DNA of 64,000 nt from Marinobacter sediminum (GTDB lineage Bacteria; Pseudomonadota; Gammaproteobacteria; Pseudomonadales; Oleiphilaceae), in the NCBI RefSeq assembly GCF_016820575.1, contig NZ_JAEMQH010000002.1:310001-374000 (forward strand). Direction: 5' to 3'. Every line of letters begins with the position of its first letter. Position 1 is the stretch's first letter. Shown piece by piece: positions 1 to 64,000 of this stretch. A model generated the notes under the pieces. It was not told the origin of the DNA. It did no database searches and was given only the letters and a program-made list of their open reading frames with translations. The position numbers and the translations under genes are program-made.

Positions 1-342
1 TATACCAAAAGGGATATGTCGCTCAGCGGAACGGCAGAAGAAATCTACAAAAGAGCTGGAGAGTTGAGCTTCGATGTTATTAAGTGGATGATTGACGCCC
101 AGCCGCAGCCTACCCCACAGCAGGGGACTCCCACTATCTTCAAACGCAGAAAGCCTGCGCAAAGTGAACTGCCGATGGACGGCAGAGTTCACGAGCTATA
201 CGACCACATACGAATGCTTGACGCTCCAACGTACCCATCTGCTTTTATTGAGTATGGCGAATTTGTTATTGAATTTTCAGACGCCGAAGTAGATGGAGAA
301 GCCTTGAAAGCATCTGTGCGAATTACAAAGAAACCGATTTAA
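1..342 (+). CDS. Formyltransferase-like protein, C-terminal part (5' end outside window)
   Basis: The frame is open from base 1, so the ATG at 16 is probably internal and the gene begins upstream of the window. The visible 113 residues look like the C-terminal part of a methionyl-tRNA-formyltransferase-like sugar N-formyltransferase: a GTAEEIYKRA segment, then an FKRRKP stretch, then the LYDHIRMLDAPTYPSAF block that in this family precedes the small C-terminal domain. Such enzymes move a formyl group from N10-formyl-THF to an amino sugar. It lies 9 bases before pseI, so a role in making an N-formylated nonulosonic acid is inferred. The catalytic Asn-His-Asp region is outside the window. The family call is fairly good, the substrate is inference. 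Confidence 0.62.
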   Translation, partial: YTKRDMSLSGTAEEIYKRAGELSFDVIKWMIDAQPQPTPQQGTPTIFKRRKPAQSELPMDGRVHELYDHIRMLDAPTYPSAFIEYGEFVIEFSDAEVDGEALKASVRITKKPI

Positions 343-351
343 GGAACCGTT

Positions 352-1401
352 ATGAAAGATGTTGTTATTGATGGCGTGAAGATCGGGCCGGATCATCCTC
401 CCTACGTTATTGCTGAGTTATCCGCAAACCACAATGGTTCTTTAGAACATGCCTTGGCTACTATAGATGAAGCCAAAAAACGTGGGGCATCTGCGATCAA
501 GCTGCAAACATATACAGCGGATACCATGACCATAGACTCCGATCGCCCAGAGTTTTTGATCAAAGGCGGACCATGGGGTGGCTTTAAGCTATACGATCTC
601 TACAAATGGGCGGAAACGCCGTTCGAATGGCACAAAGCCATGTTCGAGCACGCTCGTAAAATTGGTATTACCGTGTTCTCGACACCGTTTGATGAAACGG
701 CTGTGGATCTGCTCGAGGAGCTTGATGCTCCCGCCTATAAAATTGCTTCTTTTGAAGTAACCGACCTCCCATTGATTGAATACGTAGCCAAAACTGGCAA
801 GCCCATGATTATGTCGACAGGGATGGCTAGTGAAGAGGAAATCGAAGAAGCGGTTGCGACAGCCAGAAACGCAGGTTGTGAGCAGCTGGTTTTGCTTCAC
901 TGCATCAGTAGTTATCCTGCCCCCATGGAGCAGGCAAACATTGCACAGGTTAAAGAGCTTGGGAACCGCTTTCAGGCCATTCCTGGTCTTTCTGACCATA
1001 CCTTGGGCACTACCGCATCTGTAGCAGCGGTTGCTCTCGGAGCTTGTCTGATCGAAAAGCATTTTATTCTTAACCGAGAGGACGGCGGCCCTGATAGCGG
1101 TTTCTCGATAGAACCAGAAGAACTTGAACGTTTATGCGTAGAAACGCGCGAAGCCAAACTCGCCATCGGCAATGTAGGCTATGTCCGCCAGAAAGCTGAG
1201 GAGCAAAACCGGATATTTCGTCGGTCCATATACTACATGCGCGACATGAAGGCTGGTGAGATTATACAAGAAAAGGATATTCGTAGAATTCGGCCGGGAA
1301 TTGGTATCGAGCCCAAACACTCCGCCACGCTTATCGGGAAAACACTAAAGAGTGACGTTACACGCGGTACTCCAACAAGTTGGGAGCAGTTCGATGAGTA
1401 A
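352..1401 (+). CDS. pseI: Pseudaminic acid synthase (NeuB family)
   Basis: Condenses phosphoenolpyruvate with a 2,4-diacylamino-2,4,6-trideoxy hexose to give pseudaminic acid in the cytoplasm. At 349 aa it has the expected length. The N-terminal NeuB TIM barrel carries YVIAELSANHNGS (about residues 18-30), KLQTYT, FSTPFDE, YKIASFE and GLSDHT, followed by IEKHFIL. A C-terminal SAF (antifreeze-like) domain starts near residue 285 (RRSIYYMRD, IRPGIGI). The ELSANHN form and the PEFLI..GPW segment fit PseI better than sialic or legionaminic acid synthases. It follows the formyltransferase by 9 bases and overlaps the next gene by 8, so the three probably form an operon. The PseB, PseC, PseF and PseG genes would lie left of the window. 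Confidence 0.88.
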   Translation: MKDVVIDGVKIGPDHPPYVIAELSANHNGSLEHALATIDEAKKRGASAIKLQTYTADTMTIDSDRPEFLIKGGPWGGFKLYDLYKWAETPFEWHKAMFEHARKIGITVFSTPFDETAVDLLEELDAPAYKIASFEVTDLPLIEYVAKTGKPMIMSTGMASEEEIEEAVATARNAGCEQLVLLHCISSYPAPMEQANIAQVKELGNRFQAIPGLSDHTLGTTASVAAVALGACLIEKHFILNREDGGPDSGFSIEPEELERLCVETREAKLAIGNVGYVRQKAEEQNRIFRRSIYYMRDMKAGEIIQEKDIRRIRPGIGIEPKHSATLIGKTLKSDVTRGTPTSWEQFDE

Positions 1402-2065
1402 AACCGTCCTTGTAGTTGCAGCCCACACCGATGACGAGGCTTTGGGTTGCGGAGGCAGCATTGCTCGGCACGTGGCCGAGGGAGATACCGTTTACGCCGT
1501 TTTTCTGGCGGATGGAGTAACATCACGTCTCGATGCAACGAATGAAGAGCTGGAACAGCGCAACTCAGCCGCGGAAAGCGCTCATGAGACCCTTGGAATC
1601 AAGAAGGCTTACATGCTCGGATTCCCAGACAACCGGATGGACAGCGTACCGTTGCTAGACATCGTTCAGAAGTTGGAAAGCGTCTTCAGTGAAATTCAGC
1701 CTCAGGTTGTCTATACACATCACGTCGGTGATCTAAATGTAGACCACCGCGTGACTCACCAAGCGGTGCTCACCGTTTGCAGACCAGTGCCGGGTGTATC
1801 GGTGAAAGAGATTTATGCCTTCGAAGTATTGTCGGCTACAGGCTGGAACACTCCTGCAGAAAGCCCTTTTGTTCCCAATGTATTTGTGGATATTTCAGAA
1901 CATTTGGAAAAAAAAATGGAGGCTCTCGCCGCTTACGAGCTAGAGATGCGGAAGGCTCCTCATTCACGCTCCTTAATTAATGCAAAACGCCTTGCGGAGC
2001 TTCGGGGAAGCTCTATTGGTGTGGATGCGGCGGAAGCAATGATGGCTATAAGGGTCACTTTTTAA
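1394..2065 (+). CDS. PIG-L (LmbE-like) family deacetylase
   Basis: Zinc-dependent N-deacetylase of the PIG-L/LmbE family, 223 aa. The metal/catalytic motif AAHTDDE is at residues 9-15 and the downstream HHVGDLNVDHR motif supplies further metal ligands. An upstream in-frame ATG at 1352 exists, but the ATG at 1394 puts the family motif at its usual distance from the N terminus and overlaps the pseI stop, suggesting translational coupling. Substrates in the family range from GlcNAc-PI to bacillithiol and lipid-linked sugars. Here the neighbours suggest an amino-sugar or nonulosonic acid intermediate (inference). An A9 homopolymer lies inside the gene at 1908-1916. Confidence 0.8.
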   Translation: MSKTVLVVAAHTDDEALGCGGSIARHVAEGDTVYAVFLADGVTSRLDATNEELEQRNSAAESAHETLGIKKAYMLGFPDNRMDSVPLLDIVQKLESVFSEIQPQVVYTHHVGDLNVDHRVTHQAVLTVCRPVPGVSVKEIYAFEVLSATGWNTPAESPFVPNVFVDISEHLEKKMEALAAYELEMRKAPHSRSLINAKRLAELRGSSIGVDAAEAMMAIRVTF

Positions 2066-2865
2066 ACTGTATCCAGAGATGGGCATAACCTGCGAGCCTT
2101 AAAGGATTCTTTGCATCAATCTGGCTCGACGACAGGCTCATTTTACCATGAACAGGGCAAGATCCATGCGCCAGTGACTATGGTTCAGAATACAATCGTC
2201 ATAGAATAATACTTCATTTCGGGCTGTAGCTCTGAAAGTTGTAATATAGTTTGTTCTCGGAATCGGGGGCACCCGCTGTACTTTGCGGAACTAGCACAGA
2301 TGAGTTGAACATTTTGGGTGGCAGTCTAGCGATTAATGCAATTCAAGTTATAGCGCTTTGTGACTTTTCAAAGTCTTCAATGGGTGCAATGCCCCAACAA
2401 AACATTCAATAAATTCGTCCCAGGCCCGGATGCCGAAGTTTCGTAAATTTTTTTGAGTACATTATCGATGTATGAGCCAAGAACTCAGTTTATGAAAATA
2501 CGACAGCGTTTGTCAGATTGGTAAGCGTATCACCGTAATAAATAAATTAAGCTGTCTGCTCAATGTTTAGTTATGAGAGTTTTGCTTTTGGTTACTCTAT
2601 GCTTCTGCGTTCATGATTTTCGGTTTGTAAGTGAGAAAATGAACCTTGCTGTTTGGGGAAGGCGTGTGAGGGTATTTAAAGCATGATTTGGTTCCTATTA
2701 TTTTTTGGGTGATTTTTTTGCCTTTTATTTTTTAGTGTCAAAAAAATATATTTGTAGCTTTCCCGGTTAATTAAAATTGCTTGAGAGTTGTTGCCCAATA
2801 TTAAATCGGCGACGGGCGTTTAAAATATATCTTGAATTGAGTGCGGCTAGGAGCTGTGTCAAAAA
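2066..2865. other. 800-base AT-rich gene-free stretch
   Basis: No frame longer than about 35 codons with a plausible start and no recognisable RNA. Base composition drifts from mixed (2066-2450) to strongly AT-rich with T and A runs (2600-2860). The gap separates the pseI operon from the main glycan cluster, so it may hold the cluster promoter and an MvaT/H-NS nucleation tract (inference). No transposase fragment or terminal repeat was recognised. A short open stretch on the minus strand around 2355-2445 resembles nothing known to me. Confidence 0.5.
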
Positions 2866-4083
2866 TTGAAAATTAAATATTTTTTTGCTCTATTGTCTAT
2901 CTCTGCGATGTTCTTGAATAGGTCCTTCTCAAAGATTTCACCTTACGGTGGGCCAGTAGAAGCGATGATATTCCTAGGCTTGTTTTTTCGGGCAAGACCT
3001 TTTCTAAGGATTTGCAAGGAATATCCAATATTTTTATTTATCTTTATTTACGCGATGTTGGTGCTGGTAAAAGACCTGCTTATTTATGGTGTCGAGTTTG
3101 AGTATTTTCGTCGTGCTGCTATGTTTTTTTATATTTTTATTCCGGTTTTTTTTGTCTTATACGCAAAAGAATTGTCTGTTCTTATAAGAAAAAATTTATT
3201 AACATTTTCGATCTGCTTCTTTTTTGTTATATTTTTTAATATCCCTGGTTTTCAGCCAACTATGGCAGCTGAGCTAGCCGGAGCGCTTTTTCTTGCTTCC
3301 ATTTTGTATTCGAGAAGCGCCTTGGTTTCCTTTATATTTCTCGGGTGCTTCTTTTTTTCTGCGAGCGGGCTTTCAAGTGGACAGTCATTATTTCGGACGC
3401 CATTCGTGACGCTATTTGTGGGCTTGTTTTTTTTAATAACGTTCATAATTTCTGTGGGCTCCGTAAACAAGAAATTAATTCTAATATTTTCTTTTTGTGC
3501 AATTATTCTGGTATCTATGCTCTTTAGTCCTGTTGTAGGTGAAATGGTTGGAGGGGTCTTACTTGGGGTAAGCGGTTTGGTCGATTCTGCGGTTCTTTTC
3601 GACTTAGGGGTTGCACTTGGTGGGGATGTTTCGTCATCAAGAGGAAGCTCTGCGGGGACAACAGAAACACGAGCTTTCTTCTGGGGGGCTATTGTAGTAC
3701 ATCAGTTGTCCAACCCAATTAATTTTTTCTTCGGTAATGGTTTCTCCTCTGGATTTCTAAATGTTGTTCTCCCGGATTTTAGCTTTTCGAATAAAGACCT
3801 AATTGAGCCGCATAATTCCTTTATGGGTATCTTCTTTAAATTAGGCATTGTGGGCCTATTGCTTTTTTTGAAATTATTGAAAGACGTAGTAGGAATATGT
3901 TCTTCTTGGGTTGGATTTTGGAAGCTTGCGCCCTTCTTATCAATTGCTACACTCTTTGCTTCGTTTGAGGTCGCACTAGAAAATCCCCACGGTGCCTTAA
4001 TTTTCTGGGGTATAATTTTCGTTCCGGTTGTATTTGAGTTGGCAAGTGCGGAAGATAAGAGGATCAAAGATGGAAAAATATAG
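2866..4083 (+). CDS. O-antigen polymerase/ligase-like membrane protein (Wzy/WaaL superfamily)
   Basis: Very hydrophobic 405-aa protein with about ten predicted membrane segments and one long non-membrane loop (about residues 245-320), the usual shape of Wzy polymerases and WaaL ligases. The loop ends in PHNSFMGIFFKLGIVGLLLF, which resembles the conserved His-containing region of the O-antigen ligase domain. The protein would act at the periplasmic face of the inner membrane, either polymerising repeat units or ligating glycan to lipid A core. The start is a TTG with AGGAG about 12 bases upstream. Codon use is strongly AT-biased, unlike the second half of the window, as expected of transferred glycan genes. 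Polymerase and ligase cannot be told apart here. Confidence 0.68.
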   Translation: MKIKYFFALLSISAMFLNRSFSKISPYGGPVEAMIFLGLFFRARPFLRICKEYPIFLFIFIYAMLVLVKDLLIYGVEFEYFRRAAMFFYIFIPVFFVLYAKELSVLIRKNLLTFSICFFFVIFFNIPGFQPTMAAELAGALFLASILYSRSALVSFIFLGCFFFSASGLSSGQSLFRTPFVTLFVGLFFLITFIISVGSVNKKLILIFSFCAIILVSMLFSPVVGEMVGGVLLGVSGLVDSAVLFDLGVALGGDVSSSRGSSAGTTETRAFFWGAIVVHQLSNPINFFFGNGFSSGFLNVVLPDFSFSNKDLIEPHNSFMGIFFKLGIVGLLLFLKLLKDVVGICSSWVGFWKLAPFLSIATLFASFEVALENPHGALIFWGIIFVPVVFELASAEDKRIKDGKI

Positions 4084-4103
4084 TATTCAGAGTTGATTTA
4101 TCT

Positions 4104-5309
4104 ATGAAAATACTTCTTGGTCACAACTACTACCGTTCATCCTCGCCCTCAGGAGAGAACCTTGTTTATGAAATGGAAAGGGATTTGCTTTCGCGAAATG
4201 GACATACGGTATCGGAGTTTATTCGAAACAGCGATACACTATCGAAGGAAGGCATAGCTGGTGTAATTAAAGGTGCGGCTCAAACCCCTTGGAATACATT
4301 TGTCGCAAAGGATGTAAAAAAAAGGCTGGTTAGTGAAAGCACCGATGTTCTGCATGTGCACAATACTTTTCCGATGATATCTCCGTCTGTCTTTTGGGCG
4401 GCACGAGGTCTATCTGCAAGAGTGATTACTCTTCATAATTATCGTCTTTTCTGTGCCAATGCTATCCCTATGCGCGGTGGCAACGTTTGTACCGAATGCC
4501 TGGATAAACGTTCAGCGGCGCCGGCTATGAGACATGGATGTTACCGGAACAGTCGACTAGCCACTGCTCCCTTGGCGGCGAATGTGGCGTTGCATCGAAG
4601 AATGGGGACCTGGCAGAACCAGGTCGACGCATTCATCTGTCTTTCCAACTTTCAGAAGGAACTGATGATTGATGCAGGCTTGCCTAAACACAAGGTTCAC
4701 GTTAAGCCTAATTTTTACCCTGGAATGCCTGAAGTTAAACCTTGGATGGCTCGCAGGCCAGCAGTAGTTTTTGCTGGTCGGCTTGGGGCGGAAAAAGGGG
4801 TTGTTACTCTGTTGAAGGCATGGCGAATGTGGGGTGTCAATGCGCCTGAGTTAAGGATCGTTGGTGATGGTCCGCTTCGCCGCGAACTAGAAGAAATGGC
4901 TGAGGGTTTGCCGGTCACTTTCCTGGGACAACTCCAAATGGAGGAGGCTCAACGTGAAATAGCCGAGAATATGCTGCAGATTCTCCCCTCAGAGTGGTTC
5001 GAGGGGTTTCCTATGGTGATTCGTGAAGCTTTCGCATTTGGCACGCCTGCGGCGGTATCAAACATTGGGCCTTTACCCTCGATTGTGACAAAGGGGTTGA
5101 ATGGCGTTGTATTTGAAGCGTCAGATGCGGCCTCCTTATTGGCAGAGGTCAAAGGCGCGTGGGCAGCACCCGATCTTCTCCAGCGATTGGGAGTTGGGGC
5201 CAGAGCGGAATTTGAAACTAAGTATACTGAACAGGCCAATTATCAGCAGCTCCAAGATATTTATAAAGAGGCGAAAGATGTTGCAAAGTTTGAACTGTCC
5301 AAGCGATAA
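4104..5309 (+). CDS. GT4-family glycosyltransferase
   Basis: GT-B fold glycosyltransferase, 401 aa. The N-terminal acceptor domain starts MKILLGHNYY and includes VLHVHNTFP near residues 86-94 and a CTEC Cys pair. The C-terminal nucleotide-sugar domain has VVFAGRLGAEKGV (about 222-234), RIVGDGP and the EWFEGFPMVIREAFAFGTP signature with the E-x7-E pattern. It should transfer a sugar to the lipid-linked repeat unit on the cytoplasmic side. Donor and linkage cannot be read from sequence. Its 3' end overlaps the next gene's start by 32 bases, so the two are probably translated together. Confidence 0.85.
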   Translation: MKILLGHNYYRSSSPSGENLVYEMERDLLSRNGHTVSEFIRNSDTLSKEGIAGVIKGAAQTPWNTFVAKDVKKRLVSESTDVLHVHNTFPMISPSVFWAARGLSARVITLHNYRLFCANAIPMRGGNVCTECLDKRSAAPAMRHGCYRNSRLATAPLAANVALHRRMGTWQNQVDAFICLSNFQKELMIDAGLPKHKVHVKPNFYPGMPEVKPWMARRPAVVFAGRLGAEKGVVTLLKAWRMWGVNAPELRIVGDGPLRRELEEMAEGLPVTFLGQLQMEEAQREIAENMLQILPSEWFEGFPMVIREAFAFGTPAAVSNIGPLPSIVTKGLNGVVFEASDAASLLAEVKGAWAAPDLLQRLGVGARAEFETKYTEQANYQQLQDIYKEAKDVAKFELSKR

Positions 5310-6060
5310 GTCGACTCCTACACGTATTTCAGTCTTGAAGGCTCCGATAGATGCTTTGACATGGGAAGAGGCACTTGGACGGATACGAATCTGGGCGCGA
5401 GAGGGAAGCAGCCGCTACGTGTGTATCTGCAATTCGCATTCCGTAGTTTCAGCCGTTCAAAATCCTGAATTTTATGAGGTAGTAAAGGGCGCTGATATGG
5501 CGACACCGGATGGCGCGCCAGTAGCCTGGTTGATGAGGAGGTTTGGCGCGGTAAGGCAGGAACGGATCAATGGCCCGGACCTGATGGAACGCTATTGTTC
5601 CGAGGCAGCTATGCGGGGTGAGTCTATTTATCTATATGGTGGTTCTGAAACGACATTGGCTCTTCTTCAAAAAAAGCTTACTCAGAGATTCCCTGGGCTC
5701 AAAATAGCTGGGGCATACTCGCCACCCTACCGAGAGTTAACTCCGGAGGAGCGAGAGGTGGCGATTAACTCGATTAATGCTTCCGGTGCCAGGACTGTTT
5801 GGGTGAGCCTCGGTTGTCCTAAGCAAGAGGCGTGGATGGCCGCTCATCGTGGCTACCTTAACGCGGTAATGATTGGCGTGGGCGCGGCTTTTGATTATCA
5901 CGCTGGCACCGTGCGTCGTGCGCCTCTCTGGATGCAACGCAATGGTTTGGAGTGGCTGTTTCGTTTGCTTAGTGAACCGAGAAGACTCTGGAAACGGTAT
6001 CTGGTGACCAATACATTATTTATTTGGTTTGCGACCCGTCAATTATTAAAAGCTAGATAA
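5278..6060 (+). CDS. WecG/TagA/CpsF-family glycosyltransferase (GT26)
   Basis: A 260-aa enzyme of the GT26 family (TagA ManNAc transferase, WecG ManNAcA transferase). Visible family blocks are VCICNSHSVV, ATPDGAPVAWL with the catalytic-region Asp, RINGPDL, YLYGGS, WVSLGCPKQE and GVGAAFDYHAG...RAP. The ATG at 5278 is preferred over upstream in-frame starts because it places VLKAPIDALTWEEAL at the usual N-terminal position and has AGAGG upstream. The gene lies inside the + strand glycan cluster. Family members usually add the second sugar of a lipid-linked unit; the donor here is unknown. Confidence 0.85.
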   Translation: MLQSLNCPSDKSTPTRISVLKAPIDALTWEEALGRIRIWAREGSSRYVCICNSHSVVSAVQNPEFYEVVKGADMATPDGAPVAWLMRRFGAVRQERINGPDLMERYCSEAAMRGESIYLYGGSETTLALLQKKLTQRFPGLKIAGAYSPPYRELTPEEREVAINSINASGARTVWVSLGCPKQEAWMAAHRGYLNAVMIGVGAAFDYHAGTVRRAPLWMQRNGLEWLFRLLSEPRRLWKRYLVTNTLFIWFATRQLLKAR

Positions 6061-6156
6061 GTTCGAAAATGAGCGGGAGTAGGGGATTATTAGCTTTTGG
6101 TCGGCGTAAATACCGTCAGAGCTATTGTTGTTCCATATAACGGAAAGGAATTTGAT

Positions 6157-7566
6157 GTGGTAGTACCTGTAATAATGGCGGGTGGAGCTGGATCTCGTCT
6201 TTGGCCTCTTTCTCGCCAGCTAAATCCGAAGCAGTTTCTCGCTTTGACGGATGATCATTTAACTATGTTGCAGCAAACGGTCAGCCGCCTGAACGGCTTG
6301 AATGCTGATGCGCCGGTAGTCATTTGCAATGAAGAACATCGGTTTCTGGCTGCCGAGCAGTTGCGGTTAGCGGGTGAGGAGGGCGCCCGGATTATTCTTG
6401 AACCGATGGGTCGCAACACAGCGCCCGCAATTGCTCTTGCTGCGTTGCAGGCTGTTGCTGTAGGCGAGGACGGTATGCTCCTCGTTCTCGCTGCGGACCA
6501 CCTGATTGGCGATGCGACGGCATTCCGCGACACAGTTTCTCAGGCGTTGCCTCTTGCGGAGGCTGGCAAGTTGGTCACTTTTGGGATTGTTCCTGAAAAA
6601 GCCGAGACTGGTTACGGTTACATTCAAAAAGGAAAGTTGCTGGATAACGGCGGTTTTGTTGTTGAGCGCTTCGTAGAAAAGCCAGATCAAGCCACGGCTC
6701 AAGGCTACTTTGAATCCGGTGATTATCTCTGGAACAGCGGTATGTTTCTTTTTAAAGCCAGCCGTTACCTGGAAGAGCTGGAGCGTTTCCGCCCCGATAT
6801 CCTCGAGGCCTGTCGGGCTTCGCTCGAAAGTTCTTCGCAGGACCTTCACTTTACCCGGCTTAACCATGAAGCGTTTGCAGATTGCCCTGCGGAGTCTGTT
6901 GATTACGCAGTGATGGAAAACACATCTTCCGCGGCAGTTGTGCCAATGGATGCCGGTTGGAGCGATATTGGTTCTTGGTCTGTATTGTGGGAGGTTTCGA
7001 GCAAAGATGATTGGGGTAATGCGGTTGCCGGTGATGTCATTCAGCAAATTAGTTCTGGGTGCTTGGTGCGGGCAGATCATCGCCTGGTAGCGACAGTTGG
7101 TGTAGAAGATTTAGTTATCGTTGAAACCAAAGATGCCGTTCTAGTTGCCCACAAAGATCGGGTTCAGGATGTTAAGAAAGTGGTCAGTCAGATAGAGGCT
7201 GATGGTCGCCATGAACATCTAAATCATCGGGAAGTTTATCGGCCTTGGGGCGTTTATGATTCCATTGATAATGGTCACCGCTACCAGGTAAAGCGCATTA
7301 CTGTGAAGTCGGGGGCAAAACTATCGGTTCAGATGCATCACCACAGGGCTGAGCATTGGATTGTTGTGAGCGGCACTGCGAGGGTGACGAACGGAGAGAA
7401 AACCTATTTGGTAACCGAGAATCAGTCTACCTACATTCCTGTCGGGCAGGTTCATGCCCTTGAGAATCCGGGGATGGTGGATCTTGAGTTAATTGAGGTG
7501 CAGTCCGGCTCGTATCTTGGTGAGGACGATATTGTTCGGTTTGAGGATAAGTATGGGCGTGCCTAG
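6157..7566 (+). CDS. manC: Mannose-1-phosphate guanylyltransferase / mannose-6-phosphate isomerase
   Basis: Bifunctional AlgA/ManC-type enzyme: converts fructose-6-P to mannose-6-P and makes GDP-mannose from mannose-1-P and GTP. The N-terminal nucleotidyltransferase begins [20 protein letters not shown] and includes FVEKPD and NSGMFLF; the C-terminal cupin isomerase domain has [14 protein letters not shown] with the metal-binding His residues. An upstream TTG (6097) is possible, but the GTG at 6157 has the Shine-Dalgarno-like GGAAAGGAA (6142-6150) and gives 469 aa, the normal length. It feeds the gmd-fcl genes downstream. No phosphomannomutase is seen in the window, so that step must be supplied elsewhere. 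Confidence 0.92.
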
Positions 7567-7660
7567 CGTAGTTGGAGTCTCTTGGGTTACTTGATCGCTA
7601 CTGAAAAAATAGATGTGTTGGCGTAAACTCTCGCCGATGTTTGATCAAGCAGGCTTTCAC

Positions 7661-7690
7661 TAGAAGCGTAGGCGCGCTTCTATTTAAGAC
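7661..7690 (+). terminator. Small hairpin between manC and gmd
   Basis: TAGAAGCG (7661-7668) and CGCTTCTA (7675-7682) pair perfectly around a 6-base loop, followed by a short T/A-rich stretch. It could attenuate readthrough from manC or be a 5' leader structure of gmd. There is no real U-tract, so termination would be weak. Confidence 0.3.
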
Positions 7691-7713
7691 ACAGATGGTT
7701 TTAGGATTAACAG

Positions 7714-8832
7714 ATGAAAAAGGCTTTGATTACCGGTATCACCGGCCAAGATGGCTCCTACCTTGCGGAATTTCTGCTAAAGAAGGGCTATGAGGTGCAT
7801 GGTATCAAGCGCAGGGCTTCTCTATTCAACACTCAGCGGGTAGACCATATTTATCAGGATCCTCACGCCGATAATCAACGCTTTGTCTTGCATTATGGCG
7901 ACCTGACGGATTCGTCGAACCTCACGCGTATTTTGCAGGAAGTGCAGCCAGACGAGGTGTATAACCTAGGAGCGCAGTCACATGTGGCGGTAAGCTTCGA
8001 ATCCCCCGAGTACACGGCTGATGTCGATGCCATGGGCACCTTGCGGCTGCTCGAGGCCATCCGTTTGTTGGGGCTGGAGAAGAAAACCCGCTTCTACCAG
8101 GCTTCTACCTCTGAGCTTTATGGCCTGGTACAGGAAATTCCTCAGAAAGAAACTACCCCATTCTACCCCCGCTCTCCTTATGCGGTTGCCAAACTTTATG
8201 CCTATTGGATGACCGTGAACTACCGGGAAGCATACGGGATGTACGCCTGCAATGGAATATTGTTCAATCACGAGTCGCCGCGCCGGGGCGAAACATTTGT
8301 GACTCGGAAGATTACCCGTGGTTTGGCCAACATTGCCCAAGGGCTTGAAAGCTGCCTTTATATGGGGAACCTAGACGCGCTCCGGGATTGGGGCCACGCG
8401 AAGGATTACGTTCGCATGCAGTGGATGATGCTGCAGCAGGAGCAACCCGAGGATTTTGTTATCGCTACCGGCGTGCAGTACGCGGTGCGTGAGTTTATTC
8501 AGTGGTCTGCGGCTGAGTTGGGCATTGAACTGCGCTTTGAGGGTAAAGGCGTGGAGGAGACGGCCGTAGTTGTGTCGGTGTCTGGTGACGCGGCACCGGC
8601 AGTGAAGCGGGGCGATGTGATTGTGAGGGTAGATCCTCGCTATTTCCGGCCCGCAGAAGTGGAGACCTTGCTGGGGGACCCAACCAAGGCAAAGGAAAAG
8701 CTGGGTTGGGTGCCGGAAATTACAGTACAGGAGATGTGCGCCGAGATGGTTCGGGAGGATCTTCAGGCAGCCAAGCGCCATGCGTTGCTCAAGGCCCATG
8801 GCCATGATGTGACGGTATCGGTGGAGAATTAA
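7714..8832 (+). CDS. gmd: GDP-mannose 4,6-dehydratase
   Basis: NADP-dependent short-chain dehydratase turning GDP-D-mannose into GDP-4-keto-6-deoxymannose. The N-terminal Rossmann motif is [14 protein letters not shown], followed by the family-specific [18 protein letters not shown]. The active site has STSELYG and [10 protein letters not shown] (Tyr-x3-Lys), then the [16 protein letters not shown] block. Its 372 aa match the family. It is followed after one base by fcl, so the pair is co-translated. A roughly 40-residue insert-like region near residues 285-310 is normal for the family. The confident product assignment makes GDP-L-fucose a likely component of this organism's surface glycan. 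Confidence 0.96.
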
Positions 8833-8833
8833 T

Positions 8834-9808
8834 ATGTCTGACGTTCGTAATGAAAAGGTCTTTGTGGCCGGGCATCGAGGTATGGTGGGATCGGCCATTG
8901 TCCGTCAACTCGAGGGCTTGGGGTACACCAATATCCTGACGGCCGGCCGTGACCAACTGAATCTATTGGATCAGGCTGCCGTGCAAGCCTGGCTTGCCGA
9001 GCATCAGCCTGAGCAGGTTTACATCGCTGCTGCGAAGGTGGGCGGCATACACGCGAACAATACCTACCCGGCGGAATTCATCTACGAGAACTTGATGATC
9101 GAAGCCAACCTGATTCACGGAGCTCATCAGGCCGGCGTGCAGAAGGTTTTGTTTTTAGGTTCGTCCTGCATTTATCCGAAATTTGCTGAACAACCGATGC
9201 GGGAGGATTCTTTGCTGACGGGCATTCTCGAGCCCACTAACGAGCCGTATGCGATTGCCAAGATTGCGGGCATCAAGTTGTGCGAAAGTTACAATCGCCA
9301 GTACGGTAGGGACTACCGGAGCGTAATGCCCACCAATCTATATGGACCCAACGATAACTTCCATCCTGAGAATAGTCACGTGATACCTGCGCTGTTGCGG
9401 CGGTTTCATGAGGCGGTCAAGGCGGGTGATGAGGTAGTTGTTATCTGGGGCAGTGGCAAACCGATGCGTGAATTCTTGCATGTGGACGACATGGCCGCGG
9501 CCAGTGTTTATGTGATGGAGCTTGCCGAGGAAGCTTATCAGGCCAACACGCAAACGATGCTCTCGCACATCAATGTGGGTACAGGTGTGGATTGTACTAT
9601 TCGTGAGCTGGCTGAAACGATTGCGAAGGTGACGGGATTCGAGGGCCGGCTTGAGTTCGACAGCACTAAGCCAGATGGAACTCCCCGGAAGCTCATGGAT
9701 GTTTCAAGGTTGAAGACACTAGGCTGGGAGGCTTCGATTGGTTTGGAAGATGGGTTAGCGCAAGCCTATCAGTGGTTCTTGAAGAATTCCTACGCGGTTC
9801 GGTCTTAA
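8834..9808 (+). CDS. fcl: GDP-L-fucose synthase
   Basis: Epimerase/reductase completing GDP-L-fucose from GDP-4-keto-6-deoxymannose with NADPH. Visible features are the Rossmann motif [14 protein letters not shown] near the N terminus, [15 protein letters not shown], the active-site [13 protein letters not shown] (Tyr-x3-Lys), [13 protein letters not shown] and HVDDMA. At 324 aa it has the normal length. It sits one base behind gmd, the usual order in GDP-fucose modules. Confidence 0.95.
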
Positions 9809-9839
9809 TGCATTTCCTATGTTCCAGAAAGTGGTTTTA

Positions 9840-11297
9840 ATGAAAGTCCTTGTGTTATCAAATGGTGCGCCTAATTATCATAATTTCTTTAATGCGATCG
9901 CTCGCCGCTTAATTGAGAAGGGCGTGGAAGTTGGGTACGCTGTCGACTGTCCCTTTTCCCTGTCCGAAAACAAAGTTGAAGAGCTTGGTGTAAATTACGA
10001 GGTTTTTTCAGAGTTTTTTGCTCAGCATGAATTGGACGAAAAGCTGCTGTCGGCTTATTCTCACCATAACCTGAACTTGGCGCTTTTTTCGGATTTCGAC
10101 CGGTCTGAAGAGTATGGAATTTGGGGTGAAAAATCTAATGAGTTTTTTGATCGTCTAAAGAGTGCCCTTCTGTCCTTTTTTTCTCAATTGATAGACCGCC
10201 ACGGATACAGCACAGTCCTTTATGAGAATGTCTCTAACGCTTTTGCTCATTTTTGCTGGATTGTCTGCCAGGAAAAAAATGTGGATTACATTGGGTTTAC
10301 TGGGAATCGTCTACCAGGCCGATTTTGGTTTACCAGCAATCCGGTAGAGGAGCATGTTTCAGTCGAGAAAACCCGACAGGCGTTGGAGAATAGAACCCTG
10401 GATGTTCCCGATTCAGTTTGGGAATGGTGTCGTGAATATATTGATAATATTGAAACCACATCCCCAGATTACATGGCGTTCAATAAGTTAGATAATGTAA
10501 AAATTTTCGATCGTTATTTTCGGTTTTCAAAACTTCAGAAGGTAATCCGAGCGGTCAAGTTTATTGGCGACGATCACTACCACAGCTTTCAGCGAGGGAA
10601 TCCGCTGTTTTATTCTTTGGGAATGTTTCTTCGGAGTTTAAAAAGGCGACTTAGGTTACCCTTCATAAAGAAGTATTACACTGAGCCCGGTCACGATGAC
10701 TTTTTTCTTTATCCCTTGCACTTCCATCCTGAGTCATCAACATCAATTCTTTCTTCAAGTTATATAAACGAATATGAAACGATAAAAAATATTGCCTTTA
10801 ATCTCCCCGACGGGGTCCGTCTCTACGTCAAAGACCACATGAGTGCCTGGGGGTACCCGCGGCTTAGTTTCTATAAAAAGGTAGCATCGCTTCCAAATGT
10901 TAAGCTGCTGGCGCCTTATGAGGCGACAAAGGAACTTATAAGAAAATCGAAGGGTGTTGTAACGCTTACAAGCACGGTAGGTTATGAAGCGCTCCTCTTA
11001 AAAAAACCCGTTCTTCTGTTTGGCGAGGTGTTCTATCAGAACCACCCAATGGTCATTAAAGTAGGCCGTTTGTCAGATCTTTTCGATAATTTGACCAGAT
11101 TATTGAGGACCTCAGAAGAAACTTTTGTTGACATTGAGGGGCAAAACTTACGATTTGTTGCAGCATATTACCTGAATACACTGCCTGGTCGGCTGAACCT
11201 TATGTTAGATCCGACTGGCGCAGAGGCGCTTATAGATGAGCTTTTTCCACTGCTGTGGAGAAGGCTTTCAGGCGAAACAAACCAATTGACTACTTGA
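9840..11297 (+). CDS. Capsule-type polysaccharide biosynthesis glycosyltransferase (putative)
   Basis: A 485-aa protein that resembles the capsule polysaccharide export/synthesis (KpsC/S-like) glycosyltransferases. It starts MKVLVLSNGAPNYHNFF; the second half has FFLYPLHFHPESST, YVKDHMSAWG and a VVTLTSTVGYEALLLKKPVLLFG block, the nucleotide-sugar-binding pattern of GT-B enzymes of this type. The ATG at 9840 matches the expected N terminus; an in-frame ATG at 9819 would add seven residues. The GC content is clearly lower than in gmd-fcl just before, and the gene begins after a 31-base gap, so it may have arrived separately. A role in adding a sugar to the glycan is inferred; the substrate is unknown. 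Confidence 0.6.
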   Translation: MKVLVLSNGAPNYHNFFNAIARRLIEKGVEVGYAVDCPFSLSENKVEELGVNYEVFSEFFAQHELDEKLLSAYSHHNLNLALFSDFDRSEEYGIWGEKSNEFFDRLKSALLSFFSQLIDRHGYSTVLYENVSNAFAHFCWIVCQEKNVDYIGFTGNRLPGRFWFTSNPVEEHVSVEKTRQALENRTLDVPDSVWEWCREYIDNIETTSPDYMAFNKLDNVKIFDRYFRFSKLQKVIRAVKFIGDDHYHSFQRGNPLFYSLGMFLRSLKRRLRLPFIKKYYTEPGHDDFFLYPLHFHPESSTSILSSSYINEYETIKNIAFNLPDGVRLYVKDHMSAWGYPRLSFYKKVASLPNVKLLAPYEATKELIRKSKGVVTLTSTVGYEALLLKKPVLLFGEVFYQNHPMVIKVGRLSDLFDNLTRLLRTSEETFVDIEGQNLRFVAAYYLNTLPGRLNLMLDPTGAEALIDELFPLLWRRLSGETNQLTT

Positions 11298-11311
11298 ACT
11301 GAGTGGAGATC

Positions 11312-12061
11312 ATGGGAAATACCTCGAGCCAGGCGCTAGAGCGCTCCGATATTAGCCTTGTAGAGCTGGCGGTAATCGTCGTGCGTTGGAAGGTGTTGTT
11401 TTTTTCTGTGTTCGTTTCGATTTTATGTGCTGCAGGGGTGTACGCGTTTCTCTCTCCGGCCAAGCAAGAGTTTGTGGGTGTGTATCAGCTGGCGAAAGTC
11501 GGAGACGGGGAGTTTCTTTCAGATCCCGAGGGGGTTGTGTCCACTATAAACTCGGTGTGGATTCCAGAATTGGTGTCCGAAAATGAGAAGAATGGGCAAC
11601 CCGCCTTGGATCTTCTGGCGACCCACCCTGAAGCTACTGGATTGGTTCAGCTGGCAACTGTAGCGAGGGTGATTGACAAAGATTTCGCTGTGACCGTAAA
11701 CCAGAAAATACTTGCTCGGTTGCATGGCTGGCAATCAAAAGTGTTCAAAGATCGATCCGCCCAACTTGAACGAAGGATAAAGCGTATTGCTGGCGTAATC
11801 GATCAGTTACAAGGGAGTGCAGCTTCAGGCGAAGCACTGGCAGCTCTTCTGGAGAACAAAATAGAGTTTGAGTATAAGCTTGATCAGATGCAGAGAGGGG
11901 AAATCCTTTCGGAGGCAAGTCTAGGTAAAAATCAAAGTTCCACTCCGACACAGATAATTTTGCTTGTTGGGCTGCTTTTGGCCTTCGTTCTTGGTGTAAT
12001 GTTGGTATTTATTTCAGAATTTATTTTCGTGGTTCGGAAGCGAGTCAAGTGTGTCGAATAA
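11312..12061 (+). CDS. wzz: Wzz-like chain-length determinant
   Basis: Polysaccharide co-polymerase of the Wzz family, which sets O-antigen modal length in the inner membrane. It has an N-terminal membrane segment (about residues 30-50: WKVLFFSVFVSILCAAGVYA), a periplasmic part with a short coiled coil (about 145-200), and a C-terminal membrane segment (about 212-238). At 249 aa it is shorter than typical Wzz proteins (about 320-360), so the periplasmic helical arm is reduced. The ATG at 11312 has GGAG close upstream; an in-frame GTG lies at 11303. It is followed immediately by a Wzy-like gene, as expected for a Wzy-dependent cluster. Confidence 0.72.
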   Translation: MGNTSSQALERSDISLVELAVIVVRWKVLFFSVFVSILCAAGVYAFLSPAKQEFVGVYQLAKVGDGEFLSDPEGVVSTINSVWIPELVSENEKNGQPALDLLATHPEATGLVQLATVARVIDKDFAVTVNQKILARLHGWQSKVFKDRSAQLERRIKRIAGVIDQLQGSAASGEALAALLENKIEFEYKLDQMQRGEILSEASLGKNQSSTPTQIILLVGLLLAFVLGVMLVFISEFIFVVRKRVKCVE

Positions 12062-12099
12062 TGAAGTTTTTTATTCTTCACTAACTTTGGACGCATTAA

Positions 12100-13362
12100 A
12101 TGCCTGAGCTGACTGCCTCTTTCTTTTTGGTGTTCATTGCGACAGCGGCTGTGCTATGTGTGTCTTTGCGAGGCTCCAGAGTTAGTCTTCCGGGCATATC
12201 TTTATTTATTTTTTCCGCTTTGTTTTATTTTTTGGCACCTATTATACAGCTGGAAGACTCAATGGATTACTTGGTAAATACATCGAGTTTTTCGTTGTCT
12301 GGCGCTGTATATGTCAATGTAATTATATTTGTTTTCTTAATTTCTTATTCTATATCTTACCTTTGGCTTACGTCTGGTCGAGCCTTCATTCCTTACGCAC
12401 ACATCGCGGAGCGGAATGCTCGCGAGGGTGTGAGGGTATCGTTTTTAAAAAACACCCTCGTTTTCTCCCTATTGTTTGTATCTGCGTTGTTTGCGCTTAG
12501 TGGCATTCAAAGCTCGATAATTTCCCTGTTTGTATTCAAATTCCTAGCGCTGATGGCATTTTTTGGTGCATCCGTATATTTTTTAGGTGTTCGTGGGAAT
12601 ATGGCCCAAAAGCAGATCCTTTTGATGTTGTTCGTTGGGTTTCTCGTTTTTGTTGTTTTTTTTAAGAATCCCGGCTTCGAGCGAAGGAATGCTTTGGGGC
12701 CGGTGTACTTGACAATGGTCTGTTTGGCATTACCGCTGCTTTTGCGGGGACGTATTTTTCTTTTGTTTGGTATGCTGGTTATGTTGATTGCCTTTCCCGC
12801 AGCCTCTTTGCTTACGCATCAATATGGCGTGCTCGGAGGTGGGGGTATATCTGTAGAGCAGATTCTGGGACAGATCGGTGGTCATTATAATGATCTACAT
12901 TATGATGCATGGTCAAATGGCGTGACGATGCAGGAAATGATCGCGGAGCGAGGCCATACGATGGGTCAGCAACTCTTGGGAGCATTGTTGTTCTTTGTTC
13001 CGAGAAGTTTTTGGCCTGATAAACCTGTATCTTCTGGAGAAATGATTGGCCAGTACCTTATGGAAAATGCATCGTTATGGTTTTCTAATGTTTCTTTCTC
13101 CCTTCCTTTTGAGTTTTATCTTGATTTCGGCATTTTGGGAGTATTCATCGCAGCTTCGTCCTTAGCCTTTTTTGTCGTATTTCTAGAGAAGAGGGCGGGG
13201 TTTTGCGTTGTTTGGAATACTTTAATGATTTATTTTTCATTCTATATGTATTTTCTCTTGCGCGGGCCATTTTTACCGGCATTTGCCTATCTGGTCCCCG
13301 TGATTTTTGCTTGTTGGATTTCCGGGAAAATCTTCACTTATAGAGTAAAAAGATGCGCGTAA
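12100..13362 (+). CDS. Wzy-like oligosaccharide repeat-unit polymerase
   Basis: A 420-aa integral membrane protein with about ten to eleven predicted segments. A large loop around residues 245-330 contains QIGGHYNDLHYDAW and the RSFWPDKPVSSGEMIG pattern. The Arg-x-x-Trp-x-x-Lys-Pro arrangement after a loop, followed by a membrane-embedded Phe-rich segment, resembles oligosaccharide repeat-unit polymerases. It would join undecaprenyl-linked repeat units in the periplasm. It follows wzz by 38 bases and overlaps the next glycosyltransferase by 10. With the protein at 2866-4083 there are two polymerase/ligase-like proteins in the island; this one is the better Wzy candidate. Confidence 0.7.
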   Translation: MPELTASFFLVFIATAAVLCVSLRGSRVSLPGISLFIFSALFYFLAPIIQLEDSMDYLVNTSSFSLSGAVYVNVIIFVFLISYSISYLWLTSGRAFIPYAHIAERNAREGVRVSFLKNTLVFSLLFVSALFALSGIQSSIISLFVFKFLALMAFFGASVYFLGVRGNMAQKQILLMLFVGFLVFVVFFKNPGFERRNALGPVYLTMVCLALPLLLRGRIFLLFGMLVMLIAFPAASLLTHQYGVLGGGGISVEQILGQIGGHYNDLHYDAWSNGVTMQEMIAERGHTMGQQLLGALLFFVPRSFWPDKPVSSGEMIGQYLMENASLWFSNVSFSLPFEFYLDFGILGVFIAASSLAFFVVFLEKRAGFCVVWNTLMIYFSFYMYFLLRGPFLPAFAYLVPVIFACWISGKIFTYRVKRCA

Positions 13363-14657
13363 ATTATTTTGCATTTTCATTCTTAAGAGGTGGTGCTGCG
13401 ATTGCCGCCGAGAAGTTTTATTATTTAGGGTCTCGAAACTTCTCAGTTCGCTCTTTCTGTGTAGAAGAATTATCGGGCGATGATCGCCGAGAGGCGCCAG
13501 CGCCAATGGCATTCCGCTATCATTACTTTTTAAGATTGTTGGAGTATTGCCTTCTGATCTTTGTACGGAAAGATGTCGATGTTAAGCATTCGATTAATCT
13601 ATTCTCATGCAGGCTGGTTCGCGATGCCCTTCAGTCGTGCTTTGGATCTGATGAAATCGTTCATCTCCACTGGATCAATAACGACACTCTCTCTCTGTGG
13701 GATCTCGCCAAGGTGCCACCGTACTCAATAATAACCCTTCATGATGAATGGTTAATTGCCGGGGCTGAGCATTACCAAAATCCTTTTGGACCTCAGGGTG
13801 CGCTCGATGGTTACTCCTCCGGAAAGCTATCGCTTTGCAAATTGGTTAACAAGTATTGTTGGTTTTTAAAGTATAAGCTGCTCTCTCAGCGAAAGGATTT
13901 GATAGTTACTGCACCTTCTAATTGGCTATGTGAGAGAGCAGCGCAAAGTCCTGTGTTAGCAGGTAATCAAATTGAGTTGTTGCCTAACCCTATCGATACA
14001 GGGGTTTTTGCACCGCTGCTGGAGACAGAAAAGCAGCGCATCCGCAATGAACTGGGTATCGGAGCTGAAGACTTCGTTTTGGTTTTTGGTGGCGTAGCTC
14101 TTGAAAAGAATAGGCTTAAAGGTGGTGCTGAGCTTGAAAAAGCGCTTGTTGCGCTTGCTAAGAGGCTTCCAAAAGATGTGACGGATCGCATCACTTTGTT
14201 AGTGTTCGGTGGGGATGTGACTTCTAAAGTGTGTATGGCTGGTTTCCGTACAGTTCATTGCGGCCGAGTATCATCGTCTGGCGGAATGCAGAGGACCTAT
14301 GGAGTAGGTGATTTTACTGTGGTTCCTTCGCAGGTCGAAGCATTTGGCCAGGTAGCGGCGGAGAGTTTAAGTTGCGGTGTCCCGGTTATTTGCTTCGACA
14401 CATCTGGACTGCGGGATGTAGTGCAGCATGGAGTGTCTGGGTTTGTCGCCGATTTTTTGTCAGTGGATAGTTTGGCAGTTCAGATCGAGAGGGCCGTGCG
14501 TCTCGGAGAGGCGGATCGATCAAGGATGGGCCGGGCCGGGCGTGCTAGCATTGAGAAAAACTTCTCTTTTGAGAAAGTAGAAGAGGCTTATCTGGACTTA
14601 TTGAACCGAGTACACTCCCGGAAAACTGAGCAACTTCAGCGGAATAAACAAGGATAA
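13353..14657 (+). CDS. GT4-family glycosyltransferase
   Basis: GT-B glycosyltransferase, 434 aa, similar in layout to colanic-acid WcaC-type enzymes. The N-terminal region has RGGAAIAAEKFY and IVHLHWINND, then LHDEWLIAGAEHY, a hallmark of this subgroup. The C-terminal donor domain has VFGGVALEKNRLKGG, FGGDV, VPSQVEAFGQVAAESLSCGVPVICFDTSG and an E-x7-E pattern. It overlaps the Wzy-like gene by 10 bases and precedes a GT2 gene by 12, so it is part of one transcription unit. The sugar donor is not known. Confidence 0.85.
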   Translation: MRVNYFAFSFLRGGAAIAAEKFYYLGSRNFSVRSFCVEELSGDDRREAPAPMAFRYHYFLRLLEYCLLIFVRKDVDVKHSINLFSCRLVRDALQSCFGSDEIVHLHWINNDTLSLWDLAKVPPYSIITLHDEWLIAGAEHYQNPFGPQGALDGYSSGKLSLCKLVNKYCWFLKYKLLSQRKDLIVTAPSNWLCERAAQSPVLAGNQIELLPNPIDTGVFAPLLETEKQRIRNELGIGAEDFVLVFGGVALEKNRLKGGAELEKALVALAKRLPKDVTDRITLLVFGGDVTSKVCMAGFRTVHCGRVSSSGGMQRTYGVGDFTVVPSQVEAFGQVAAESLSCGVPVICFDTSGLRDVVQHGVSGFVADFLSVDSLAVQIERAVRLGEADRSRMGRAGRASIEKNFSFEKVEEAYLDLLNRVHSRKTEQLQRNKQG

Positions 14658-14669
14658 GGTGCATCTAAG

Positions 14670-15428
14670 TTGAAGGTTTCGATCATTACAGTTTGTTTTA
14701 ACAGTGCATCAACGATTAGCGATACTCTTGATTCGGTTCAATCTCAGTCGTACGGCGATATTGAGCACGTAATCGTTGATGGTGGCTCGTCCGATGGTAC
14801 CGTGGAGTTGCTTGAGAGCAGGCGGGCTAATTTGGGGGCGCTGATATCGGAGCCTGATGAAGGCCTCTACGATGCAATGAATAAGGGTGTCCTAGCCGCG
14901 ACCGGCGATATCATTGGTGTGTTGAATTCTGACGATATTTTCGAATCGGATGATGTGGTTGCGACGGTTGTAGATACCTTTCGGGAATCTCCGGACTGTG
15001 ACCTGGTCTTCGGTGATGTCGTTTTTGCTGAAGCCGATGATTTGTCTAAGGTAATACGTTACTACGGAGCGAAACATTTTAGGCCTTGGAAGTTGCGCTT
15101 TGGTTGGATGCCTCCTCATCCCGCTACTTTTGTTCGGCGTCAGGCCTATGATTTGGCTGGACCTTATCGAGTCGACATGAAAATTTCTGCCGACTATGAA
15201 ATGTTTGTCCGTTGGTTGCTGAAAGCGCGGCTTAGATGGAAGTATCTCAGCAAAGTTTTAGTACGAATGCGTTCAGGGGGCATCAGTACCTCCGGGCTCC
15301 GTAGCAGTATCACATTGAATCGGGAAATTGTGCTTGCTTGTAGAGAAAATGGGATATACACCAACTTGCTTATGGTCCTTAGCAAAATTCCCTTTAAATT
15401 GGCGGAACTTGTAAGGCGACCTGGGTGA
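14670..15428 (+). CDS. GT2-family glycosyltransferase
   Basis: A 252-aa GT-A enzyme with N-terminal VSIITVCFNSASTISDTLDS, then VIDGGSSDGT, DEGLYDAMNKG and LNSDDIFE, the last carrying the Asp-x-Asp-like metal/nucleotide site. MPPHPATFVRR in the middle is typical of WcaA/PslC-like members. The start is TTG at 14670 with an AAGG sequence about 10 bases upstream. The stop overlaps the GTG start of the next gene (GTGA at 15425-15428), so the two are translationally coupled. Confidence 0.85.
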   Translation: MKVSIITVCFNSASTISDTLDSVQSQSYGDIEHVIVDGGSSDGTVELLESRRANLGALISEPDEGLYDAMNKGVLAATGDIIGVLNSDDIFESDDVVATVVDTFRESPDCDLVFGDVVFAEADDLSKVIRYYGAKHFRPWKLRFGWMPPHPATFVRRQAYDLAGPYRVDMKISADYEMFVRWLLKARLRWKYLSKVLVRMRSGGISTSGLRSSITLNREIVLACRENGIYTNLLMVLSKIPFKLAELVRRPG

Positions 15429-16399
15429 GTGACAGCTTGAGAGTTTTGGTAACTGGCGCAAAAGGATTTGTGGGTCGGGCGGTTCTAAAAGCGTTGCTGG
15501 ATCATCGTGATCGCTCTCTTGACGTGGTTGCTGCGGTCCGCTCAGAGGACCGTTCGCGAAATCAATTGCCCTGTCGCTATCAGCGAAATCTCGAACTCAA
15601 CTCAGACGTTGGATGGGATGAGGCCCTGATAGGTGTTGACGTGGTCATACATTGTGCTGCTCGGGTTCATGTGATGGCCGAGAAGGCAGCTGATCCGTTA
15701 GCGGAATTTCGTCGCGTGAATGTGGAAGGCACGCTTCGACTCGCAAGATTGGCACATGCGTCGGGCGTTCGCCGTTTCGTATACCTGAGTAGCGTAAAGG
15801 TGCATGGAGAGAGTACAACTGATAGGAGCCCTTTTAGGGGGGCAGAAATGTTGGCGCCTTCAGATCCATACGCAGTTTCTAAGGCTGAAGCGGAGCAAAA
15901 ATTATCGGCCTTTTGCCGCGCAAAGGGTATGGAGCTTGTAATCGTTCGCCCACCATTAGTTTACGGGCCAGGCGTTAAGGGCAACTTTTTGAGTTTAATG
16001 AAGTTGGCTAGTTCTTCTCTTCCGCTTCCGTTCGGGGCGGTGAAGAACCAGAGAAGCATGGTTTATGTTGATAATCTGGCTCATTTCCTCGTGTGTTGTG
16101 CCACCTCGTCTTTGGCGGCTGGAAAAGCCTTTTTGGTTAGTGATGGTGAAGATCTTTCCCTTGCTGGATTGTTGGCGGCGCTGCGGCGCTCATTAGGAAA
16201 GGGGCCACTGTTGGTGCCGATACCGATTGCTCTGTTTCGTTTTGCTGGCTGGCTGATTAGAAAACAATCCGTAGTCGAGCGCTTGGTAGGTTCTTTACAG
16301 GTCGATTGTGGGGAGGCGGTCGATGCCCTGAATTGGGCGCCTCCATACTCGGTCGAGCAAGCGCTCCAAAAAACCGTTGATTATTACCGTGCACGTTGA
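15425..16399 (+). CDS. WbpV-like NAD-dependent epimerase/4-reductase
   Basis: Extended SDR of 324 aa with Rossmann motif TGAKGFVGRAV, HCAARVHVM, the active site YLSSVKVHGE and YAVSKAEAE (Tyr-x3-Lys), then RPPLVYGPGVKGNF. The HCAARVHVM and GPGVKGNF blocks are typical of the WbpV/WreQ-type 4-reductases that act on UDP-4-keto-6-deoxy-GlcNAc to give UDP-QuiNAc, or on the isomer to give FucNAc. It is followed by an initiating sugar-phosphate transferase and a WbpM-type dehydratase, which together fit a QuiNAc/FucNAc first-sugar module (inference). It starts with GTG overlapping the previous stop. Confidence 0.8.
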   Translation: MSDSLRVLVTGAKGFVGRAVLKALLDHRDRSLDVVAAVRSEDRSRNQLPCRYQRNLELNSDVGWDEALIGVDVVIHCAARVHVMAEKAADPLAEFRRVNVEGTLRLARLAHASGVRRFVYLSSVKVHGESTTDRSPFRGAEMLAPSDPYAVSKAEAEQKLSAFCRAKGMELVIVRPPLVYGPGVKGNFLSLMKLASSSLPLPFGAVKNQRSMVYVDNLAHFLVCCATSSLAAGKAFLVSDGEDLSLAGLLAALRRSLGKGPLLVPIPIALFRFAGWLIRKQSVVERLVGSLQVDCGEAVDALNWAPPYSVEQALQKTVDYYRAR

Positions 16400-16417
16400 A
16401 GCTGTTGGAGTAGGCTT

Positions 16418-16969
16418 GTGTTAAGAGTTATGGATATTTTGTTTTCAGCATTGGGCTTGATCGTTGGTTTTCCGATATTAGTAGCCATTTTTGTTATGGG
16501 GTTGTTCGATACTGGTTCGCCCTTGTTCATGCAGGAGCGAGTAGGACGATACAAAAAACCGTTTACTCTTGTAAAGTTTCGGACCATGTCTAGAGAGACG
16601 AAATCGGTCGCTAGTCACCTTGCGAACGTCTCCTCTATTACTCAGTTAGGGCATTTTCTCAGAAGGACAAAGCTGGATGAGTTGCCTCAGCTTTGGAACG
16701 TATTGAAAGGCGAAATGAGTCTGGTGGGGGCTCGGCCATGCCTATACAGCCAAGAGGCGTTGATACGAGAGCGCGAAGCCCGTCGAGTGTTGGATCATAG
16801 GCCGGGTATCACTGGATTGGCCCAGGTAAATGGTATTGATATGTCCACCCCCGAATTGTTGGCTGAGACTGATCAGAAAATGCTCAGCTCTCTTGGGGTA
16901 AAAGACTACTTTTCTTACATAATCCAGACTGTTTCGGGCAAAGGCGCGGGAGATCGTGTGCGGAAATAA
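16418..16969 (+). CDS. PglC/WcaJ-type initiating sugar-phosphate transferase
   Basis: Bacterial sugar transferase (PF02397), 183 aa, the minimal monotopic form. It moves a sugar-1-phosphate to undecaprenyl phosphate, the first step of repeat-unit assembly. There is one N-terminal membrane hairpin (about residues 5-28), then MQERVGRYKKPFTLVKFRTM, LRRTKLDELPQLWNVLKGEMSLVG (with the catalytic Asp-Glu dyad), ARP and RPGITGLAQVNG. The start is GTG at 16418 with GGAG 8 bases upstream; an ATG at 16430 is an alternative. It lies between the WbpV-like reductase and the WbpM-like dehydratase, so the likely substrate is UDP-QuiNAc/FucNAc or its 4-keto precursor. Confidence 0.9.
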   Translation: MLRVMDILFSALGLIVGFPILVAIFVMGLFDTGSPLFMQERVGRYKKPFTLVKFRTMSRETKSVASHLANVSSITQLGHFLRRTKLDELPQLWNVLKGEMSLVGARPCLYSQEALIREREARRVLDHRPGITGLAQVNGIDMSTPELLAETDQKMLSSLGVKDYFSYIIQTVSGKGAGDRVRK

Positions 16970-17051
16970 AGACTCAACGTACACGAGACGAATTGTAGAG
17001 CATTAACAAGCCTTTTATGGGGCGGATCTCAACCGGTGAGGAGTGGTAGAA

Positions 17052-19004
17052 TTGAGCTCGAACACGATTAAAAAAATACTCGATCTGCCCCGTCCTGCGA
17101 AGCGTGTTATTTCCGTCGGTGTCGATTTCCTTTTGCTATTCGTTGCAATCTGGGCTGCCTTTGCACTTAGGTTTGAGAGTTTTACTTGGCTCCCAAACAA
17201 CAAACAACTGCTTGTTTCTTCAGCTACAGTTCTCATAACCATCGGCGCTTTCGTTAAGTTAGGGCTTTATCGCGCTGTCATCAGATATCTGAGCGAGCAT
17301 GCGTTTCTGGCGATTATTATCGGTGTTGCTTTTTCCAGTGTGGCGCTGATTGTATTTGGCTATTTGTTTCAGACACTTGTGCCACGTTCGGTACCAGTAA
17401 TTTACGGGACATTTGCTTTTCTTCTAGTGGCCGGAACTAGGTTTTCAGTTCGTGGAGTTGTTCGGCGCCGGGGTGAAAAATCAAAAAACAGTGTGTTGAT
17501 TGTTGGCGCTGGAAATAAGGGTATGCAACTGGCATCGGCTTTAGCTCAAGGGGTTGAATACCGGCCAATTGGTTTTGTTTCTTTCGAGAGCGGCAATCAT
17601 CGCTCGCTCATTGGCAACCTGCCTGTTTATTCAGTCGAACATATCGAGAGGGCGACGAAAGAGTTAGGGGCATCCCGGGTTCTGCTTGCTCTGGAAGATA
17701 CAGAACGTGTTGATCGTAAACACCTTATGCAGTCTTTGGAAAGGCTCTCGGTACCGGTCCAAACGGTTCCGTCAATGTCAGAGTTGGTCGCAGGACAAGC
17801 CCGGATCAACGATATCCGTGATCTCGAGATTGAGGATTTGCTGGGGAGAGACCCGGTTCGTCCGGATACGGCGATCGTTGCAGAAAGTCTGTTTCAGAAA
17901 TCGGTTATGGTGACTGGGGCAGGGGGCTCTATTGGCTCTGAGCTGTGTCGCCAAATCATTCGGCACAAACCGAAAACACTGGTGCTTTTTGAACAATCTG
18001 AATTTTCACTTTATGCCATTGAACGTGAATTACAGGCTATTAATCGAGTGGAAGCATTAGGTGTAGAGTTGCATCCGTTGTTGGGGAGCGTTGTGCACCG
18101 ACGGCGTTGCGAAGTGATTATGCGAACGTTTGGTGTTCAAACGGTCTATCACGCAGCCGCCTATAAACATGTCCCGTTGGTCGAACACAATGTTATTGAA
18201 GGGGTTCAGAACAATGTTTTCGGCACCGCTCACGCTGCGGAGGCGGCGATCGCAGCGGGCGTTGAGCGCTTTGTCTTAATTTCTACCGATAAAGCCGTGC
18301 GGCCAACCAATGTTATGGGAGCCAGTAAGCGAATGGCAGAGCTGGTGCTTCAGGGGCTTGCAGATCGGCAGGCCAAAACCGTGTTTTCCATGGTTCGATT
18401 TGGCAACGTCCTTGGCTCCTCCGGCTCAGTTGTGCCTTTGTTTCGCGACCAGATTCGTGATGGTGGGCCGATTACGGTTACTCATCCGGACATCATCCGT
18501 TATTTCATGACAATCCCGGAGGCAAGCCAGCTGGTTTTGCAAGCGGGCAGCATGGGAGTTGGCGGAGAGGTTTTCGTATTGGATATGGGTGAGCCGGTCA
18601 AAATTGCTGACCTGGCCCGCAAGATGATCCATCTGATGGGCTTAGCTGAAAAAACGGAAGATGAGCCCAATGGGGATATTGAAGTTGTTTTCAGTGGCCT
18701 GCGGCCGGGTGAAAAGCTCTATGAAGAGCTGTTGATTGGCGATAACCCCCAAGGAACCTCCCATCCGCGGATCATGATGGCTAGGGAGGTTTCTATGTCG
18801 CCGCAAGATCTGGACGAGGCGCTACAAGAGTTGCTAAGCGCCAGCCAAGAGTTCAATTGCAGTAGAGTCGTTGAAATCCTTACTGCCGCCCCGACGGGAT
18901 TCACGCCAAATGAGGGAGTTTCGGATTTGGTTTGGCAGAGCGAAGCCCAAAAGCCAAGCGTGGAGATTCCAGAGACAGATAAAATCCGCCGGTTCCCAGT
19001 TTAA
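17052..19004 (+). CDS. wbpM: WbpM/FlaA1-type UDP-GlcNAc 4,6-dehydratase
   Basis: Large membrane-bound nucleotide-sugar dehydratase, 650 aa. Four N-terminal membrane segments (about residues 20-135) precede a CoA-binding-like domain with LIVGAGNKG and the SDR domain with MVTGAGGSIGSELCRQI (about 285-301), AAYKHVPLVE, STDKAVRPTNVMGASKR and MVRFGNVLGSSGSV. The usual active-site Tyr is Met in NVMGASK, which is characteristic of this large-dehydratase class, so it is not a defect. I chose TTG at 17052 because GAGGAG (17038-17043) lies 8 bases upstream; GTG at 17043 overlaps that site. It converts UDP-GlcNAc to the 4-keto-6-deoxy intermediate used by the WbpV-like enzyme. Confidence 0.92.
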   Translation: MSSNTIKKILDLPRPAKRVISVGVDFLLLFVAIWAAFALRFESFTWLPNNKQLLVSSATVLITIGAFVKLGLYRAVIRYLSEHAFLAIIIGVAFSSVALIVFGYLFQTLVPRSVPVIYGTFAFLLVAGTRFSVRGVVRRRGEKSKNSVLIVGAGNKGMQLASALAQGVEYRPIGFVSFESGNHRSLIGNLPVYSVEHIERATKELGASRVLLALEDTERVDRKHLMQSLERLSVPVQTVPSMSELVAGQARINDIRDLEIEDLLGRDPVRPDTAIVAESLFQKSVMVTGAGGSIGSELCRQIIRHKPKTLVLFEQSEFSLYAIERELQAINRVEALGVELHPLLGSVVHRRRCEVIMRTFGVQTVYHAAAYKHVPLVEHNVIEGVQNNVFGTAHAAEAAIAAGVERFVLISTDKAVRPTNVMGASKRMAELVLQGLADRQAKTVFSMVRFGNVLGSSGSVVPLFRDQIRDGGPITVTHPDIIRYFMTIPEASQLVLQAGSMGVGGEVFVLDMGEPVKIADLARKMIHLMGLAEKTEDEPNGDIEVVFSGLRPGEKLYEELLIGDNPQGTSHPRIMMAREVSMSPQDLDEALQELLSASQEFNCSRVVEILTAAPTGFTPNEGVSDLVWQSEAQKPSVEIPETDKIRRFPV

Positions 19005-19074
19005 ATAGCAAGTTTTGTAATTGTGGTTAGAATTAGAGCTAAGGATAGCTCCCGTAGAAACGAAAGGAATTCGT

Positions 19075-20337
19075 ATGAAAAAGATTGCGGTGATTGGGCT
19101 TGGCTATGTCGGACTGCCTTTGGCGGCAGCCTTCGGAGAGCGGCGAGAAGTTATCGGCTTTGATATAAACGCCCAGCGTATTGCTCAGCTAAAGGACGGT
19201 ATTGATGTCACGCGAGAAGTGTCACGGGAGGAGTTGTCAGAGTCGTCTGGCCTCTCATTTTCCAACTCGCTGGAAGATATCGAAGATTGCCAGATTTACA
19301 TCGTTACAGTGCCCACGCCGATTAACGAGTCGAAAGCCCCGGACTTGACCCCGCTTTTAGCAGCCAGTGAAACAGTCGGCCGTGTTTTGAGGCAGGGCGA
19401 CATTGTTATCTATGAATCCACCGTTTTTCCAGGGGCGACTGAAGAAGTCTGCGTTCCAGTGCTGGAGCGTGTTTCTGGACTTGTCTTTAACAAAGATTTT
19501 TTTGCGGGTTACAGTCCAGAGCGTATCAATCCAGGCGATAAAGAGCATCGCGTCAAAACCATTAAAAAAGTGACGTCAGGGTCTACCCCTGAGATTGCTG
19601 AAGAGATTGATCGGTTGTACGCCGAAGTCACTACGGCAGGTACCCATAAGACCAGCTCGATAAAAGTCGCGGAAGCAGCAAAAGTAATTGAGAATACTCA
19701 GCGTGATTTGAATATCGCCCTGATTAATGAGTTATCGATGATTTTTTCGCGGCTGAAAATTGATACCCATGAAGTGTTGGCCGCTGCTGGAACGAAATGG
19801 AATTTTTTGCCGTTTAAGCCTGGCCTGGTGGGCGGACATTGTATTGGCGTAGACCCTTACTACCTCACTCACAAAGCTCAGTCCATTGGCTATCATCCGG
19901 AGATCATTCTTGCGGGCCGTCGAGTTAACGACGGTATGGGCACTTATGTTGCCGCTGAGTTGGTTAAAGCGATGATCAAAACCAACCATACGGTGGCTAA
20001 ATCCCGAGTCTTAATCATGGGGTTTGCGTTTAAGGAAAACTGTCCGGATTTGCGCAATACCCATGTTATCGATGTAGTGAGGGAACTTAAGGAATTTGGT
20101 TGCTTGGTAGATATCACAGATTGCTGGGCTAACTCTGACGACGCACAGCATGAGTATGGAGTGACCCTTCTGGAATCACCCAAACAGGGTGATTACGACG
20201 CCCTGTTATTGGCTGTCCCTCATCGGGAGTATGCGGAAAAATCGTCTAAGGAACTGCGTGCCTATTTAAAGAATGATGGTGTGTTGTTTGATTTGAAAGG
20301 CGTCCTGCCACTCGGTGAAGCCGATTTGAGATTGTAG
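19075..20337 (+). CDS. UDP-N-acetylhexosamine 6-dehydrogenase (WbpO/TviB type)
   Basis: NAD-dependent UDP-sugar dehydrogenase, 420 aa, making a UDP-HexNAc uronic acid by two successive oxidations at C6. It has the N-terminal Rossmann motif [42 protein letters not shown], the central [13 protein letters not shown] helix and the catalytic Cys in [15 protein letters not shown]; the C-terminal UDP-binding domain has [13 protein letters not shown]. The [10 protein letters not shown] and [10 protein letters not shown] features fit the TviB/WbpO group (UDP-GalNAcA) better than WecC. The ATG at 19075 has AAGGAAT 7 bases upstream and is preferred to an in-frame TTG at 19021. It is the last gene of the island and is followed by a strong terminator. 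Confidence 0.9.
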
Positions 20338-20367
20338 TATCAATTAAACTGTTCTCGATGATTTGTC

Positions 20368-20400
20368 AAAAAGCCGATCAAAAAGATCGGCTTTTTATTT
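20368..20400 (+). terminator. Intrinsic terminator of the glycan cluster
   Basis: Perfect 12-bp stem: AAAAAGCCGATC (20368-20379), loop AAAAA, GATCGGCTTTTT (20385-20396), then more T. It lies 30 bases after the UDP-sugar dehydrogenase stop and closes the + strand glycan transcription unit. Confidence 0.9.
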
Positions 20401-20418
20401 AAGAAAACGCAATAAACT

Positions 20419-20447
20419 TTGCCAAATCTTGTTAAATTAATTATTAT
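20419..20447 (+). promoter_or_regulatory. Probable sigma-70 promoter of the mvaT-like gene
   Basis: TTGCCA (20419-20424) and TATTAT (20442-20447) are 17 bases apart, in an AT-rich stretch 66 bases upstream of the start codon. Each hexamer has one mismatch to consensus. Confidence 0.55.
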
Positions 20448-20512
20448 CTTTTTGGCTTTTGGTCAACTCCGAAATATTTTGAAAACCCTTTTTTGAATAA
20501 GGTTTTATTTCC

Positions 20513-20881
20513 ATGGCAAAGATCAACGACTATTACCAGAAAAAGCAGCTTATGGAAAAGCTTGCCGCAGAGCTGGAAAAGCTTGAAGAAGACCAGGCTC
20601 TGAAAGGCGAATTGGAGTTCGAGAACAAGGTTCGTGACTTGATGAAGGAATATGACAAGTCACCGAAAGATGTCCTGCAGATCTTGTCTGCGATTGATCC
20701 GTCTGTTGGCTCTGCCAAGAGTGAGACCGCTTCTGGTGGTCGCGCCAAGCGGCCCTTGAAGACGTATAAGAACCCGCATACCGGTGAAGTGGTTAAGACC
20801 CGTGGTGGTAATCACAAGACACTGAACGAGTGGCGTAATAAGTACGGTAAAGAAGCGGTTCAGAGCTGGCAGGAAAACTAA
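20513..20881 (+). CDS. mvaT: MvaT/MvaU-family H-NS-like nucleoid protein
   Basis: A 122-aa xenogeneic silencer. An N-terminal coiled coil for dimerisation (about residues 5-60, rich in KLxxELEKLEED heptads) is followed by a flexible linker and a C-terminal DNA-binding domain with KTYKNPHTGEVV and TRGGNHKTLNEW. The Gly-Gly-Asn and preceding Arg correspond to the AT-pincer of MvaT proteins, which inserts into the minor groove of AT-rich DNA. It stands alone between two terminators, right after the AT-rich glycan island, so silencing of that island by this protein is a reasonable inference. It differs from the enterobacterial H-NS domain order only at sequence level. Confidence 0.9.
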   Translation: MAKINDYYQKKQLMEKLAAELEKLEEDQALKGELEFENKVRDLMKEYDKSPKDVLQILSAIDPSVGSAKSETASGGRAKRPLKTYKNPHTGEVVKTRGGNHKTLNEWRNKYGKEAVQSWQEN

Positions 20882-20907
20882 GTTTAGTTTGTCAGTTTTA
20901 TAAAAAG

Positions 20908-20937
20908 AAAAGCCCGGTTAATCCCGGGCTTTTCTTT
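20908..20937. terminator. Bidirectional intrinsic terminator (mvaT / GGDEF gene)
   Basis: AAAAGCCCGG (20908-20917), loop TTAATC, CCGGGCTTTT (20924-20933), flanked by A-rich and T-rich sides. It lies between the convergent mvaT-like and PAS-GGDEF genes and can serve both. Confidence 0.88.
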
Positions 20938-20947
20938 TATCAGCCGG

Positions 20948-21907
20948 TCACTTTCTGGAAATCATTACCCGATTCCTTCCGCCTTCCTTGGCCGCATATA
21001 GCGCCTCATCGGCCAGCTGCATCCACTGCATGTAATTTTCGGGCGCATCACTTAATTGAGCGATGCCCATGCTGATGGTGTATTGAATGGGCGCGACGCT
21101 GGTCTCAACCACACTCTGCTCAATGTTCTCCCGAATTCGCTCACAAATAATGCGGGCGCCCTCGGCGTCGGTCTCTGGCAGGATAATCCCGAACTCTTCA
21201 CCGCCGTAGCGGCCGGAGATATCCGATTGCCGCAAATTGCCCTTGGTGACCGCTGCGGTGTGTTTGATCACCTCATCGCCGGCCAAGTGGCCATAGCTGT
21301 CGTTCACTTTCTTGAAGTGGTCAATGTCGAACATCACCAGAGAGGTGGCCTGGCCATAGCGGCGGTAACGTTCGAACTCCGCGTCCACCAGATTCTCCCA
21401 GGTGCCCCGGTTGAGCAATCCGGTCAGGCGGTCGGTCATGCTGAGCTTCGCCAATTGCTCGTTGGCGCGCTCCAGTGCCCGTTTACTGCTGGCGATGTCG
21501 GTGACGTCGTACACCATCAGGCAGACCTTCTCCACCTGGCCCGTGGTGCCAGACAGCGGGCTGATGGTGAGGTTCTGGAACATGAACTCTTCAGTGCCGG
21601 TAATCGGGCGGGTGTTGCGGAATTTGAACAGGTAGGGGCGTTGTTCCCAGGAGGTAAATGCCCGGGTGTTCAGTAGTGCAACGGCATCTACCTTCCGTGC
21701 CAGCCAGGCCTGAGGGATATCTGGGAAGACATCGAAGATGACCTGGTCGCGGATCTTGCTGGCGGTGATGCCGCTGTGATTCTCCATGAAGCCGTTCCAG
21801 GCTTGCACTCGGAAATCGAGGTCCAGAACGACAAGCCCGACTTCAACGGACTCGAGCATATCCACCAGCCAGTGAAACGAGTTGGCTTCTACTTCATTAA
21901 AGGCCAT
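20948..21907 (-). CDS. PAS-GGDEF diguanylate cyclase
   Basis: Makes cyclic di-GMP from two GTP. A single N-terminal PAS domain (about residues 10-140; LDFRVQAWNGFMENHSGIT) is joined by a short coiled coil (ASSKRALERANEQLAKLSM) to a GGDEF domain (about 155-315). The active-site signature is GGEEF in SGRYGGEEFGIILPE and the metal/GTP motif is FDIDHFKKVNDSYGH, so catalysis is expected to be intact. No RxxD inhibitory site is seen five residues before GGEEF (QSDISGRY). No membrane segment, so it is cytoplasmic. It follows the REC-CheC gene by three bases, so it is probably controlled by that partner. Confidence 0.9.
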   Translation of the reverse strand: MAFNEVEANSFHWLVDMLESVEVGLVVLDLDFRVQAWNGFMENHSGITASKIRDQVIFDVFPDIPQAWLARKVDAVALLNTRAFTSWEQRPYLFKFRNTRPITGTEEFMFQNLTISPLSGTTGQVEKVCLMVYDVTDIASSKRALERANEQLAKLSMTDRLTGLLNRGTWENLVDAEFERYRRYGQATSLVMFDIDHFKKVNDSYGHLAGDEVIKHTAAVTKGNLRQSDISGRYGGEEFGIILPETDAEGARIICERIRENIEQSVVETSVAPIQYTISMGIAQLSDAPENYMQWMQLADEALYAAKEGGRNRVMISRK

Positions 21908-21910
21908 TGA

Positions 21911-22957
21911 TCAGTCCACCAGGTATTCGAGGCGTTGTTCGAGGAAGGGGATAGAATCCTCGGTAAGCAGTACCAGCACATCGCACTGTATCTCGCGATC
22001 CTCCAGGGCATAGCTGATTTCGATGCACAGTAGGCGTTCGTCTCGAGCGCTGTGATGTTCGAGGAGTTCAGTGATCTGTCGGTGTTGCCCCAGAACCGTG
22101 GGATGCCCCAGCCCGAGCTTCAGGTCTAGTTGATCACCAATTCCCTTGAGGAAGGCGCCGAACAGGATGCTGGACATGTCCATCAATACTTCGACATTCA
22201 CCGCTTCGCCGTCGAGCTCTTCGTAATGAAGCATCTCGGCCATTTCCTTGAAGCTGGCATCGGCAAACAGCAGCAGTGCTTCGCCCGCAATGCCCGCACC
22301 GGTGAAGCCCTGGCAGACGGCGGAATAGGTATCGCTGTGTTGGGCCGCCGATATCGCCATGTGCAGCTCCGAGTTGGCGATGAAGGCCACCTTGGGGATG
22401 GGCTGCTTGACGAACACTTTAAGCAGGCGCGCCAGCAGGTCCGATGAGCGGCCCATGGCGACATTGGCAATTTCCTGCAGGTAATCGTTCAGGGACACCG
22501 AGATGTCGCCGCCGCTGGCACTGGATGAGTCCGATTTCAGAGCGTTGTCGTTGAGCGCGGTGTCTTCCAGCTCACTCGGGCTGTAGAAGCCGTAGTCTTT
22601 GAGCAAGCTCAGAATGAGGCCGGCGTCTGTCGGCTTCTTGATGAAATCAATGGCCCCCAGCTTGCGCACCCGCTCCCGGGCTTCCGGCTGGATGTCACCG
22701 GAGACCACGATGGTCAGTACCGGGAGGTCTTCCTTGCGAACGTGTTCCAGAACCTCGTAGCCGTCCATTTCCGGCATGTTGAGGTCGAGAAACATCAGTT
22801 CCGCTTCATGGCCCCTCAAAAGCTCGAGAGCTTCTTTTCCGTTGCTGGCGAATACGATGTCGGCACCGAAGCCTTCAGGAAGCGCACGGGCCATCTGTTT
22901 TCTGGCGAGCGCGGAATCGTCGCAAACGAGGATGCGGGTGGTCATGGAAGTTGTCAT
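21911..22957 (-). CDS. Response regulator with REC and CheC/CheX-like phosphatase domain
   Basis: A 348-aa protein with an N-terminal receiver domain (about residues 8-125: ILVCDDSALARKQMARAL, phosphoacceptor Asp in MFLDLNMPEMDG, conserved VSGD and KKPTDAG) and a C-terminal CheC-like domain (about 155-345). The first CheC helix has the active ExxN pattern (EIANVAMG). The equivalent second helix reads MDMSSILFGA, with Asp and Ser in place of Glu and Asn, so one of the two phosphatase sites is altered. CheC proteins remove phosphate from CheY-P. Fusion to its own receiver suggests either self-dephosphorylation or an adaptor role for the downstream cyclase (inference). The ATG at 22945 is an alternative start. 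Confidence 0.82.
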   Translation of the reverse strand: MTTSMTTRILVCDDSALARKQMARALPEGFGADIVFASNGKEALELLRGHEAELMFLDLNMPEMDGYEVLEHVRKEDLPVLTIVVSGDIQPEARERVRKLGAIDFIKKPTDAGLILSLLKDYGFYSPSELEDTALNDNALKSDSSSASGGDISVSLNDYLQEIANVAMGRSSDLLARLLKVFVKQPIPKVAFIANSELHMAISAAQHSDTYSAVCQGFTGAGIAGEALLLFADASFKEMAEMLHYEELDGEAVNVEVLMDMSSILFGAFLKGIGDQLDLKLGLGHPTVLGQHRQITELLEHHSARDERLLCIEISYALEDREIQCDVLVLLTEDSIPFLEQRLEYLVD

Positions 22958-23083
22958 AGCGCCAGTGAAAAGTTGATCGAGTATATCAGGCTGTTACGGT
23001 GTGTACACATTTGCGACACCAGCGTAATGATTTGTGAAGCCGGTCATACTTGAATCCTGCCAAGCCAGCTGGTTCCCGGCGAT

Positions 23084-23099
23084 TGTGATGAAGCTCACT
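23084..23099 (+). promoter_or_regulatory. CRP/Vfr-like binding site
   Basis: TGTGA-TGAAGC-TCACT (23084-23099) matches the TGTGA-N6-TCACA pattern in all but the last base. It is 159 bases upstream of the DUF6160-like gene and 127 bases from the REC-CheC start on the other strand, so either gene could be the target. The rest of 22958-23257 shows no gene. Confidence 0.45.
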
Positions 23100-23257
23100 C
23101 TATTGGCGAACTTGCCTCAGCTATAGTGCATTCGCGGTCAACAAGAAAGCAATCAGCAAAATCAGCCGCCTGTTGAGCCCAAATACTAACGAACAAAGGC
23201 GCAACAGCAGAGTGGGTGTCGAAACTTGCTCTTGAACCTTAATCAGAGGCACACGTT

Positions 23258-24145
23258 ATGAAGCATCATGCCTATGGATGCGCTGCTTTGGTCATGTTTT
23301 GTCTGGCTGTTGTGCCGGTTACCCACGCTGAGTTGAAACCCATCTCCGATCAAACCCTCGGTGAGGTTACCGGGCAGGCATTCATGCAGGTCGAGAATCT
23401 TGCCGATGGTGTTCATGACTTCACCCGCATGACATTGGGCATGGACGTGGAAACCCGCGTTAATATCGACGATGTCAAAGTGGGTGAGATAGATGGCGGC
23501 TCCGACTTTGCCGCCACCCACCTGGCGCTGGGCCATATTGCTCGCCAGGACGGTGTGCAATACAACGGCCAGACCTACATGCAAGGCGAGACCGTGCCGT
23601 TCGAAGCCTCAAAACCGTTCATTGAGCTGGCAGAAGACGCCAGCGGGTTGGCAGGTTTTCGGATGGGTTTTGGTCAGGCCCGAGGCTCTGCGTCTTCTTT
23701 AACCTCCAGCCTGAGCGGCAATATTGGCCTCAAACTGCGTGACTCGGCGGGCGTTGTTCACGACGCGGCCCTGTTCGATGCCAGCAATCAGGCAACCAAC
23801 TACCGTGCGACGCAGATTGGCATTGCCGATAGTGCAAACCCGGCTACCTGCAGTGAGTGTGCGTCCCTGAGCAAAGTGCAGTCGTTGTTTGTGGGAACGG
23901 CGCAAGATGATGGCGCAGGTGGCACAGTCACGGGGTTTACCGATGATTTCTTTATCGGATTTCAGCGGGACGACGCGGGCGTTAAATGGCAGAGTCCGGA
24001 CGGTGCCAACGTCATCAACGCCGGAAAAGGCGTCTTCATCAATCTCCCCACCAGTATGACAGTCGACATGAGCCAACTGACCGGCCCTTCAGGTTTGCCC
24101 AGACTGCAGACTCACCAGGCCGATATGGGGACTCAGCTGTTTTAA
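23258..24145 (+). CDS. Secreted DUF6160-like (FilA-like) surface protein
   Basis: A 295-aa protein with a clear signal peptide (about residues 1-24, ending VTHA) followed by LKPISDQTLGEVTGQAFM, a sequence type common at the mature N terminus of DUF6160/FilA-like proteins in Pseudomonas, Acinetobacter and Marinobacter. The rest is rich in Gly, Asp and small residues without membrane segments, and ends in a hydrophobic Phe, as outer-surface proteins often do. One CSEC pair may form a disulphide. Function is not established; some relatives are linked to pili or adhesion. It has its own upstream region with a CRP-like site, and a terminator follows. Confidence 0.6.
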   Translation: MKHHAYGCAALVMFCLAVVPVTHAELKPISDQTLGEVTGQAFMQVENLADGVHDFTRMTLGMDVETRVNIDDVKVGEIDGGSDFAATHLALGHIARQDGVQYNGQTYMQGETVPFEASKPFIELAEDASGLAGFRMGFGQARGSASSLTSSLSGNIGLKLRDSAGVVHDAALFDASNQATNYRATQIGIADSANPATCSECASLSKVQSLFVGTAQDDGAGGTVTGFTDDFFIGFQRDDAGVKWQSPDGANVINAGKGVFINLPTSMTVDMSQLTGPSGLPRLQTHQADMGTQLF

Positions 24146-24150
24146 ATGCT

Positions 24151-24190
24151 AAACTCCTGCCCCATTGACCCATCACCGGCAGGAGTTTTC
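24151..24190 (+). terminator. Terminator-like hairpin that also covers the sbcB ribosome-binding site
   Basis: AAACTCCTGCC (24151-24161) pairs with GGCAGGAGTTT (24178-24188), followed by a T and CCC. The right arm contains AGGAG (24181-24185), the Shine-Dalgarno of sbcB (start 24193). The same hairpin can end transcription of the upstream gene and hide the sbcB start in readthrough mRNA. Confidence 0.65.
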
Positions 24191-24192
24191 CC

Positions 24193-25638
24193 TTGATTCG
24201 CTCGTTCTACTGGCACGACTACGAAACCTTTGGCGTAGACCCGGTCCACGACCGTCCCTCCCAGTTTGCCGGTGTCAGAACGGACGAAAATCTCAATATC
24301 ATCGAGGATCCGCTGGTCATATACTGCAAACCAGCGGACGACTACCTGCCATCCCCGGAAGCCTGTCTGATCACCGGCATCACGCCCCAGAAAGCCCTGC
24401 AGGATGGCTACCCTGAGGCCGAGTTTATTGCCCAGATCAACGAAGCCTTCAGTCAGCCCGGCACCTGCGTGGTGGGCTACAACAGCCTGCGCTTCGATGA
24501 TGAAGTAACCCGCCATACTCTTTATCGAAACCTGCGCGATCCCTACGCCCGCGAATGGCAGAACGGCAATTCCCGGTGGGACATCATCGATATGGTTCGA
24601 TTGACCTACGCACTGCGCCCGGAGGGCATCAACTGGCCGAAAAAAGAAGATGGCAGCCCCAGCTTCCGGCTGGAAGAACTGACGGTGGCTAATGGCATTG
24701 CCCATGAAAGCGCACACGACGCCATGTCGGACGTTGAGGCAACCATCGCCGTCGCCAAGCTGATTAAAGAGAAGCAGCCCAAGCTCTTCGATTTTGTCCT
24801 GAAGAACAAGGACAAACATTCGGCGCGGGCGATGCTGGATACCGGCACCATGAAGCCAGTGTTTCACATCTCAGCCAAGTACCCAGCCTCTCGCGGTTGT
24901 TGTGCCATGGTGGCGCCGGTGGCGGAGCACCCGACCAACAAAAATCTGGTCATTGTCTACGACCTTCGTGAAGACCCCACGGAGCTGATCAACGCCACGC
25001 CTGAGCAGATTCGTGAGCGGGTATTCACTTCCCAGGCCGAGTTGGGCGAGGGCGTGCGCCGATTCCCGCTCAAAGGGGTGCAGCTGAATAAGTGCCCGGT
25101 GCTGGCACCCGGCACCATGCTCAAGAGCCTGACCAAGGAACGCTTGGGTGAGCTCGAACTCGACGGCGATACCCTGCGGGCCAACCTGGCCTTACTTAAG
25201 CAGTCGCCTGATCTGGCGGCACGAATTGCCCAGGCTTTTGATCAAGAGCACCAAGGCGATCTGACCGACCCAGATGAACAGCTCTATGCCGGAGGCTTTA
25301 TCAGTAAGGCGGATAGAGAAAAGCTGAACTGGGTGTTGGAGCAGCCCGTGGAAAGTCTGGGTGAGCAGGAAGTGCATTTTTCTGATGACCGGCTCACGGA
25401 ACTGCTGTTCCGCTACCGGGCCCGGAATTACCCGAGTTCATTGCAGGGGGAAGAGATGGAGCGCTGGGAGGAATTTCGTTCCCAGCGGTTGATGCATCCG
25501 AAGAAAGGCTGGCGTTCGCTTGAAGCCTTTGCCCATGAGCTGCAACGGCTGGCCGCCGATCCGGAGCTGACTCCAGAGCGGCGGCACGTTCTTGAAGACC
25601 TACATTTGTACGCGGAATCGTTGATCCCTTACGTATAA
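24193..25638 (+). CDS. sbcB: Exonuclease I (3'-5' single-strand DNA exonuclease)
   Basis: Processive ssDNA exonuclease of the DnaQ-like DEDD superfamily, used in mismatch repair and recombination. It has 481 aa (E. coli SbcB 475). The Exo I motif HDYETFG (Asp9, Glu11) is at the N terminus, YNSLRFDDE carries the Exo II Asp, and AHDAMSDVEATI contains the Exo III His and Asp. The SH3-like and helical ExoI C-terminal domain (about 200-480) follows. The start is TTG at 24193 with AGGAG 7 bases upstream; no ATG fits as well. It appears to stand alone in the operon sense. Confidence 0.93.
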   Translation: MIRSFYWHDYETFGVDPVHDRPSQFAGVRTDENLNIIEDPLVIYCKPADDYLPSPEACLITGITPQKALQDGYPEAEFIAQINEAFSQPGTCVVGYNSLRFDDEVTRHTLYRNLRDPYAREWQNGNSRWDIIDMVRLTYALRPEGINWPKKEDGSPSFRLEELTVANGIAHESAHDAMSDVEATIAVAKLIKEKQPKLFDFVLKNKDKHSARAMLDTGTMKPVFHISAKYPASRGCCAMVAPVAEHPTNKNLVIVYDLREDPTELINATPEQIRERVFTSQAELGEGVRRFPLKGVQLNKCPVLAPGTMLKSLTKERLGELELDGDTLRANLALLKQSPDLAARIAQAFDQEHQGDLTDPDEQLYAGGFISKADREKLNWVLEQPVESLGEQEVHFSDDRLTELLFRYRARNYPSSLQGEEMERWEEFRSQRLMHPKKGWRSLEAFAHELQRLAADPELTPERRHVLEDLHLYAESLIPYV

Positions 25639-25672
25639 GTGCTGGGCGTGTAGGCGTTTGGGCCTGTGAGCC

Positions 25673-27673
25673 TCAGCGGCGCTTGCAAAAGTAAACGCTC
25701 AGCCCCTGGCCAACCAGGCTCTGGACTTCGCTACCCAGAGCCTCGGCCTGAATCTGCCGCTGCACCGGTTGGGTAGCCAGGCTGTGGCCATCGGCATCCC
25801 GTGCTTTCACCAGTTTCCAGTCCACTTCATTGCTGACCATCGCCATCAGCTGCTTCAGCTGAGCGCCGTCCTGCGGCCGGAACCAGCGATCGCGACAACC
25901 ACCCAGGCTGAAGAAATCGTCTTCCTGAGTCAGTTCCTTCCAATTGGCATCCTGAGGGTTGGCGAGCACCATGCGGCGTAACTGGCGCAGTGCAGTGCGG
26001 GTAGGCTGCAGCCTGTGCTCGGCAATCAGGTTGCGAATGTGGCGGTCGCCCGGCGTCTGCTCTCCAATGGCCGTGTGCATATGCACCACCGCACCGGCCG
26101 AGCTGGCGTCATTTACCAATGCGGCTAGGGACACCTCGGTCATGGCGGGGGAGGGCAGGCGCCCAACCTCAATCCAATGCACCTGATGCCCATCGGCAAT
26201 AAACCGCTGGGCAATGGACCAGGGCCAGAACACAATGTTCTCGATGCCCATGTCGCCGGCCATGCGGGTGCCCTTGGCAACGTTGGCCAGGGATTCGTCC
26301 ACGGCAATCACCTCGACATCACTGAGGTAACGAGCCAGTTCCATGGCGCGCTGGCCAGACTGGGCGCCACACACCAGGATGCGAAGGGTGTCGGGCAGGC
26401 TGTCAGTGGCGATGCCCAGTTCCGATGCCATCACATTCTTCAGGCTATTCTCCGCACGGAACGCTAGTTGTGACCAGGCCGGCCATGCCTGGGCAACATC
26501 CACCTTCTCCATGCAAAGCTCGGCAGCTTTTTCATCAAAATTCTGCTTGATCGCCTCTTCATTGGCACGATCGTAATAACTGGCGGCCATCACCGGCTGC
26601 AGCGCCAGTGGCCAATCGGTCAGGCTCCACTGCCCGAGCTGAACGGCAAAGCTCTGGTGGAACAGGGCGCCGTACATCGCGCTGATGATCAGGGAGCCGA
26701 TCACGCCATCCTGCGGCTCGCCCATCGCCAGTTGGGCCTGGATGCTGTCGTTAATGGTCGCGATCAGGCGTTCTTCATCGTCCTCAGCGGCCATCGCGTA
26801 ACCGGTGCGGTCGGCATACTGCCCAATCGCCAGTGCCAGCTGCTGCAGGTCGTCCCGAAGCTCCACCGTTTGGGCCACTTCCGCAATGATGGCGCGGCGC
26901 AGCATAACCACCAAGTTCTCAACCGCCGGGTTTGACATCAGTGTTTTCTGCAGGCCAAGGATTAACAGCTCATCTTCACTGGCGGCATCCAGGAAGATCT
27001 CCGCGTTCGGGTTATCCAGATCGTACTGCTGGTGCACGATGGCAGCCACAAACCGGCCCAGTTCCTGATGGGGCAGCCCCTCGCGGCGGAGCAGGGCAAT
27101 GGCATCCCGCGCCAGCTCACCGTCGGCGCGCTCCACCTGAAGGTGTTGCGCGCAGCTCAGCAAGCCGCTGTAAACCGAATCCCATTCCGCGCCGGTTTCG
27201 AGCAGTTTGCGGTAGTGCAGGTAAGCGACATCGAACTGGCCCTGCAGACGCTTGGCGTGGGCCACTCCGCAAAAAGCGGCGGCGGATTGCCGGTCGCAAT
27301 CCAGGGCTTCGAGGAAGTGTTGTTCGGCCAGCGCAGGGCGTTCAGATTTTAGAGCCCAGTAACCCAAGTTGGCGTGTTGCTGGGCCTGTCCGGGCTGCGC
27401 TTGCAAGCTGGCACTGAACAGCTGATGGGCTTCATCGAGGCGTCCTTCATCCAATTCAATGCGTCCCAGAAGGCCGAGAGCACCGGCGTTTTCGGGTTCC
27501 AGCTGGAAGGCGTTAGCCAGGTAATCACGGCACTCCTGCCTGGCCCGAAGGCGCTGAAGGTGGCTCAGCCCGTTGCTGTTGGATTCACCATAAGCCAGGT
27601 TGGCCTGCAGCAGGAGGCGGGCCGCCTGCGCCTGATCGGAGCCAGGGTTCTGAATGTGATGCTGTGATTGCAT
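25673..27673 (-). CDS. TPR protein with methyltransferase-like C-terminal domain
   Basis: A 666-aa cytoplasmic protein. Residues about 40-190 form TPR-like repeats (ALGLLGRIELDEGRLDEAHQLF, HANLGYWALKSERPALAEQHF). A long helical middle region is followed by a segment with the look of a Rossmann methyltransferase: LRILVCGAQSGQRAMELARYL, then VEVIAVDES about 20 residues on. The glycine-rich loop is poor (GAQSGQ), so activity is uncertain. The ATG at 27673 has GAGGTG upstream; the longer in-frame start at 27712 lacks one. Similar TPR-methyltransferase proteins are often found near flagellin or Maf genes, and this one lies under 1 kb from fliC, so a role in flagellin modification is possible but unproven. 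Confidence 0.6.
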   Translation of the reverse strand: MQSQHHIQNPGSDQAQAARLLLQANLAYGESNSNGLSHLQRLRARQECRDYLANAFQLEPENAGALGLLGRIELDEGRLDEAHQLFSASLQAQPGQAQQHANLGYWALKSERPALAEQHFLEALDCDRQSAAAFCGVAHAKRLQGQFDVAYLHYRKLLETGAEWDSVYSGLLSCAQHLQVERADGELARDAIALLRREGLPHQELGRFVAAIVHQQYDLDNPNAEIFLDAASEDELLILGLQKTLMSNPAVENLVVMLRRAIIAEVAQTVELRDDLQQLALAIGQYADRTGYAMAAEDDEERLIATINDSIQAQLAMGEPQDGVIGSLIISAMYGALFHQSFAVQLGQWSLTDWPLALQPVMAASYYDRANEEAIKQNFDEKAAELCMEKVDVAQAWPAWSQLAFRAENSLKNVMASELGIATDSLPDTLRILVCGAQSGQRAMELARYLSDVEVIAVDESLANVAKGTRMAGDMGIENIVFWPWSIAQRFIADGHQVHWIEVGRLPSPAMTEVSLAALVNDASSAGAVVHMHTAIGEQTPGDRHIRNLIAEHRLQPTRTALRQLRRMVLANPQDANWKELTQEDDFFSLGGCRDRWFRPQDGAQLKQLMAMVSNEVDWKLVKARDADGHSLATQPVQRQIQAEALGSEVQSLVGQGLSVYFCKRR

Positions 27674-27824
27674 GGGACACCTCGTGATAGTAGCCGCATT
27701 CTGAGGCGGCAAAGGTCTGCAGTTTTTGACGGTTTGCCGTGCTTTGAGAGAGGTATTGCGAAAGGTGTGCCATCTTCACTGGCAATGCTTCGAAATAGAT
27801 TGATGTACTGCTATCTGGGATAGG

Positions 27825-27853
27825 TTGAGGTACTCTGTACATACAAATGTAAA
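27825..27853 (+). promoter_or_regulatory. Probable brnTA promoter and operator
   Basis: TTGAGG (27825-27830), 17-base spacer, TGTAAA (27848-27853). The inverted repeat TACAT-ACAA-ATGTA (27838-27851) overlaps the -10 box, where a BrnA-BrnT complex could bind for autoregulation. The second repeat CATACA...TGTATG (27840-27867) supports an operator. The inference rests on pattern only. Confidence 0.45.
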
Positions 27854-27864
27854 TACAAGGATGT

Positions 27865-28140
27865 ATGATGCGTTTTGAGTGGGATGAGGCGAAGAATGCG
27901 ACCAACATTCGAAAGCATGGTATCGACTTTAATGATGCCGCGGATATTTTCAGTCACCCGATGCTGACCGCTATTGATACTCGGTTTGTCTATGAGGAGG
28001 AGCGTTGGGTAGCTATTGGGCTTGTGCGGCAAATTATAGGAGTGGTTGTGTATTCCGAAAGGTGCGGTGATGTCATCCGCATCATTTCCGCCCGGAAAGC
28101 GACTAAACGTGAGGTGCAGCTCTATGAACAGAACATCTAA
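27865..28140 (+). CDS. brnT: BrnT-family toxin (type II toxin-antitoxin)
   Basis: RelE-fold ribonuclease toxin of the BrnT family (PF04365), 91 aa. Typical BrnT blocks are FEWDEAKNATNIRKHGIDF at the N terminus, EEERWVAIG in the middle, and a C-terminal RIISARKATKREVQLYE with the Arg, Ser and Lys residues of the active face. Family members cleave RNA and block translation. The gene overlaps brnA by 17 bases, the usual toxin-first order. An ATG-ATG pair gives two possible starts one codon apart. Confidence 0.9.
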   Translation: MMRFEWDEAKNATNIRKHGIDFNDAADIFSHPMLTAIDTRFVYEEERWVAIGLVRQIIGVVVYSERCGDVIRIISARKATKREVQLYEQNI

Positions 28141-28378
28141 AACTGACTGGAAGCGGCTCGCGGAACTGGACAGCGACGCGATCGATACCAGCGACATTCC
28201 TGAGTTAGATGATGCGTTCTTCAAGGAAGCAGAATTGCGAGTGCCAGCGAAGCAGCCGGTGACGCTGCGCATTGATGAGGATGTACTTGCCTGGTTTAAA
28301 GCCCAGGGCAAGGGGTATCAAACGCGCATCAATAAGTTGTTGCGACAGTATATGGAAAATCACAACTCGCATCGGTGA
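28124..28378 (+). CDS. brnA: BrnA-family antitoxin (ribbon-helix-helix)
   Basis: An 84-aa antitoxin (PF14384). The N-terminal half (SDIPELDDAFFKEAELR) wraps the toxin; the C-terminal half is a ribbon-helix-helix DNA-binding part with VTLRIDEDVLAWFKAQGKGYQTRINKLL. It neutralises BrnT and should repress its own operon. The ATG at 28124 is chosen because it overlaps the brnT end as in known pairs; longer in-frame starts exist from 28046. The operon stands alone between the divergent TPR gene and a terminator. Confidence 0.9.
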   Translation: MNRTSKTDWKRLAELDSDAIDTSDIPELDDAFFKEAELRVPAKQPVTLRIDEDVLAWFKAQGKGYQTRINKLLRQYMENHNSHR

Positions 28379-28398
28379 GGTGCTCAGCACCCATGCAA

Positions 28399-28430
28399 AA
28401 ACGGCCGGGTCGTTAGCCCGGCCGTTTCGG
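28399..28430. terminator. Bidirectional terminator between brnA and fliC
   Basis: AAACGGCCGGG (28399-28409), 7-base loop, CCCGGCCGTTT (28417-28427), with A-rich and T-rich flanks. It separates convergent brnA and the first flagellin gene. Confidence 0.85.
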
Positions 28431-28445
28431 TTTTGCTGCTTCGGT

Positions 28446-29606
28446 TTAGCCCTGCAGTAGTTGCAATACCTGCTGTGGCCGGGCGTTAGCCTGGGCCAGA
28501 ACCGACAGGCCGGCCTGCTGGAGTACCTGAGTGCGGGCCAGCTCGGCGGATTCGGCGGCAAAGTCGGCATCGCGGATGCGGCTGTTGGAGGCTGCGAGGT
28601 TTTCCGCCGTCGTGGCAAGATTTGCGATGGTGGATTCAAAGCGATTTTGAATCGCGCCAAGCTCACTTCTAATCCCGTTGATTGTGGTCAATGCGCTATC
28701 CACCCGGAGGATCGCATCATTTGCACCGTTAACTGAGTCGACAGAGGCCAACTGTAAATTATCACCGGGATCACCAACAGTGGCTGCGGTGTCTGTACCT
28801 GTGGTGTTAAGTGCGTTAGTGCCATTCGTGGTAGAAAGCGCAATGGAGCTCAGCTCTTCCAGAGACTTTATTTCAATCGCAGATCCGTCAGCAGAGACAA
28901 TCGCCGAGGCTCCGTCTAGTTGGCCATTGATGGTCTCCACGACTTCAGCAATATTTGCCTCATCTCCTGTGAAAGTAACTGTTTGAGCGGTCGCTGTCGC
29001 AGGATCTCCAACCGTTACTGAGAGGGTGTCGCCCGCTGCAACGGAGTTAGTGCCAGAGAAATCGACATTCAAGGCTGAGGCTGTCGCTATCGATCCAACG
29101 TCACTCGCACGGGAACCGGAGGTTAGGTTAATGCTAATGGTATCGCCGGCGTTCGCTCCAACCTGAAAAGAGGCTACCCCAAAGGAACCATCTAGGATCT
29201 TCAGTCCGTTGAATGACGTTTGGTTGGAGATGCGATTGATTTCTTCGATTCGTTGTTGCACCTCGTTATCCAATGCCTCGCGATCCGACTGGCTATTGGT
29301 TGCGTTGGCAGATTGAACCGCGAGCTCCCTGATTCGTTGAAGATTTGAAACTACCTCGTCAAGTGCGCCTTCGGTCGTTTGCGCCAAGGAGATACCATCA
29401 TTCGCGTTTCTTTGAGCTACGTTCAGTCCCGAAATCTGTGATTCAAAGCGAGTCGATATCGCTAGCCCCGCAGCATCATCTTTGGCAGAGTTTATTCGAA
29501 GGCCAGAGGATAAGCGTTCCAGTGCTGTGTTGGCATCACTCTGCGATGAGTTAAGGTTTCGCTGGGCGTTCAGCGATGCAATATTGGTATTAATTACCTG
29601 AGGCAT
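28446..29606 (-). CDS. fliC: Flagellin (long form)
   Basis: Filament subunit, 386 aa. The N-terminal D0/D1 region (about residues 1-140) includes [34 protein letters not shown] and [18 protein letters not shown]; the C-terminal D1/D0 (about 300-386) ends [20 protein letters not shown] 150-residue Thr/Ser/Ala-rich variable domain lies in the middle (surface D2/D3), the probable site of O-glycosylation. The start is ATG at 29606 with GAGGAG upstream. It is transcribed away from the Maf gene and carries a sigma-54-type promoter. It is clearly distinct from the shorter flagellin at 32234. Confidence 0.95.
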
Positions 29607-29694
29607 CTCTTTTCTCCTCGATTTATTTTTCCGAACAACTCTCCTGACAGAGAGGGGCAGTGGAGGTCAGGAGCTGTTTACTTGATGGGGACCA

Positions 29695-29710
29695 AGCTAA
29701 TAGCGTGCCA
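29695..29710 (-). promoter_or_regulatory. Sigma-54 promoter of the long flagellin gene
   Basis: Reading the minus strand from 29710: TGGCACG-CTAT-TAGCT. The -24 GG (29709-29708) and -12 GC (29697-29696) have exact spacing; one mismatch to the TTGC part. It lies about 90 bases upstream of the fliC start. The rest of 29607-29974 has no gene. Confidence 0.7.
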
Positions 29711-29974
29711 GACTTAAAAATTGATGGTTAAGATTCTGAAAATTCAGTGAAATATTTGTTTTTTGTTCTCTCGTTTCTGCGCGTAACCAAAGCCAAATTC
29801 CTGCAAAGGGCAGAATTTTGCCGCTTGCCTCGCCGTCGCCTCTAGAGTCCGAACTTTGCCGAATGTTTGCCTAATCTGGTATTACTTGCTCTGTTTTGGC
29901 GTCTTTGGTGTTGCATAAAACTTTTTGCGCGTCATAAGCGCTGAACGTTAGAAACCCGTTAAAAGGAAGGTTTG

Positions 29975-32089
29975 ATGTCTGGAAAAGATGAAGATGTTGC
30001 AGTGCCTTTCATTAGGCGGAAGCAGAAGAACTTGGCGTATTTCCAAAAGTATCGTCCCGAGATTTTCGAATTTTTTGCCAACTTCGAACCCCAGCACTGT
30101 GAACTAAGCATTACTCCCGGTCGGGACGATGTGGACTTGGTGGATTCCGGTACATCCGTTTATCGGCATTTGGCGCGTGAGTACTCCCTCGCAGAAGTCT
30201 CGGATTTCCTCGAGAAAACCCCCACTGAAAAGCCGATAGTCACTGTGGCTCCCCCATTTTTTTTGGAAGCGGGCGAGGGCGCACGTTTTGCTTCCCGCTT
30301 TGTCCGGGAAAGTCTTAGGAAAAGTAGAATCAATCCGTCGACCTTCAAAGGCTACTATCGCGGGGATATTCTACCTTCGGTGGTTTTTCTCGGGTGCGGG
30401 CTTGGGTATCACATTGACAGCCTGACGGCCCGGGCGGATGTCATAGATGTGGTAGTTTTTGAGCCTGATCCTGAGCGCTTCGCCCTAACTCTGTTTACGG
30501 TGGACTGGGAAGAAATCTGCGCTCGCTTTAGGGGAAAGGGGCGGTCGATCTCTTTTTGTATAGCAACCAATCCTTCAGAAGAGAACGTGCGTCGAGTTCT
30601 GGGAGCAAAGGTTGCTGAAATTGTTCCCCTCTATCCTTACTTCAGCTCGTATTACAATCATCTAGTGAATGTTGATTTGTACCGAATTGCCAAAGACCTT
30701 GAGAAGGATCTGCCGGTGGTAGGTGCAAACTGGGGAAATTACGATTTTGAGCTTCGGGGCTTTAGAAACGTCTTCCATAACCTTAAATTGGGCGGCACTT
30801 ACGCAAAGGCTTATGAGCTTCCAGAATCGCATACCCCAGTCGCGGTGGTTGGCAGTGGTCCGTCTTTGGATGCACGGATCGGGGAGCTGAAGGCTAATCG
30901 GGACAAGCTTGTAGTGATGAGCGCCGGTACGGGCTTGCGAGCGCTTCTTAGTCATGGTATCCGACCAGATCTGCACGTTGAACTCGACGCTGACTACATG
31001 ATCTATGAAATGCTCAGCGACATAGATGAGCAGTTCGGGCTACATGACATTACGCTTCTGTGCACGGTAAGCGTGAATCCACTAGTTCCGCCGTTGTTTG
31101 ACAAGTATCGCTTTTACTTCTCCAATGAATACTACGTGCCGGCTTTCTTAGGTTTGAATGAAGATGCTATCCCCGGTTGCTCGCCTACTTGCACCAACGC
31201 AGCAATGGCGCTGGCCTTTGCGTTCGGCTTCAGAAACTTGTTCTTATTTGGGACAGATTACGGCTATCAGGAAAAATCGCAGCACCACTCGCGATTTTCG
31301 ATTTACGGACAAGAATCTCGAACTGAGTTCGCTTCTCGTTTTCGCAAGGAGACTGCCAGAGGCACTGAAGCTCGGCCCAAGTTCGAGACAGAGGGGGTAA
31401 ATGGAACCACAGTTACCACTCAAGGGGATTACTTTACGGCTAAGCGCGCGGTTGAAAATTACCTATCTGACCGTATTGAGCAGCGCCTTAGTTTCTCTGT
31501 GAGGAATTGCTCGGATGGGGCTCTAATCGGGGGAGCGGACTGGATGTCTCCTACAGCGTTCACAGAGTCGCTCGAAAGGGCTTCCGTTGATGAGCGAGAT
31601 CGGCTGATCGAGACTCTCGAAGCAAGTGCAAGGGACATGCCCGACTACGATACAGCGCAAATTTTCGGTGCCGTAGCTCAAGAGGTGTCTGGCACCGCGA
31701 CGGAATTCCTCTCTGTGCTTAGGAACAGTCGGTTGAGAGGGCGCAAGGACCTGATAATAGTTTGTAACCAGATTCGAGATTATTTAAACAGAGTGGGACC
31801 TGGAAGTGGTCGGCGCTCTTCGCCGGTTGTTCAGTTGATGGGCTGGCAAATACTTAAGGGTACTGTTCAACGCTTTCTCCAGACTGGGCTCTGCCACGGA
31901 CTGGCGCACGAGGATAGAGACCTTCAGTCCTTCCTCGATCATTGGAAAACGACCTTTTTGGCTTTCCTGAGGCAGCTGCCTGATCATTTTTCGTCAGTCA
32001 TCCTAAAGGAGGTGCGTCCGATTGATGATCCATGGGTGACGACAAGGTTGATGAACCCTGAGCCAGAGAGGGGTGATGTCGGGTGTTAA
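29975..32089 (+). CDS. maf: Maf-family (DUF115) flagellin glycosyltransferase
   Basis: Motility-associated factor that transfers nonulosonic acids such as pseudaminic acid to flagellin Ser/Thr in the cytoplasm. It has 704 aa. The N-terminal part (about 1-250) has VVFLGCGLGYHIDSL; the central DUF115 domain (about 260-480) has PVAVVGSGPSLDARIGEL, HVELDAD, CSPTCTNAAMALA and LFLFGTDYGYQ. A helical C-terminal part follows. The ATG at 29975 has AAGGAAGG upstream; TTG at 29972 also exists. Its position between two flagellin genes, with pseI at the left of the window, supports a pseudaminic-acid-type donor (inference). Confidence 0.9.
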   Translation: MSGKDEDVAVPFIRRKQKNLAYFQKYRPEIFEFFANFEPQHCELSITPGRDDVDLVDSGTSVYRHLAREYSLAEVSDFLEKTPTEKPIVTVAPPFFLEAGEGARFASRFVRESLRKSRINPSTFKGYYRGDILPSVVFLGCGLGYHIDSLTARADVIDVVVFEPDPERFALTLFTVDWEEICARFRGKGRSISFCIATNPSEENVRRVLGAKVAEIVPLYPYFSSYYNHLVNVDLYRIAKDLEKDLPVVGANWGNYDFELRGFRNVFHNLKLGGTYAKAYELPESHTPVAVVGSGPSLDARIGELKANRDKLVVMSAGTGLRALLSHGIRPDLHVELDADYMIYEMLSDIDEQFGLHDITLLCTVSVNPLVPPLFDKYRFYFSNEYYVPAFLGLNEDAIPGCSPTCTNAAMALAFAFGFRNLFLFGTDYGYQEKSQHHSRFSIYGQESRTEFASRFRKETARGTEARPKFETEGVNGTTVTTQGDYFTAKRAVENYLSDRIEQRLSFSVRNCSDGALIGGADWMSPTAFTESLERASVDERDRLIETLEASARDMPDYDTAQIFGAVAQEVSGTATEFLSVLRNSRLRGRKDLIIVCNQIRDYLNRVGPGSGRRSSPVVQLMGWQILKGTVQRFLQTGLCHGLAHEDRDLQSFLDHWKTTFLAFLRQLPDHFSSVILKEVRPIDDPWVTTRLMNPEPERGDVGC

Positions 32090-32120
32090 CAATCTGTTAC
32101 ACAAAAATATGCAGATTCCC

Positions 32121-32147
32121 TAAAGAGACCCAATCGACTGCCGTTAA
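32121..32147 (+). promoter_or_regulatory. Sigma-28 promoter of the short flagellin gene
   Basis: TAAAGAGA (32121-32128), 11-base spacer, GCCGTTAA (32140-32147), close to the FliA consensus TAAAGTTT-N11-GCCGATAA. It sits 86 bases upstream of the flagellin start, leaving a leader of about 75 bases. Confidence 0.75.
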
Positions 32148-32233
32148 TTGGAATAACAGGGCAGCGTTCCCACGAAAAAAACTGGGGGCTGGCCTTTCTA
32201 AAGTGTCGAAACACAATTTGAAGGGGAAGCATT

Positions 32234-33055
32234 ATGGCTCTCGGAATCAACACTAACGTCGCATCCTTAAGCGCTCAGAACCAGCTGAACAAATCTCAGT
32301 CTTTGAACGATCAGGCTCTTGAGCGTCTGTCATCCGGTCTTCGGATTAACTCTGCAAAAGACGACGCAGCAGGTCTGGCTATTTCCACCCGCTTCGACAC
32401 TCAGATTCGTGGTCTGAACGTGGCTCAGCGTAACGCAAACGATGGCATTTCCATGGTTCAGACCGCTGAAGGCGGTCTGGATGAGACGGTGCAGAACCTC
32501 CAGCGTATTCGTGAGCTGGCTGTTCAGGCGGCAAACGGTTCCAACTCTGACGATGACCGTGCTCTGCTGCAGGCTGAAGTTGATCAGCGTGTCTCAGAAA
32601 TCACCCGAATTGCTAGCGATACCCAGTTCAATGGTCAGGCTGTTCTGGGAGGCTCCCTCTCAACTGTGAACTTCCAGGTTGGTGCAAACGCTGGTCAGAC
32701 AATTGCGGTAGATTTCGATGCAACCATGAGCGCGGCTGGTCTGGGTATCAGTGCTGTTTCTGTATCTTCTGCTGGTGGCGCGAGCGCGGCGTTGGCTACT
32801 ATCGACGGCGCGCTCTCTGAAGTAAACTCCTTCCGCGCAGACCTTGGTGCGGTGCAGAACCGCTTCGAGAGCACCATCAACAACCTGGGCACCAACATCG
32901 AGAACCTGAGCGCCTCCAACAGCCGTATCGTTGATGCAGACTTCGCTGCCGAAACTGCAAAGCTAGCTAAGGCTAACGTTCTGCAGCAGGCGGGCATCTC
33001 GGTCCTTGCTCAGGCTAACGCGCGCCCGAACCAGGTACTGTCCCTCCTCCAGTAA
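32234..33055 (+). CDS. fliC: Flagellin (short form)
   Basis: Second flagellin, 273 aa, almost only the D0/D1 core. The N terminus has [36 protein letters not shown] and NANDGISMVQTAEGGLDE; the C terminus has [25 protein letters not shown]. The variable domain is reduced to about 50 residues, so the filament surface would be smooth and thin compared with the 386-aa flagellin. Codon use is strongly biased to common codons, as for a highly expressed gene. It has GGGGAAG upstream and a good sigma-28 promoter, so it may be the major subunit. It is followed by flaG, fliD and fliS. Confidence 0.95.
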   Translation: MALGINTNVASLSAQNQLNKSQSLNDQALERLSSGLRINSAKDDAAGLAISTRFDTQIRGLNVAQRNANDGISMVQTAEGGLDETVQNLQRIRELAVQAANGSNSDDDRALLQAEVDQRVSEITRIASDTQFNGQAVLGGSLSTVNFQVGANAGQTIAVDFDATMSAAGLGISAVSVSSAGGASAALATIDGALSEVNSFRADLGAVQNRFESTINNLGTNIENLSASNSRIVDADFAAETAKLAKANVLQQAGISVLAQANARPNQVLSLLQ

Positions 33056-33130
33056 GCGGATAATCGGAAGCTAACCGGTCCTTCAACTCGAAGTGCCGGA
33101 TAGCTCCATTACAGGACGGCGAGGTGGATC

Positions 33131-33568
33131 ATGAATGGCGTAAACCTGAATAGCCCGGATTTGAAGCTGGTTCGCACCAGTGAGCAAGCTCCGGCTCGGG
33201 CGTCGGTATCACCTCGAGCAGATGGCAGGAATGCCTCCGCTCAAGAAACTGTTCCGGCCGCGAGCCAAGCTCAGGCTGTAGTGGCAGCCGGCGAAGCACG
33301 ACCGGTGCAGTCACAGTCAGAGAAGAACGCTCTGACTGAGGAGAAAACAGATGTGGGAAGTGCAGTAACCCAGCTCAACAACTATGTTCAGAGCGTGCAG
33401 AGAGATTTACGCTTTGAAATCGATAAAGAACTGGGAAAGACCATTGTTTCTGTTGTTGATCAGGAAACGCAAAAGGTGATTCGACAGATTCCTGACGACG
33501 TTGCGTTGAAGCTGGCAGAAAATTTGCAGCAGGAGGAACCGTTGACGTTGTTTGATTTGAAAGTGTGA
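33131..33568 (+). CDS. flaG: FlaG-family protein
   Basis: A 145-aa protein. The N-terminal half is a variable Ala/Ser/Glu-rich region; the conserved FlaG part (about residues 75-145) has LNNYVQSVQRDLRFEIDKELGKTIV, VVDQETQKVIRQIP and a C-terminal LTLFDLKV. FlaG affects filament length in several gammaproteobacteria; the exact function is not settled. It lies between flagellin and fliD and is followed by a hairpin terminator. Confidence 0.9.
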   Translation: MNGVNLNSPDLKLVRTSEQAPARASVSPRADGRNASAQETVPAASQAQAVVAAGEARPVQSQSEKNALTEEKTDVGSAVTQLNNYVQSVQRDLRFEIDKELGKTIVSVVDQETQKVIRQIPDDVALKLAENLQQEEPLTLFDLKV

Positions 33569-33606
33569 GCCGGAAACGGTCATTGGTCTCTGAAGTGCTT
33601 CGTTAG

Positions 33607-33636
33607 CGCCGCTGCCTCCGGGTAGCGGCGTTCTCG
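33607..33636 (+). terminator. Hairpin terminator after flaG
   Basis: CGCCGCTGCC (33607-33616) and GGTAGCGGCG (33621-33630) around a TCCG tetraloop, followed by TTCTCGGTTT. It ends the flagellin-flaG unit before the fliD promoter. Confidence 0.65.
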
Positions 33637-33692
33637 GTTTATCTGACGTTGCACTCGCTTACAAAATGTAACCGAAAGGCGGAGTTTGGAGG

Positions 33693-33719
33693 CAAAGTTT
33701 TGCCGCCTCTTGCCGATAT
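33693..33719 (+). promoter_or_regulatory. Sigma-28 promoter of fliD
   Basis: CAAAGTTT (33693-33700), 11-base spacer, GCCGATAT (33712-33719): 7 of 8 matches in each half to the FliA consensus. It sits 37 bases upstream of the fliD start. Confidence 0.8.
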
Positions 33720-33756
33720 ATTAGACAGTAAACGCAGGCCTTGTAGGAGGCTCGGT

Positions 33757-35169
33757 ATGGCAGGAATTTCATCGCTAGGTGCTGGCTCCGGAATCTTTAG
33801 TTCCGATCTCGTTGATCAACTGGTTAACGCAGAGCGCAAGCCGGCAGAGCTTCGTTTGGATCGGAGAGAAAGCGAAGCCAAAACCAAAATATCAGCGTTT
33901 GGGGCGCTTAAAAGTGCGCTTGAAGCCTTGCAGAAGCCACTGGACACCCTGGCATCATCGGACGGGCTCAAGGCGCTGGCGGCCAGCTCGTCTAATGAGT
34001 CGGTGGCCAAAGTGAATGTTGATCCTTCGACTGCGAACCGTGGTTCCTACAGTGTGAACGTGACCCAATTGGCACAGGCCCAGTCGTTGGCTTCCGGTTC
34101 CTTCGCGGATACCGACACGACTACCGTCGGTACTGGCACCCTCACGTTTACGGTCAATGGCGTCAATACAGATGTGACTGTGGATGGAAGCAATAACACG
34201 CTGCAAGGGCTTGCAGATTCGATCAATGATGCGAACGCTGGATTATCGGCAGGCATTGTCGATACGGGGAGTGGGTACCGACTGGTCCTTTCTTCTGATG
34301 AAAGCGGTCTGGATAACGCGATTCAAGTCTCGGTGGCTGACGATGATGGAAATAGCACCGATGCATCCGGGCTGTCCCAGTTTGCTTTTGATGGCACCAC
34401 ATTGAATTTGACAGAAACGGTCGCAGCCAAGGATGCATTGTTGGAAGTAAATGGCATATCTGTCAGTCGGTCATCCAACACGGTGGAGGATGTGGTCGAG
34501 GGAGTAAGGTTTGATGTGCAATCCACCGGCAGCACCACTGTAAAAGTTGAGCGGGATCCCGATGAAGTTGCGGGGAGGGTTCAAGAGTTTGTTGACAAAT
34601 TCAACGCACTGCAAGATGTCATCGACAAGGCGTCCGGATACAACGCTGAGTCTGGGGTTGGAGGTGTCCTTTCCGGTGACTCAACCGTAAGAAACATGGA
34701 AAGGGACCTGCGTACCGGCTTAACTACGGTTCCGACTGGCAGAGAAAACAGCTCCGTTCGAACTCTCGCGGATCTGGGTATTAAAACAGTACCAAGTACG
34801 GGGAAACTCGAATTTGATGCCGAGGTGTTTAAAGTAAAGCTCGGGGAAGATCCCCAGGCGGTCACGGCGCTATTTTCGGAGCAGGGCGGCGTTGACGGAA
34901 TCGCTGGAAAAATCGATACGACCATTGAGAGCTACTTAGCCAGCGACGGCGCAATTTCCGGGCGCACAGGCGGACTTAATACTGCGCTTGAGGAAATACA
35001 GGATCAACGAAATCGTCTCGAACTTCGGATGGAGACATACAGGGAGCGTCTAGTGTCGCAGTTTTCAGCAGCCGACTCACTTATTTCTCAGCTCAATAGC
35101 ACGGGCAATTACATCAGTCAGCAATTGGCCGCCATGGCACCACAGCAATCCAATGGCAATCAGCAGTAA
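33757..35169 (+). CDS. fliD: Flagellar filament cap protein
   Basis: Cap protein needed for flagellin insertion at the filament tip, 470 aa. The N-terminal FliD_N domain (about residues 1-110) starts MAGISSLGAGSGIFSSDLVDQLV and includes KISAFGALKSAL; the central part is Thr/Ser/Asp-rich; the FliD_C domain (about 230-460) has LEVNGISVSRSSNTVEDVVEG and RVQEFVDKFNALQDVI. The C-terminal helix ends with QFSAADSLISQLNSTGNYISQQLA, the heptad-rich tail bound by export chaperones. The ATG at 33757 has TAGGAGG upstream; the longer frame from 33649 would read through the sigma-28 promoter. Confidence 0.95.
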   Translation: MAGISSLGAGSGIFSSDLVDQLVNAERKPAELRLDRRESEAKTKISAFGALKSALEALQKPLDTLASSDGLKALAASSSNESVAKVNVDPSTANRGSYSVNVTQLAQAQSLASGSFADTDTTTVGTGTLTFTVNGVNTDVTVDGSNNTLQGLADSINDANAGLSAGIVDTGSGYRLVLSSDESGLDNAIQVSVADDDGNSTDASGLSQFAFDGTTLNLTETVAAKDALLEVNGISVSRSSNTVEDVVEGVRFDVQSTGSTTVKVERDPDEVAGRVQEFVDKFNALQDVIDKASGYNAESGVGGVLSGDSTVRNMERDLRTGLTTVPTGRENSSVRTLADLGIKTVPSTGKLEFDAEVFKVKLGEDPQAVTALFSEQGGVDGIAGKIDTTIESYLASDGAISGRTGGLNTALEEIQDQRNRLELRMETYRERLVSQFSAADSLISQLNSTGNYISQQLAAMAPQQSNGNQQ

Positions 35170-35196
35170 GCGGCGCTGAACTCAAAGGAGTTACCA

Positions 35197-35595
35197 ATGA
35201 ACGGTCTTCAGCAATACCAGCGGATTAATACGCAGACCAGCATTACCGATGCTGACCCACACAAGCTTATCCAACTGCTTTATCAAGGGGCTCTTGAGCG
35301 CATCAACATGGCAAAAGCCAAGCTTCAGGCCAAGGATTACGATGGCAAGGGCAAGCTGATAATGAAGGCGTTAGACATCGTTGGAGCGCTTCGCGGCTAT
35401 CTTGATAGAGAGAGGGGGGGGGAGCTTTCGGAGCGCCTCGATGCACTATATGAGTATATGGAACGTGCTTTGTGGGAAGCCAACGCGAGAAATGATATAG
35501 AACGACTCGATGAAGTGGCGGGGTTGCTTCGCTCTATCAAAGAAGGCTGGGACGGCATCCGCGAAGAAGCAGTCTCCCAGCGGCACGTAGGTTGA
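35197..35595 (+). CDS. fliS: Flagellin export chaperone FliS
   Basis: A small cytosolic four-helix chaperone, 132 aa, that holds flagellin until export. Motifs are YQRINTQTSITDADPHKLIQLLYQGALERI at the N terminus and ALDIVGALRGYLDRERGGELSERLDALYEYM in the middle. It follows fliD by 27 bases. The gene contains a run of nine G at 35414-35422, within codons for Arg-Gly-Gly-Glu. A one-base slip there would shift the frame at about residue 74 and remove the last helices, making this a possible phase-variable site. Confidence 0.92.
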   Translation: MNGLQQYQRINTQTSITDADPHKLIQLLYQGALERINMAKAKLQAKDYDGKGKLIMKALDIVGALRGYLDRERGGELSERLDALYEYMERALWEANARNDIERLDEVAGLLRSIKEGWDGIREEAVSQRHVG

Positions 35596-35626
35596 TCACC
35601 TGAGCTGATCTCCGTTCGTAGCCTGT

Positions 35627-35661
35627 TTACCCGCCGGGCCCTGCGCCGATTCGGCGGGTAA
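35627..35661 (+). terminator. Inverted repeat after fliS
   Basis: TTACCCGCCG (35627-35636) and CGGCGGGTAA (35652-35661), perfect 10-bp arms with a 15-base loop. No T-tract follows, so it may be a weak terminator or an mRNA-stabilising hairpin. Confidence 0.4.
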
Positions 35662-35765
35662 TGCATCTTCGTTATACCCCAGCCCAATAGCCATTCCCCC
35701 CGCTGTCCCGTACAATACGTTCCTTATTTTCGATACATCCATACTGTTCAGTCTGGAGCAAGGGC

Positions 35766-36977
35766 ATGTCTGATATTAAGAAGGTGGTGCTGGCCTATTC
35801 TGGTGGCCTGGATACTTCCGTGATCGTTCGGTGGTTGCAGGATACCTATAACTGTGAGGTGGTGACGTTCACCGCCGACATCGGCCAGGGCGAGGAAGTG
35901 GAGCCGGCGCGGGCGAAAGCCGAGGCGCTGGGCGTTAAGGAGATCTACATCGAGGACCTGCGCGAAGAGTTTGTGCGCGATTACGTGTTCCCGATGTTCC
36001 GCGCGAACACCATCTACGAAGGTGAGTACCTGCTCGGTACCTCCATCGCTCGTCCTTTGATCTCTCGCCGTCTGATCGAAATCGCCAACGAGACCGGCGC
36101 CGATGCCATCTCCCACGGTGCGACCGGCAAGGGCAACGATCAGGTTCGTTTCGAGCTGGGTGCCTACGCACTGAAGCCCGGCGTGAAGGTGATTGCGCCT
36201 TGGCGCGAGTGGGATCTGAACTCCCGCGAGAAGCTGCTGGCCTACTGCGATGAGCGCAACATTCCGGTGGAGAAGAAGAAGGGCAAGTCCCCTTACTCCA
36301 TGGATGCCAACCTGCTGCACATCTCCTACGAAGGCATGAACCTGGAAGATCCCTGGGCCGAGGCCGAGGAAGACATGTGGCGCTGGAGCGTGTCTCCGGA
36401 AGCCGCTCCGGACAAGCCGACCTACGTTGAGCTGACGTATAAGAAGGGCGACATCGTTGCCATTGACGGCCAGGAAATGAAGCCCCACGTGGTGCTGGAA
36501 ACCCTGAACAAGATCGCGGGTGAGAACGGCATTGGTCGTCTGGACATCGTTGAGAACCGGTACGTGGGCATGAAGTCCCGTGGCTGTTACGAAACCCCGG
36601 GTGGCACCATCATGCTGCGCGCCCACCGCGCCATCGAGTCGATCACGCTGGACCGCGAAGTGGCCCACCTGAAAGACAGCATCATGCCGCGTTACGCCGA
36701 GGTGATTTACAACGGTTACTGGTGGTCTCCTGAGCGTGAGGCGCTGCAGGCGCTGATCGACCAGACCCAGACCTACGTGAACGGCACCGTTCGCCTCAAG
36801 CTCTACAAGGGCAATGTCGACGTTGCTGGCCGGAAGTCCGATGACTCCCTGTTCGACGAGAAAATCGCGACCTTCGAGGAAGATCAGGGTGCTTACGACC
36901 AGAAAGACGCGGAAGGCTTTATCAAGCTGAACGCGCTGCGTTTGCGCATTGCGGCCGGCAAAGGCCGTACGCTCTGA
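35766..36977 (+). CDS. argG: Argininosuccinate synthase
   Basis: Joins citrulline and aspartate with ATP in arginine synthesis. It has 403 aa, as expected. The N-terminal P-loop-type motif is [15 protein letters not shown] (about residues 9-23); other conserved blocks are [53 protein letters not shown] and [10 protein letters not shown]. Codon use is the high-GC core style. No ARG box was identified. It converges on the AraC-type gene, with a hairpin at 37001-37026 inside the end of that gene. Confidence 0.97.
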
Positions 36978-36990
36978 CTCTCGCCTTGAG

Positions 36991-38010
36991 TTAGCCTTTA
37001 GACGCCCGGAACTCTCCGGGCGTCTTGCCTTTTATGGCCTTGAATTTCCGGTGAAACGACGTGGTTTCGCTGAACCCCAGCCGCAGTGCGATGTCCGGAA
37101 TGGCCAGCTCGCTGTTGAGCAGATAGTCCTCGGCCATGGTCTGCCGAACCTCATCCAGTAATTTCTGATACGACACGCCTTCCTGGCTCAGCCTGCGTTG
37201 CAGGGTTCGGCTGTTCATGCCGAGCTCGTCCGCGACCACATCCTGCCTTGTGACTCCCTGCATCAGCTGCTGCTGAATGCTGTGCTTTACCTTTGAGGTT
37301 AAATCGCTGCCAGTATCCAATGATGCCAGCTGGGTGAGGGCGTGGGCCTCCAGGGTTTTGCGGAGCAGGGGGTCGGGCTGGCGGAGCCGGGTGTTCAGCA
37401 GTTCCTTGCGGAATGTCAGGCTGTCTTCTTCGGCGGAGAAGTGCACGGGGCAGCGCCAGCGGGACTGGTACGCCTGCTCCAGCTCTTTGCCCGGGGATGG
37501 TCGTTTCAGTTTCACCAGGGTTGGTGCGGCCGCCTCATCGTCGGCCAGCCAGCGGGCGTAGTTCACCCAGGAGGAAAACACGTTATCCACGAGGTGTGGC
37601 CGTACTGCAGGGTTGTCGTAGTTGCAGTGCCACAGCAGCTTGATGTTGTCGCCGGCCATGGTCAGGCGCGTCGTGCCCATGTCGCCGACCAGTTTCTCGA
37701 ACGGCGCAATTCGGGCCACCGCCTCGCCCAGGGTTGCGCAGCTCATGGTGATGTAGCCCAGCACGCTGTAGGAGCCGGGTTGTACGAAATCGCCGGTTTC
37801 CAGCCCGAGAATCGGGTTTCCGGTGTGCTCTAGTAGTTGCTCGATGAACACCTGGAATTGCTCGCCGTCGATTCGGCCGTCATCGCTGTCCAGAATAGCG
37901 GGGTTCAGCCCGGCCTTTTCGAAGAGTGACGAGGTATCAACGCCCGCAGACTCGGCGGCGCGAACATACTGGCGAAGGGCGGCAACGGAGGTGGTTCCCA
38001 GGGATTTCAT
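36991..38010 (-). CDS. AraC-family transcriptional regulator (Arabinose_bd type)
   Basis: A 339-aa regulator with an N-terminal Arabinose_bd (PF12625) domain (about residues 20-210: LFEKAGLNPAIL, GNPILGLETGDFVQPGSYSVLGYITMSCATLGEA) and a C-terminal AraC HTH domain (about 235-335: QDVVADELGMNSRTLQRRLSQEGVSYQKLLDEVR, then LRLGFSETTSFHRKFKAIKGKTPGEFR). The group includes OruR- and ArgR-like regulators of amino acid or lipid use. It is convergent with argG, so it is probably not its regulator through a shared promoter. The effector cannot be read from sequence. Confidence 0.88.
   Translation of the reverse strand: MKSLGTTSVAALRQYVRAAESAGVDTSSLFEKAGLNPAILDSDDGRIDGEQFQVFIEQLLEHTGNPILGLETGDFVQPGSYSVLGYITMSCATLGEAVARIAPFEKLVGDMGTTRLTMAGDNIKLLWHCNYDNPAVRPHLVDNVFSSWVNYARWLADDEAAAPTLVKLKRPSPGKELEQAYQSRWRCPVHFSAEEDSLTFRKELLNTRLRQPDPLLRKTLEAHALTQLASLDTGSDLTSKVKHSIQQQLMQGVTRQDVVADELGMNSRTLQRRLSQEGVSYQKLLDEVRQTMAEDYLLNSELAIPDIALRLGFSETTSFHRKFKAIKGKTPGEFRASKG
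37001..37034 (+). terminator. argG terminator overlapping the AraC gene 3' end
   Basis: AGACGCCCGGA (37001-37011), loop ACTC, TCCGGGCGTCT (37016-37026), then TGCCTTTT. The 11-bp stem lies inside the last codons of the convergent AraC gene. Confidence 0.7.
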
Positions 38011-38195
38011 GGCTACAACACGGTTTTTTGGAGTAATTGTTGCTGATTATGGGGGGGAGTATAACGGATCTGTGCCGTTAGAACTTCGGCGGCAAGAAAG
38101 CTTTAGCAGTATGAACCGGGAGGTGCAGCAGTGGGGGAGACTAAAAACAAAAAGGCCAGCTAAACAGCCGGCCTAAAGATAAGGAAAGAACGAAA

Positions 38196-38306
38196 GTGCC
38201 TGAAAAATTCGTTAATCCGGTGGATCGTTTCCCCATATGGCGGCGGAGGTACTACACGGCCCCTCCGCCATGGGGGATACTGCTTAAATCCACAATCTCA
38301 GAATAG
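38196..38306 (+). CDS. Possible small protein (36 aa), hypothetical
   Basis: GTG at 38196 with AAGGA (38181-38185) 10 bases upstream opens a 36-codon frame ending TAG at 38304-38306. The product would begin MPEKFVNPVDRFPIWRRRY and is basic and Pro/Trp-rich. An imperfect inverted repeat (CCCCAT/ATGGGG and GGCGGAGG/CCTCCGCC, 38231-38275) lies inside the frame. The good ribosome-binding site is the main support, so this stays a guess. The rest of the gap 38011-38382 shows only a G7 run and short hairpins. Confidence 0.25.
   Translation: MPEKFVNPVDRFPIWRRRYYTAPPPWGILLKSTISE
38231..38275. repeat. Imperfect inverted repeat in the AraC/response-regulator gap
   Basis: Arms CCCCAT (38231-38236) with ATGGGG (38270-38275), and GGCGGAGG (38242-38249) with CCTCCGCC (38262-38269). 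The outer and inner parts are separated by a small left-arm bulge. It has no T-tract on either strand, so it may be a regulatory RNA structure. Confidence 0.45.
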
Positions 38307-38382
38307 GGCTTTCGCTTCTTGGTGTCTGTGGGTTCTGTGTGTCGCACTGTTACGGAGTGTTCGAAATCCGATCAGCTGCGTA

Positions 38383-39354
38383 TCAGGCCTCGGTTTCCAG
38401 CTCTGGTGCGGTTTCGGTAAAGCGCCGGGTTTCATAGGCGTCCATCAGGCCTTGCACGGCGCTGCGCTCCACGTCTTGCACCGAGGGCGTGCCATGTTCG
38501 GCGGCCGCCTTGCACAGCACCATACCGGCTTCCACTGAGATATAACCGGCCGTGGTTTTCAGGGCCTTGTGATTAATGCCATCAAACACACGCCGAAACG
38601 CCGTGGTGGTGCAGTGATCGCTGTTCGGGAAGTGGGCGATCAGGGCGTACTGGTTATCGCCAACCCGGCACAGGGCATCGATAGGGCGCACCAGGGTGGT
38701 CAGGCGCCGGGCAATGCCGACCGCCAGTTCGCTCATTACTGTGGGCGGGTATTTCCGCTTCAGGTCCTGCCAGTTGCGAATGCCGCACAGCACATAGGCG
38801 CAGGCGCCGCCCCGGGATTCGGCATGGCGCAGCACTTTGGCCAGGCGTTTCCGGCCGTACTGGTTGTTGCCGAGGCCGGTCTCCAGATCAATGATGTTGG
38901 TGGCTTCCAGTTCGCGGTTGTTCTCTACCAGCAGGGCGTTGGCCCTGAGCAGGGTATTCTGACGATCCGCCATGCGATCCGCGGCGAAGATCCGCGGGAT
39001 CAGTTGCTTGGTCATGTCGGATTTGTAGATGAAATCGTCCACGCCCCGGTCGAAGGCTTCTGACAGTGCATCGATGCTTTCCCGGGCGGTCAGCAGAATC
39101 ACATAGGTATAGTGGTTATTCTGCTCGTCCTGCTGCCGGACCTGATCCGTGAGCTGCAAGCCGTCCATCTCGGGCATCAACCAGTCGGCAATCAGCACGC
39201 TGACGGGGCGCTGTTCGATCAATTCCAGTGCGGCCGAGGCATTATTGACGATGCGTACGTCGCGATATCCGGCCTTTCTCAGCGTTCGGCCAACCACCAT
39301 GCTGCTGAATTTGGCGTCGTCGACGACGAGGATGGGTAGGTCCAGGTTTGGCAT
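38383..39354 (-). CDS. Response regulator with degenerate GGDEF domain
   Basis: A 323-aa protein. The N-terminal receiver (about residues 5-125) has PILVVDDAKFSS, phosphoacceptor Asp in LIADWLMPEMDG, and the conserved Thr and Lys (ILLTARES, YKSD). A GGDEF-like domain (about 150-290) starts DLETGLGNNQYGRKRL, but the signature reads RVGDNQYAL instead of GG(D/E)EF and the metal-binding FxDxDxFK is replaced by CGIRNWQDLK. It should not make c-di-GMP; it may be a phospho-dependent binding or output domain. It is monocistronic and divergent from yajQ. Confidence 0.85.
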   Translation of the reverse strand: MPNLDLPILVVDDAKFSSMVVGRTLRKAGYRDVRIVNNASAALELIEQRPVSVLIADWLMPEMDGLQLTDQVRQQDEQNNHYTYVILLTARESIDALSEAFDRGVDDFIYKSDMTKQLIPRIFAADRMADRQNTLLRANALLVENNRELEATNIIDLETGLGNNQYGRKRLAKVLRHAESRGGACAYVLCGIRNWQDLKRKYPPTVMSELAVGIARRLTTLVRPIDALCRVGDNQYALIAHFPNSDHCTTTAFRRVFDGINHKALKTTAGYISVEAGMVLCKAAAEHGTPSVQDVERSAVQGLMDAYETRRFTETAPELETEA

Positions 39355-39505
39355 GGGTATCGACTTCTCATCAGTCCATGGTCAGATGCGACAACCTTTG
39401 CCGGGTGCGGTCCGGCGTGGGTCTTGTTATGCTTTGGCACCTTGAACATTCGGGAATAAATTTAGGCCACAGTATACCCTCAGTGGCCGCTGGAGAATAA
39501 CGACC

Positions 39506-39988
39506 ATGCCTTCTTTTGACATAGTTTCTGAGATTGATCTGCACGAAGTTACCAACGCGGTGGACCAGGCCAAGCGCGAGCTGGGCAATCGCTGGGACTT
39601 CAAGAACGTTGAAGCCGACATCGAGCAGGACGACAAGGGCCTTACCATCAGTGCCGAGCAGGAGTTCCAGCTGGAGCAACTGATGGACATGCTGCGGATG
39701 GCCTTCGCCAAGCGCAACATTGATGGCCGCGCCATCAGCGAAGACGGCGAAAGCAAAGCCGGCAAGCTGGTGAAGCAGCACCTGTTGCTGAAACAGGGCA
39801 TCGAGACCGACATGGCGAAGAAGATCGTGAAAATGATCAAGGACGCCAAGCTGAAAGTGCAGGCCAGCATCCAGGGCGACAAGGTCCGGGTGACCGGCAA
39901 GAAGCGGGACGACCTGCAGGCCGCAATGGCGATGCTGCGTGAGGCTGAGCTGGATATCCCGCTGCAATTCAATAACTTTCGCGACTGA
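39506..39988 (+). CDS. yajQ: YajQ-family nucleotide-binding protein
   Basis: A 160-aa protein of the YajQ family (PF04461), with [22 protein letters not shown] at the N terminus, LGNRWDFKN, and [28 protein letters not shown]-type blocks (as [19 protein letters not shown]). Some members bind cyclic di-GMP and act with transcription factors; others bind tRNA or other nucleotides. The ATG start has AGAATAACG upstream. It is divergent from the response regulator and 15 bases ahead of the ampG-like gene in the same reading frame. Confidence 0.92.
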
Positions 39989-40003
39989 CTCGGAGGTTTT
40001 ACC

Positions 40004-41416
40004 ATCTTCTCCAGCGACCGCCGCGCCCTGATCCGGGAAGCGCTGTACACCTACACGCGATGGCAGGTCATTGCCCTGCTGTTTCTCGGGTTCTCGGCGG
40101 GGCTGCCGTTCCTGCTGGTGTTTTCCACTCTAAACGCCCGGCTTGCCGATGTGGGTGTGGAGACCGCCACCATAGGGTTCTTCAGCTGGCTGGGGATCAC
40201 CTATTCCATCAAGGTTTTCTGGGCGCCGGTGGTAGACCGGCTCAAGCTGCCAGTGCTCGACCGCCTGCTGGGTAAACGCCGCAGCTGGATTGTCCTGGCC
40301 CAGTCGGGCATCGCGACGGGGCTGTACCTGATGGCCCAGGTCGATGCTACCGCAGCACCGGAAATGATGGCCCTGTGCGGGTTGCTGGTGGCTTTTTCCT
40401 CGGCAACCCAAGACGTGGCCATTGATGCCTACCGCATCGAAATCGCTGAAGAGCGGCTGCAGGCGGCGTTGGCAGCCACCTACATCTTCGGCTATCGCCT
40501 GGCGTTACTGGTGGCTGGTGCCGGCGCGCTGTATCTGGCCGAGTTCTGGTCCTGGCAGGTGTCCTATGAAGTGATGGCGGCGCTGGTGGGTGTGGGTTTG
40601 ATTACAGTGCTGATCGTGCGCGAGCCCGCGGTAAACCATTTCGCCGCCGCGCAAGACATCGCCCGCAAAATCGAACAGGAAGCCGCCAAACGCGCCCACC
40701 TGAACCCTCGAGTGGCACGCATCATTGGTTGGTTCTCGGCCGCCGTGGCTGGCCCCTTCCTGGACTTTTTCCGCCGATACCAGGAACTGGCCGTACTGAT
40801 CCTGGTGATGGTGGCGGTGTATCGGATTTCAGACATCGCCATGGGCGTAATGGCCAACCCGTTCTATCTGGATTTCATGGGCTTCAGCAAAACCCAGGTC
40901 GCCGACGTCACCAAGATCTTCGGCTTCTTCATGACCATCGCCGGCTCCCTGGCGGGCGGAGTCATGGTGGTTCATTACGGTGTGCGCCGGATACTCTTGG
41001 TGGGCGCCATCATGACCGCCGCCACCAACCTGCTGTTCGTGCTGCTGGCTCAATACCCGCCCAACGTAATCACACTGGCGGCCGTGGTCAGCGCGGACAA
41101 TTTAAGCGGCGGCATCGCCAACGTCGCACTGATTGCCTGGCTCTCCAGCATGACCAGCGCCTCCTTCACCGCCACCCAGTACGCATTGTTCAGCTCCCTG
41201 ATGACCTTGCCGGGTAAATTCATCGGCGGCTTCTCCGGCATCGTCGTGGCCGACTTCGGCTACGCCCAGTTCTTCCTGGTAGCCGGCATCATGGGCGTAC
41301 CCGCCATCCTGTTGGCCATTTATATGATGCGCCAGGGCGAACGACTGGACGCACTGGCGCCAAGAAAAACGGAAGAGCTCGAGCCCGGTTCAGAGCCGGC
41401 ACTCCGGGAGACTTAG
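40004..41416 (+). CDS. ampG: AmpG-like MFS permease (muropeptide transporter family), apparent ATC start
   Basis: Major-facilitator transporter, 470 aa, with about 12 to 14 membrane segments. It resembles AmpG permeases that import anhydromuropeptides for cell-wall recycling: LLFLGFSAGLPFLLVFSTLNARL, FFSWLGITYSIKVFWAPVVDRL, AFSSATQDVAIDAYRIE and LPGKFIGGFSGIVVADFGY. The first ATG/GTG/TTG in the frame is GTG at 40118, but that would cut off the first membrane segment and half the GFSAGLP motif. No ATG, GTG or TTG exists between the yajQ stop (39986-39988) and 40118. A strong GGAGG (39992-39996) sits 7 bases before ATC at 40004, giving an N terminus of normal length. The start is thus inferred to be ATC, or an ATG mis-sequenced. 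Confidence 0.8.
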   Translation: MFSSDRRALIREALYTYTRWQVIALLFLGFSAGLPFLLVFSTLNARLADVGVETATIGFFSWLGITYSIKVFWAPVVDRLKLPVLDRLLGKRRSWIVLAQSGIATGLYLMAQVDATAAPEMMALCGLLVAFSSATQDVAIDAYRIEIAEERLQAALAATYIFGYRLALLVAGAGALYLAEFWSWQVSYEVMAALVGVGLITVLIVREPAVNHFAAAQDIARKIEQEAAKRAHLNPRVARIIGWFSAAVAGPFLDFFRRYQELAVLILVMVAVYRISDIAMGVMANPFYLDFMGFSKTQVADVTKIFGFFMTIAGSLAGGVMVVHYGVRRILLVGAIMTAATNLLFVLLAQYPPNVITLAAVVSADNLSGGIANVALIAWLSSMTSASFTATQYALFSSLMTLPGKFIGGFSGIVVADFGYAQFFLVAGIMGVPAILLAIYMMRQGERLDALAPRKTEELEPGSEPALRET

Positions 41417-41419
41417 GCT

Positions 41420-41728
41420 GTGGAAGCCACAAAAGATCAAAAAATCTGGCAGGTCGTACTCTCAATTCCCGAGGGGAGCGTCGCCAGCTACGGCCAAGTA
41501 GCCAGCATGGCCGGACTAGGCCGCCAAGCCCGCTACATCGGCCGAGCCCTGGGCAAACTCCCAGCCGGCCACACCGTACCCTGGTATCGAGTTATCAGAA
41601 GCAACGGCCAAATCGCCTTCCCAGAAGGCACCGAAACGTTCCTAATACAGAAGAAGTTACTGGAACAGGAGGGAGTAGAAGTAAAAGACGGAAGAATCCC
41701 AATGCGCCACTACCAATGGCAGCCCTAA
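41420..41728 (+). CDS. Alkyltransferase-like protein (ATL)
   Basis: A 102-aa protein of the MGMT fold with the DNA-binding helix VASYGQVASMAGLGRQARYIGRAL (Arg finger included) and the active-site region PWYRV. The Cys of the methyltransferase motif PCHRV is replaced by Trp, as in alkyltransferase-like proteins, which bind O6-alkylguanine without repairing it and recruit nucleotide excision repair. GTG start; 3 bases after the ampG stop, so co-transcribed. Confidence 0.9.
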   Translation: MEATKDQKIWQVVLSIPEGSVASYGQVASMAGLGRQARYIGRALGKLPAGHTVPWYRVIRSNGQIAFPEGTETFLIQKKLLEQEGVEVKDGRIPMRHYQWQP

Positions 41729-41775
41729 CTTTTCCCTTTTCGTTTTATATCAGATATTTCTAGTGGTTCGGTCAG

Positions 41776-41864
41776 TCAGGGGGTGGGGTGTCTTTTCTGC
41801 CGGAAAAAAGATGTCTGAGCGAAGCGAGTTCGTTTTCCAAAAGAAAAGACACCCCACCCCCTGA
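41776..41864. repeat. 23-bp perfect inverted repeat (hairpin or mobile-element-like unit)
   Basis: TCAGGGGGTGGGGTGTCTTT and CT (41776-41798) is perfectly complementary to 41842-41864, with a 43-base loop. Inside the loop, GGAAAA (41802-41807) pairs with TTTTCC (41833-41838). It lies between the convergent ATL and SDR genes. The G/C-rich ends and an internal GAGCGAAGCGAG stretch look like an intergenic palindromic repeat; whether other copies exist cannot be seen here. Confidence 0.7.
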
Positions 41865-41906
41865 CCAGCCCCCAAACCAACAGGCTAGGGGACCCAAAGA
41901 AGAGGT

Positions 41907-42668
41907 CTAAAGCCGCAAAGCCCCATCCACCTCAATCATCCGCCCCGACATATAATCATTCTCAAAAATAAACGCCGCCGCCGAAGCAATCTCCTCCGGC
42001 TTGCCCATCCGCTTCAGCGGAATCCCGGCCGTCATCTTCGCGAGTGCCTCCGGCTTCATCGACGCCGTCATCTCCGTCTCAATAAAGCCCGGCGCAATAC
42101 CCATGCAACGAATGCCATAGCGCGCCAGCTCCTTCGCCCACACCGGAACCAGAGCCGACACACCCGCCTTGGCCGCCGAATAATTGCTCTGGCCCATGTT
42201 GCCCGCGCGGGAAATTGAGGCCACGTTAATAATCACGCCCTGATCCCCGTTCTTGATCATCTGGCTGGACGCCTCCCGGCCACACAGGAAAACCCCGGTC
42301 AGATTCACGTCAATCACCGCCTGCCACTGAGCCAGCTCCATGCGCTTTTCGATCTGGCCATCCTTACCTTTTACCATCAGGCCGTCCCGAAGAATGCCCG
42401 CGTTGTTGATGAGTCCGTTAAGCTGGCCAAAGTCGCCAACGATAGCCTCAAAGGTATGGGTGACGTCTTCCTCTTTCGCCACATTGCAGACGTAGGTCTT
42501 GGCGTCACCGCCGGCCTGCTTGCAGGCTTCAGCCGCCTCGGCAAGCTTCTCCGGCATCAGGTCAATCAGTGCCAGGCGGGCGCCCTTGGCCGCCAGGTAC
42601 TCTGCCATGGCGCGGCCAAGGCCCTGGCCACCGCCGGTAATTGCAATCACGGAATCTTGAAGTTTCAT
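41907..42668 (-). CDS. FabG-like short-chain dehydrogenase/reductase
   Basis: Classical SDR, 253 aa, NAD(P)-dependent. Motifs are TGGGQGLGRAMAEYL (cofactor loop), LINNAGIL, the catalytic NVASISRAG and YSAAKAG (Ser-Tyr-x3-Lys), and APGFIETEM. It is similar to 3-oxoacyl-ACP reductases. The Asp in ALIDLMPEK after strand two suggests NAD(H) rather than NADP(H) preference. It lies alone on the minus strand and is divergent from fxsA. Likely substrates are 3-oxoacyl or hydroxyacyl thioesters, but this is not proven. Confidence 0.85.
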   Translation of the reverse strand: MKLQDSVIAITGGGQGLGRAMAEYLAAKGARLALIDLMPEKLAEAAEACKQAGGDAKTYVCNVAKEEDVTHTFEAIVGDFGQLNGLINNAGILRDGLMVKGKDGQIEKRMELAQWQAVIDVNLTGVFLCGREASSQMIKNGDQGVIINVASISRAGNMGQSNYSAAKAGVSALVPVWAKELARYGIRCMGIAPGFIETEMTASMKPEALAKMTAGIPLKRMGKPEEIASAAAFIFENDYMSGRMIEVDGALRL

Positions 42669-42765
42669 GTTTCGCCCTAATCAACAAAGTCAGATGGTGT
42701 TGCGTGTACTGAGTGCGCGGAGTATACCAGACCTTCTCAAACCCACTTCAGACCCTGAGGTTCTG

Positions 42766-43311
42766 ATGTCCGTGTTCCTGTTTCTTTTCATTGTTATGCC
42801 GGTGGCCGAAATGGCAGTGCTCATCAAGGTGGGTGGCATCATCGGCGTGTTGAATACCATCGGCTTGGTGTTGCTGACCGCCGTTATTGGAGCTTGGTTG
42901 CTCCGTCAGCAGGGTCTGGCCACCTTGTTGAAGGCCAATCAGCGCCTGAACAGCGGCGAGTTGCCGGCGAAAGAAGTCGCCGAGGGGCTGATCCTGGCGG
43001 TCGGCGGTGCGCTGTTGCTTACCCCAGGCTTTATTACTGACACCATCGGCTTCCTGTGCCTTCTTCCGGGCTCCCGCCATTGGCTGGCTTCCCAGGCACT
43101 CAAGCGCATGGTGGTCTCCGGCCAGAGCCGGGGCTTTCATTTTCGCGCCGGTGGTGGCGCCGGGCCATTCGGGCAGGATCCTTTCGGTGGAGCTGGCGAA
43201 AATCCGTTCGGCCGGCAGCGCCCCTTCGACCGTGACAGTGAAGGCAACATCATCGAGGGCGAGTATCAGGATCAGACCGAAACCGATCATGATCGCATCG
43301 AAAAAAAGTGA
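42766..43311 (+). CDS. fxsA: FxsA-family membrane protein
   Basis: A 181-aa inner-membrane protein (PF04186) with three to four membrane segments in the first 110 residues (VFLFLFIVMPVAEMAVLIKVG, TIGLVLLTAVIGAWLLRQQG, LILAVGGALLLTPGFITDTIGFL) and a polar Gly/Asp-rich cytoplasmic tail. The GALLLTPGFITDTIGFLCL block is typical. E. coli FxsA relieves exclusion of phage T7 by F plasmid; its normal role is unknown. The ATG at 42766 fits the family N terminus. As in many proteobacteria, it lies just upstream of groESL. Confidence 0.9.
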   Translation: MSVFLFLFIVMPVAEMAVLIKVGGIIGVLNTIGLVLLTAVIGAWLLRQQGLATLLKANQRLNSGELPAKEVAEGLILAVGGALLLTPGFITDTIGFLCLLPGSRHWLASQALKRMVVSGQSRGFHFRAGGGAGPFGQDPFGGAGENPFGRQRPFDRDSEGNIIEGEYQDQTETDHDRIEKK

Positions 43312-43331
43312 AAATTTTTGAGGGGCAGGTG

Positions 43332-43358
43332 TTGAAAACCCCTACGCTAACCCCACAT
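43332..43358 (+). promoter_or_regulatory. Sigma-32 (heat-shock) promoter of groESL
   Basis: TTGAAA (43332-43337), 13-base spacer, CCCCACAT (43351-43358), fitting CTTGAAA-N11..16-CCCCATNT. It is 149 bases upstream of groES; the leader in between has no obvious gene. Confidence 0.75.
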
Positions 43359-43507
43359 AGGTTTCACAAGTTCGCTGCAGGCTGATAACGGCTGGAAAAC
43401 AGCAGGTTAGCAGCCGGGCAATTTGGCCGGATGACGCTTTGCAAGTCCGACCTTTTTAACAGCAAATGTCATTGCCACATTAATCTGACTATTGGAGAAA
43501 CCGAGCA

Positions 43508-43795
43508 ATGAAAATTCGTCCGCTACACGATCGTGTTGTCGTGCGCCGTAAGGAAGAAGAAGAGAAAACTGCAGGTGGCATCGTGCTGCCGGGTAACGCC
43601 AAAGAGAAGCCTTCCCAAGGCGAAGTGGTTGCCGTAGGCAACGGTCGCATTCTGGACAACGGTGAAACGCGCGCGCTGGCGGTAAAGGTGGGTGACACCG
43701 TGGTCTTCGGCCAGTATGCCGGTAACACCGTAAAGGTCGACGGCGAAGAGCTGCTCATCATGAGCGAGAACGACATTTACGGCGTGCTTGAGTGA
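43508..43795 (+). CDS. groES: Co-chaperonin GroES
   Basis: Co-chaperonin lid of 95 aa. It has [17 protein letters not shown], the mobile loop [19 protein letters not shown] and the [14 protein letters not shown] region. It caps GroEL heptamers for protein folding. GGAGAAACCGAGCA lies upstream of the ATG. It precedes groEL by 78 bases in the usual operon. Confidence 0.98.
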
Positions 43796-43855
43796 TCGCT
43801 GAGGCGACTCGCACGAACCCTCATTAATCCGATTTATTCAGTAACTTCGGTTTAA

Positions 43856-45526
<1,671 letters not shown>

Positions 45527-45542
45527 TGCCGGCCTGATCCCA

Positions 45543-45570
45543 GCCACGCCTTGAGAGATCCGGGCGTGGC
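45543..45570 (+). terminator. First hairpin after groEL
   Basis: GCCACGCC (45543-45550) can pair with GGCGTGGC (45563-45570) around a 12-base loop. It has no T-tract and probably stabilises the mRNA end ahead of the true terminator. Confidence 0.45.
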
Positions 45571-45583
45571 CCGATCTACCCTG

Positions 45584-45626
45584 AAAACCCCGCGTCAGTT
45601 CGCACTGGCGCGGGGTTTTTGTTTTT
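45584..45626 (+). terminator. groESL intrinsic terminator
   Basis: AAAACCCCGCGTCAG (45584-45598), loop TTCGCA, CTGGCGCGGGGTTTT (45605-45619), then TGTTTTTT. The 15-bp stem has one G-T pair. Confidence 0.92.
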
Positions 45627-45691
45627 TCTCATGAACTTGCCTCAGGCGTTTGTTAGACTCGGCTACCGGTCGACTGTCTGTGTGTATCTGA

Positions 45692-46483
45692 ATGAGCAAC
45701 GCTGAATCCAAACCTTTTCTCCGCCCTGGCAAGCTGATCCTGTTGGTCTTGCTGGCACTGGTGGTGTATGCGTCTGCCTTGCTGGTCTGGGTGCCGGCGG
45801 GATGGGCATGGCAGCAGGTCTCCGACCGGATTTCCCTGCCGCAACAGGTGGAGGTTCGTCAGGTGTCCGGGCGGGTTTGGGATGGCGCTGCCGGGTTGAG
45901 GGTGGCGGGTTACCCAGTGCGCGTGGACTGGCAGCTCGGTTGGCCCTCCTTGACTGAACTGTCACTTCCGGTCGACCTCTCTATTGCGTCATCCCAATCT
46001 GAAATTGAAGGCGATATCACCGTTGCATGGCCCCAGCGGGCTGAAATCAATGCCAATGGCCAGGTGGTGGTCAGCGAGTTTAAAGACCTCATTCGTCGCG
46101 CTGGCGGCGCCATGATTGAAGGTAATGTGTCTATCGATCGACTGAATCTGGTGTGGGAAGATAACCGCGTTACCCTGGCCGAAGGCCTGGGCCGCTGGGC
46201 CGGTGGCCAGGTTTCCTGGCCGATGGGGAATCAGACCGGCCAGGCCCGATTCCCGCCCATGCAGGCAGAGCTTGATACCACGCAGGGCGGCGTTGCCCTG
46301 ACGGTGGCGGAGCAGGGCGGCGACGGCCCGGCGGCGGATGTGCAAATTCTGTGGAGCGGCATGATGGACCTCAGGGTCTATAAGCGAATGGTGGACCTGG
46401 CGGGACAGCCCTGGTCGGATTCCGCAAACCCCGGCGATGTGGTGTTCCGGGTCCGGCAGCCACTGCTGCCAGGAGCGCGCTGA
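45692..46483 (+). CDS. gspN: Type II secretion protein N
   Basis: A 263-aa protein with one N-terminal membrane segment (about residues 13-35, KLILLVLLALVVYASALLVW) and a periplasmic beta-rich region, with VSGRVWDGAAGLRVAGYPVRVDWQLGWPSL, the usual GspN start block. GspN is a minor T2SS component of uncertain role. The gene is two bases from gspC. Together with gspD it forms a gspN-C-D group without the rest of the system in this window. Confidence 0.82.
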   Translation: MSNAESKPFLRPGKLILLVLLALVVYASALLVWVPAGWAWQQVSDRISLPQQVEVRQVSGRVWDGAAGLRVAGYPVRVDWQLGWPSLTELSLPVDLSIASSQSEIEGDITVAWPQRAEINANGQVVVSEFKDLIRRAGGAMIEGNVSIDRLNLVWEDNRVTLAEGLGRWAGGQVSWPMGNQTGQARFPPMQAELDTTQGGVALTVAEQGGDGPAADVQILWSGMMDLRVYKRMVDLAGQPWSDSANPGDVVFRVRQPLLPGAR

Positions 46484-46484
46484 T

Positions 46485-47336
46485 ATGCCTGCGATGAGTG
46501 TACAAGCGCAAGCACGATTGTCTCGGGCACTGGCAAACCTGTTGCTGGTGGGGTTGGTCATTTATCTCGGCGTTGCGCTGGCCAAGGTGACCTGGCTGGC
46601 GGCCTGGGACGACAGGCCGGTTCCGGTTGCGCCGCTGGCCGGCAGTGGTCAAGGCGTGGACGGCTCGGGGTTGTCCTTCCCGATGGCCAGTTTCGAATTT
46701 TTCGGCCGGCCGCCGAAGCAGGCGGGAGTGGCCGAGGTGGTCAAGCGATCAGCGCCCGAGACCGGCCTGCGATTGCGGCTTGAGGGCGTGCTTGTAGGAC
46801 AGCGCCCGGAAGACTCCGGTGCTATAGTTGCAGGAAGCAACGGAGAAACGGCGTACTATCGGGTTGGCGACATGCTGCCCGGCAACGCCGAGCTGGCGGA
46901 AGTGGAACCCAGTCGCATCCTGATTCGCCGCGGTGGCCGCTACGAATCACTGACTTTTGATGAGCCGGAATCAGATACGCTGGTTGCGCAGCAGATGGAA
47001 CAGCCGGCAGAATCGTCGCCGGATGCCTTTTTGGAGAGTGCCCGGGCGCAGTTGGACAGCCAGGGCGCAGCAGCTCTTAACGCTTACGGGCTGAAGCCGG
47101 TGGATGACAGTGGGGCGTCGGGTTACGTTTACAACGGTTCCAATGCCATGCTCAATGCCGTTAACCTTCAGGCCGGCGATGTCATTACCGCCATCAACGG
47201 CCAGCGTCTGGGCGACATAGAACAGGACAAATCCCTGCTTGAGAGTTGGCGTGGCCAGGCTCAGGTGGATATAGAAATCGAGCGTGACGGATCCATCCTC
47301 ACCATCAGTTATGCCATACCCGAGCAGTGGCGCTGA
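46485..47336 (+). CDS. gspC: Type II secretion protein C
   Basis: Inner-membrane clamp protein, 283 aa, linking the T2SS platform to the GspD secretin. It has one membrane segment (about residues 17-38), then an HR domain (about 80-155: FEFFGRPPK, LRLRLEGVLVGQRPEDSGAIVA) and a C-terminal PDZ domain (about 195-283: INGQRLGDIEQDKSLLESWRGQAQVDIEIERDG). The ATG at 46485 has AGGAG upstream, and the longer frame from 46437 starts inside gspN. It is followed by gspD. Confidence 0.9.
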   Translation: MPAMSVQAQARLSRALANLLLVGLVIYLGVALAKVTWLAAWDDRPVPVAPLAGSGQGVDGSGLSFPMASFEFFGRPPKQAGVAEVVKRSAPETGLRLRLEGVLVGQRPEDSGAIVAGSNGETAYYRVGDMLPGNAELAEVEPSRILIRRGGRYESLTFDEPESDTLVAQQMEQPAESSPDAFLESARAQLDSQGAAALNAYGLKPVDDSGASGYVYNGSNAMLNAVNLQAGDVITAINGQRLGDIEQDKSLLESWRGQAQVDIEIERDGSILTISYAIPEQWR

Positions 47337-47368
47337 CCGGGTTCATTGATACAGGACGAAATCGCCAC

Positions 47369-49339
47369 ATGTATAACCACAAGACCAATCTGTTGCGGGC
47401 GTTTGCCCTGCTTATTCTTCTGCCTCTCATGTCCGTGGCTCACGGGCAGGAAGAAACCTGGCGACTGAACCTGAAGGATGCCGATATCCGGGCCTTCGTA
47501 ACCCAGGTTGCAGACATCACCGGATACAGTTTTGTGGTGGACCCCCGGGTCAAAGGCAAGGTGACGGTGCTGTCCAGCGCCCCGATGAACAAGGACGAAA
47601 TCTACGATCTGTTTCTGGCGGTGCTCAATGTCCACGGCTTCACCGCCATTCCCGGTGAGGAAGTGATCAAGGTGGTGCAGCAGGTGGACGCCAAGCAATC
47701 GGCGGAATCCATGTCCCGGTTTGAAGAGATCCCCTCCGAGCAGCTTATTACCCGAGTGATCCAGATCGACAACGCCAATGCCCTCGAACTGGTGCCGATT
47801 CTGCGCCCCCTGGTGGCCAAGTACGGCCACCTTGCAGGCGTAGCCGCCGCCAATGCACTCATCGTCAGCGACCATTCCTCGAACATCCAGCGCATCGAGC
47901 AAATCGTTCGCGAGCTCGACAGCCCGTCCAAGTACGAAGTTGAAGTGATCCAGCTGGACGAAGCCTGGGTTGGCGATATGGTGACTTTGCTGCAGGAGCT
48001 GGCACCGGATGAACTGGGCCGTGCCGGTGGTGAAAACGCCGCGCGCAAGTACAGTGTGACCGCCGATGAACGCAGTAATCGGCTGATCTTGCGGGGCGAC
48101 CAGAATTTCCGTGACAAGATGCGCGGACTGATCCGTCAGCTCGATCAACCCTCCGCCACGGGGGGCACCACCAAGGTGCTGCGCCTGAAACACGCCGACG
48201 CCAAAAAGCTGGCTGAAATCCTGAAGGGCGTCATGGGCGAGCTGGCCAAAGAGAGCGGCGGCAGCGCCAGTGGCGGATCTGGCGGGACCAAGCCGGGCAG
48301 CAGCTTTGCGGTGTTTGCCGATGAAGGGCTCAACGCCCTGGTAGTTCGGGGCGAGCCATCACTGATGCAGGAAGCTGAGCAGATTGTCGCTCACCTGGAC
48401 GTTCGCCGGGCTCAGGTGCTGATTGAAGCGGCTATTGTCGAGATCAGCGATGACCTGGGTCAGGACCTCGGGGTTCAGTTTGCCGTGGGTGACGAGTCTG
48501 GTGAGTCGAGCCCCATTGCCGGCACTAACTTCAGTAACGTTGGCCGCAGCCTGAGTGAAGTGATCAGTGCCCTGGTTACCGATTCGGCCATTGGCCCGGC
48601 GGCCGGTGGTATCACCGTTGGCGCCGGCCAACGTGATCGAGATGGCATTACCTGGGGCATTCTGCTGCAGGCTCTGTCCACCTCTGCCGCCGCCAACCTG
48701 CTGTCCACGCCGAGCATCATTACTCTGGATAACCAAGAGTCAGAGATTATCGTGGGTCAGAACGTCCCGTTCCGGACGGGTGAGTCCACCGTGACCGGTG
48801 ATGGCACCACCAATCCGTTCACCACCATCGAGCGCCGTGACATTGGTTTGACCCTGAAGGTAACACCGACGATCAGTGCCGATGGCCTGGTGCGGCTGGT
48901 GGTTGAGCAAACCACGGAAAACGTTGCTGACAGCATTGAGAATGCCTCTGACATCGTTACCAACAAGCGCGAGATCAAGACTACAGTGCTGGCGGATGAC
49001 GGCGAAACCATCGTTCTGGGCGGCCTGATCCGTGATGACTACCAGATCAACAAGAGCAAGGTGCCCCTCTTGGGCGACATTCCGTTCATTGGCCGTCTAT
49101 TCTCGTCCGAATCTGAGCGTCGTATCAAACGCAACCTGCTGGTGTTCCTGCGCCCGACCATCATGCTGGGTAAGACGGAAGCTGTGGCCGTCACCGATGA
49201 CAAGTTCCAGGAGTTGTGGGAAGTAAATCTGGATATTCGTAAGAAGCTGGATCTGCCGCCGGTGGACGCCAGCCCGGATATTGAAGTGTTGTTCGATGGC
49301 CGGAAGCGCCAAGAAATGGGTGAGACAATAAACCCTTAA
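47369..49339 (+). CDS. gspD: Type II secretion secretin
   Basis: Outer-membrane secretin pore of the T2SS, 656 aa. A signal peptide (about residues 1-27, ending AHG) is followed by N0 (LNLKDADIRAFVTQVADITGYSFVVDP), N1-N3 domains with several KHADAKKLAEILK-type repeats, and the secretin domain (about 380-600) with VPFRTGES, VTPTISADGLVRLVVEQ and VPLLGDIPFIGRLFS. The ATG at 47369 is preferred over an earlier GTG at 47327 because it starts just before the signal peptide. Its last 4 bases overlap the end of the convergent M48 gene. Confidence 0.95.
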   Translation: MYNHKTNLLRAFALLILLPLMSVAHGQEETWRLNLKDADIRAFVTQVADITGYSFVVDPRVKGKVTVLSSAPMNKDEIYDLFLAVLNVHGFTAIPGEEVIKVVQQVDAKQSAESMSRFEEIPSEQLITRVIQIDNANALELVPILRPLVAKYGHLAGVAAANALIVSDHSSNIQRIEQIVRELDSPSKYEVEVIQLDEAWVGDMVTLLQELAPDELGRAGGENAARKYSVTADERSNRLILRGDQNFRDKMRGLIRQLDQPSATGGTTKVLRLKHADAKKLAEILKGVMGELAKESGGSASGGSGGTKPGSSFAVFADEGLNALVVRGEPSLMQEAEQIVAHLDVRRAQVLIEAAIVEISDDLGQDLGVQFAVGDESGESSPIAGTNFSNVGRSLSEVISALVTDSAIGPAAGGITVGAGQRDRDGITWGILLQALSTSAAANLLSTPSIITLDNQESEIIVGQNVPFRTGESTVTGDGTTNPFTTIERRDIGLTLKVTPTISADGLVRLVVEQTTENVADSIENASDIVTNKREIKTTVLADDGETIVLGGLIRDDYQINKSKVPLLGDIPFIGRLFSSESERRIKRNLLVFLRPTIMLGKTEAVAVTDDKFQELWEVNLDIRKKLDLPPVDASPDIEVLFDGRKRQEMGETINP

Positions 49340-51333
49340 GCGGTGAGTGGTGGCATCGGGCAGTCGATCTGGTCGGCCACCAATCTCATCAGTTCGTATT
49401 CGCGAACGTCCACTTTGCCATCGTGGCTGATGCAATGGCCACAGGCATCGATGATTGCGGGCTTGAGCAAAGGCGTGAGCCCGTTCAGTGTGGTCAGCGC
49501 CTCCTGTAACTGGCGCATGGTCACCTTCTCCAGAACCGCTGGATCCTGCCCCTTGGTGCTTTGAAAACCTGCCATCGCCTCCCGGTACAACAGCTCCGCA
49601 TCCGATGCACTGGAGGTTCCCGCGCGGGCGAACAGACTCAGCAGTTTCTGGATGGCAGGCATCACCGGGCGGTACTTACGGTAGCGAACCGGTATCACCT
49701 GACCGGCGCCGGCACCCAGGTGGCGGGACAGAAAGCTGGTCAGGGCCAGTTCAAACAGTGACATCCGATCGTCAGCCGCGACCAGTTTCTGAACATTGGT
49801 GATCAGTCCCTCCCGTTCCTCTGGGTCTAGTTTCCGTAATGCCGGCATGGCCAGTTCCAGGGCCGGGAAGCGTACCTCCTCACCGAGGGATTTCAGGGAT
49901 GGAATCAGCTTGCCCAGCAAGTCCGGTTGACCGCCCAGCACGGGATGGTCGGGAATCAATCCGAGCAGCCGACGCTGTTGCTCTCGCGATTCTTCGGCAA
50001 TGATCAGGGCATAGCAGAGCTGGATGGCCCCGGCGCGGGTGCAGAGCAGGCTACGAAAGGTGGCTGGCAGGCGGGCCAGCAAGCGCGTGGCAAAGGCTTC
50101 GCCCTGGGGCGTAACGGTGCCAACCCGTTGTGACAATGTGCTGGCGATCGAAGCAGGGACGGCCTCGCGGTGCGAGGCCAGGGGCGACGTACTGGTTCGC
50201 CGGAGCGGTGCCACCACCTCGGCCCCGAAGCTGGCAAAACCAGAGGCCTGTGCCGGCCTTTCGGCGTTGGCGGCGGCGCGCAGATCGGCTTCCGGTTGGG
50301 TATCCCGGAGACGACTGCGCAGGCGGGCCAGCATGCCCGGCTGAATCTGGTTGATGCGCTCCTCGATGGGCGGGTGTGAGGCCAGCAGGGAGGCGAACTT
50401 CATCCTCGCGCTCTCCCCGAAACACATGTGGTTCATGTCGCTGGCGTGGCTGGTGGTGTCCAGGTAGCCGCCTTTCAGGCCAATCTTGAACAGGGCCCCG
50501 GCTATGCCTTCCGGATTGCGAGTAAATTGCACCGATGAGGCATCAGCCAGCAATTCCCGCTGCCTGGACACCGCCGCCTGAATCAGGCGGCCAAAGAAAA
50601 CGCCAACGTAGCCAATGATCAGCAGCGCGATACCAATCACGCCAATGGCTGCCTGGCCCCGATTATCGCCCGATGAGCGCACAGACCGATGGCGGCTGTA
50701 GAACGACATCCGCATCAGGAAACCGCCAATCTGGCCAATCATCAGAATCCCGGCCAGCAGGGCGATCAGGCGAACGTTCAGGCGCATGTCCCCGTTAAAG
50801 ATATGGCTGAATTCATGACCGACCACGCCCTGAAGTTCGTCGCGGTTAAGTTGAGTCAGGGTGCCATGGGTTACCACCATGACGGCTTCGCCCGGCGTAT
50901 AGCCGGCCACGAAGGCATTGATGCCGGTTTCCTGATCCATCACGTACAGCTCGGGTACCGGCACGCCACTGGCGATGGCCATCTCCTCGACCACATTGCG
51001 GAGCCGGCGCTCGTCCTGGTCCCGGGTGTCAGGATCAATCGGGCGGGCGCCCACCATCTTGGCAACCCGCTCGCCGCCCCCAGCCAGATCAACCCAGCGA
51101 ATCAGGGATGTGACGCCGATCAGGGTGACCACCGTCGCAGCGGTGAGTAGGCCATGGCGGGACAGTAGCCAATCGAGGAAGGCGAGGCCGGAGGATTCAC
51201 TGCGAGTGACAAAGTAGCCGACCAGGGAAACCGCAAGCGTGATCAGTACCACAGCCGTCAGGAACAGCAGGACTAGCACGCTGGTATTGCGCCGGGCACT
51301 GGCCTGGCGCTGGAAAAAACCGGGATGAGCCAT
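49336..51333 (-). CDS. M48-family membrane metalloprotease with TerB-like tail
   Basis: A 665-aa HtpX-like zinc protease. Two N-terminal membrane segments (about residues 20-80) are followed by the HExxH motif in VVGHEFSHIFNGD (about 168-180), two more membrane segments and the third-ligand Glu in RQRELLADASSVQF. Family members degrade misfolded membrane proteins. The long C-terminal region (about 400-665) is unusual for HtpX: it ends with LLKPAIIDACGHCISHDGKVDVREYELMRL, a helical Asp/His-rich fold like TerB domains. It follows lemA by 11 bases, a conserved pairing. Confidence 0.85.
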   Translation of the reverse strand: MAHPGFFQRQASARRNTSVLVLLFLTAVVLITLAVSLVGYFVTRSESSGLAFLDWLLSRHGLLTAATVVTLIGVTSLIRWVDLAGGGERVAKMVGARPIDPDTRDQDERRLRNVVEEMAIASGVPVPELYVMDQETGINAFVAGYTPGEAVMVVTHGTLTQLNRDELQGVVGHEFSHIFNGDMRLNVRLIALLAGILMIGQIGGFLMRMSFYSRHRSVRSSGDNRGQAAIGVIGIALLIIGYVGVFFGRLIQAAVSRQRELLADASSVQFTRNPEGIAGALFKIGLKGGYLDTTSHASDMNHMCFGESARMKFASLLASHPPIEERINQIQPGMLARLRSRLRDTQPEADLRAAANAERPAQASGFASFGAEVVAPLRRTSTSPLASHREAVPASIASTLSQRVGTVTPQGEAFATRLLARLPATFRSLLCTRAGAIQLCYALIIAEESREQQRRLLGLIPDHPVLGGQPDLLGKLIPSLKSLGEEVRFPALELAMPALRKLDPEEREGLITNVQKLVAADDRMSLFELALTSFLSRHLGAGAGQVIPVRYRKYRPVMPAIQKLLSLFARAGTSSASDAELLYREAMAGFQSTKGQDPAVLEKVTMRQLQEALTTLNGLTPLLKPAIIDACGHCISHDGKVDVREYELMRLVADQIDCPMPPLTA

Positions 51334-51344
51334 GAGTCAGGGCG

Positions 51345-51932
51345 TCAGAAAGCGACTTTTGGCGCCTGGCGGGCCTCTGGTGTTTCAAGCTCCAGTTGGG
51401 CGGTCTCTTTGAACGCACACATGCCGGCGAGAATGTTGTTGGGGAACTGCTCGCGGAAAATGTTGTAGCTCATAACGCCATCGTTATAGGCCTGGCGCGC
51501 GAAGGCAACTCGGTTTTCGGTGCTGGAAAGTTCTTCCATCAGTTGCTGGATGGTTTCGTTGGCCTTCAGCTCCGGGTAATCCTCGGCCACCGCATAGAAG
51601 TTGGCCAGGGCCTTGTTCAGCAGATTCTCTGCACTGCCCAGGCGCTGGATCTTGGTGCCGTCCCCGGGATCGCGGGCCGCGTCTTTCTGGGCGCTGACCG
51701 CGTTGTTACGGGCTTCCATGACCTGGGTAAGGGTGGTCTGCTCATGGCTCAGGTAGGCCTTGGCGGCCTCAACGAGGTTGGGGATGAGGTCGTGTCGACG
51801 TTGCAGCTGCACGTCGATCTGGGCGAAGCCGTTCTTGAACTGGTTTCTCAGGGACACCAGTCGGTTGTAGATAAACACCAGGTAGATGACGACGACGGCG
51901 ATAACGATCAGACCAATAACGGTTGTTCCCAT
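51345..51932 (-). CDS. lemA: LemA-family protein
   Basis: A 195-aa protein with one N-terminal membrane helix (about residues 4-24) and a helical bundle: IYNRLVSLRNQFKNGFAQIDVQLQRRHDLIPNLVEAAK, EARNNAVSAQ, SAENLLNKALANFYAVAEDYPELKAN, ENRVAFARQAYND. Members are often encoded beside M48 proteases and are thought to affect envelope functions. The ATG at 51932 has GAGGAG upstream; a GTG two codons earlier (51938) is also possible. It is the first gene of the pair with the protease. Confidence 0.92.
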   Translation of the reverse strand: MGTTVIGLIVIAVVVIYLVFIYNRLVSLRNQFKNGFAQIDVQLQRRHDLIPNLVEAAKAYLSHEQTTLTQVMEARNNAVSAQKDAARDPGDGTKIQRLGSAENLLNKALANFYAVAEDYPELKANETIQQLMEELSSTENRVAFARQAYNDGVMSYNIFREQFPNNILAGMCAFKETAQLELETPEARQAPKVAF

Positions 51933-51958
51933 GTTCACTCCTCGGGGGATTCAAATGG

Positions 51959-54019
51959 TTAGACGTTGTTCTCGACCAACTGCTCGTGAAAGGTTTCCAC
52001 GAACCGTTCAAAATCACTGGGCAGCAGCGGTTTGCTGAAGAAATACCCCTGCGCGAGCTTACAGCCGCGCTGGGTCAGATAATATTCCTGTTCGGCGGTT
52101 TCCACGCCCTCCGCCACCACCGAAAGATTCAGGCTCTTGCCCAGGTCGATAATTGTGTTGGCTATTCGAGTGTCATCCTCGTTTACCAGCAGGTCGCGAA
52201 TGAACTGTTTGTCGATCTTCAGGTGCTGAACCGGCATCTGTTTCAGGTAAGTGAGCGACGAGTAGCCAGTGCCAAAGTCGTCGACCGCGATATTGATGCC
52301 AGCCTTGTTCAGGCGATGCAGTTTGGCAACCGCATCCGACAGATTGGTCATAAAGCTGGTTTCGGTGACTTCCAGCTCAAGTCGGCCAGCGGGGATGTCG
52401 TGCCGGTGCAGGGTGTCGAGAATATCGGTGACAATACTGGCTTGGCGAATTTGCACGGCCGACAGGTTGACTGCAATGCGCAGGGGGGATCCTTGGTCGG
52501 CCCAGCGCGCAGCTTGCCAGCAGGCTTGTTCCAGTACCCACTGGCCGATCTCCACAATGGTGCCGTTGGCTTCGGCGACTGGGATGAAATCGTCCGGTGG
52601 TACCAGACCCCGGGTAGGATGTTCCCAGCGGATCAGCGCTTCGGCACCAATTACTCGCCGGCTCTCAAGGCTGATCTGGGGCTGATAGACCAGGTGGAAT
52701 TCTTTATTGGCCAGGGCCTGGGACAGATCCCTCTCCAATTGCCTGCGATCACGAATCTCCTGATCGATGCTGGCAACGTAGAATTGGAAGTGGTCGTTGC
52801 CGCTCTGTTTGGCCAGGGTCATGGTCTGCTCGGCACTCTGCAGCAAACGGTCGGCCTTATTGGCGTCCGACGGGAACAGAGCCACACCAATGGTGGCCGT
52901 CATTGCCACATGCTGATCCTCGACCATCATGGGGCGGCCGACGCAGGCAAGAACCCGCTCGGCCGTATCGGCGGCCTGAAAGCCATCTTTCAAGCCTTTT
53001 TCGACGATTACAAACTGGTCGCTGCCCAGTCGGGCGATGGTGAAGCGAGAGCTGCCGAGCTGGCCGGTGAGGCGGTCAGCCACGGTTTGCAGAATCAGGT
53101 CGCCGCTGCGGAACCCGCATTGCTCATTCACGGACTTGAAGTCGTCAATGCCGCACACCATCAGCGATAACACGCCTTTGCGGGTCTCAGTTTCCTGGAT
53201 GTCCCGGGCGAGTTGATCCATAAAGGTGTCACGGCTTGGCAAGCCGGTCAGCTGGTCGTAGCGAGAAAGCCGGCTGACCCGGTCCTCGGCGTCGCGGTGG
53301 CGTTTCTGGGTGTCGGCTATGGCCACCAGAAGATTGTTGGTGGCGTTTACCCAAAGCCCCAGCTCGTCCCGTTCGTGTCCGGCCGGAAGGGTGACCAGTC
53401 GATCGTCTGGATATTCCGGATCCACCGCTTTCACGGAGTGCACGATGCGCAGCAGCGGCCGGGTGAGGAGCAAGTGGAAAACAAAATAAAGCACCAGGCC
53501 GAGTATCAGCGCTGTCGCGATCCCGGAGGCAAAAGTGACGGTCGCCCGATCAAGCCAGGTTCTGGCGGCGGGAACGGTGTCGTAGTGAACCTCAAGGTAA
53601 CCATAAACGGTATCAGCAGTATCATCGCGAACCAGGGGAACCCGGTAGGTTCGGTCTGCATCAAAAATCGGATCGGTCATTGGGCGGAAAGGAGTTTGTT
53701 GCAAGGGTCGATTGCGGGCGCCAAGAACCTCGCCATCCGGATGGGTAATGGCGGCTATGTGCACGGCATCCATGGCGAAGAGCCCATCTACCACTTGCTG
53801 AGCCAGCTCTGAATCAATGCTGAAAACTGCCTGGGTAGCAGCGTCGCGGACCATGGAGATGGTCTGGCCAGCTTGGCTATCAAGGTCCTTGGAAACACGC
53901 CCGGCGTCCAGAATCACCTGAACGGTGCTGATAATAACGCCACAGATAAGGGCTATGGCGAGAATCCGTCCGAAGATGCGGTAGCCCAGGCGATGCTCAA
54001 CCTTGAAGGAATTTTTCAT
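51959..54019 (-). CDS. Membrane GGDEF-EAL protein (probable c-di-GMP phosphodiesterase)
   Basis: A 686-aa sensor. A membrane segment (about residues 16-35), a periplasmic part (about 36-165), a second segment (about 168-190) and a HAMP-like linker precede the GGDEF domain (about 245-405), whose signature is RLGSDQF instead of GGDEF, so cyclase activity is doubtful. The EAL domain (about 420-675) has the intact EALIRWEHP, DDFGTGYSSLTYLK and KIDKQFI motifs, so it should hydrolyse c-di-GMP. It is encoded upstream of lemA, with a 26-base gap, so it may share its transcript. Confidence 0.9.
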   Translation of the reverse strand: MKNSFKVEHRLGYRIFGRILAIALICGVIISTVQVILDAGRVSKDLDSQAGQTISMVRDAATQAVFSIDSELAQQVVDGLFAMDAVHIAAITHPDGEVLGARNRPLQQTPFRPMTDPIFDADRTYRVPLVRDDTADTVYGYLEVHYDTVPAARTWLDRATVTFASGIATALILGLVLYFVFHLLLTRPLLRIVHSVKAVDPEYPDDRLVTLPAGHERDELGLWVNATNNLLVAIADTQKRHRDAEDRVSRLSRYDQLTGLPSRDTFMDQLARDIQETETRKGVLSLMVCGIDDFKSVNEQCGFRSGDLILQTVADRLTGQLGSSRFTIARLGSDQFVIVEKGLKDGFQAADTAERVLACVGRPMMVEDQHVAMTATIGVALFPSDANKADRLLQSAEQTMTLAKQSGNDHFQFYVASIDQEIRDRRQLERDLSQALANKEFHLVYQPQISLESRRVIGAEALIRWEHPTRGLVPPDDFIPVAEANGTIVEIGQWVLEQACWQAARWADQGSPLRIAVNLSAVQIRQASIVTDILDTLHRHDIPAGRLELEVTETSFMTNLSDAVAKLHRLNKAGINIAVDDFGTGYSSLTYLKQMPVQHLKIDKQFIRDLLVNEDDTRIANTIIDLGKSLNLSVVAEGVETAEQEYYLTQRGCKLAQGYFFSKPLLPSDFERFVETFHEQLVENNV

Positions 54020-54211
54020 TCAGGTCTGTCTGTTATCTGGTTCGTTGAGAAGTCATGTTCGCACAAATGTCACCGCTCTAGCGACGGCTGCAATGCTCTC
54101 TTCCTGAGAATGAATTAACGTCCACGTAACTTGTTTGAGTATCGGTGATTTTGTCGGAGATTGCAGGGTGGGAGGTGTATCGATTTGTAAGGATTTCATT
54201 CTCTAAGATAC

Positions 54212-54240
54212 ACAAACGCCCGCACGGAGCGGGCGTTTGT
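54212..54240 (-). terminator. Terminator-like hairpin downstream of sodB
   Basis: ACAAACGCCCGC (54212-54223), loop ACGGA, GCGGGCGTTTGT (54229-54240), a perfect 12-bp stem about 50 bases past the sodB stop on the minus strand. It also lies near the start of the GGDEF-EAL gene, about 200 bases upstream of it. Confidence 0.75.
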
Positions 54241-54288
54241 ACTTTTACAGCCTTGAGCTGTGGCCTTTCGGCCAGTCTGGCGCGGTGA

Positions 54289-54867
54289 TCAGGCCAGGTT
54301 TTCGTTCACGAAATCCCAGTTCACCAGGTTCCAGAACGCTTCCAGATAGTTCGGACGGGAGTTGCGGTAATCGATGTAGTACGCGTGCTCCCAGACGTCT
54401 ACCGTCAGCACCGGCTTGTCAGCGCCGGTCAGCGGCGTTTCGGCGTTGCTGGTGTTGGCAATGGCAACGCTGCCGTCGGCCTTCTTCACCAGCCAGGTCC
54501 AGCCAGAACCGAAGTTGTTGGCGGCCTTGTCGTTGAACTCTTTCTTGAAGGCATCGAACGAACCGAAGGCTTTCTCGATGGCATCCTTGGCTGCACTGGT
54601 GGGCTCACCGCCGCCATTCGGGCTCAGGCAGTTCCAGTAGAAGGTGTGGTTCCAGACCTGCGCGGCGTTGTTGAACAACGGACCGCTGGCGCTCTTGATG
54701 ATGTCCTCAAGCGACTTGTTGGCGTTGTCCGTACCTTCGACCAGGCCGTTGAGCTTGGTAACGTAGGTGTTGTGGTGCTTGCCGTAATGGTACTCAAGGG
54801 TTTCCTGAGAGATGTGCGGTTCCAGTGCGTTCTTTTCGTAAGGCAGTGCGGGAAGTTCAAATGCCAT
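54289..54867 (-). CDS. sodB: Iron superoxide dismutase
   Basis: Cytoplasmic enzyme turning superoxide to hydrogen peroxide and oxygen, 192 aa. Metal ligands are His27 (EYHYGKHH), His in VWNHTFYWN, and Asp and His in DVWEHAYYIDY. The NNAAQVWNHTFYWNCL block and GSGWTWLV are typical of the Fe-type. It has a likely promoter just upstream on the minus strand. It is monocistronic. Confidence 0.97.
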   Translation of the reverse strand: MAFELPALPYEKNALEPHISQETLEYHYGKHHNTYVTKLNGLVEGTDNANKSLEDIIKSASGPLFNNAAQVWNHTFYWNCLSPNGGGEPTSAAKDAIEKAFGSFDAFKKEFNDKAANNFGSGWTWLVKKADGSVAIANTSNAETPLTGADKPVLTVDVWEHAYYIDYRNSRPNYLEAFWNLVNWDFVNENLA

Positions 54868-54913
54868 GAGGTCGTTCTCCCTGTCTCTCTGTTATGTGAG
54901 TGTACAACTCGTC

Positions 54914-54941
54914 AATATAGGGTCGATCTAATGTATATCAA
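54914..54941 (-). promoter_or_regulatory. Probable sigma-70 promoter of sodB
   Basis: On the minus strand, TTGATA (54941-54936), 16-base spacer, TATATT (54919-54914). It is 47 bases before the ATG. The -35 box reaches into the last codons of purK. Confidence 0.5.
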
Positions 54942-56056
54942 CCCCTTGGTGTTAAAGAGCTTTTAAACTCCGGGCTGCCGGGCAGGAACTGGGCGCAGTT
55001 GCGTACGCGCCAGACCAGCTCTTCGTAACTGTCTGCCAGAACATTCACGTGGCCCAGCTTGCGCCCCGGACGTTCACCTTTGTTGTACAGGTGCAGGTGG
55101 GCGTAGGGCAGCTCGAGAATGCGTTCCGTCTCGCCATGCTCGCCGATAATGTTGATCATGCAGCTCAGGCCTCGCGCTTCAACGCTGCCCAGGTGATGAC
55201 CACTCACCGCCCGGATGTGGTTTTCAAACTGGCTGGTCATGGCGCCTTCGATGGTCCAGTGCCCGGAGTTGTGCACTCGTGGTGCCATCTCGTTGGCAAC
55301 CAGGCCATCTTCGGTTTCAAACAGCTCGAGGGTCAATACGCCGACATAGTTCAATTCGTTCAATAGGGCACGGATATACCGCTCGGCATCCTCCTGAATG
55401 GAGGCTTGAAGGTCCGGTGCTGGCGCGATGGAGTAGCGCAGAATGCCCTCGTGGTGGCTGTTTTCAGCCATCGGGTAGAAGGCCAGGTCGCCGTCTTCTG
55501 CCCGTACCGCAATGATCGACACTTCGCGCTTGAAGTCGACAAATTTCTCGACGATCAGGCGCGGGTGCCCAATGTCTGCCCAGGCTTGTTCGGCGTCGTC
55601 GGGGCTGCGCAGAACCGCCTGGCCTTTGCCGTCATAACCTTCGGTATTGGATTTGGCCACAACCGGACAGCCCAACTCTTCGGCAGCCGCTTTTAGTGAC
55701 TCGGCGCTGTCCGCAATTTTCCATTCCGGGGTGGGTATGCCGAGCTCGCCAAACAGAGTCTTCTCCAGCTCACGATTCTGGCAAACCTGCAGTGCCCTTG
55801 GGCAGGGGTGGACCGGCTTTTCTTTCGCCAGTTTTTCCGCTACGTCGACCGGCAGGTGCTCAAATTCGTAGGTCACGCGATCAACTCGGGACAGGAAATC
55901 GTCCTGGTACTGACCTTCCCGGTCGATGATCACTTCGCCGAGTCCGGCGCTGGGGCTGCCAGACATGTCGTAGAAAACAAAGGTCTTGGCCAGTGGATAG
56001 CCGGCCAGGGCTAGCATGCGTCCCAGTTGGCCTGCGCCTAAAACACCAATTCTCAT
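54938..56056 (-). CDS. purK: N5-carboxyaminoimidazole ribonucleotide synthase
   Basis: ATP-dependent carboxylation of AIR in purine synthesis, 372 aa. The N-terminal IGVLGAGQLGRMLALAG is followed by the ATP-grasp fold (about residues 110-290: CPVVAKSNTEGYDGKGQAVL, VEKFVDFKREVSIIAVR, LELFETEDGLVANEMAPRVHNSGHWTIEG). The ATG at 56056 has AGGAG close upstream; the longer frame from 56137 has no family match at its N terminus. It follows purE by 96 bases. Confidence 0.95.
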   Translation of the reverse strand: MRIGVLGAGQLGRMLALAGYPLAKTFVFYDMSGSPSAGLGEVIIDREGQYQDDFLSRVDRVTYEFEHLPVDVAEKLAKEKPVHPCPRALQVCQNRELEKTLFGELGIPTPEWKIADSAESLKAAAEELGCPVVAKSNTEGYDGKGQAVLRSPDDAEQAWADIGHPRLIVEKFVDFKREVSIIAVRAEDGDLAFYPMAENSHHEGILRYSIAPAPDLQASIQEDAERYIRALLNELNYVGVLTLELFETEDGLVANEMAPRVHNSGHWTIEGAMTSQFENHIRAVSGHHLGSVEARGLSCMINIIGEHGETERILELPYAHLHLYNKGERPGRKLGHVNVLADSYEELVWRVRNCAQFLPGSPEFKSSLTPRG

Positions 56057-56152
56057 CTGTATTCTCCTGCCGGTTTCTGGCTGCTGAATCGTCGGTGTGT
56101 GCGGGTCGAACTGCACGTGTTTCAACCCGCTCAGCACGGCTTAGCTTGGAAG

Positions 56153-56644
56153 TTACTGCTCTCGTGGGTCCGGATTGTCCAGAATGGTCTGGGTCTGGGT
56201 GCTTCTGAACTCATCGACGGCCTTGCGGACATTGGCGTCGCTGGTGCCGACAATCTGAGCCGCCAGCAGACCAGCATTGGTGGCACCAGCATTGCCGATT
56301 GCCAGTGTGCCCACGGCGATACCACCCGGCATCTGAACAATGGACAGCAGTGAATCGAGACCGTTCAGGGCCTTGGACTGCACCGGAACACCCAATACTG
56401 GCAGTGACGTCTGCGAGGCAACCATGCCGGGCAGGTGAGCGGCGCCGCCAGCGCCTGCAATGATCACCTTCAGACCACGCTCGGCTGCGGTTTTCGCGTA
56501 ATCAAACAGCAGGTCCGGGGTACGATGCGCTGACACCACTTTGGTTTCGTAATCGACGCCCAGCTTTTCAAGCATCTTGGCGGCGTGTTCCATGGTGGGC
56601 CAATCAGATTTGGAACCCATGATGAGTCCAACAAGCGGCTGCAT
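56153..56644 (-). CDS. purE: N5-carboxyaminoimidazole ribonucleotide mutase
   Basis: Converts N5-CAIR to CAIR, 163 aa. Motifs are [53 protein letters not shown] and the C-terminal NPDPREQ. The start at 56644 gives the usual length. The longer frame up to 56998 crosses an opposite-strand gene. It is the first gene of the purE-purK pair. Confidence 0.96.
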
Positions 56645-56816
56645 AAGCAACTGTCCTGTGATAATTGGAAAGCCGGCCATTGTATGTTTTGGCTGCGGGC
56701 CATGCAACACAGCCCCGTCAGCGTTTCGGCCGCGACAGCAACGCCATTTCACCCCTTCTATAACTGCATGTATTATCCGCTGTTGAGATTCAGTCCGTCC
56801 ATAGCCAGGAGTAGTA

Positions 56817-57761
56817 ATGGAACCCATCCGTCCAGATGACGATGAACTGCGAGCCGAGGCACCGTTTGGTGGTGCTGACAGCCGTGCCCCCCAAGTCAGC
56901 AAGAAGAGCGACAGCGGAAAAGCGCGAAAGGGGCCTGGCGGGGGCGACGGAAATGGCAGAGGCCGCGGCAATGTGTCCTTGCTCTGGATTCTGATCATTG
57001 GCCTTGCTGGTTTGGCCCTTGCCGGTTGGTATACCCAGAATCAAAGGATCGTGGCGCTGGAAAGCCAGGTGGAAGAAGCCGACTACTGGGCCCGGCAAAG
57101 CAAGTTGGCGCTGGCCCGGTTTGAAGGCGAACTGACGGAAACCGGCGAAAATCTGCAGGAGCGTGGGTCCTCGTTGGCCGAGCAGATTGCTGCCAATGAC
57201 AAGGCCTTGGAAACGGCCAACAGTGAGATTCGTAAGTTGTGGGTGGTCGCTAATGAGCGTAATAAAGAGCGTCTGAATGAGCACCAATCCCGCTTAGAAA
57301 CTTTGGAAAGCACTCAGGCTGAGAATGTCGAGTCTCTGGCAGCGGTAAAAGTGTCGGTCGATAAGGTCCGGTCCTCGCTGGCCGCCGACATCGCCGCTAT
57401 GGAGGAACAGGTGAAGACCTCCATTGTGGCCCTGCAGGATGCCAATCGGCAGGTAACGGAGCAGCTCACTTCTCTTAGCGAGCAGATGGCGGACGTGGAT
57501 CAAGTGGTTGAAAATCGCATTCGCCGGTTCGAGCAGGAGCAGAAACTGGGTTTGCAGGGTATGGAGGGCCGGATTTCGGCGCTTGAAAAAGAGTCTGGCC
57601 GACTCGCCGGCGCCGGCAGTGTTCAGTCCCTCAAGAATGAGGTCGCCAGTTTGAAGCGCACCATCGATGCGGTGGATGCATCTCGATCCCAGCTCACATC
57701 ACGCCTGGTTCGGCTGTCAGACGAGGTTAACGAACTGCGGTCCCGGATGTCCGCGCAGTAG
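56817..57761 (+). CDS. Coiled-coil inner-membrane protein of unknown function
   Basis: A 314-aa protein with a charged, Gly-rich cytoplasmic N terminus (about residues 1-52), one membrane segment (about 53-73, [18 protein letters not shown]) and then an almost unbroken coiled coil to the end ([16 protein letters not shown]..., [31 protein letters not shown]). No catalytic motif is visible. It could be an envelope tether or scaffold. It is divergent from purE with about 170 bases between starts and stands alone. Confidence 0.7.
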
Positions 57762-57910
57762 CCAATCTCTATTAAAGTGGTGGGGTGGCGCGAACCGGTG
57801 AAGGCCGGTTTGTAACGGTTTGTAGTCATCCCTTTGCGGTAGCTCTCATTTCTGGCTGCGAGCAGTTGTTATCATCAGGCAACTCGCGGACAAGTGAAGA
57901 GTGAACAACC

Positions 57911-58792
57911 ATGAAAAGCCCCACGCCCCCTGCTGTCCGGCTGCCTGTCCTGGCGAGCCGGGCAATGCTGATGGCTGCATTGCTGCTGAGCTCCGGCTGC
58001 ACCATTTACCAGTCCATTGGCAAGAGTGTGGGCGGCTTCCTGCATCCCGTGTCTGGCCCCGATTTTGTGCACATTCCCAATGACCAGTGGGACCGGAAGA
58101 ATGCGCTGGTGTACTTCTACCGAACCCATTCCCAGTGGGCCGCTGAGGAAATCGAATCGCCCAGCGTGTACATTGATGACAAGCACTACTTCAACATCCG
58201 CAACGACAGCTACACCTGGTTGGAGGTAAGCCCGGGTGAGCGCCACATTGCCATGCGGCGACCGCTGCTGGGGCTGGAGGGGATGAACTCCTTCAGTTTG
58301 AGTCTGATCGCCGATGCCACGCTGACCACCGAGCCGGGGCGCATCTATTACCTGCGTTACAACGAGCTGACTGAACCCGAGCAACCTCACCCGGATCTTG
58401 ACCCGGAACACCCACTGGCCCAAGGCGATCTTCAATTGGTCACCCGTGACTACGCCATGCAGGCGGATCAGATTATCAGTACCCGCTTCCTCAACAGTGA
58501 TCTTCTCGCGCCCAATCATGCCGCCACATCCATCGTCGAGATCAACGAAGACATGGACTACGAGCGCCGCATGGTGCTGCTTGAGGAAGAGCGCGAACTG
58601 GAAATCGAGCGGTTGAAAAAGGAGGGGCAGTATCAATCCGCATCCTGGTTCTGGCCGTTTGGTGGCGACCCCGCGGTGCCGCTGGAGGCCGACCGTAAAA
58701 TCCTGCAGCTTGAAGAAGACTACGCGCAGTTGGAGCTGGAGCGTGAGCGTAAAGCCGAGGCAGAGTCTGGTGGTGGCTGGTGGATCTTTTAA
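57911..58792 (+). CDS. DUF2846-type lipoprotein
   Basis: A 293-aa protein with an N-terminal signal (about residues 1-29) and a lipobox LLSSGC, so Cys30 is probably acylated and the protein anchored to a membrane. The DUF2846-like region (about 60-170) has ALVYFYR, VYIDDKHYFNIRNDSYTWLEVSPGERHIAMRR and YYLRYNELTE, typical of this lipoprotein family. A Glu/Arg-rich helix (about 210-245, ERRMVLLEEERELEIERLKKE) and a second one end in a Gly/Trp tail. Function is unknown. Confidence 0.75.
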   Translation: MKSPTPPAVRLPVLASRAMLMAALLLSSGCTIYQSIGKSVGGFLHPVSGPDFVHIPNDQWDRKNALVYFYRTHSQWAAEEIESPSVYIDDKHYFNIRNDSYTWLEVSPGERHIAMRRPLLGLEGMNSFSLSLIADATLTTEPGRIYYLRYNELTEPEQPHPDLDPEHPLAQGDLQLVTRDYAMQADQIISTRFLNSDLLAPNHAATSIVEINEDMDYERRMVLLEEERELEIERLKKEGQYQSASWFWPFGGDPAVPLEADRKILQLEEDYAQLELERERKAEAESGGGWWIF

Positions 58793-58880
58793 TGGGTTGC
58801 GCAATTGTCGGATTGGCATCCCGTTACTACACTGAGGGCGGTTGTAATCACTGTCACGTCAGAACCGGAACGTCATCGCT

Positions 58881-59129
58881 ATGTCATTCAAGGATTCGTT
58901 AAAGGGTAGGTTCGATAAGCTGACCGAAGACATAATGCCGCCGTTGGTCAGCAGCTGGAAAGAGGTTCAGCGGCGTCTGGATGAGCTTAACTGCTCGCTG
59001 GCGAACCGCTCGGTACCGGAGGGTCGACGCGCCAAGGTCAGCGAGCTGTCGTTGCAGGAGAAGGCCCAGCAAGCCGGGCAGGGACGTGCGCCAGCCAGGA
59101 AGCGACGGACCAAGGCAAGCAAGGCCTAG
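58881..59129 (+). CDS. Small basic hypothetical protein
   Basis: An 82-aa protein starting MSFKDSLKGRFDKLTEDIMP. A helical amphipathic N-terminal half is followed by a strongly basic C-terminal tail (PARKRRTKASKA). No family recognised. The codon pattern and position between the lipoprotein and the tRNA cluster suggest a real gene; the tail may bind nucleic acid. Confidence 0.5.
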   Translation: MSFKDSLKGRFDKLTEDIMPPLVSSWKEVQRRLDELNCSLANRSVPEGRRAKVSELSLQEKAQQAGQGRAPARKRRTKASKA

Positions 59130-59196
59130 AGATCGATCGAAAAATGTACGCTTTTGAATGACTTGGAAGTTTTTAAAAGTTTTTTAGGCAAAACGT

Positions 59197-59224
59197 TTGA
59201 CACCGCCAGCGAAATGCTTAAAAT
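59197..59224 (+). promoter_or_regulatory. Promoter of the tRNA cluster
   Basis: Consensus TTGACA (59197-59202), 16-base spacer, TAAAAT (59219-59224), followed by GCGCGTC. The GC-rich discriminator is typical of stringently controlled tRNA promoters. It lies 100 bases before the first tRNA. Confidence 0.8.
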
Positions 59225-59324
59225 GCGCGTCTCACTTGGTTGAGACAGAAACTCTGAATCAACAAACAACGCTCAGCGTTGCAAGTGAATGTCCTTAACC
59301 GGGCATGGAAGTGAGTCGAAAGTT

Positions 59325-59400
59325 GGGTGGTTAGCTCAGCTGGGAGAGCATCGCCCTTACAAGGCGAGGGTCACTGGTTCGATCCCAGTACCACCCACCA
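59325..59400 (+). tRNA. tRNA-Val(TAC)
   Basis: Cloverleaf of 76 bases with encoded CCA. Acceptor GGGTGGT/ACCACCC, anticodon loop CTTACAA with TAC at 59358-59360, T-arm GGTTCGATCC. Identical to the third tRNA of the cluster. Confidence 0.97.
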
Positions 59401-59468
59401 TTTTTCGACGCGCAGCACCGGATCACCCCATCCGGTAGCAGATTCAGGGCTCAGGTCCGAATCGATGC

Positions 59469-59545
59469 GGAGCGGTAGTTCAGTTGGTTAGAATACCGGC
59501 CTGTCACGCCGGGGGTCGCGGGTTCGAGTCCCGTCCGCTCCGCCA
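59469..59545 (+). tRNA. tRNA-Asp(GTC)
   Basis: Cloverleaf of 77 bases with encoded CCA. Acceptor GGAGCGG/CCGCTCC, anticodon GTC at 59503-59505 within CTGTCAC, T-arm GGTTCGAGTCC. Confidence 0.97.
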
Positions 59546-59559
59546 TTTTTTCTTTTCCC

Positions 59560-59635
59560 GGGTGGTTAGCTCAGCTGGGAGAGCATCGCCCTTACAAGGC
59601 GAGGGTCACTGGTTCGATCCCAGTACCACCCACCA
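59560..59635 (+). tRNA. tRNA-Val(TAC), second copy
   Basis: Same 76-base sequence as the tRNA at 59325-59400. It is 14 bases after tRNA-Asp, so it belongs to the same transcript. Confidence 0.97.
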
Positions 59636-59642
59636 GAATTCG

Positions 59643-59672
59643 AAAAGGCAGGCCTCAGGGCCTGCCTTTTTT
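59643..59672. terminator. Bidirectional terminator of the tRNA cluster and the fabG4-like gene
   Basis: AAAAGGCAGGCC (59643-59654), loop TCAG, GGCCTGCCTTTTTT (59659-59672), a 12-bp stem with A and T tails on the two sides. Confidence 0.92.
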
Positions 59673-59677
59673 ATTGC

Positions 59678-61084
59678 CTATTTGCCAATCAACGATTGGC
59701 CACATACCCGCACTACGTTGCCATTCACCCCGTTAGACGCAGGGCTGCAATACCACGCGATGGCCTCGGCCACATCAATGGGCAAGCCACCTTGAGACAG
59801 GCTGTTCATTCGGCGCCCGGCTTCACGAATCGTTATCGGCATGGCTGCCGTCATCTGGGTTTCGATGAAGCCCGGCGCGATGGCGTTAATGGTTACACCA
59901 TTCTTCAGTTGCTTTGCCATGGCCTCGACATAGCCAATAACGCCACTCTTGGCAGTGGAGTAGTTGGTTTGGCCAAAGTTGCCGGCAATGCCGCTGATGG
60001 ATGAAATGCATACAATCCGGCCGTTCTCCCGCATCAGTTCGCGGTGCATCAATTCCTCATCAATCAGTTCTTCGGCGCTCAGGTTTACCGCAATGGTCAT
60101 GTCCCAGAAGTGCTCAGGCATATTTCCGAGCGTCTTGTCCCGGGTAATGCCGGCGTTATGGATAACCAGGTCGATTCCGCCAAAGTGTTGTTGCACAAAG
60201 TCGGTAATTAGCTTGGGGGCTGCCTGGTCGGTAATGTCGCACGCCAGCGCCTTGCCATTGATGGCGTTGGTCACTTTCTCCAGCTCGGCCATGGCCGGTG
60301 GGATGTCCAAGCCGATCACCGTGGCGCCGTCCCGGGCCAGAGTTTGGGCGATGGCCGCGCCAATGCCTCGGGACGCACCGGTAACCAGGGCCACTTTACC
60401 GGCCAGCGGGGCGACCGGGTTGGTCGTTGGTGCGGCGGTGCTCTTGCCAATGCGCACTACCTGACCGGATACATAAGCCGAGCGGGGGGAGAGGAAAAAA
60501 CGCACGGAGGAATCCAGCTGTTTCTCAGCACCAGGTGCCATCCACACCAGGTTTGCAGTGGAGCCTTTCTTGCCGATTTCCTTGCCAACACTGCGAACAA
60601 ATCCCTCCAACGCCTGTTGTGCTGCTGCCTGAGGTGCTTTGCGGCAGGTAGAGGGATTCTGGCCAACCACCACTACCCGGGCATTGCGGCCGAGATTTTT
60701 GATGGTCGGATGGAAAAAGTCGTACAGGGCCCTGAGGTCATCCGGACTCTTCAAGCCGGTGGCATCAAAGACCAGGCCGGAAAAAGTCGGCTTGGTGTCC
60801 TCGCCAAGTTCCAGAGCCTTGGCCTTGTTGCCCGCCTTAGCGGAGTCACTGAGGGAGTCGATGCCGCTGGCATGATGCACCGTAGCGGCACTGGCGTTCA
60901 GGATGCCGCCGAGGGTGGCAATGGCCTTGGCGCCGTTGCCTGCGCCAATCAGTACGTCACCCTCGATAAAGGGTTGATCGGGGCGCTTCAGGCGGTTCAG
61001 GGGAATGGGGGCCGGCAAGCCCAGCGACTGCGCCGCGGTTTTGCCAACCGGGGTGTTCACAAATTTTAGGTAAAGGTCAGACAT
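59678..61084 (-). CDS. Two-domain 3-oxoacyl-ACP reductase (FabG4-like)
   Basis: A 468-aa NAD(P)-dependent reductase of the high-molecular-weight FabG4 type. The N-terminal half (about residues 1-210) is a flavodoxin-like non-catalytic domain; the C-terminal half (about 215-465) is a classical SDR with VTGASRGIGAAIAQTL, IHNAGITRDK, CISSISGIAGN and YSTAKSGV (Ser-Tyr-x3-Lys), and APGFIETQM. The ATG at 61084 has AAGGAAG upstream. It is divergent from a thiolase, so both may serve fatty acid or polyhydroxyalkanoate metabolism (inference). Confidence 0.88.
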   Translation of the reverse strand: MSDLYLKFVNTPVGKTAAQSLGLPAPIPLNRLKRPDQPFIEGDVLIGAGNGAKAIATLGGILNASAATVHHASGIDSLSDSAKAGNKAKALELGEDTKPTFSGLVFDATGLKSPDDLRALYDFFHPTIKNLGRNARVVVVGQNPSTCRKAPQAAAQQALEGFVRSVGKEIGKKGSTANLVWMAPGAEKQLDSSVRFFLSPRSAYVSGQVVRIGKSTAAPTTNPVAPLAGKVALVTGASRGIGAAIAQTLARDGATVIGLDIPPAMAELEKVTNAINGKALACDITDQAAPKLITDFVQQHFGGIDLVIHNAGITRDKTLGNMPEHFWDMTIAVNLSAEELIDEELMHRELMRENGRIVCISSISGIAGNFGQTNYSTAKSGVIGYVEAMAKQLKNGVTINAIAPGFIETQMTAAMPITIREAGRRMNSLSQGGLPIDVAEAIAWYCSPASNGVNGNVVRVCGQSLIGK

Positions 61085-61274
61085 AAAATCTTCCTTGTGG
61101 TTGCTATAGTGCATCTCGAATGCATAAAGAGAGCGGGACGACTTACAGGGTAAAGAATCGGTCAGTTTTTGTATTGACTCAATGCCGCTGGCTTATTGTC
61201 AGGCCTGCCAATGAGCGGCGGGCTTGGCAGGTTAGACTGCTTGCCGATTAACCATTTTCTCAAAGGACATCGTC

Positions 61275-62615
61275 ATGGCACAGGCATCGAAAACCACCCA
61301 GTCAAAGGCGCCAGCGCGCTCAAAACAGCCAGCGGCACAGCCCAGTGGAGTGCGCCGTGTTGCGGTTCTCGGTGGCAACCGGATTCCGTTCGCCAAGTCG
61401 AACACGGCGTACAGCAAGGTTGGCAACCAGGAGTTGCTGACGTCCGCGCTACGCGGGCTTGTGGATCGTTACGGTCTTCAAGGTCAGCGTTTAGGTGAGG
61501 TTGTGGCCGGGGCAGTGATCAAGCATTCCCGGGACTTCAACCTGACCCGTGAAGCCTCATTAAGTTCTGGCCTGGCGCCGGAAACGCCGGCGTACGATAT
61601 TCAGCAGGCCTGTGGCACCGGGCTTGAAGCAGCCATCTTGGTGGCCAACAAAATTGCCCTTGGCCAGATCGAGTGCGGTATAGCGGGTGGCACCGACACC
61701 ACCTCGGACGCGCCTATTGGCGTCGGTGAGGGCTTGCGCGAAATCCTGTTGGACCTGAATCGCGCCAAGACCCTGGGCCAGCGTCTGAAAATTCTCGGTC
61801 GTTTCCGGCCTGGACACCTGGTGCCGGAGGTGCCTGAGAATGGCGAGCCGCGCACGGGCATGTCCATGGGTGGCCATGCCCAGGTCACTGCCCATGAGTG
61901 GAGCATTGCCCGGGAGGACCAGGATCAGTTGGCACTGGAGAGCCACCAGAAACTGGCGAAAGCCTATGAGGACGGATTCTTTAGCGACCTGATGACGCCC
62001 TTGGCGGGACTGGAGCGTGACAACATCCTGCGGGCCGATACCTCACTGGAAAAGCTGGCATCGCTCAAGCCCTGTTTCGATCGCGAGAACGGCACCATGA
62101 CCGCGGCCAACAGCACTGCGCTAACCGACGGCGCCTCCTGCGTGCTGCTTGCCAGCGAGGAGTGGGCAAAAGCTAACAATCTTGAGGTGAAGGCCTGGCT
62201 GACGTTCTCGGAAGTGGCCGCGGTGGACTTTGTCGACAAGAAAGAAGGCTTGCTGATGGCCCCAGCATACGCCGTGCCGCGCATGCTTGAGAAAGCAGGC
62301 CTGAGCCTGCAGGATTTCGATTTCTACGAGATTCACGAAGCCTTTGCCTCACAGGTACTGTCGACGCTTAAGGCCTGGGAAGATCCGGAATTCTGTAAGA
62401 CCCGCCTCGGGCTGGACCAGCCACTGGGCAGCATCGATCGCAGCAAGCTGAACGTGAAAGGTAGCAGTCTGGCAGCCGGGCATCCTTTTGCCGCCACCGG
62501 TGGTCGCATCGTGGCAACCCTGGCAAAACTGCTGGAGCAGAAGGGTAGTGGCCGTGGCCTTATCTCCATCTGTGCTGCCGGTGGTCAGGGCGTTACCGCA
62601 ATTCTGGAGCGCTAA
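61275..62615 (+). CDS. Acetyl-CoA acetyltransferase (thiolase, FadI-like)
   Basis: A 446-aa thiolase that condenses or cleaves acyl-CoA chains. Catalytic Cys in QQACGTGLEA (about residue 113), His in EIHEAFA, and the second Cys in ISICAAGGQGVTAI at the C-terminal end; also AGHPFAATGGRI. The longer form with MGGHAQVTAHEW is typical of FadI-like and acetyl-CoA acetyltransferases. The first 20-25 residues are an Ala/Lys-rich extension. The gene is divergent from the FabG4-type reductase. Confidence 0.88.
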   Translation: MAQASKTTQSKAPARSKQPAAQPSGVRRVAVLGGNRIPFAKSNTAYSKVGNQELLTSALRGLVDRYGLQGQRLGEVVAGAVIKHSRDFNLTREASLSSGLAPETPAYDIQQACGTGLEAAILVANKIALGQIECGIAGGTDTTSDAPIGVGEGLREILLDLNRAKTLGQRLKILGRFRPGHLVPEVPENGEPRTGMSMGGHAQVTAHEWSIAREDQDQLALESHQKLAKAYEDGFFSDLMTPLAGLERDNILRADTSLEKLASLKPCFDRENGTMTAANSTALTDGASCVLLASEEWAKANNLEVKAWLTFSEVAAVDFVDKKEGLLMAPAYAVPRMLEKAGLSLQDFDFYEIHEAFASQVLSTLKAWEDPEFCKTRLGLDQPLGSIDRSKLNVKGSSLAAGHPFAATGGRIVATLAKLLEQKGSGRGLISICAAGGQGVTAILER

Positions 62616-62639
62616 ATTTCGAGAAAAGCGAAATTGCCT

Positions 62640-62668
62640 TTGACAGACACTGCTTCACCCCTTAATAT
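62640..62668 (+). promoter_or_regulatory. Promoter of the initiator tRNA gene
   Basis: TTGACA (62640-62645), 17-base spacer, TAATAT (62663-62668), then GCGCGCC. It matches the consensus nearly perfectly, with a GC-rich discriminator, and lies 47 bases upstream of the tRNA. Confidence 0.85.
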
Positions 62669-62714
62669 GCGCGCCACGTTGATCGGGGATGACCCGAAAG
62701 ACAAGCAGTATTGA

Positions 62715-64000
<1,286 letters not shown>

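Follow-up and report, generated by a model that had tools for sequence, protein, structure and literature searches.

The best explanation of this Marinobacter sediminum locus is that it encodes the filament-assembly module of a Marinobacter flagellum. In the reading that we favour, with a probability of about 0.6, an early sigma-54 flagellin, Fla1, would form the base of the filament, a late sigma-28 flagellin, Fla2, would form the shaft, and the glycosyltransferase Maf, encoded between them, would add a pseudaminic acid-type sugar to Fla2 at least. The locus lies in a 64,000-nucleotide stretch of DNA, which is referred to here as the window.

Genes and promoters of the flagellin locus

Pfam matches and gene coordinates bore out the original prediction that Maf is flanked by two flagellins, Fla1 of 386 aa and the core-only Fla2 of 273 aa. 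The flaG, fliD and fliS genes, also recognised by Pfam, follow fla2 and end at 35595. The features of the window are as follows.

352..1401, (+), PseI pseudaminic acid synthase (TIGR03586, 499.7 bits)
25673..27712, (-), TPR protein (TPR_19, 8.9e-6), with a likely ATG at 27673
27757..27772, (-), sigma-54-type site of the TPR gene, TGGCACACCTTTCGCA, 85 bp before the likely ATG
28446..29606, (-), fla1, 386-aa flagellin (Flagellin_N and Flagellin_C)
29710-29695, (-), sigma-54-type promoter of fla1, TGGCACGCTATTAGCT, 90 bp before the fla1 ATG
29809..29823, (-), CGGCAA element upstream of fla1, CGGCAAAATTCTGCC
29972..32089, (+), Maf flagellin glycosyltransferase (PF20157, 3.6e-30; PF01973, 6.9e-33)
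32121..32147, (+), sigma-28-type promoter of fla2, TAAA-N15-GCCGTTAA, 86 bp before the fla2 ATG
32234..33055, (+), fla2, 273-aa core-only flagellin (Flagellin_N and Flagellin_C)
33131..33568, (+), FlaG (PF03646)
33757..35169, (+), FliD cap, 470-aa short form (PF02465, PF07195)
35197..35595, (+), FliS flagellin chaperone (PF02561)

The two flagellins are 65% and 59% identical in their shared parts. In Fla1 the conserved N- and C-terminal helical regions flank an outer domain, and the structural model of this protein, which is of low-to-moderate confidence (pLDDT 62.8) and was used for gross secondary structure alone, places a strand-rich middle between long helices. For Fla2, the alignment with 6t17, a flagellin of 276 aa whose structure is known, covers almost the whole protein. 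Flagellin_N had three matches genome-wide: Fla1, Fla2 and a weaker one in a 409-aa frame which, by its length and score, is probably FlgL.

The sigma-28 pattern matched nowhere else on either strand of the window, and the looser sigma-54 pattern had 11 matches in total. The patterns were set after viewing the first 36 genomes and then run on all 107; 17 of the 124 genomes of the genus, in which neither flagellin start pattern matched, were left out. A sigma-54-type site was found upstream of fla1 in 103/103 genomes and a sigma-28-type site in 1/103, while upstream of fla2 the counts were 105/105 for sigma-28 and 3/105 for sigma-54. Since the sites are kept at a near-fixed distance throughout the genus, they are not due to chance, and the predicted promoter classes of both genes proved correct. 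A CGGCAA motif was present upstream of all 101 of the 103 fla1 genes that had at least 250 bp of upstream sequence (shuffled mean 6.7). This element, a putative FlrC-type box, is a possible enhancer site of a sigma-54 activator. A literature text search for CGGCAA as an activator site gave no usable support, and the motif does not occur in the available portion of PMC6504787. Both fliA and rpoN are encoded in the genome. Outside the genus the pairing of the two promoters is not the rule: 11 loci were scanned, and both patterns occurred together only in an Oleiphilus locus (L086); another locus (L187, genome G042) has a divergent pair with the sigma-28 pattern and without the sigma-54 pattern, and several have neither. 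For maf itself, sigma-54, sigma-28-like and loose sigma-70 patterns were unmatched within 260 bp upstream in 31 Maf genomes, a weak scan in which start codons were assigned by rule and several are doubtful.

The listed start of the TPR gene and the end of fla1 are 734 bp apart, within the predicted 1 kb, and the gene appears to be part of the sigma-54 unit. A sigma-54-type site precedes it in 38/66 genomes, the 66 being those with the gene inside the region read (11 short or cut, 1 start unrecognised); in others, among them G001, G004 and G020, the gene is located outside that region. This protein had been described as TPR/methyltransferase-like. The TPR repeats are present, but a family search of the C-terminal part returned no methyltransferase family up to an E value of 10, and the structural model is of too low quality to judge the fold by, with much of its C-terminal half under a pLDDT of 50 (58.1 for the whole protein). 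An Oleiphilus relative, 28% identical, matches PF13847 at 1.3e-7 in the corresponding region, and only through this relative may the C-terminal half be regarded as a divergent, methyltransferase-like domain.

Expression of the two flagellins at different stages, as originally predicted, is well supported by the conservation of the promoters and of the CGGCAA motif, by the presence of fliA and rpoN, and by the experimental precedent of Shewanella putrefaciens (PMC6299084). As described in the available part of that source, Shewanella makes an RpoN-dependent, FliA-independent flagellin first and a FliA-dependent one second, with FlaA basal and FlaB distal. Marinobacter likewise has one flagellin promoter of RpoN type and one of FliA type, here by sequence pattern alone. 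The Shewanella flagellins, however, are similar in size (89% identical in S. oneidensis), with flaA upstream of flaB, whereas the Marinobacter genes are divergently transcribed, maf separates them, and only one of the two products has an outer domain. From this we infer a segmented filament. Fla1, made early from its sigma-54 promoter, would form a proximal segment of subunits with outer domains, and Fla2, made from its sigma-28 promoter once the hook is complete, would form the remainder.

Maf, pseudaminic acid and the core-only flagellin

Maf is listed at 705 aa from a TTG at 29972, but judged by eye it probably starts at the ATG at 29975, giving 704 aa. Its N-terminal PF20157 match and its MptE-like PF01973 match both exceeded the curated cut-offs, placing it in the Maf family, and it is the sole PF01973 match in the genome. 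An identity as PseD, for which there is a curated model inside the Maf group (NCBIfam NF050051), was rejected, at 40.4 bits compared to a cut-off of 670, and the protein was filed as Maf. A complete pseudaminic acid pathway lies ~28 kb upstream of the flagellin locus, with PseB, C, F, G and H immediately upstream of the window (locus L067). These proteins and PseI all exceeded their NCBIfam cut-offs, making up a nonulosonate donor pathway. In a sample of 37 genomes of the genus, a NeuB/PseI-family synthase was found in 13/13 genomes with Maf compared to 6/24 without (p = 1e-5, uncorrected for relatedness). The Pse genes are located in a polysaccharide cluster, which they may supply instead. 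In the arrangement that we favour, Maf would transfer a pseudaminic acid-type sugar to Ser/Thr residues of flagellin that is still in the cytoplasm and awaiting export, and its targets would include Fla2 at least.

The position of Maf, its co-occurrence with reduced fla2 and the Maf genomes that have no fla1 make the core-only flagellin the better-supported candidate target, or at least one of them. Where Maf lies on the fla2 side, fla2 is at most 400 aa in 23/23 genomes, compared to 12/82 of the others; one of the 23, G117, has Maf and fla2 on separate contigs and was assigned to this class by default. The fla1 products of the same 23 genomes are 386-405 aa, 491-499 aa, split or absent. When relatedness was corrected for, using quick trees of the TPR gene that cover 70/107 genomes, 6.9 of 10 pairs agreed, none was opposite and 3.1 showed no difference (median p = 0.016). 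In 4 Maf genomes the short fla2 is the sole flagellin gene, although these may not all be independent because two of them, G031 and G079, have Mafs of one kind, 77% to that of the window. Nine short-fla2 genomes have no Maf, so Maf is not required by a short fla2.

It is an even chance that Maf glycosylates both flagellins alike, with segments that differ in protein and not in sugar, as in Shewanella, and this would be compatible with the best explanation. The available parts of the Shewanella sources report that the ~28.5-kDa flagellins of S. putrefaciens are modified via Maf-1 and PseG, both flagellins needing the two proteins for their modified mass (PMC6299084), and that core-only flagellins are themselves modified (PMC6299084, PMC11839096). 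Maf is on the fla1 side in 8 Marinobacter genomes. The 4 Maf genomes without fla1, and a Ser/Thr content of Fla1 that does not rise with Maf, argue against a shared target, though dual targeting could accommodate both. In the two-domain flagellins of S. oneidensis, O-linked sites are reported at T/S106, S143, S173, S180 and S185 (PMC11839096). Ser143 and Ser173 of the window's Fla2 coincide with two of these by number, not by alignment. For Aeromonas caviae Maf1, a flagellin pair split by size as in Marinobacter is not described in the available text.

The FliD cap follows the fla2 form

An alignment of four FliD proteins revealed that the window's FliD lacks a ~190-residue block found in relatives with a longer fla2. 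Among 102 genomes compared, the FliD form tracked the fla2 form in 10/10 independent pairs drawn from the TPR-gene trees, the block being absent when fla2 is core-only; the exceptions, G139, G035 and G036, are one cut region and two split frames. The FliD form also matched fla2 in G082, G095 and G144, which combine a ~500-aa fla1 with a short fla2, and in G136, where a long FliD accompanies a 391-aa fla2 although fla1 is of 378 aa. Agreement between fla1 length and FliD form was partial (7.5 same, 0 opposite, 2.5 no difference). Fla2 would lie directly beneath the FliD cap through most of filament growth. In P. aeruginosa, which has a glycosylation island, flagellin type is inherited jointly with FliD type. 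The flagellins of this species are of a- and b-type (PMC8036289).

An allocation with Fla1 as the major subunit and Fla2 as a minor late one is improbable. It would resemble V. cholerae, in which FlaA, dependent on FlrC and sigma-54, is the major flagellin and the others are sigma-28 dependent (PMC6504787, PMC7064773). The promoter split among flagellins of one filament is shared with Marinobacter, but a Maf module of the Marinobacter kind is not described in the available parts of these sources. Since the sigma-54 flagellin of V. cholerae is the major one, promoter class alone gives neither abundance nor order. Against a major Fla1, the FliD form tracks fla2, fla2 is the sole flagellin gene in 4 genomes, and among the genomes read fla1 occurs without fla2 only in G033 and G115, where the contigs that carry it are 4.9 and 6.6 kb long.

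Glycosylation cues and the fla1-fla2 gap

The longer flagellin had been said to be the only one with a Ser/Thr-rich surface domain. Fla2 indeed has no outer domain, but Ser and Thr make up 24.5% of the Fla1 middle (39 residues) and 21.7% of the short Fla2 middle (10 residues). Ser/Thr richness was rejected as a sign of glycosylation in Fla1, being if anything lower in Maf genomes: the fraction in its middle was 0.219 in 26 Maf genomes compared to 0.234 in 73 Maf-less ones (p = 0.02). In short Fla2 it was 0.233 with Maf compared to 0.183 without (p = 0.003), which is suggestive of glycosylation, but the significance was lost after allowing for relatedness. The two expression stages of the original prediction are retained, but not its glycosylation cue, which does not track Maf. 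It is quite unlikely that Fla1 is the chief target, modified on its outer domain as first proposed; the higher absolute number of Ser/Thr residues in its middle would favour this, but the lower fraction in Maf genomes, the 4 Maf genomes without fla1, and the reduced fla2 that accompanies all fla2-side Mafs while fla1 varies, is split or is absent, argue against it. Fla1 may nonetheless be a further target; glycosylation is predicted, and the segments may differ in it.

The fla1-fla2 gap is a hotspot of exchangeable glycosylation genes, a glycosylation island. Among the 31 gaps that exceed 1 kb, 26 contain Maf (18) or GT2-type sugar islands (8; families verified for L037, L155 and L163 and partly for L129), and every matched gene is oriented the fla2 way. 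The other 5 have no recognised glycosylation gene; the gap of L154 contains an aldehyde dehydrogenase and an enoyl-CoA hydratase. In the window the gap contains Maf alone, its Pse genes being 28 kb away. The state of Maf changes 2 times on a tree of 25 short fla2 cores; on a TPR-gene tree, which covers 17 of these genomes, it changes 6 times. The idea that Maf has no bearing on what becomes of the flagellins and simply occupies a site that tolerates insertions, which the unrelated genes of L154 and the 5 gaps without glycosylation genes might favour, is highly implausible in view of the content of the 26 gaps, the common orientation of their matched genes and the fewer changes on the fla2-core tree. 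In Enterobacteriaceae, flagellin glycosylation islands are horizontally acquired sugar and glycosyltransferase genes, mostly GT2, beside a flagellin gene (PMC4875605, available part). The Marinobacter islands also adjoin a flagellin gene and vary between relatives, but unlike those islands they lie in the gap between flagellins of different promoter class, and the type of island correlates with the form that the sigma-28 flagellin takes. Shewanella, Vibrio and the known glycosylation islands are clear precedents for the locus.

A less probable, broader reading is that the filament combines two modules with separate evolutionary histories: a base under sigma-54 that is conserved, and a shaft under sigma-28 that can be exchanged and on which sugar replaces a lost outer domain. 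The base module would comprise fla1 with its outer domain and the TPR/methyltransferase-like protein, and the shaft module the glycosylation genes, fla2, flaG and a FliD with an extra block that corresponds to the form of fla2. If so, in strains like that of the window the base would be clad in protein, whereas the shaft would be core-only and clad in sugar, which would stand in for the outer domain over most of the filament's length. In this genus no intact early flagellin is core-only, and the late flagellin is core-only in some genomes. A late flagellin that is core-only in some strains, together with a cap form that follows it, constitutes a natural experiment on outer domains, sugars and caps, and the coupling of FliD to fla2 is open to direct testing between strains.

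Promoters of the two flagellin genes

The window (C4:310001-374000) belongs to a 3.72-Mb genome that is 99.9% complete. The genes of its flagellin locus lie in the order TPR gene (−; encoding a TPR protein with a possibly methyltransferase-like C-terminal half), brnT-brnA (+), fla1 (−; flagellin with an outer domain), maf (+; Maf glycosyltransferase), fla2 (+; core-only flagellin, without an outer domain), flaG, fliD and fliS. Fla1 and Fla2 are 65% identical across the first 171 residues and 59% identical across 133 C-terminal positions, and it is the outer domain of Fla1 that sets them apart. Two features in or near this locus are:

27865-28378, + strand: BrnT-BrnA toxin-antitoxin pair (PF04365, PF14384), separating fla1 from the TPR gene; L043, L047 and L052 likewise have BrnT relatives close to the flagellin locus
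23258-24145, + strand: protein matching DUF6160 (PF19657, barely above cut-off)

To survey the genus, 124 genomes were scanned by flagellin start patterns and the locus was read in 107. No intact core-only fla1 was present in this set, the shortest intact fla1 encoding 377 aa; three lower values came from one gene that is split and two that lie at the end of a contig. Two fla2 copies were observed in L030 (G005; 376 and 380 aa) and in L177 (G130; 614 aa each). L062 (G020:C7) has an additional, distant flagellin-fliD-fliS set (identities of 46%, 28% and 31%), probably a different flagellar system.

The original prediction had assigned a sigma-54-type promoter to fla1 and a sigma-28-type promoter to fla2. 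By sequence pattern, such sites lie 90 bp before fla1 and 86 bp before fla2 in the window. Within 300 bp upstream in Marinobacter genomes, TGGCAY-N7-GC (sigma-54-type) was found for 103/103 fla1 compared to 3/105 fla2 genes, and T[AC]AA-N15-G[CT]CG[AT][TA]A (sigma-28-type) for 105/105 fla2 compared to 1/103 fla1 genes. CGGCAA was present upstream of fla1 in 101/101 genomes (19/19 with Maf on the fla2 side, 8/8 on the fla1 side, 74/74 without Maf; shuffled mean 6.7). In genomes with a fla2-side Maf it was found before fla2 on the same strand in 0/22, and its reverse, TTGCCG, in 4/22 (shuffled 1.2). Together, these counts show that the promoter calls were right and indicate that the split between fla1 and fla2 is a genus-wide rule for the predicted promoters. 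Among 11 loci outside the genus, both patterns were present in an Oleiphilus MAG alone, which has the same order, TPR-fla1-maf-fla2-flaG-fliD-fliS.

Maf, candidate sugar genes and the gap between the flagellins

Maf_flag10_N was detected in 31 of the 124 genomes. In the 105 genomes where fla2 was read, Maf was on the fla2 side in 23 (in 18 it separated the two flagellin genes on a single contig, 4 lacked fla1 and 1 was placed by default), on the fla1 side in 8 and absent from 74. Fla2 was 273-400 aa in all 23 genomes of the first class; 12 of the 74 Maf-less genomes had a Fla2 of at most 400 aa. After correction for relatedness, the association between fla2-side Maf and short fla2 ran the same way in 6.9 of 10 pairs and the opposite way in 0, with 3.1 undecided (median p 0.016). 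The closest Mafs among named genomes, from which records of the window's own genome were possibly excluded, were those of Marinobacter iranensis (78%) and M. litoralis Sw-45 (77%). The fla1-side Mafs (L034, L042, L055, L126, L131, L144, L157 and L183) form a second group, 33-37% identical to the window Maf, and Fla2 was long (471-493 aa) in all eight.

Four genomes that are 99-100% complete (G004, G013, G031 and G079) combine a fla2-side Maf with a short fla2. In each of them Flagellin_N matches only two genes, the fla2 and a lower-scoring one that resembles FlgL, so fla1 is missing. A domain rich in Ser/Thr on the longer flagellin had earlier been proposed as a cue for glycosylation, but this cue did not track Maf: the Ser/Thr fraction of the Fla1 middle, between the conserved N and C regions, was 0.219 with Maf (26 genomes) versus 0.234 without (73). 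For core-only Fla2 the fraction was 0.233 with Maf (16) versus 0.183 without (9; p 0.003), a difference lost in the independent-pairs test. Stronger evidence on the target than Ser/Thr content comes from linkage and from the four genomes that have Maf but no fla1. Published work on Shewanella describes O-linked sugar at five sites of the two-domain flagellins of S. oneidensis (PMC11839096) and, in S. putrefaciens, a need of both flagellins for Maf-1 and PseG, FlaA being presumably the more modified (PMC6299084). A flagellin without an outer domain is therefore an ordinary substrate for systems of this kind.

Candidate donor-sugar genes lie inside a polysaccharide cluster:

directly upstream of the window: PseB, PseC, PseF, PseG and PseH, all above NCBIfam cut-offs
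352-1401: PseI, above the NCBIfam cut-off

In a 37-genome sample, a NeuB/PseI-family synthase was present in 13/13 Maf genomes versus 6/24 Maf-less genomes, and above the strict PseI cut-off in 10/13 versus 2/24. Within the fla1-fla2 gap, G111 carries legionaminate-type genes next to maf (family matches), G121 relatives of these genes (BLAST) and G073 a NeuB-like gene.

The fla1-fla2 gap is a hotspot. Among genomes in which a single contig carries both flagellins, the gap exceeds 1 kb in 31; of these, 18 hold Maf, 8 hold islands with GT2-type glycosyltransferases and 5 have no query match, one of which (L154) has metabolic genes. Seven of the eight GT2 islands also carry DegT-type aminotransferase and WbqC-like genes (island families were checked for L037 and L155). 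All matched gap genes point toward fla2, which encodes 490-497 aa beside GT2 islands and 273-400 aa beside Maf. In L040, L122, L165 and L179, gaps of 1.3-7.3 kb had no gene matching the glycosylation queries. Maf state changed 2 times on a tree built from the short fla2 cores of 25 genomes and 6 times on the TPR-gene tree (17 of those 25), suggesting that Maf moves together with the fla2 allele.

The FliD cap and fla2

33757-35169: FliD, with two forms across the genus, with or without a block of ~190 residues, matching the fla2 form

FliD was 456-470 aa in 25/25 genomes whose fla2 is core-only; in the others it reached 630 aa or more in 74/77, the three exceptions being one cut region and two split frames. 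When FliD proteins of both forms were aligned (two of each), essentially this single block set them apart. The short-fla2 state changed at least 11 times on the TPR-gene tree, and FliD followed in 10/10 independent pairs (p 0.002). In G082, G095 and G144, FliD is short and Fla2 core-only although Fla1 has ~500 aa; G136 combines a long FliD with a Fla1 of 378 aa and a Fla2 of 391 aa. Judged from these pairings, the FliD form goes with the fla2 form, suggesting that the cap mostly meets Fla2 subunits. Fla1 length tracked FliD more loosely. FliD has split frames in L060 (G035) and L061 (G036), as do fla1 and maf in L060, reflecting either true decay or sequencing error.

The TPR gene and a model of filament assembly

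27757-27772, − strand: sigma-54-type site of the TPR gene (sequence pattern)

A strong TPR-gene match was found in 23 of 25 genus genomes searched, the exceptions being G013 and the flagellin-less G002. Its own sigma-54-type site lies 79-90 bp before the start in 38/66 genomes (shuffled mean 0.2), where the gene is 169-3182 bp from the fla1 end; in the remaining 28 the distance is 22-112 bp, with one at 204 bp. This last case is the one exception to the presence of an own site at distances of at least 169 bp. The TPR gene is thus probably transcribed from its own site or jointly with fla1. This arrangement connects it with the predicted early flagellin rather than with Maf; since G004 retains it without fla1, the link is not absolute.

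Flagellins under two promoter classes, glycosylated core-only flagellins and islands of glycosylation genes next to a flagellin gene have all been described before. Without claiming its absence from print, we did not meet in the open-licence literature searched the genus-wide combination of an outer-domain early flagellin, a variable late flagellin whose sugar genes occupy the gap, and a cap form that varies with it. The promoter sites are sequence matches, and the remaining steps of the mechanism are modelled on Shewanella. Vibrio cholerae is a warning here, since its example shows that a sigma-54 flagellin can be the main subunit. Most likely, Fla1 and the TPR protein would be made via sigma-54 during hook building; on hook completion FlgM would exit and FliA would make Fla2. 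Fla1, in first, would form the base of the filament and Fla2 its shaft.
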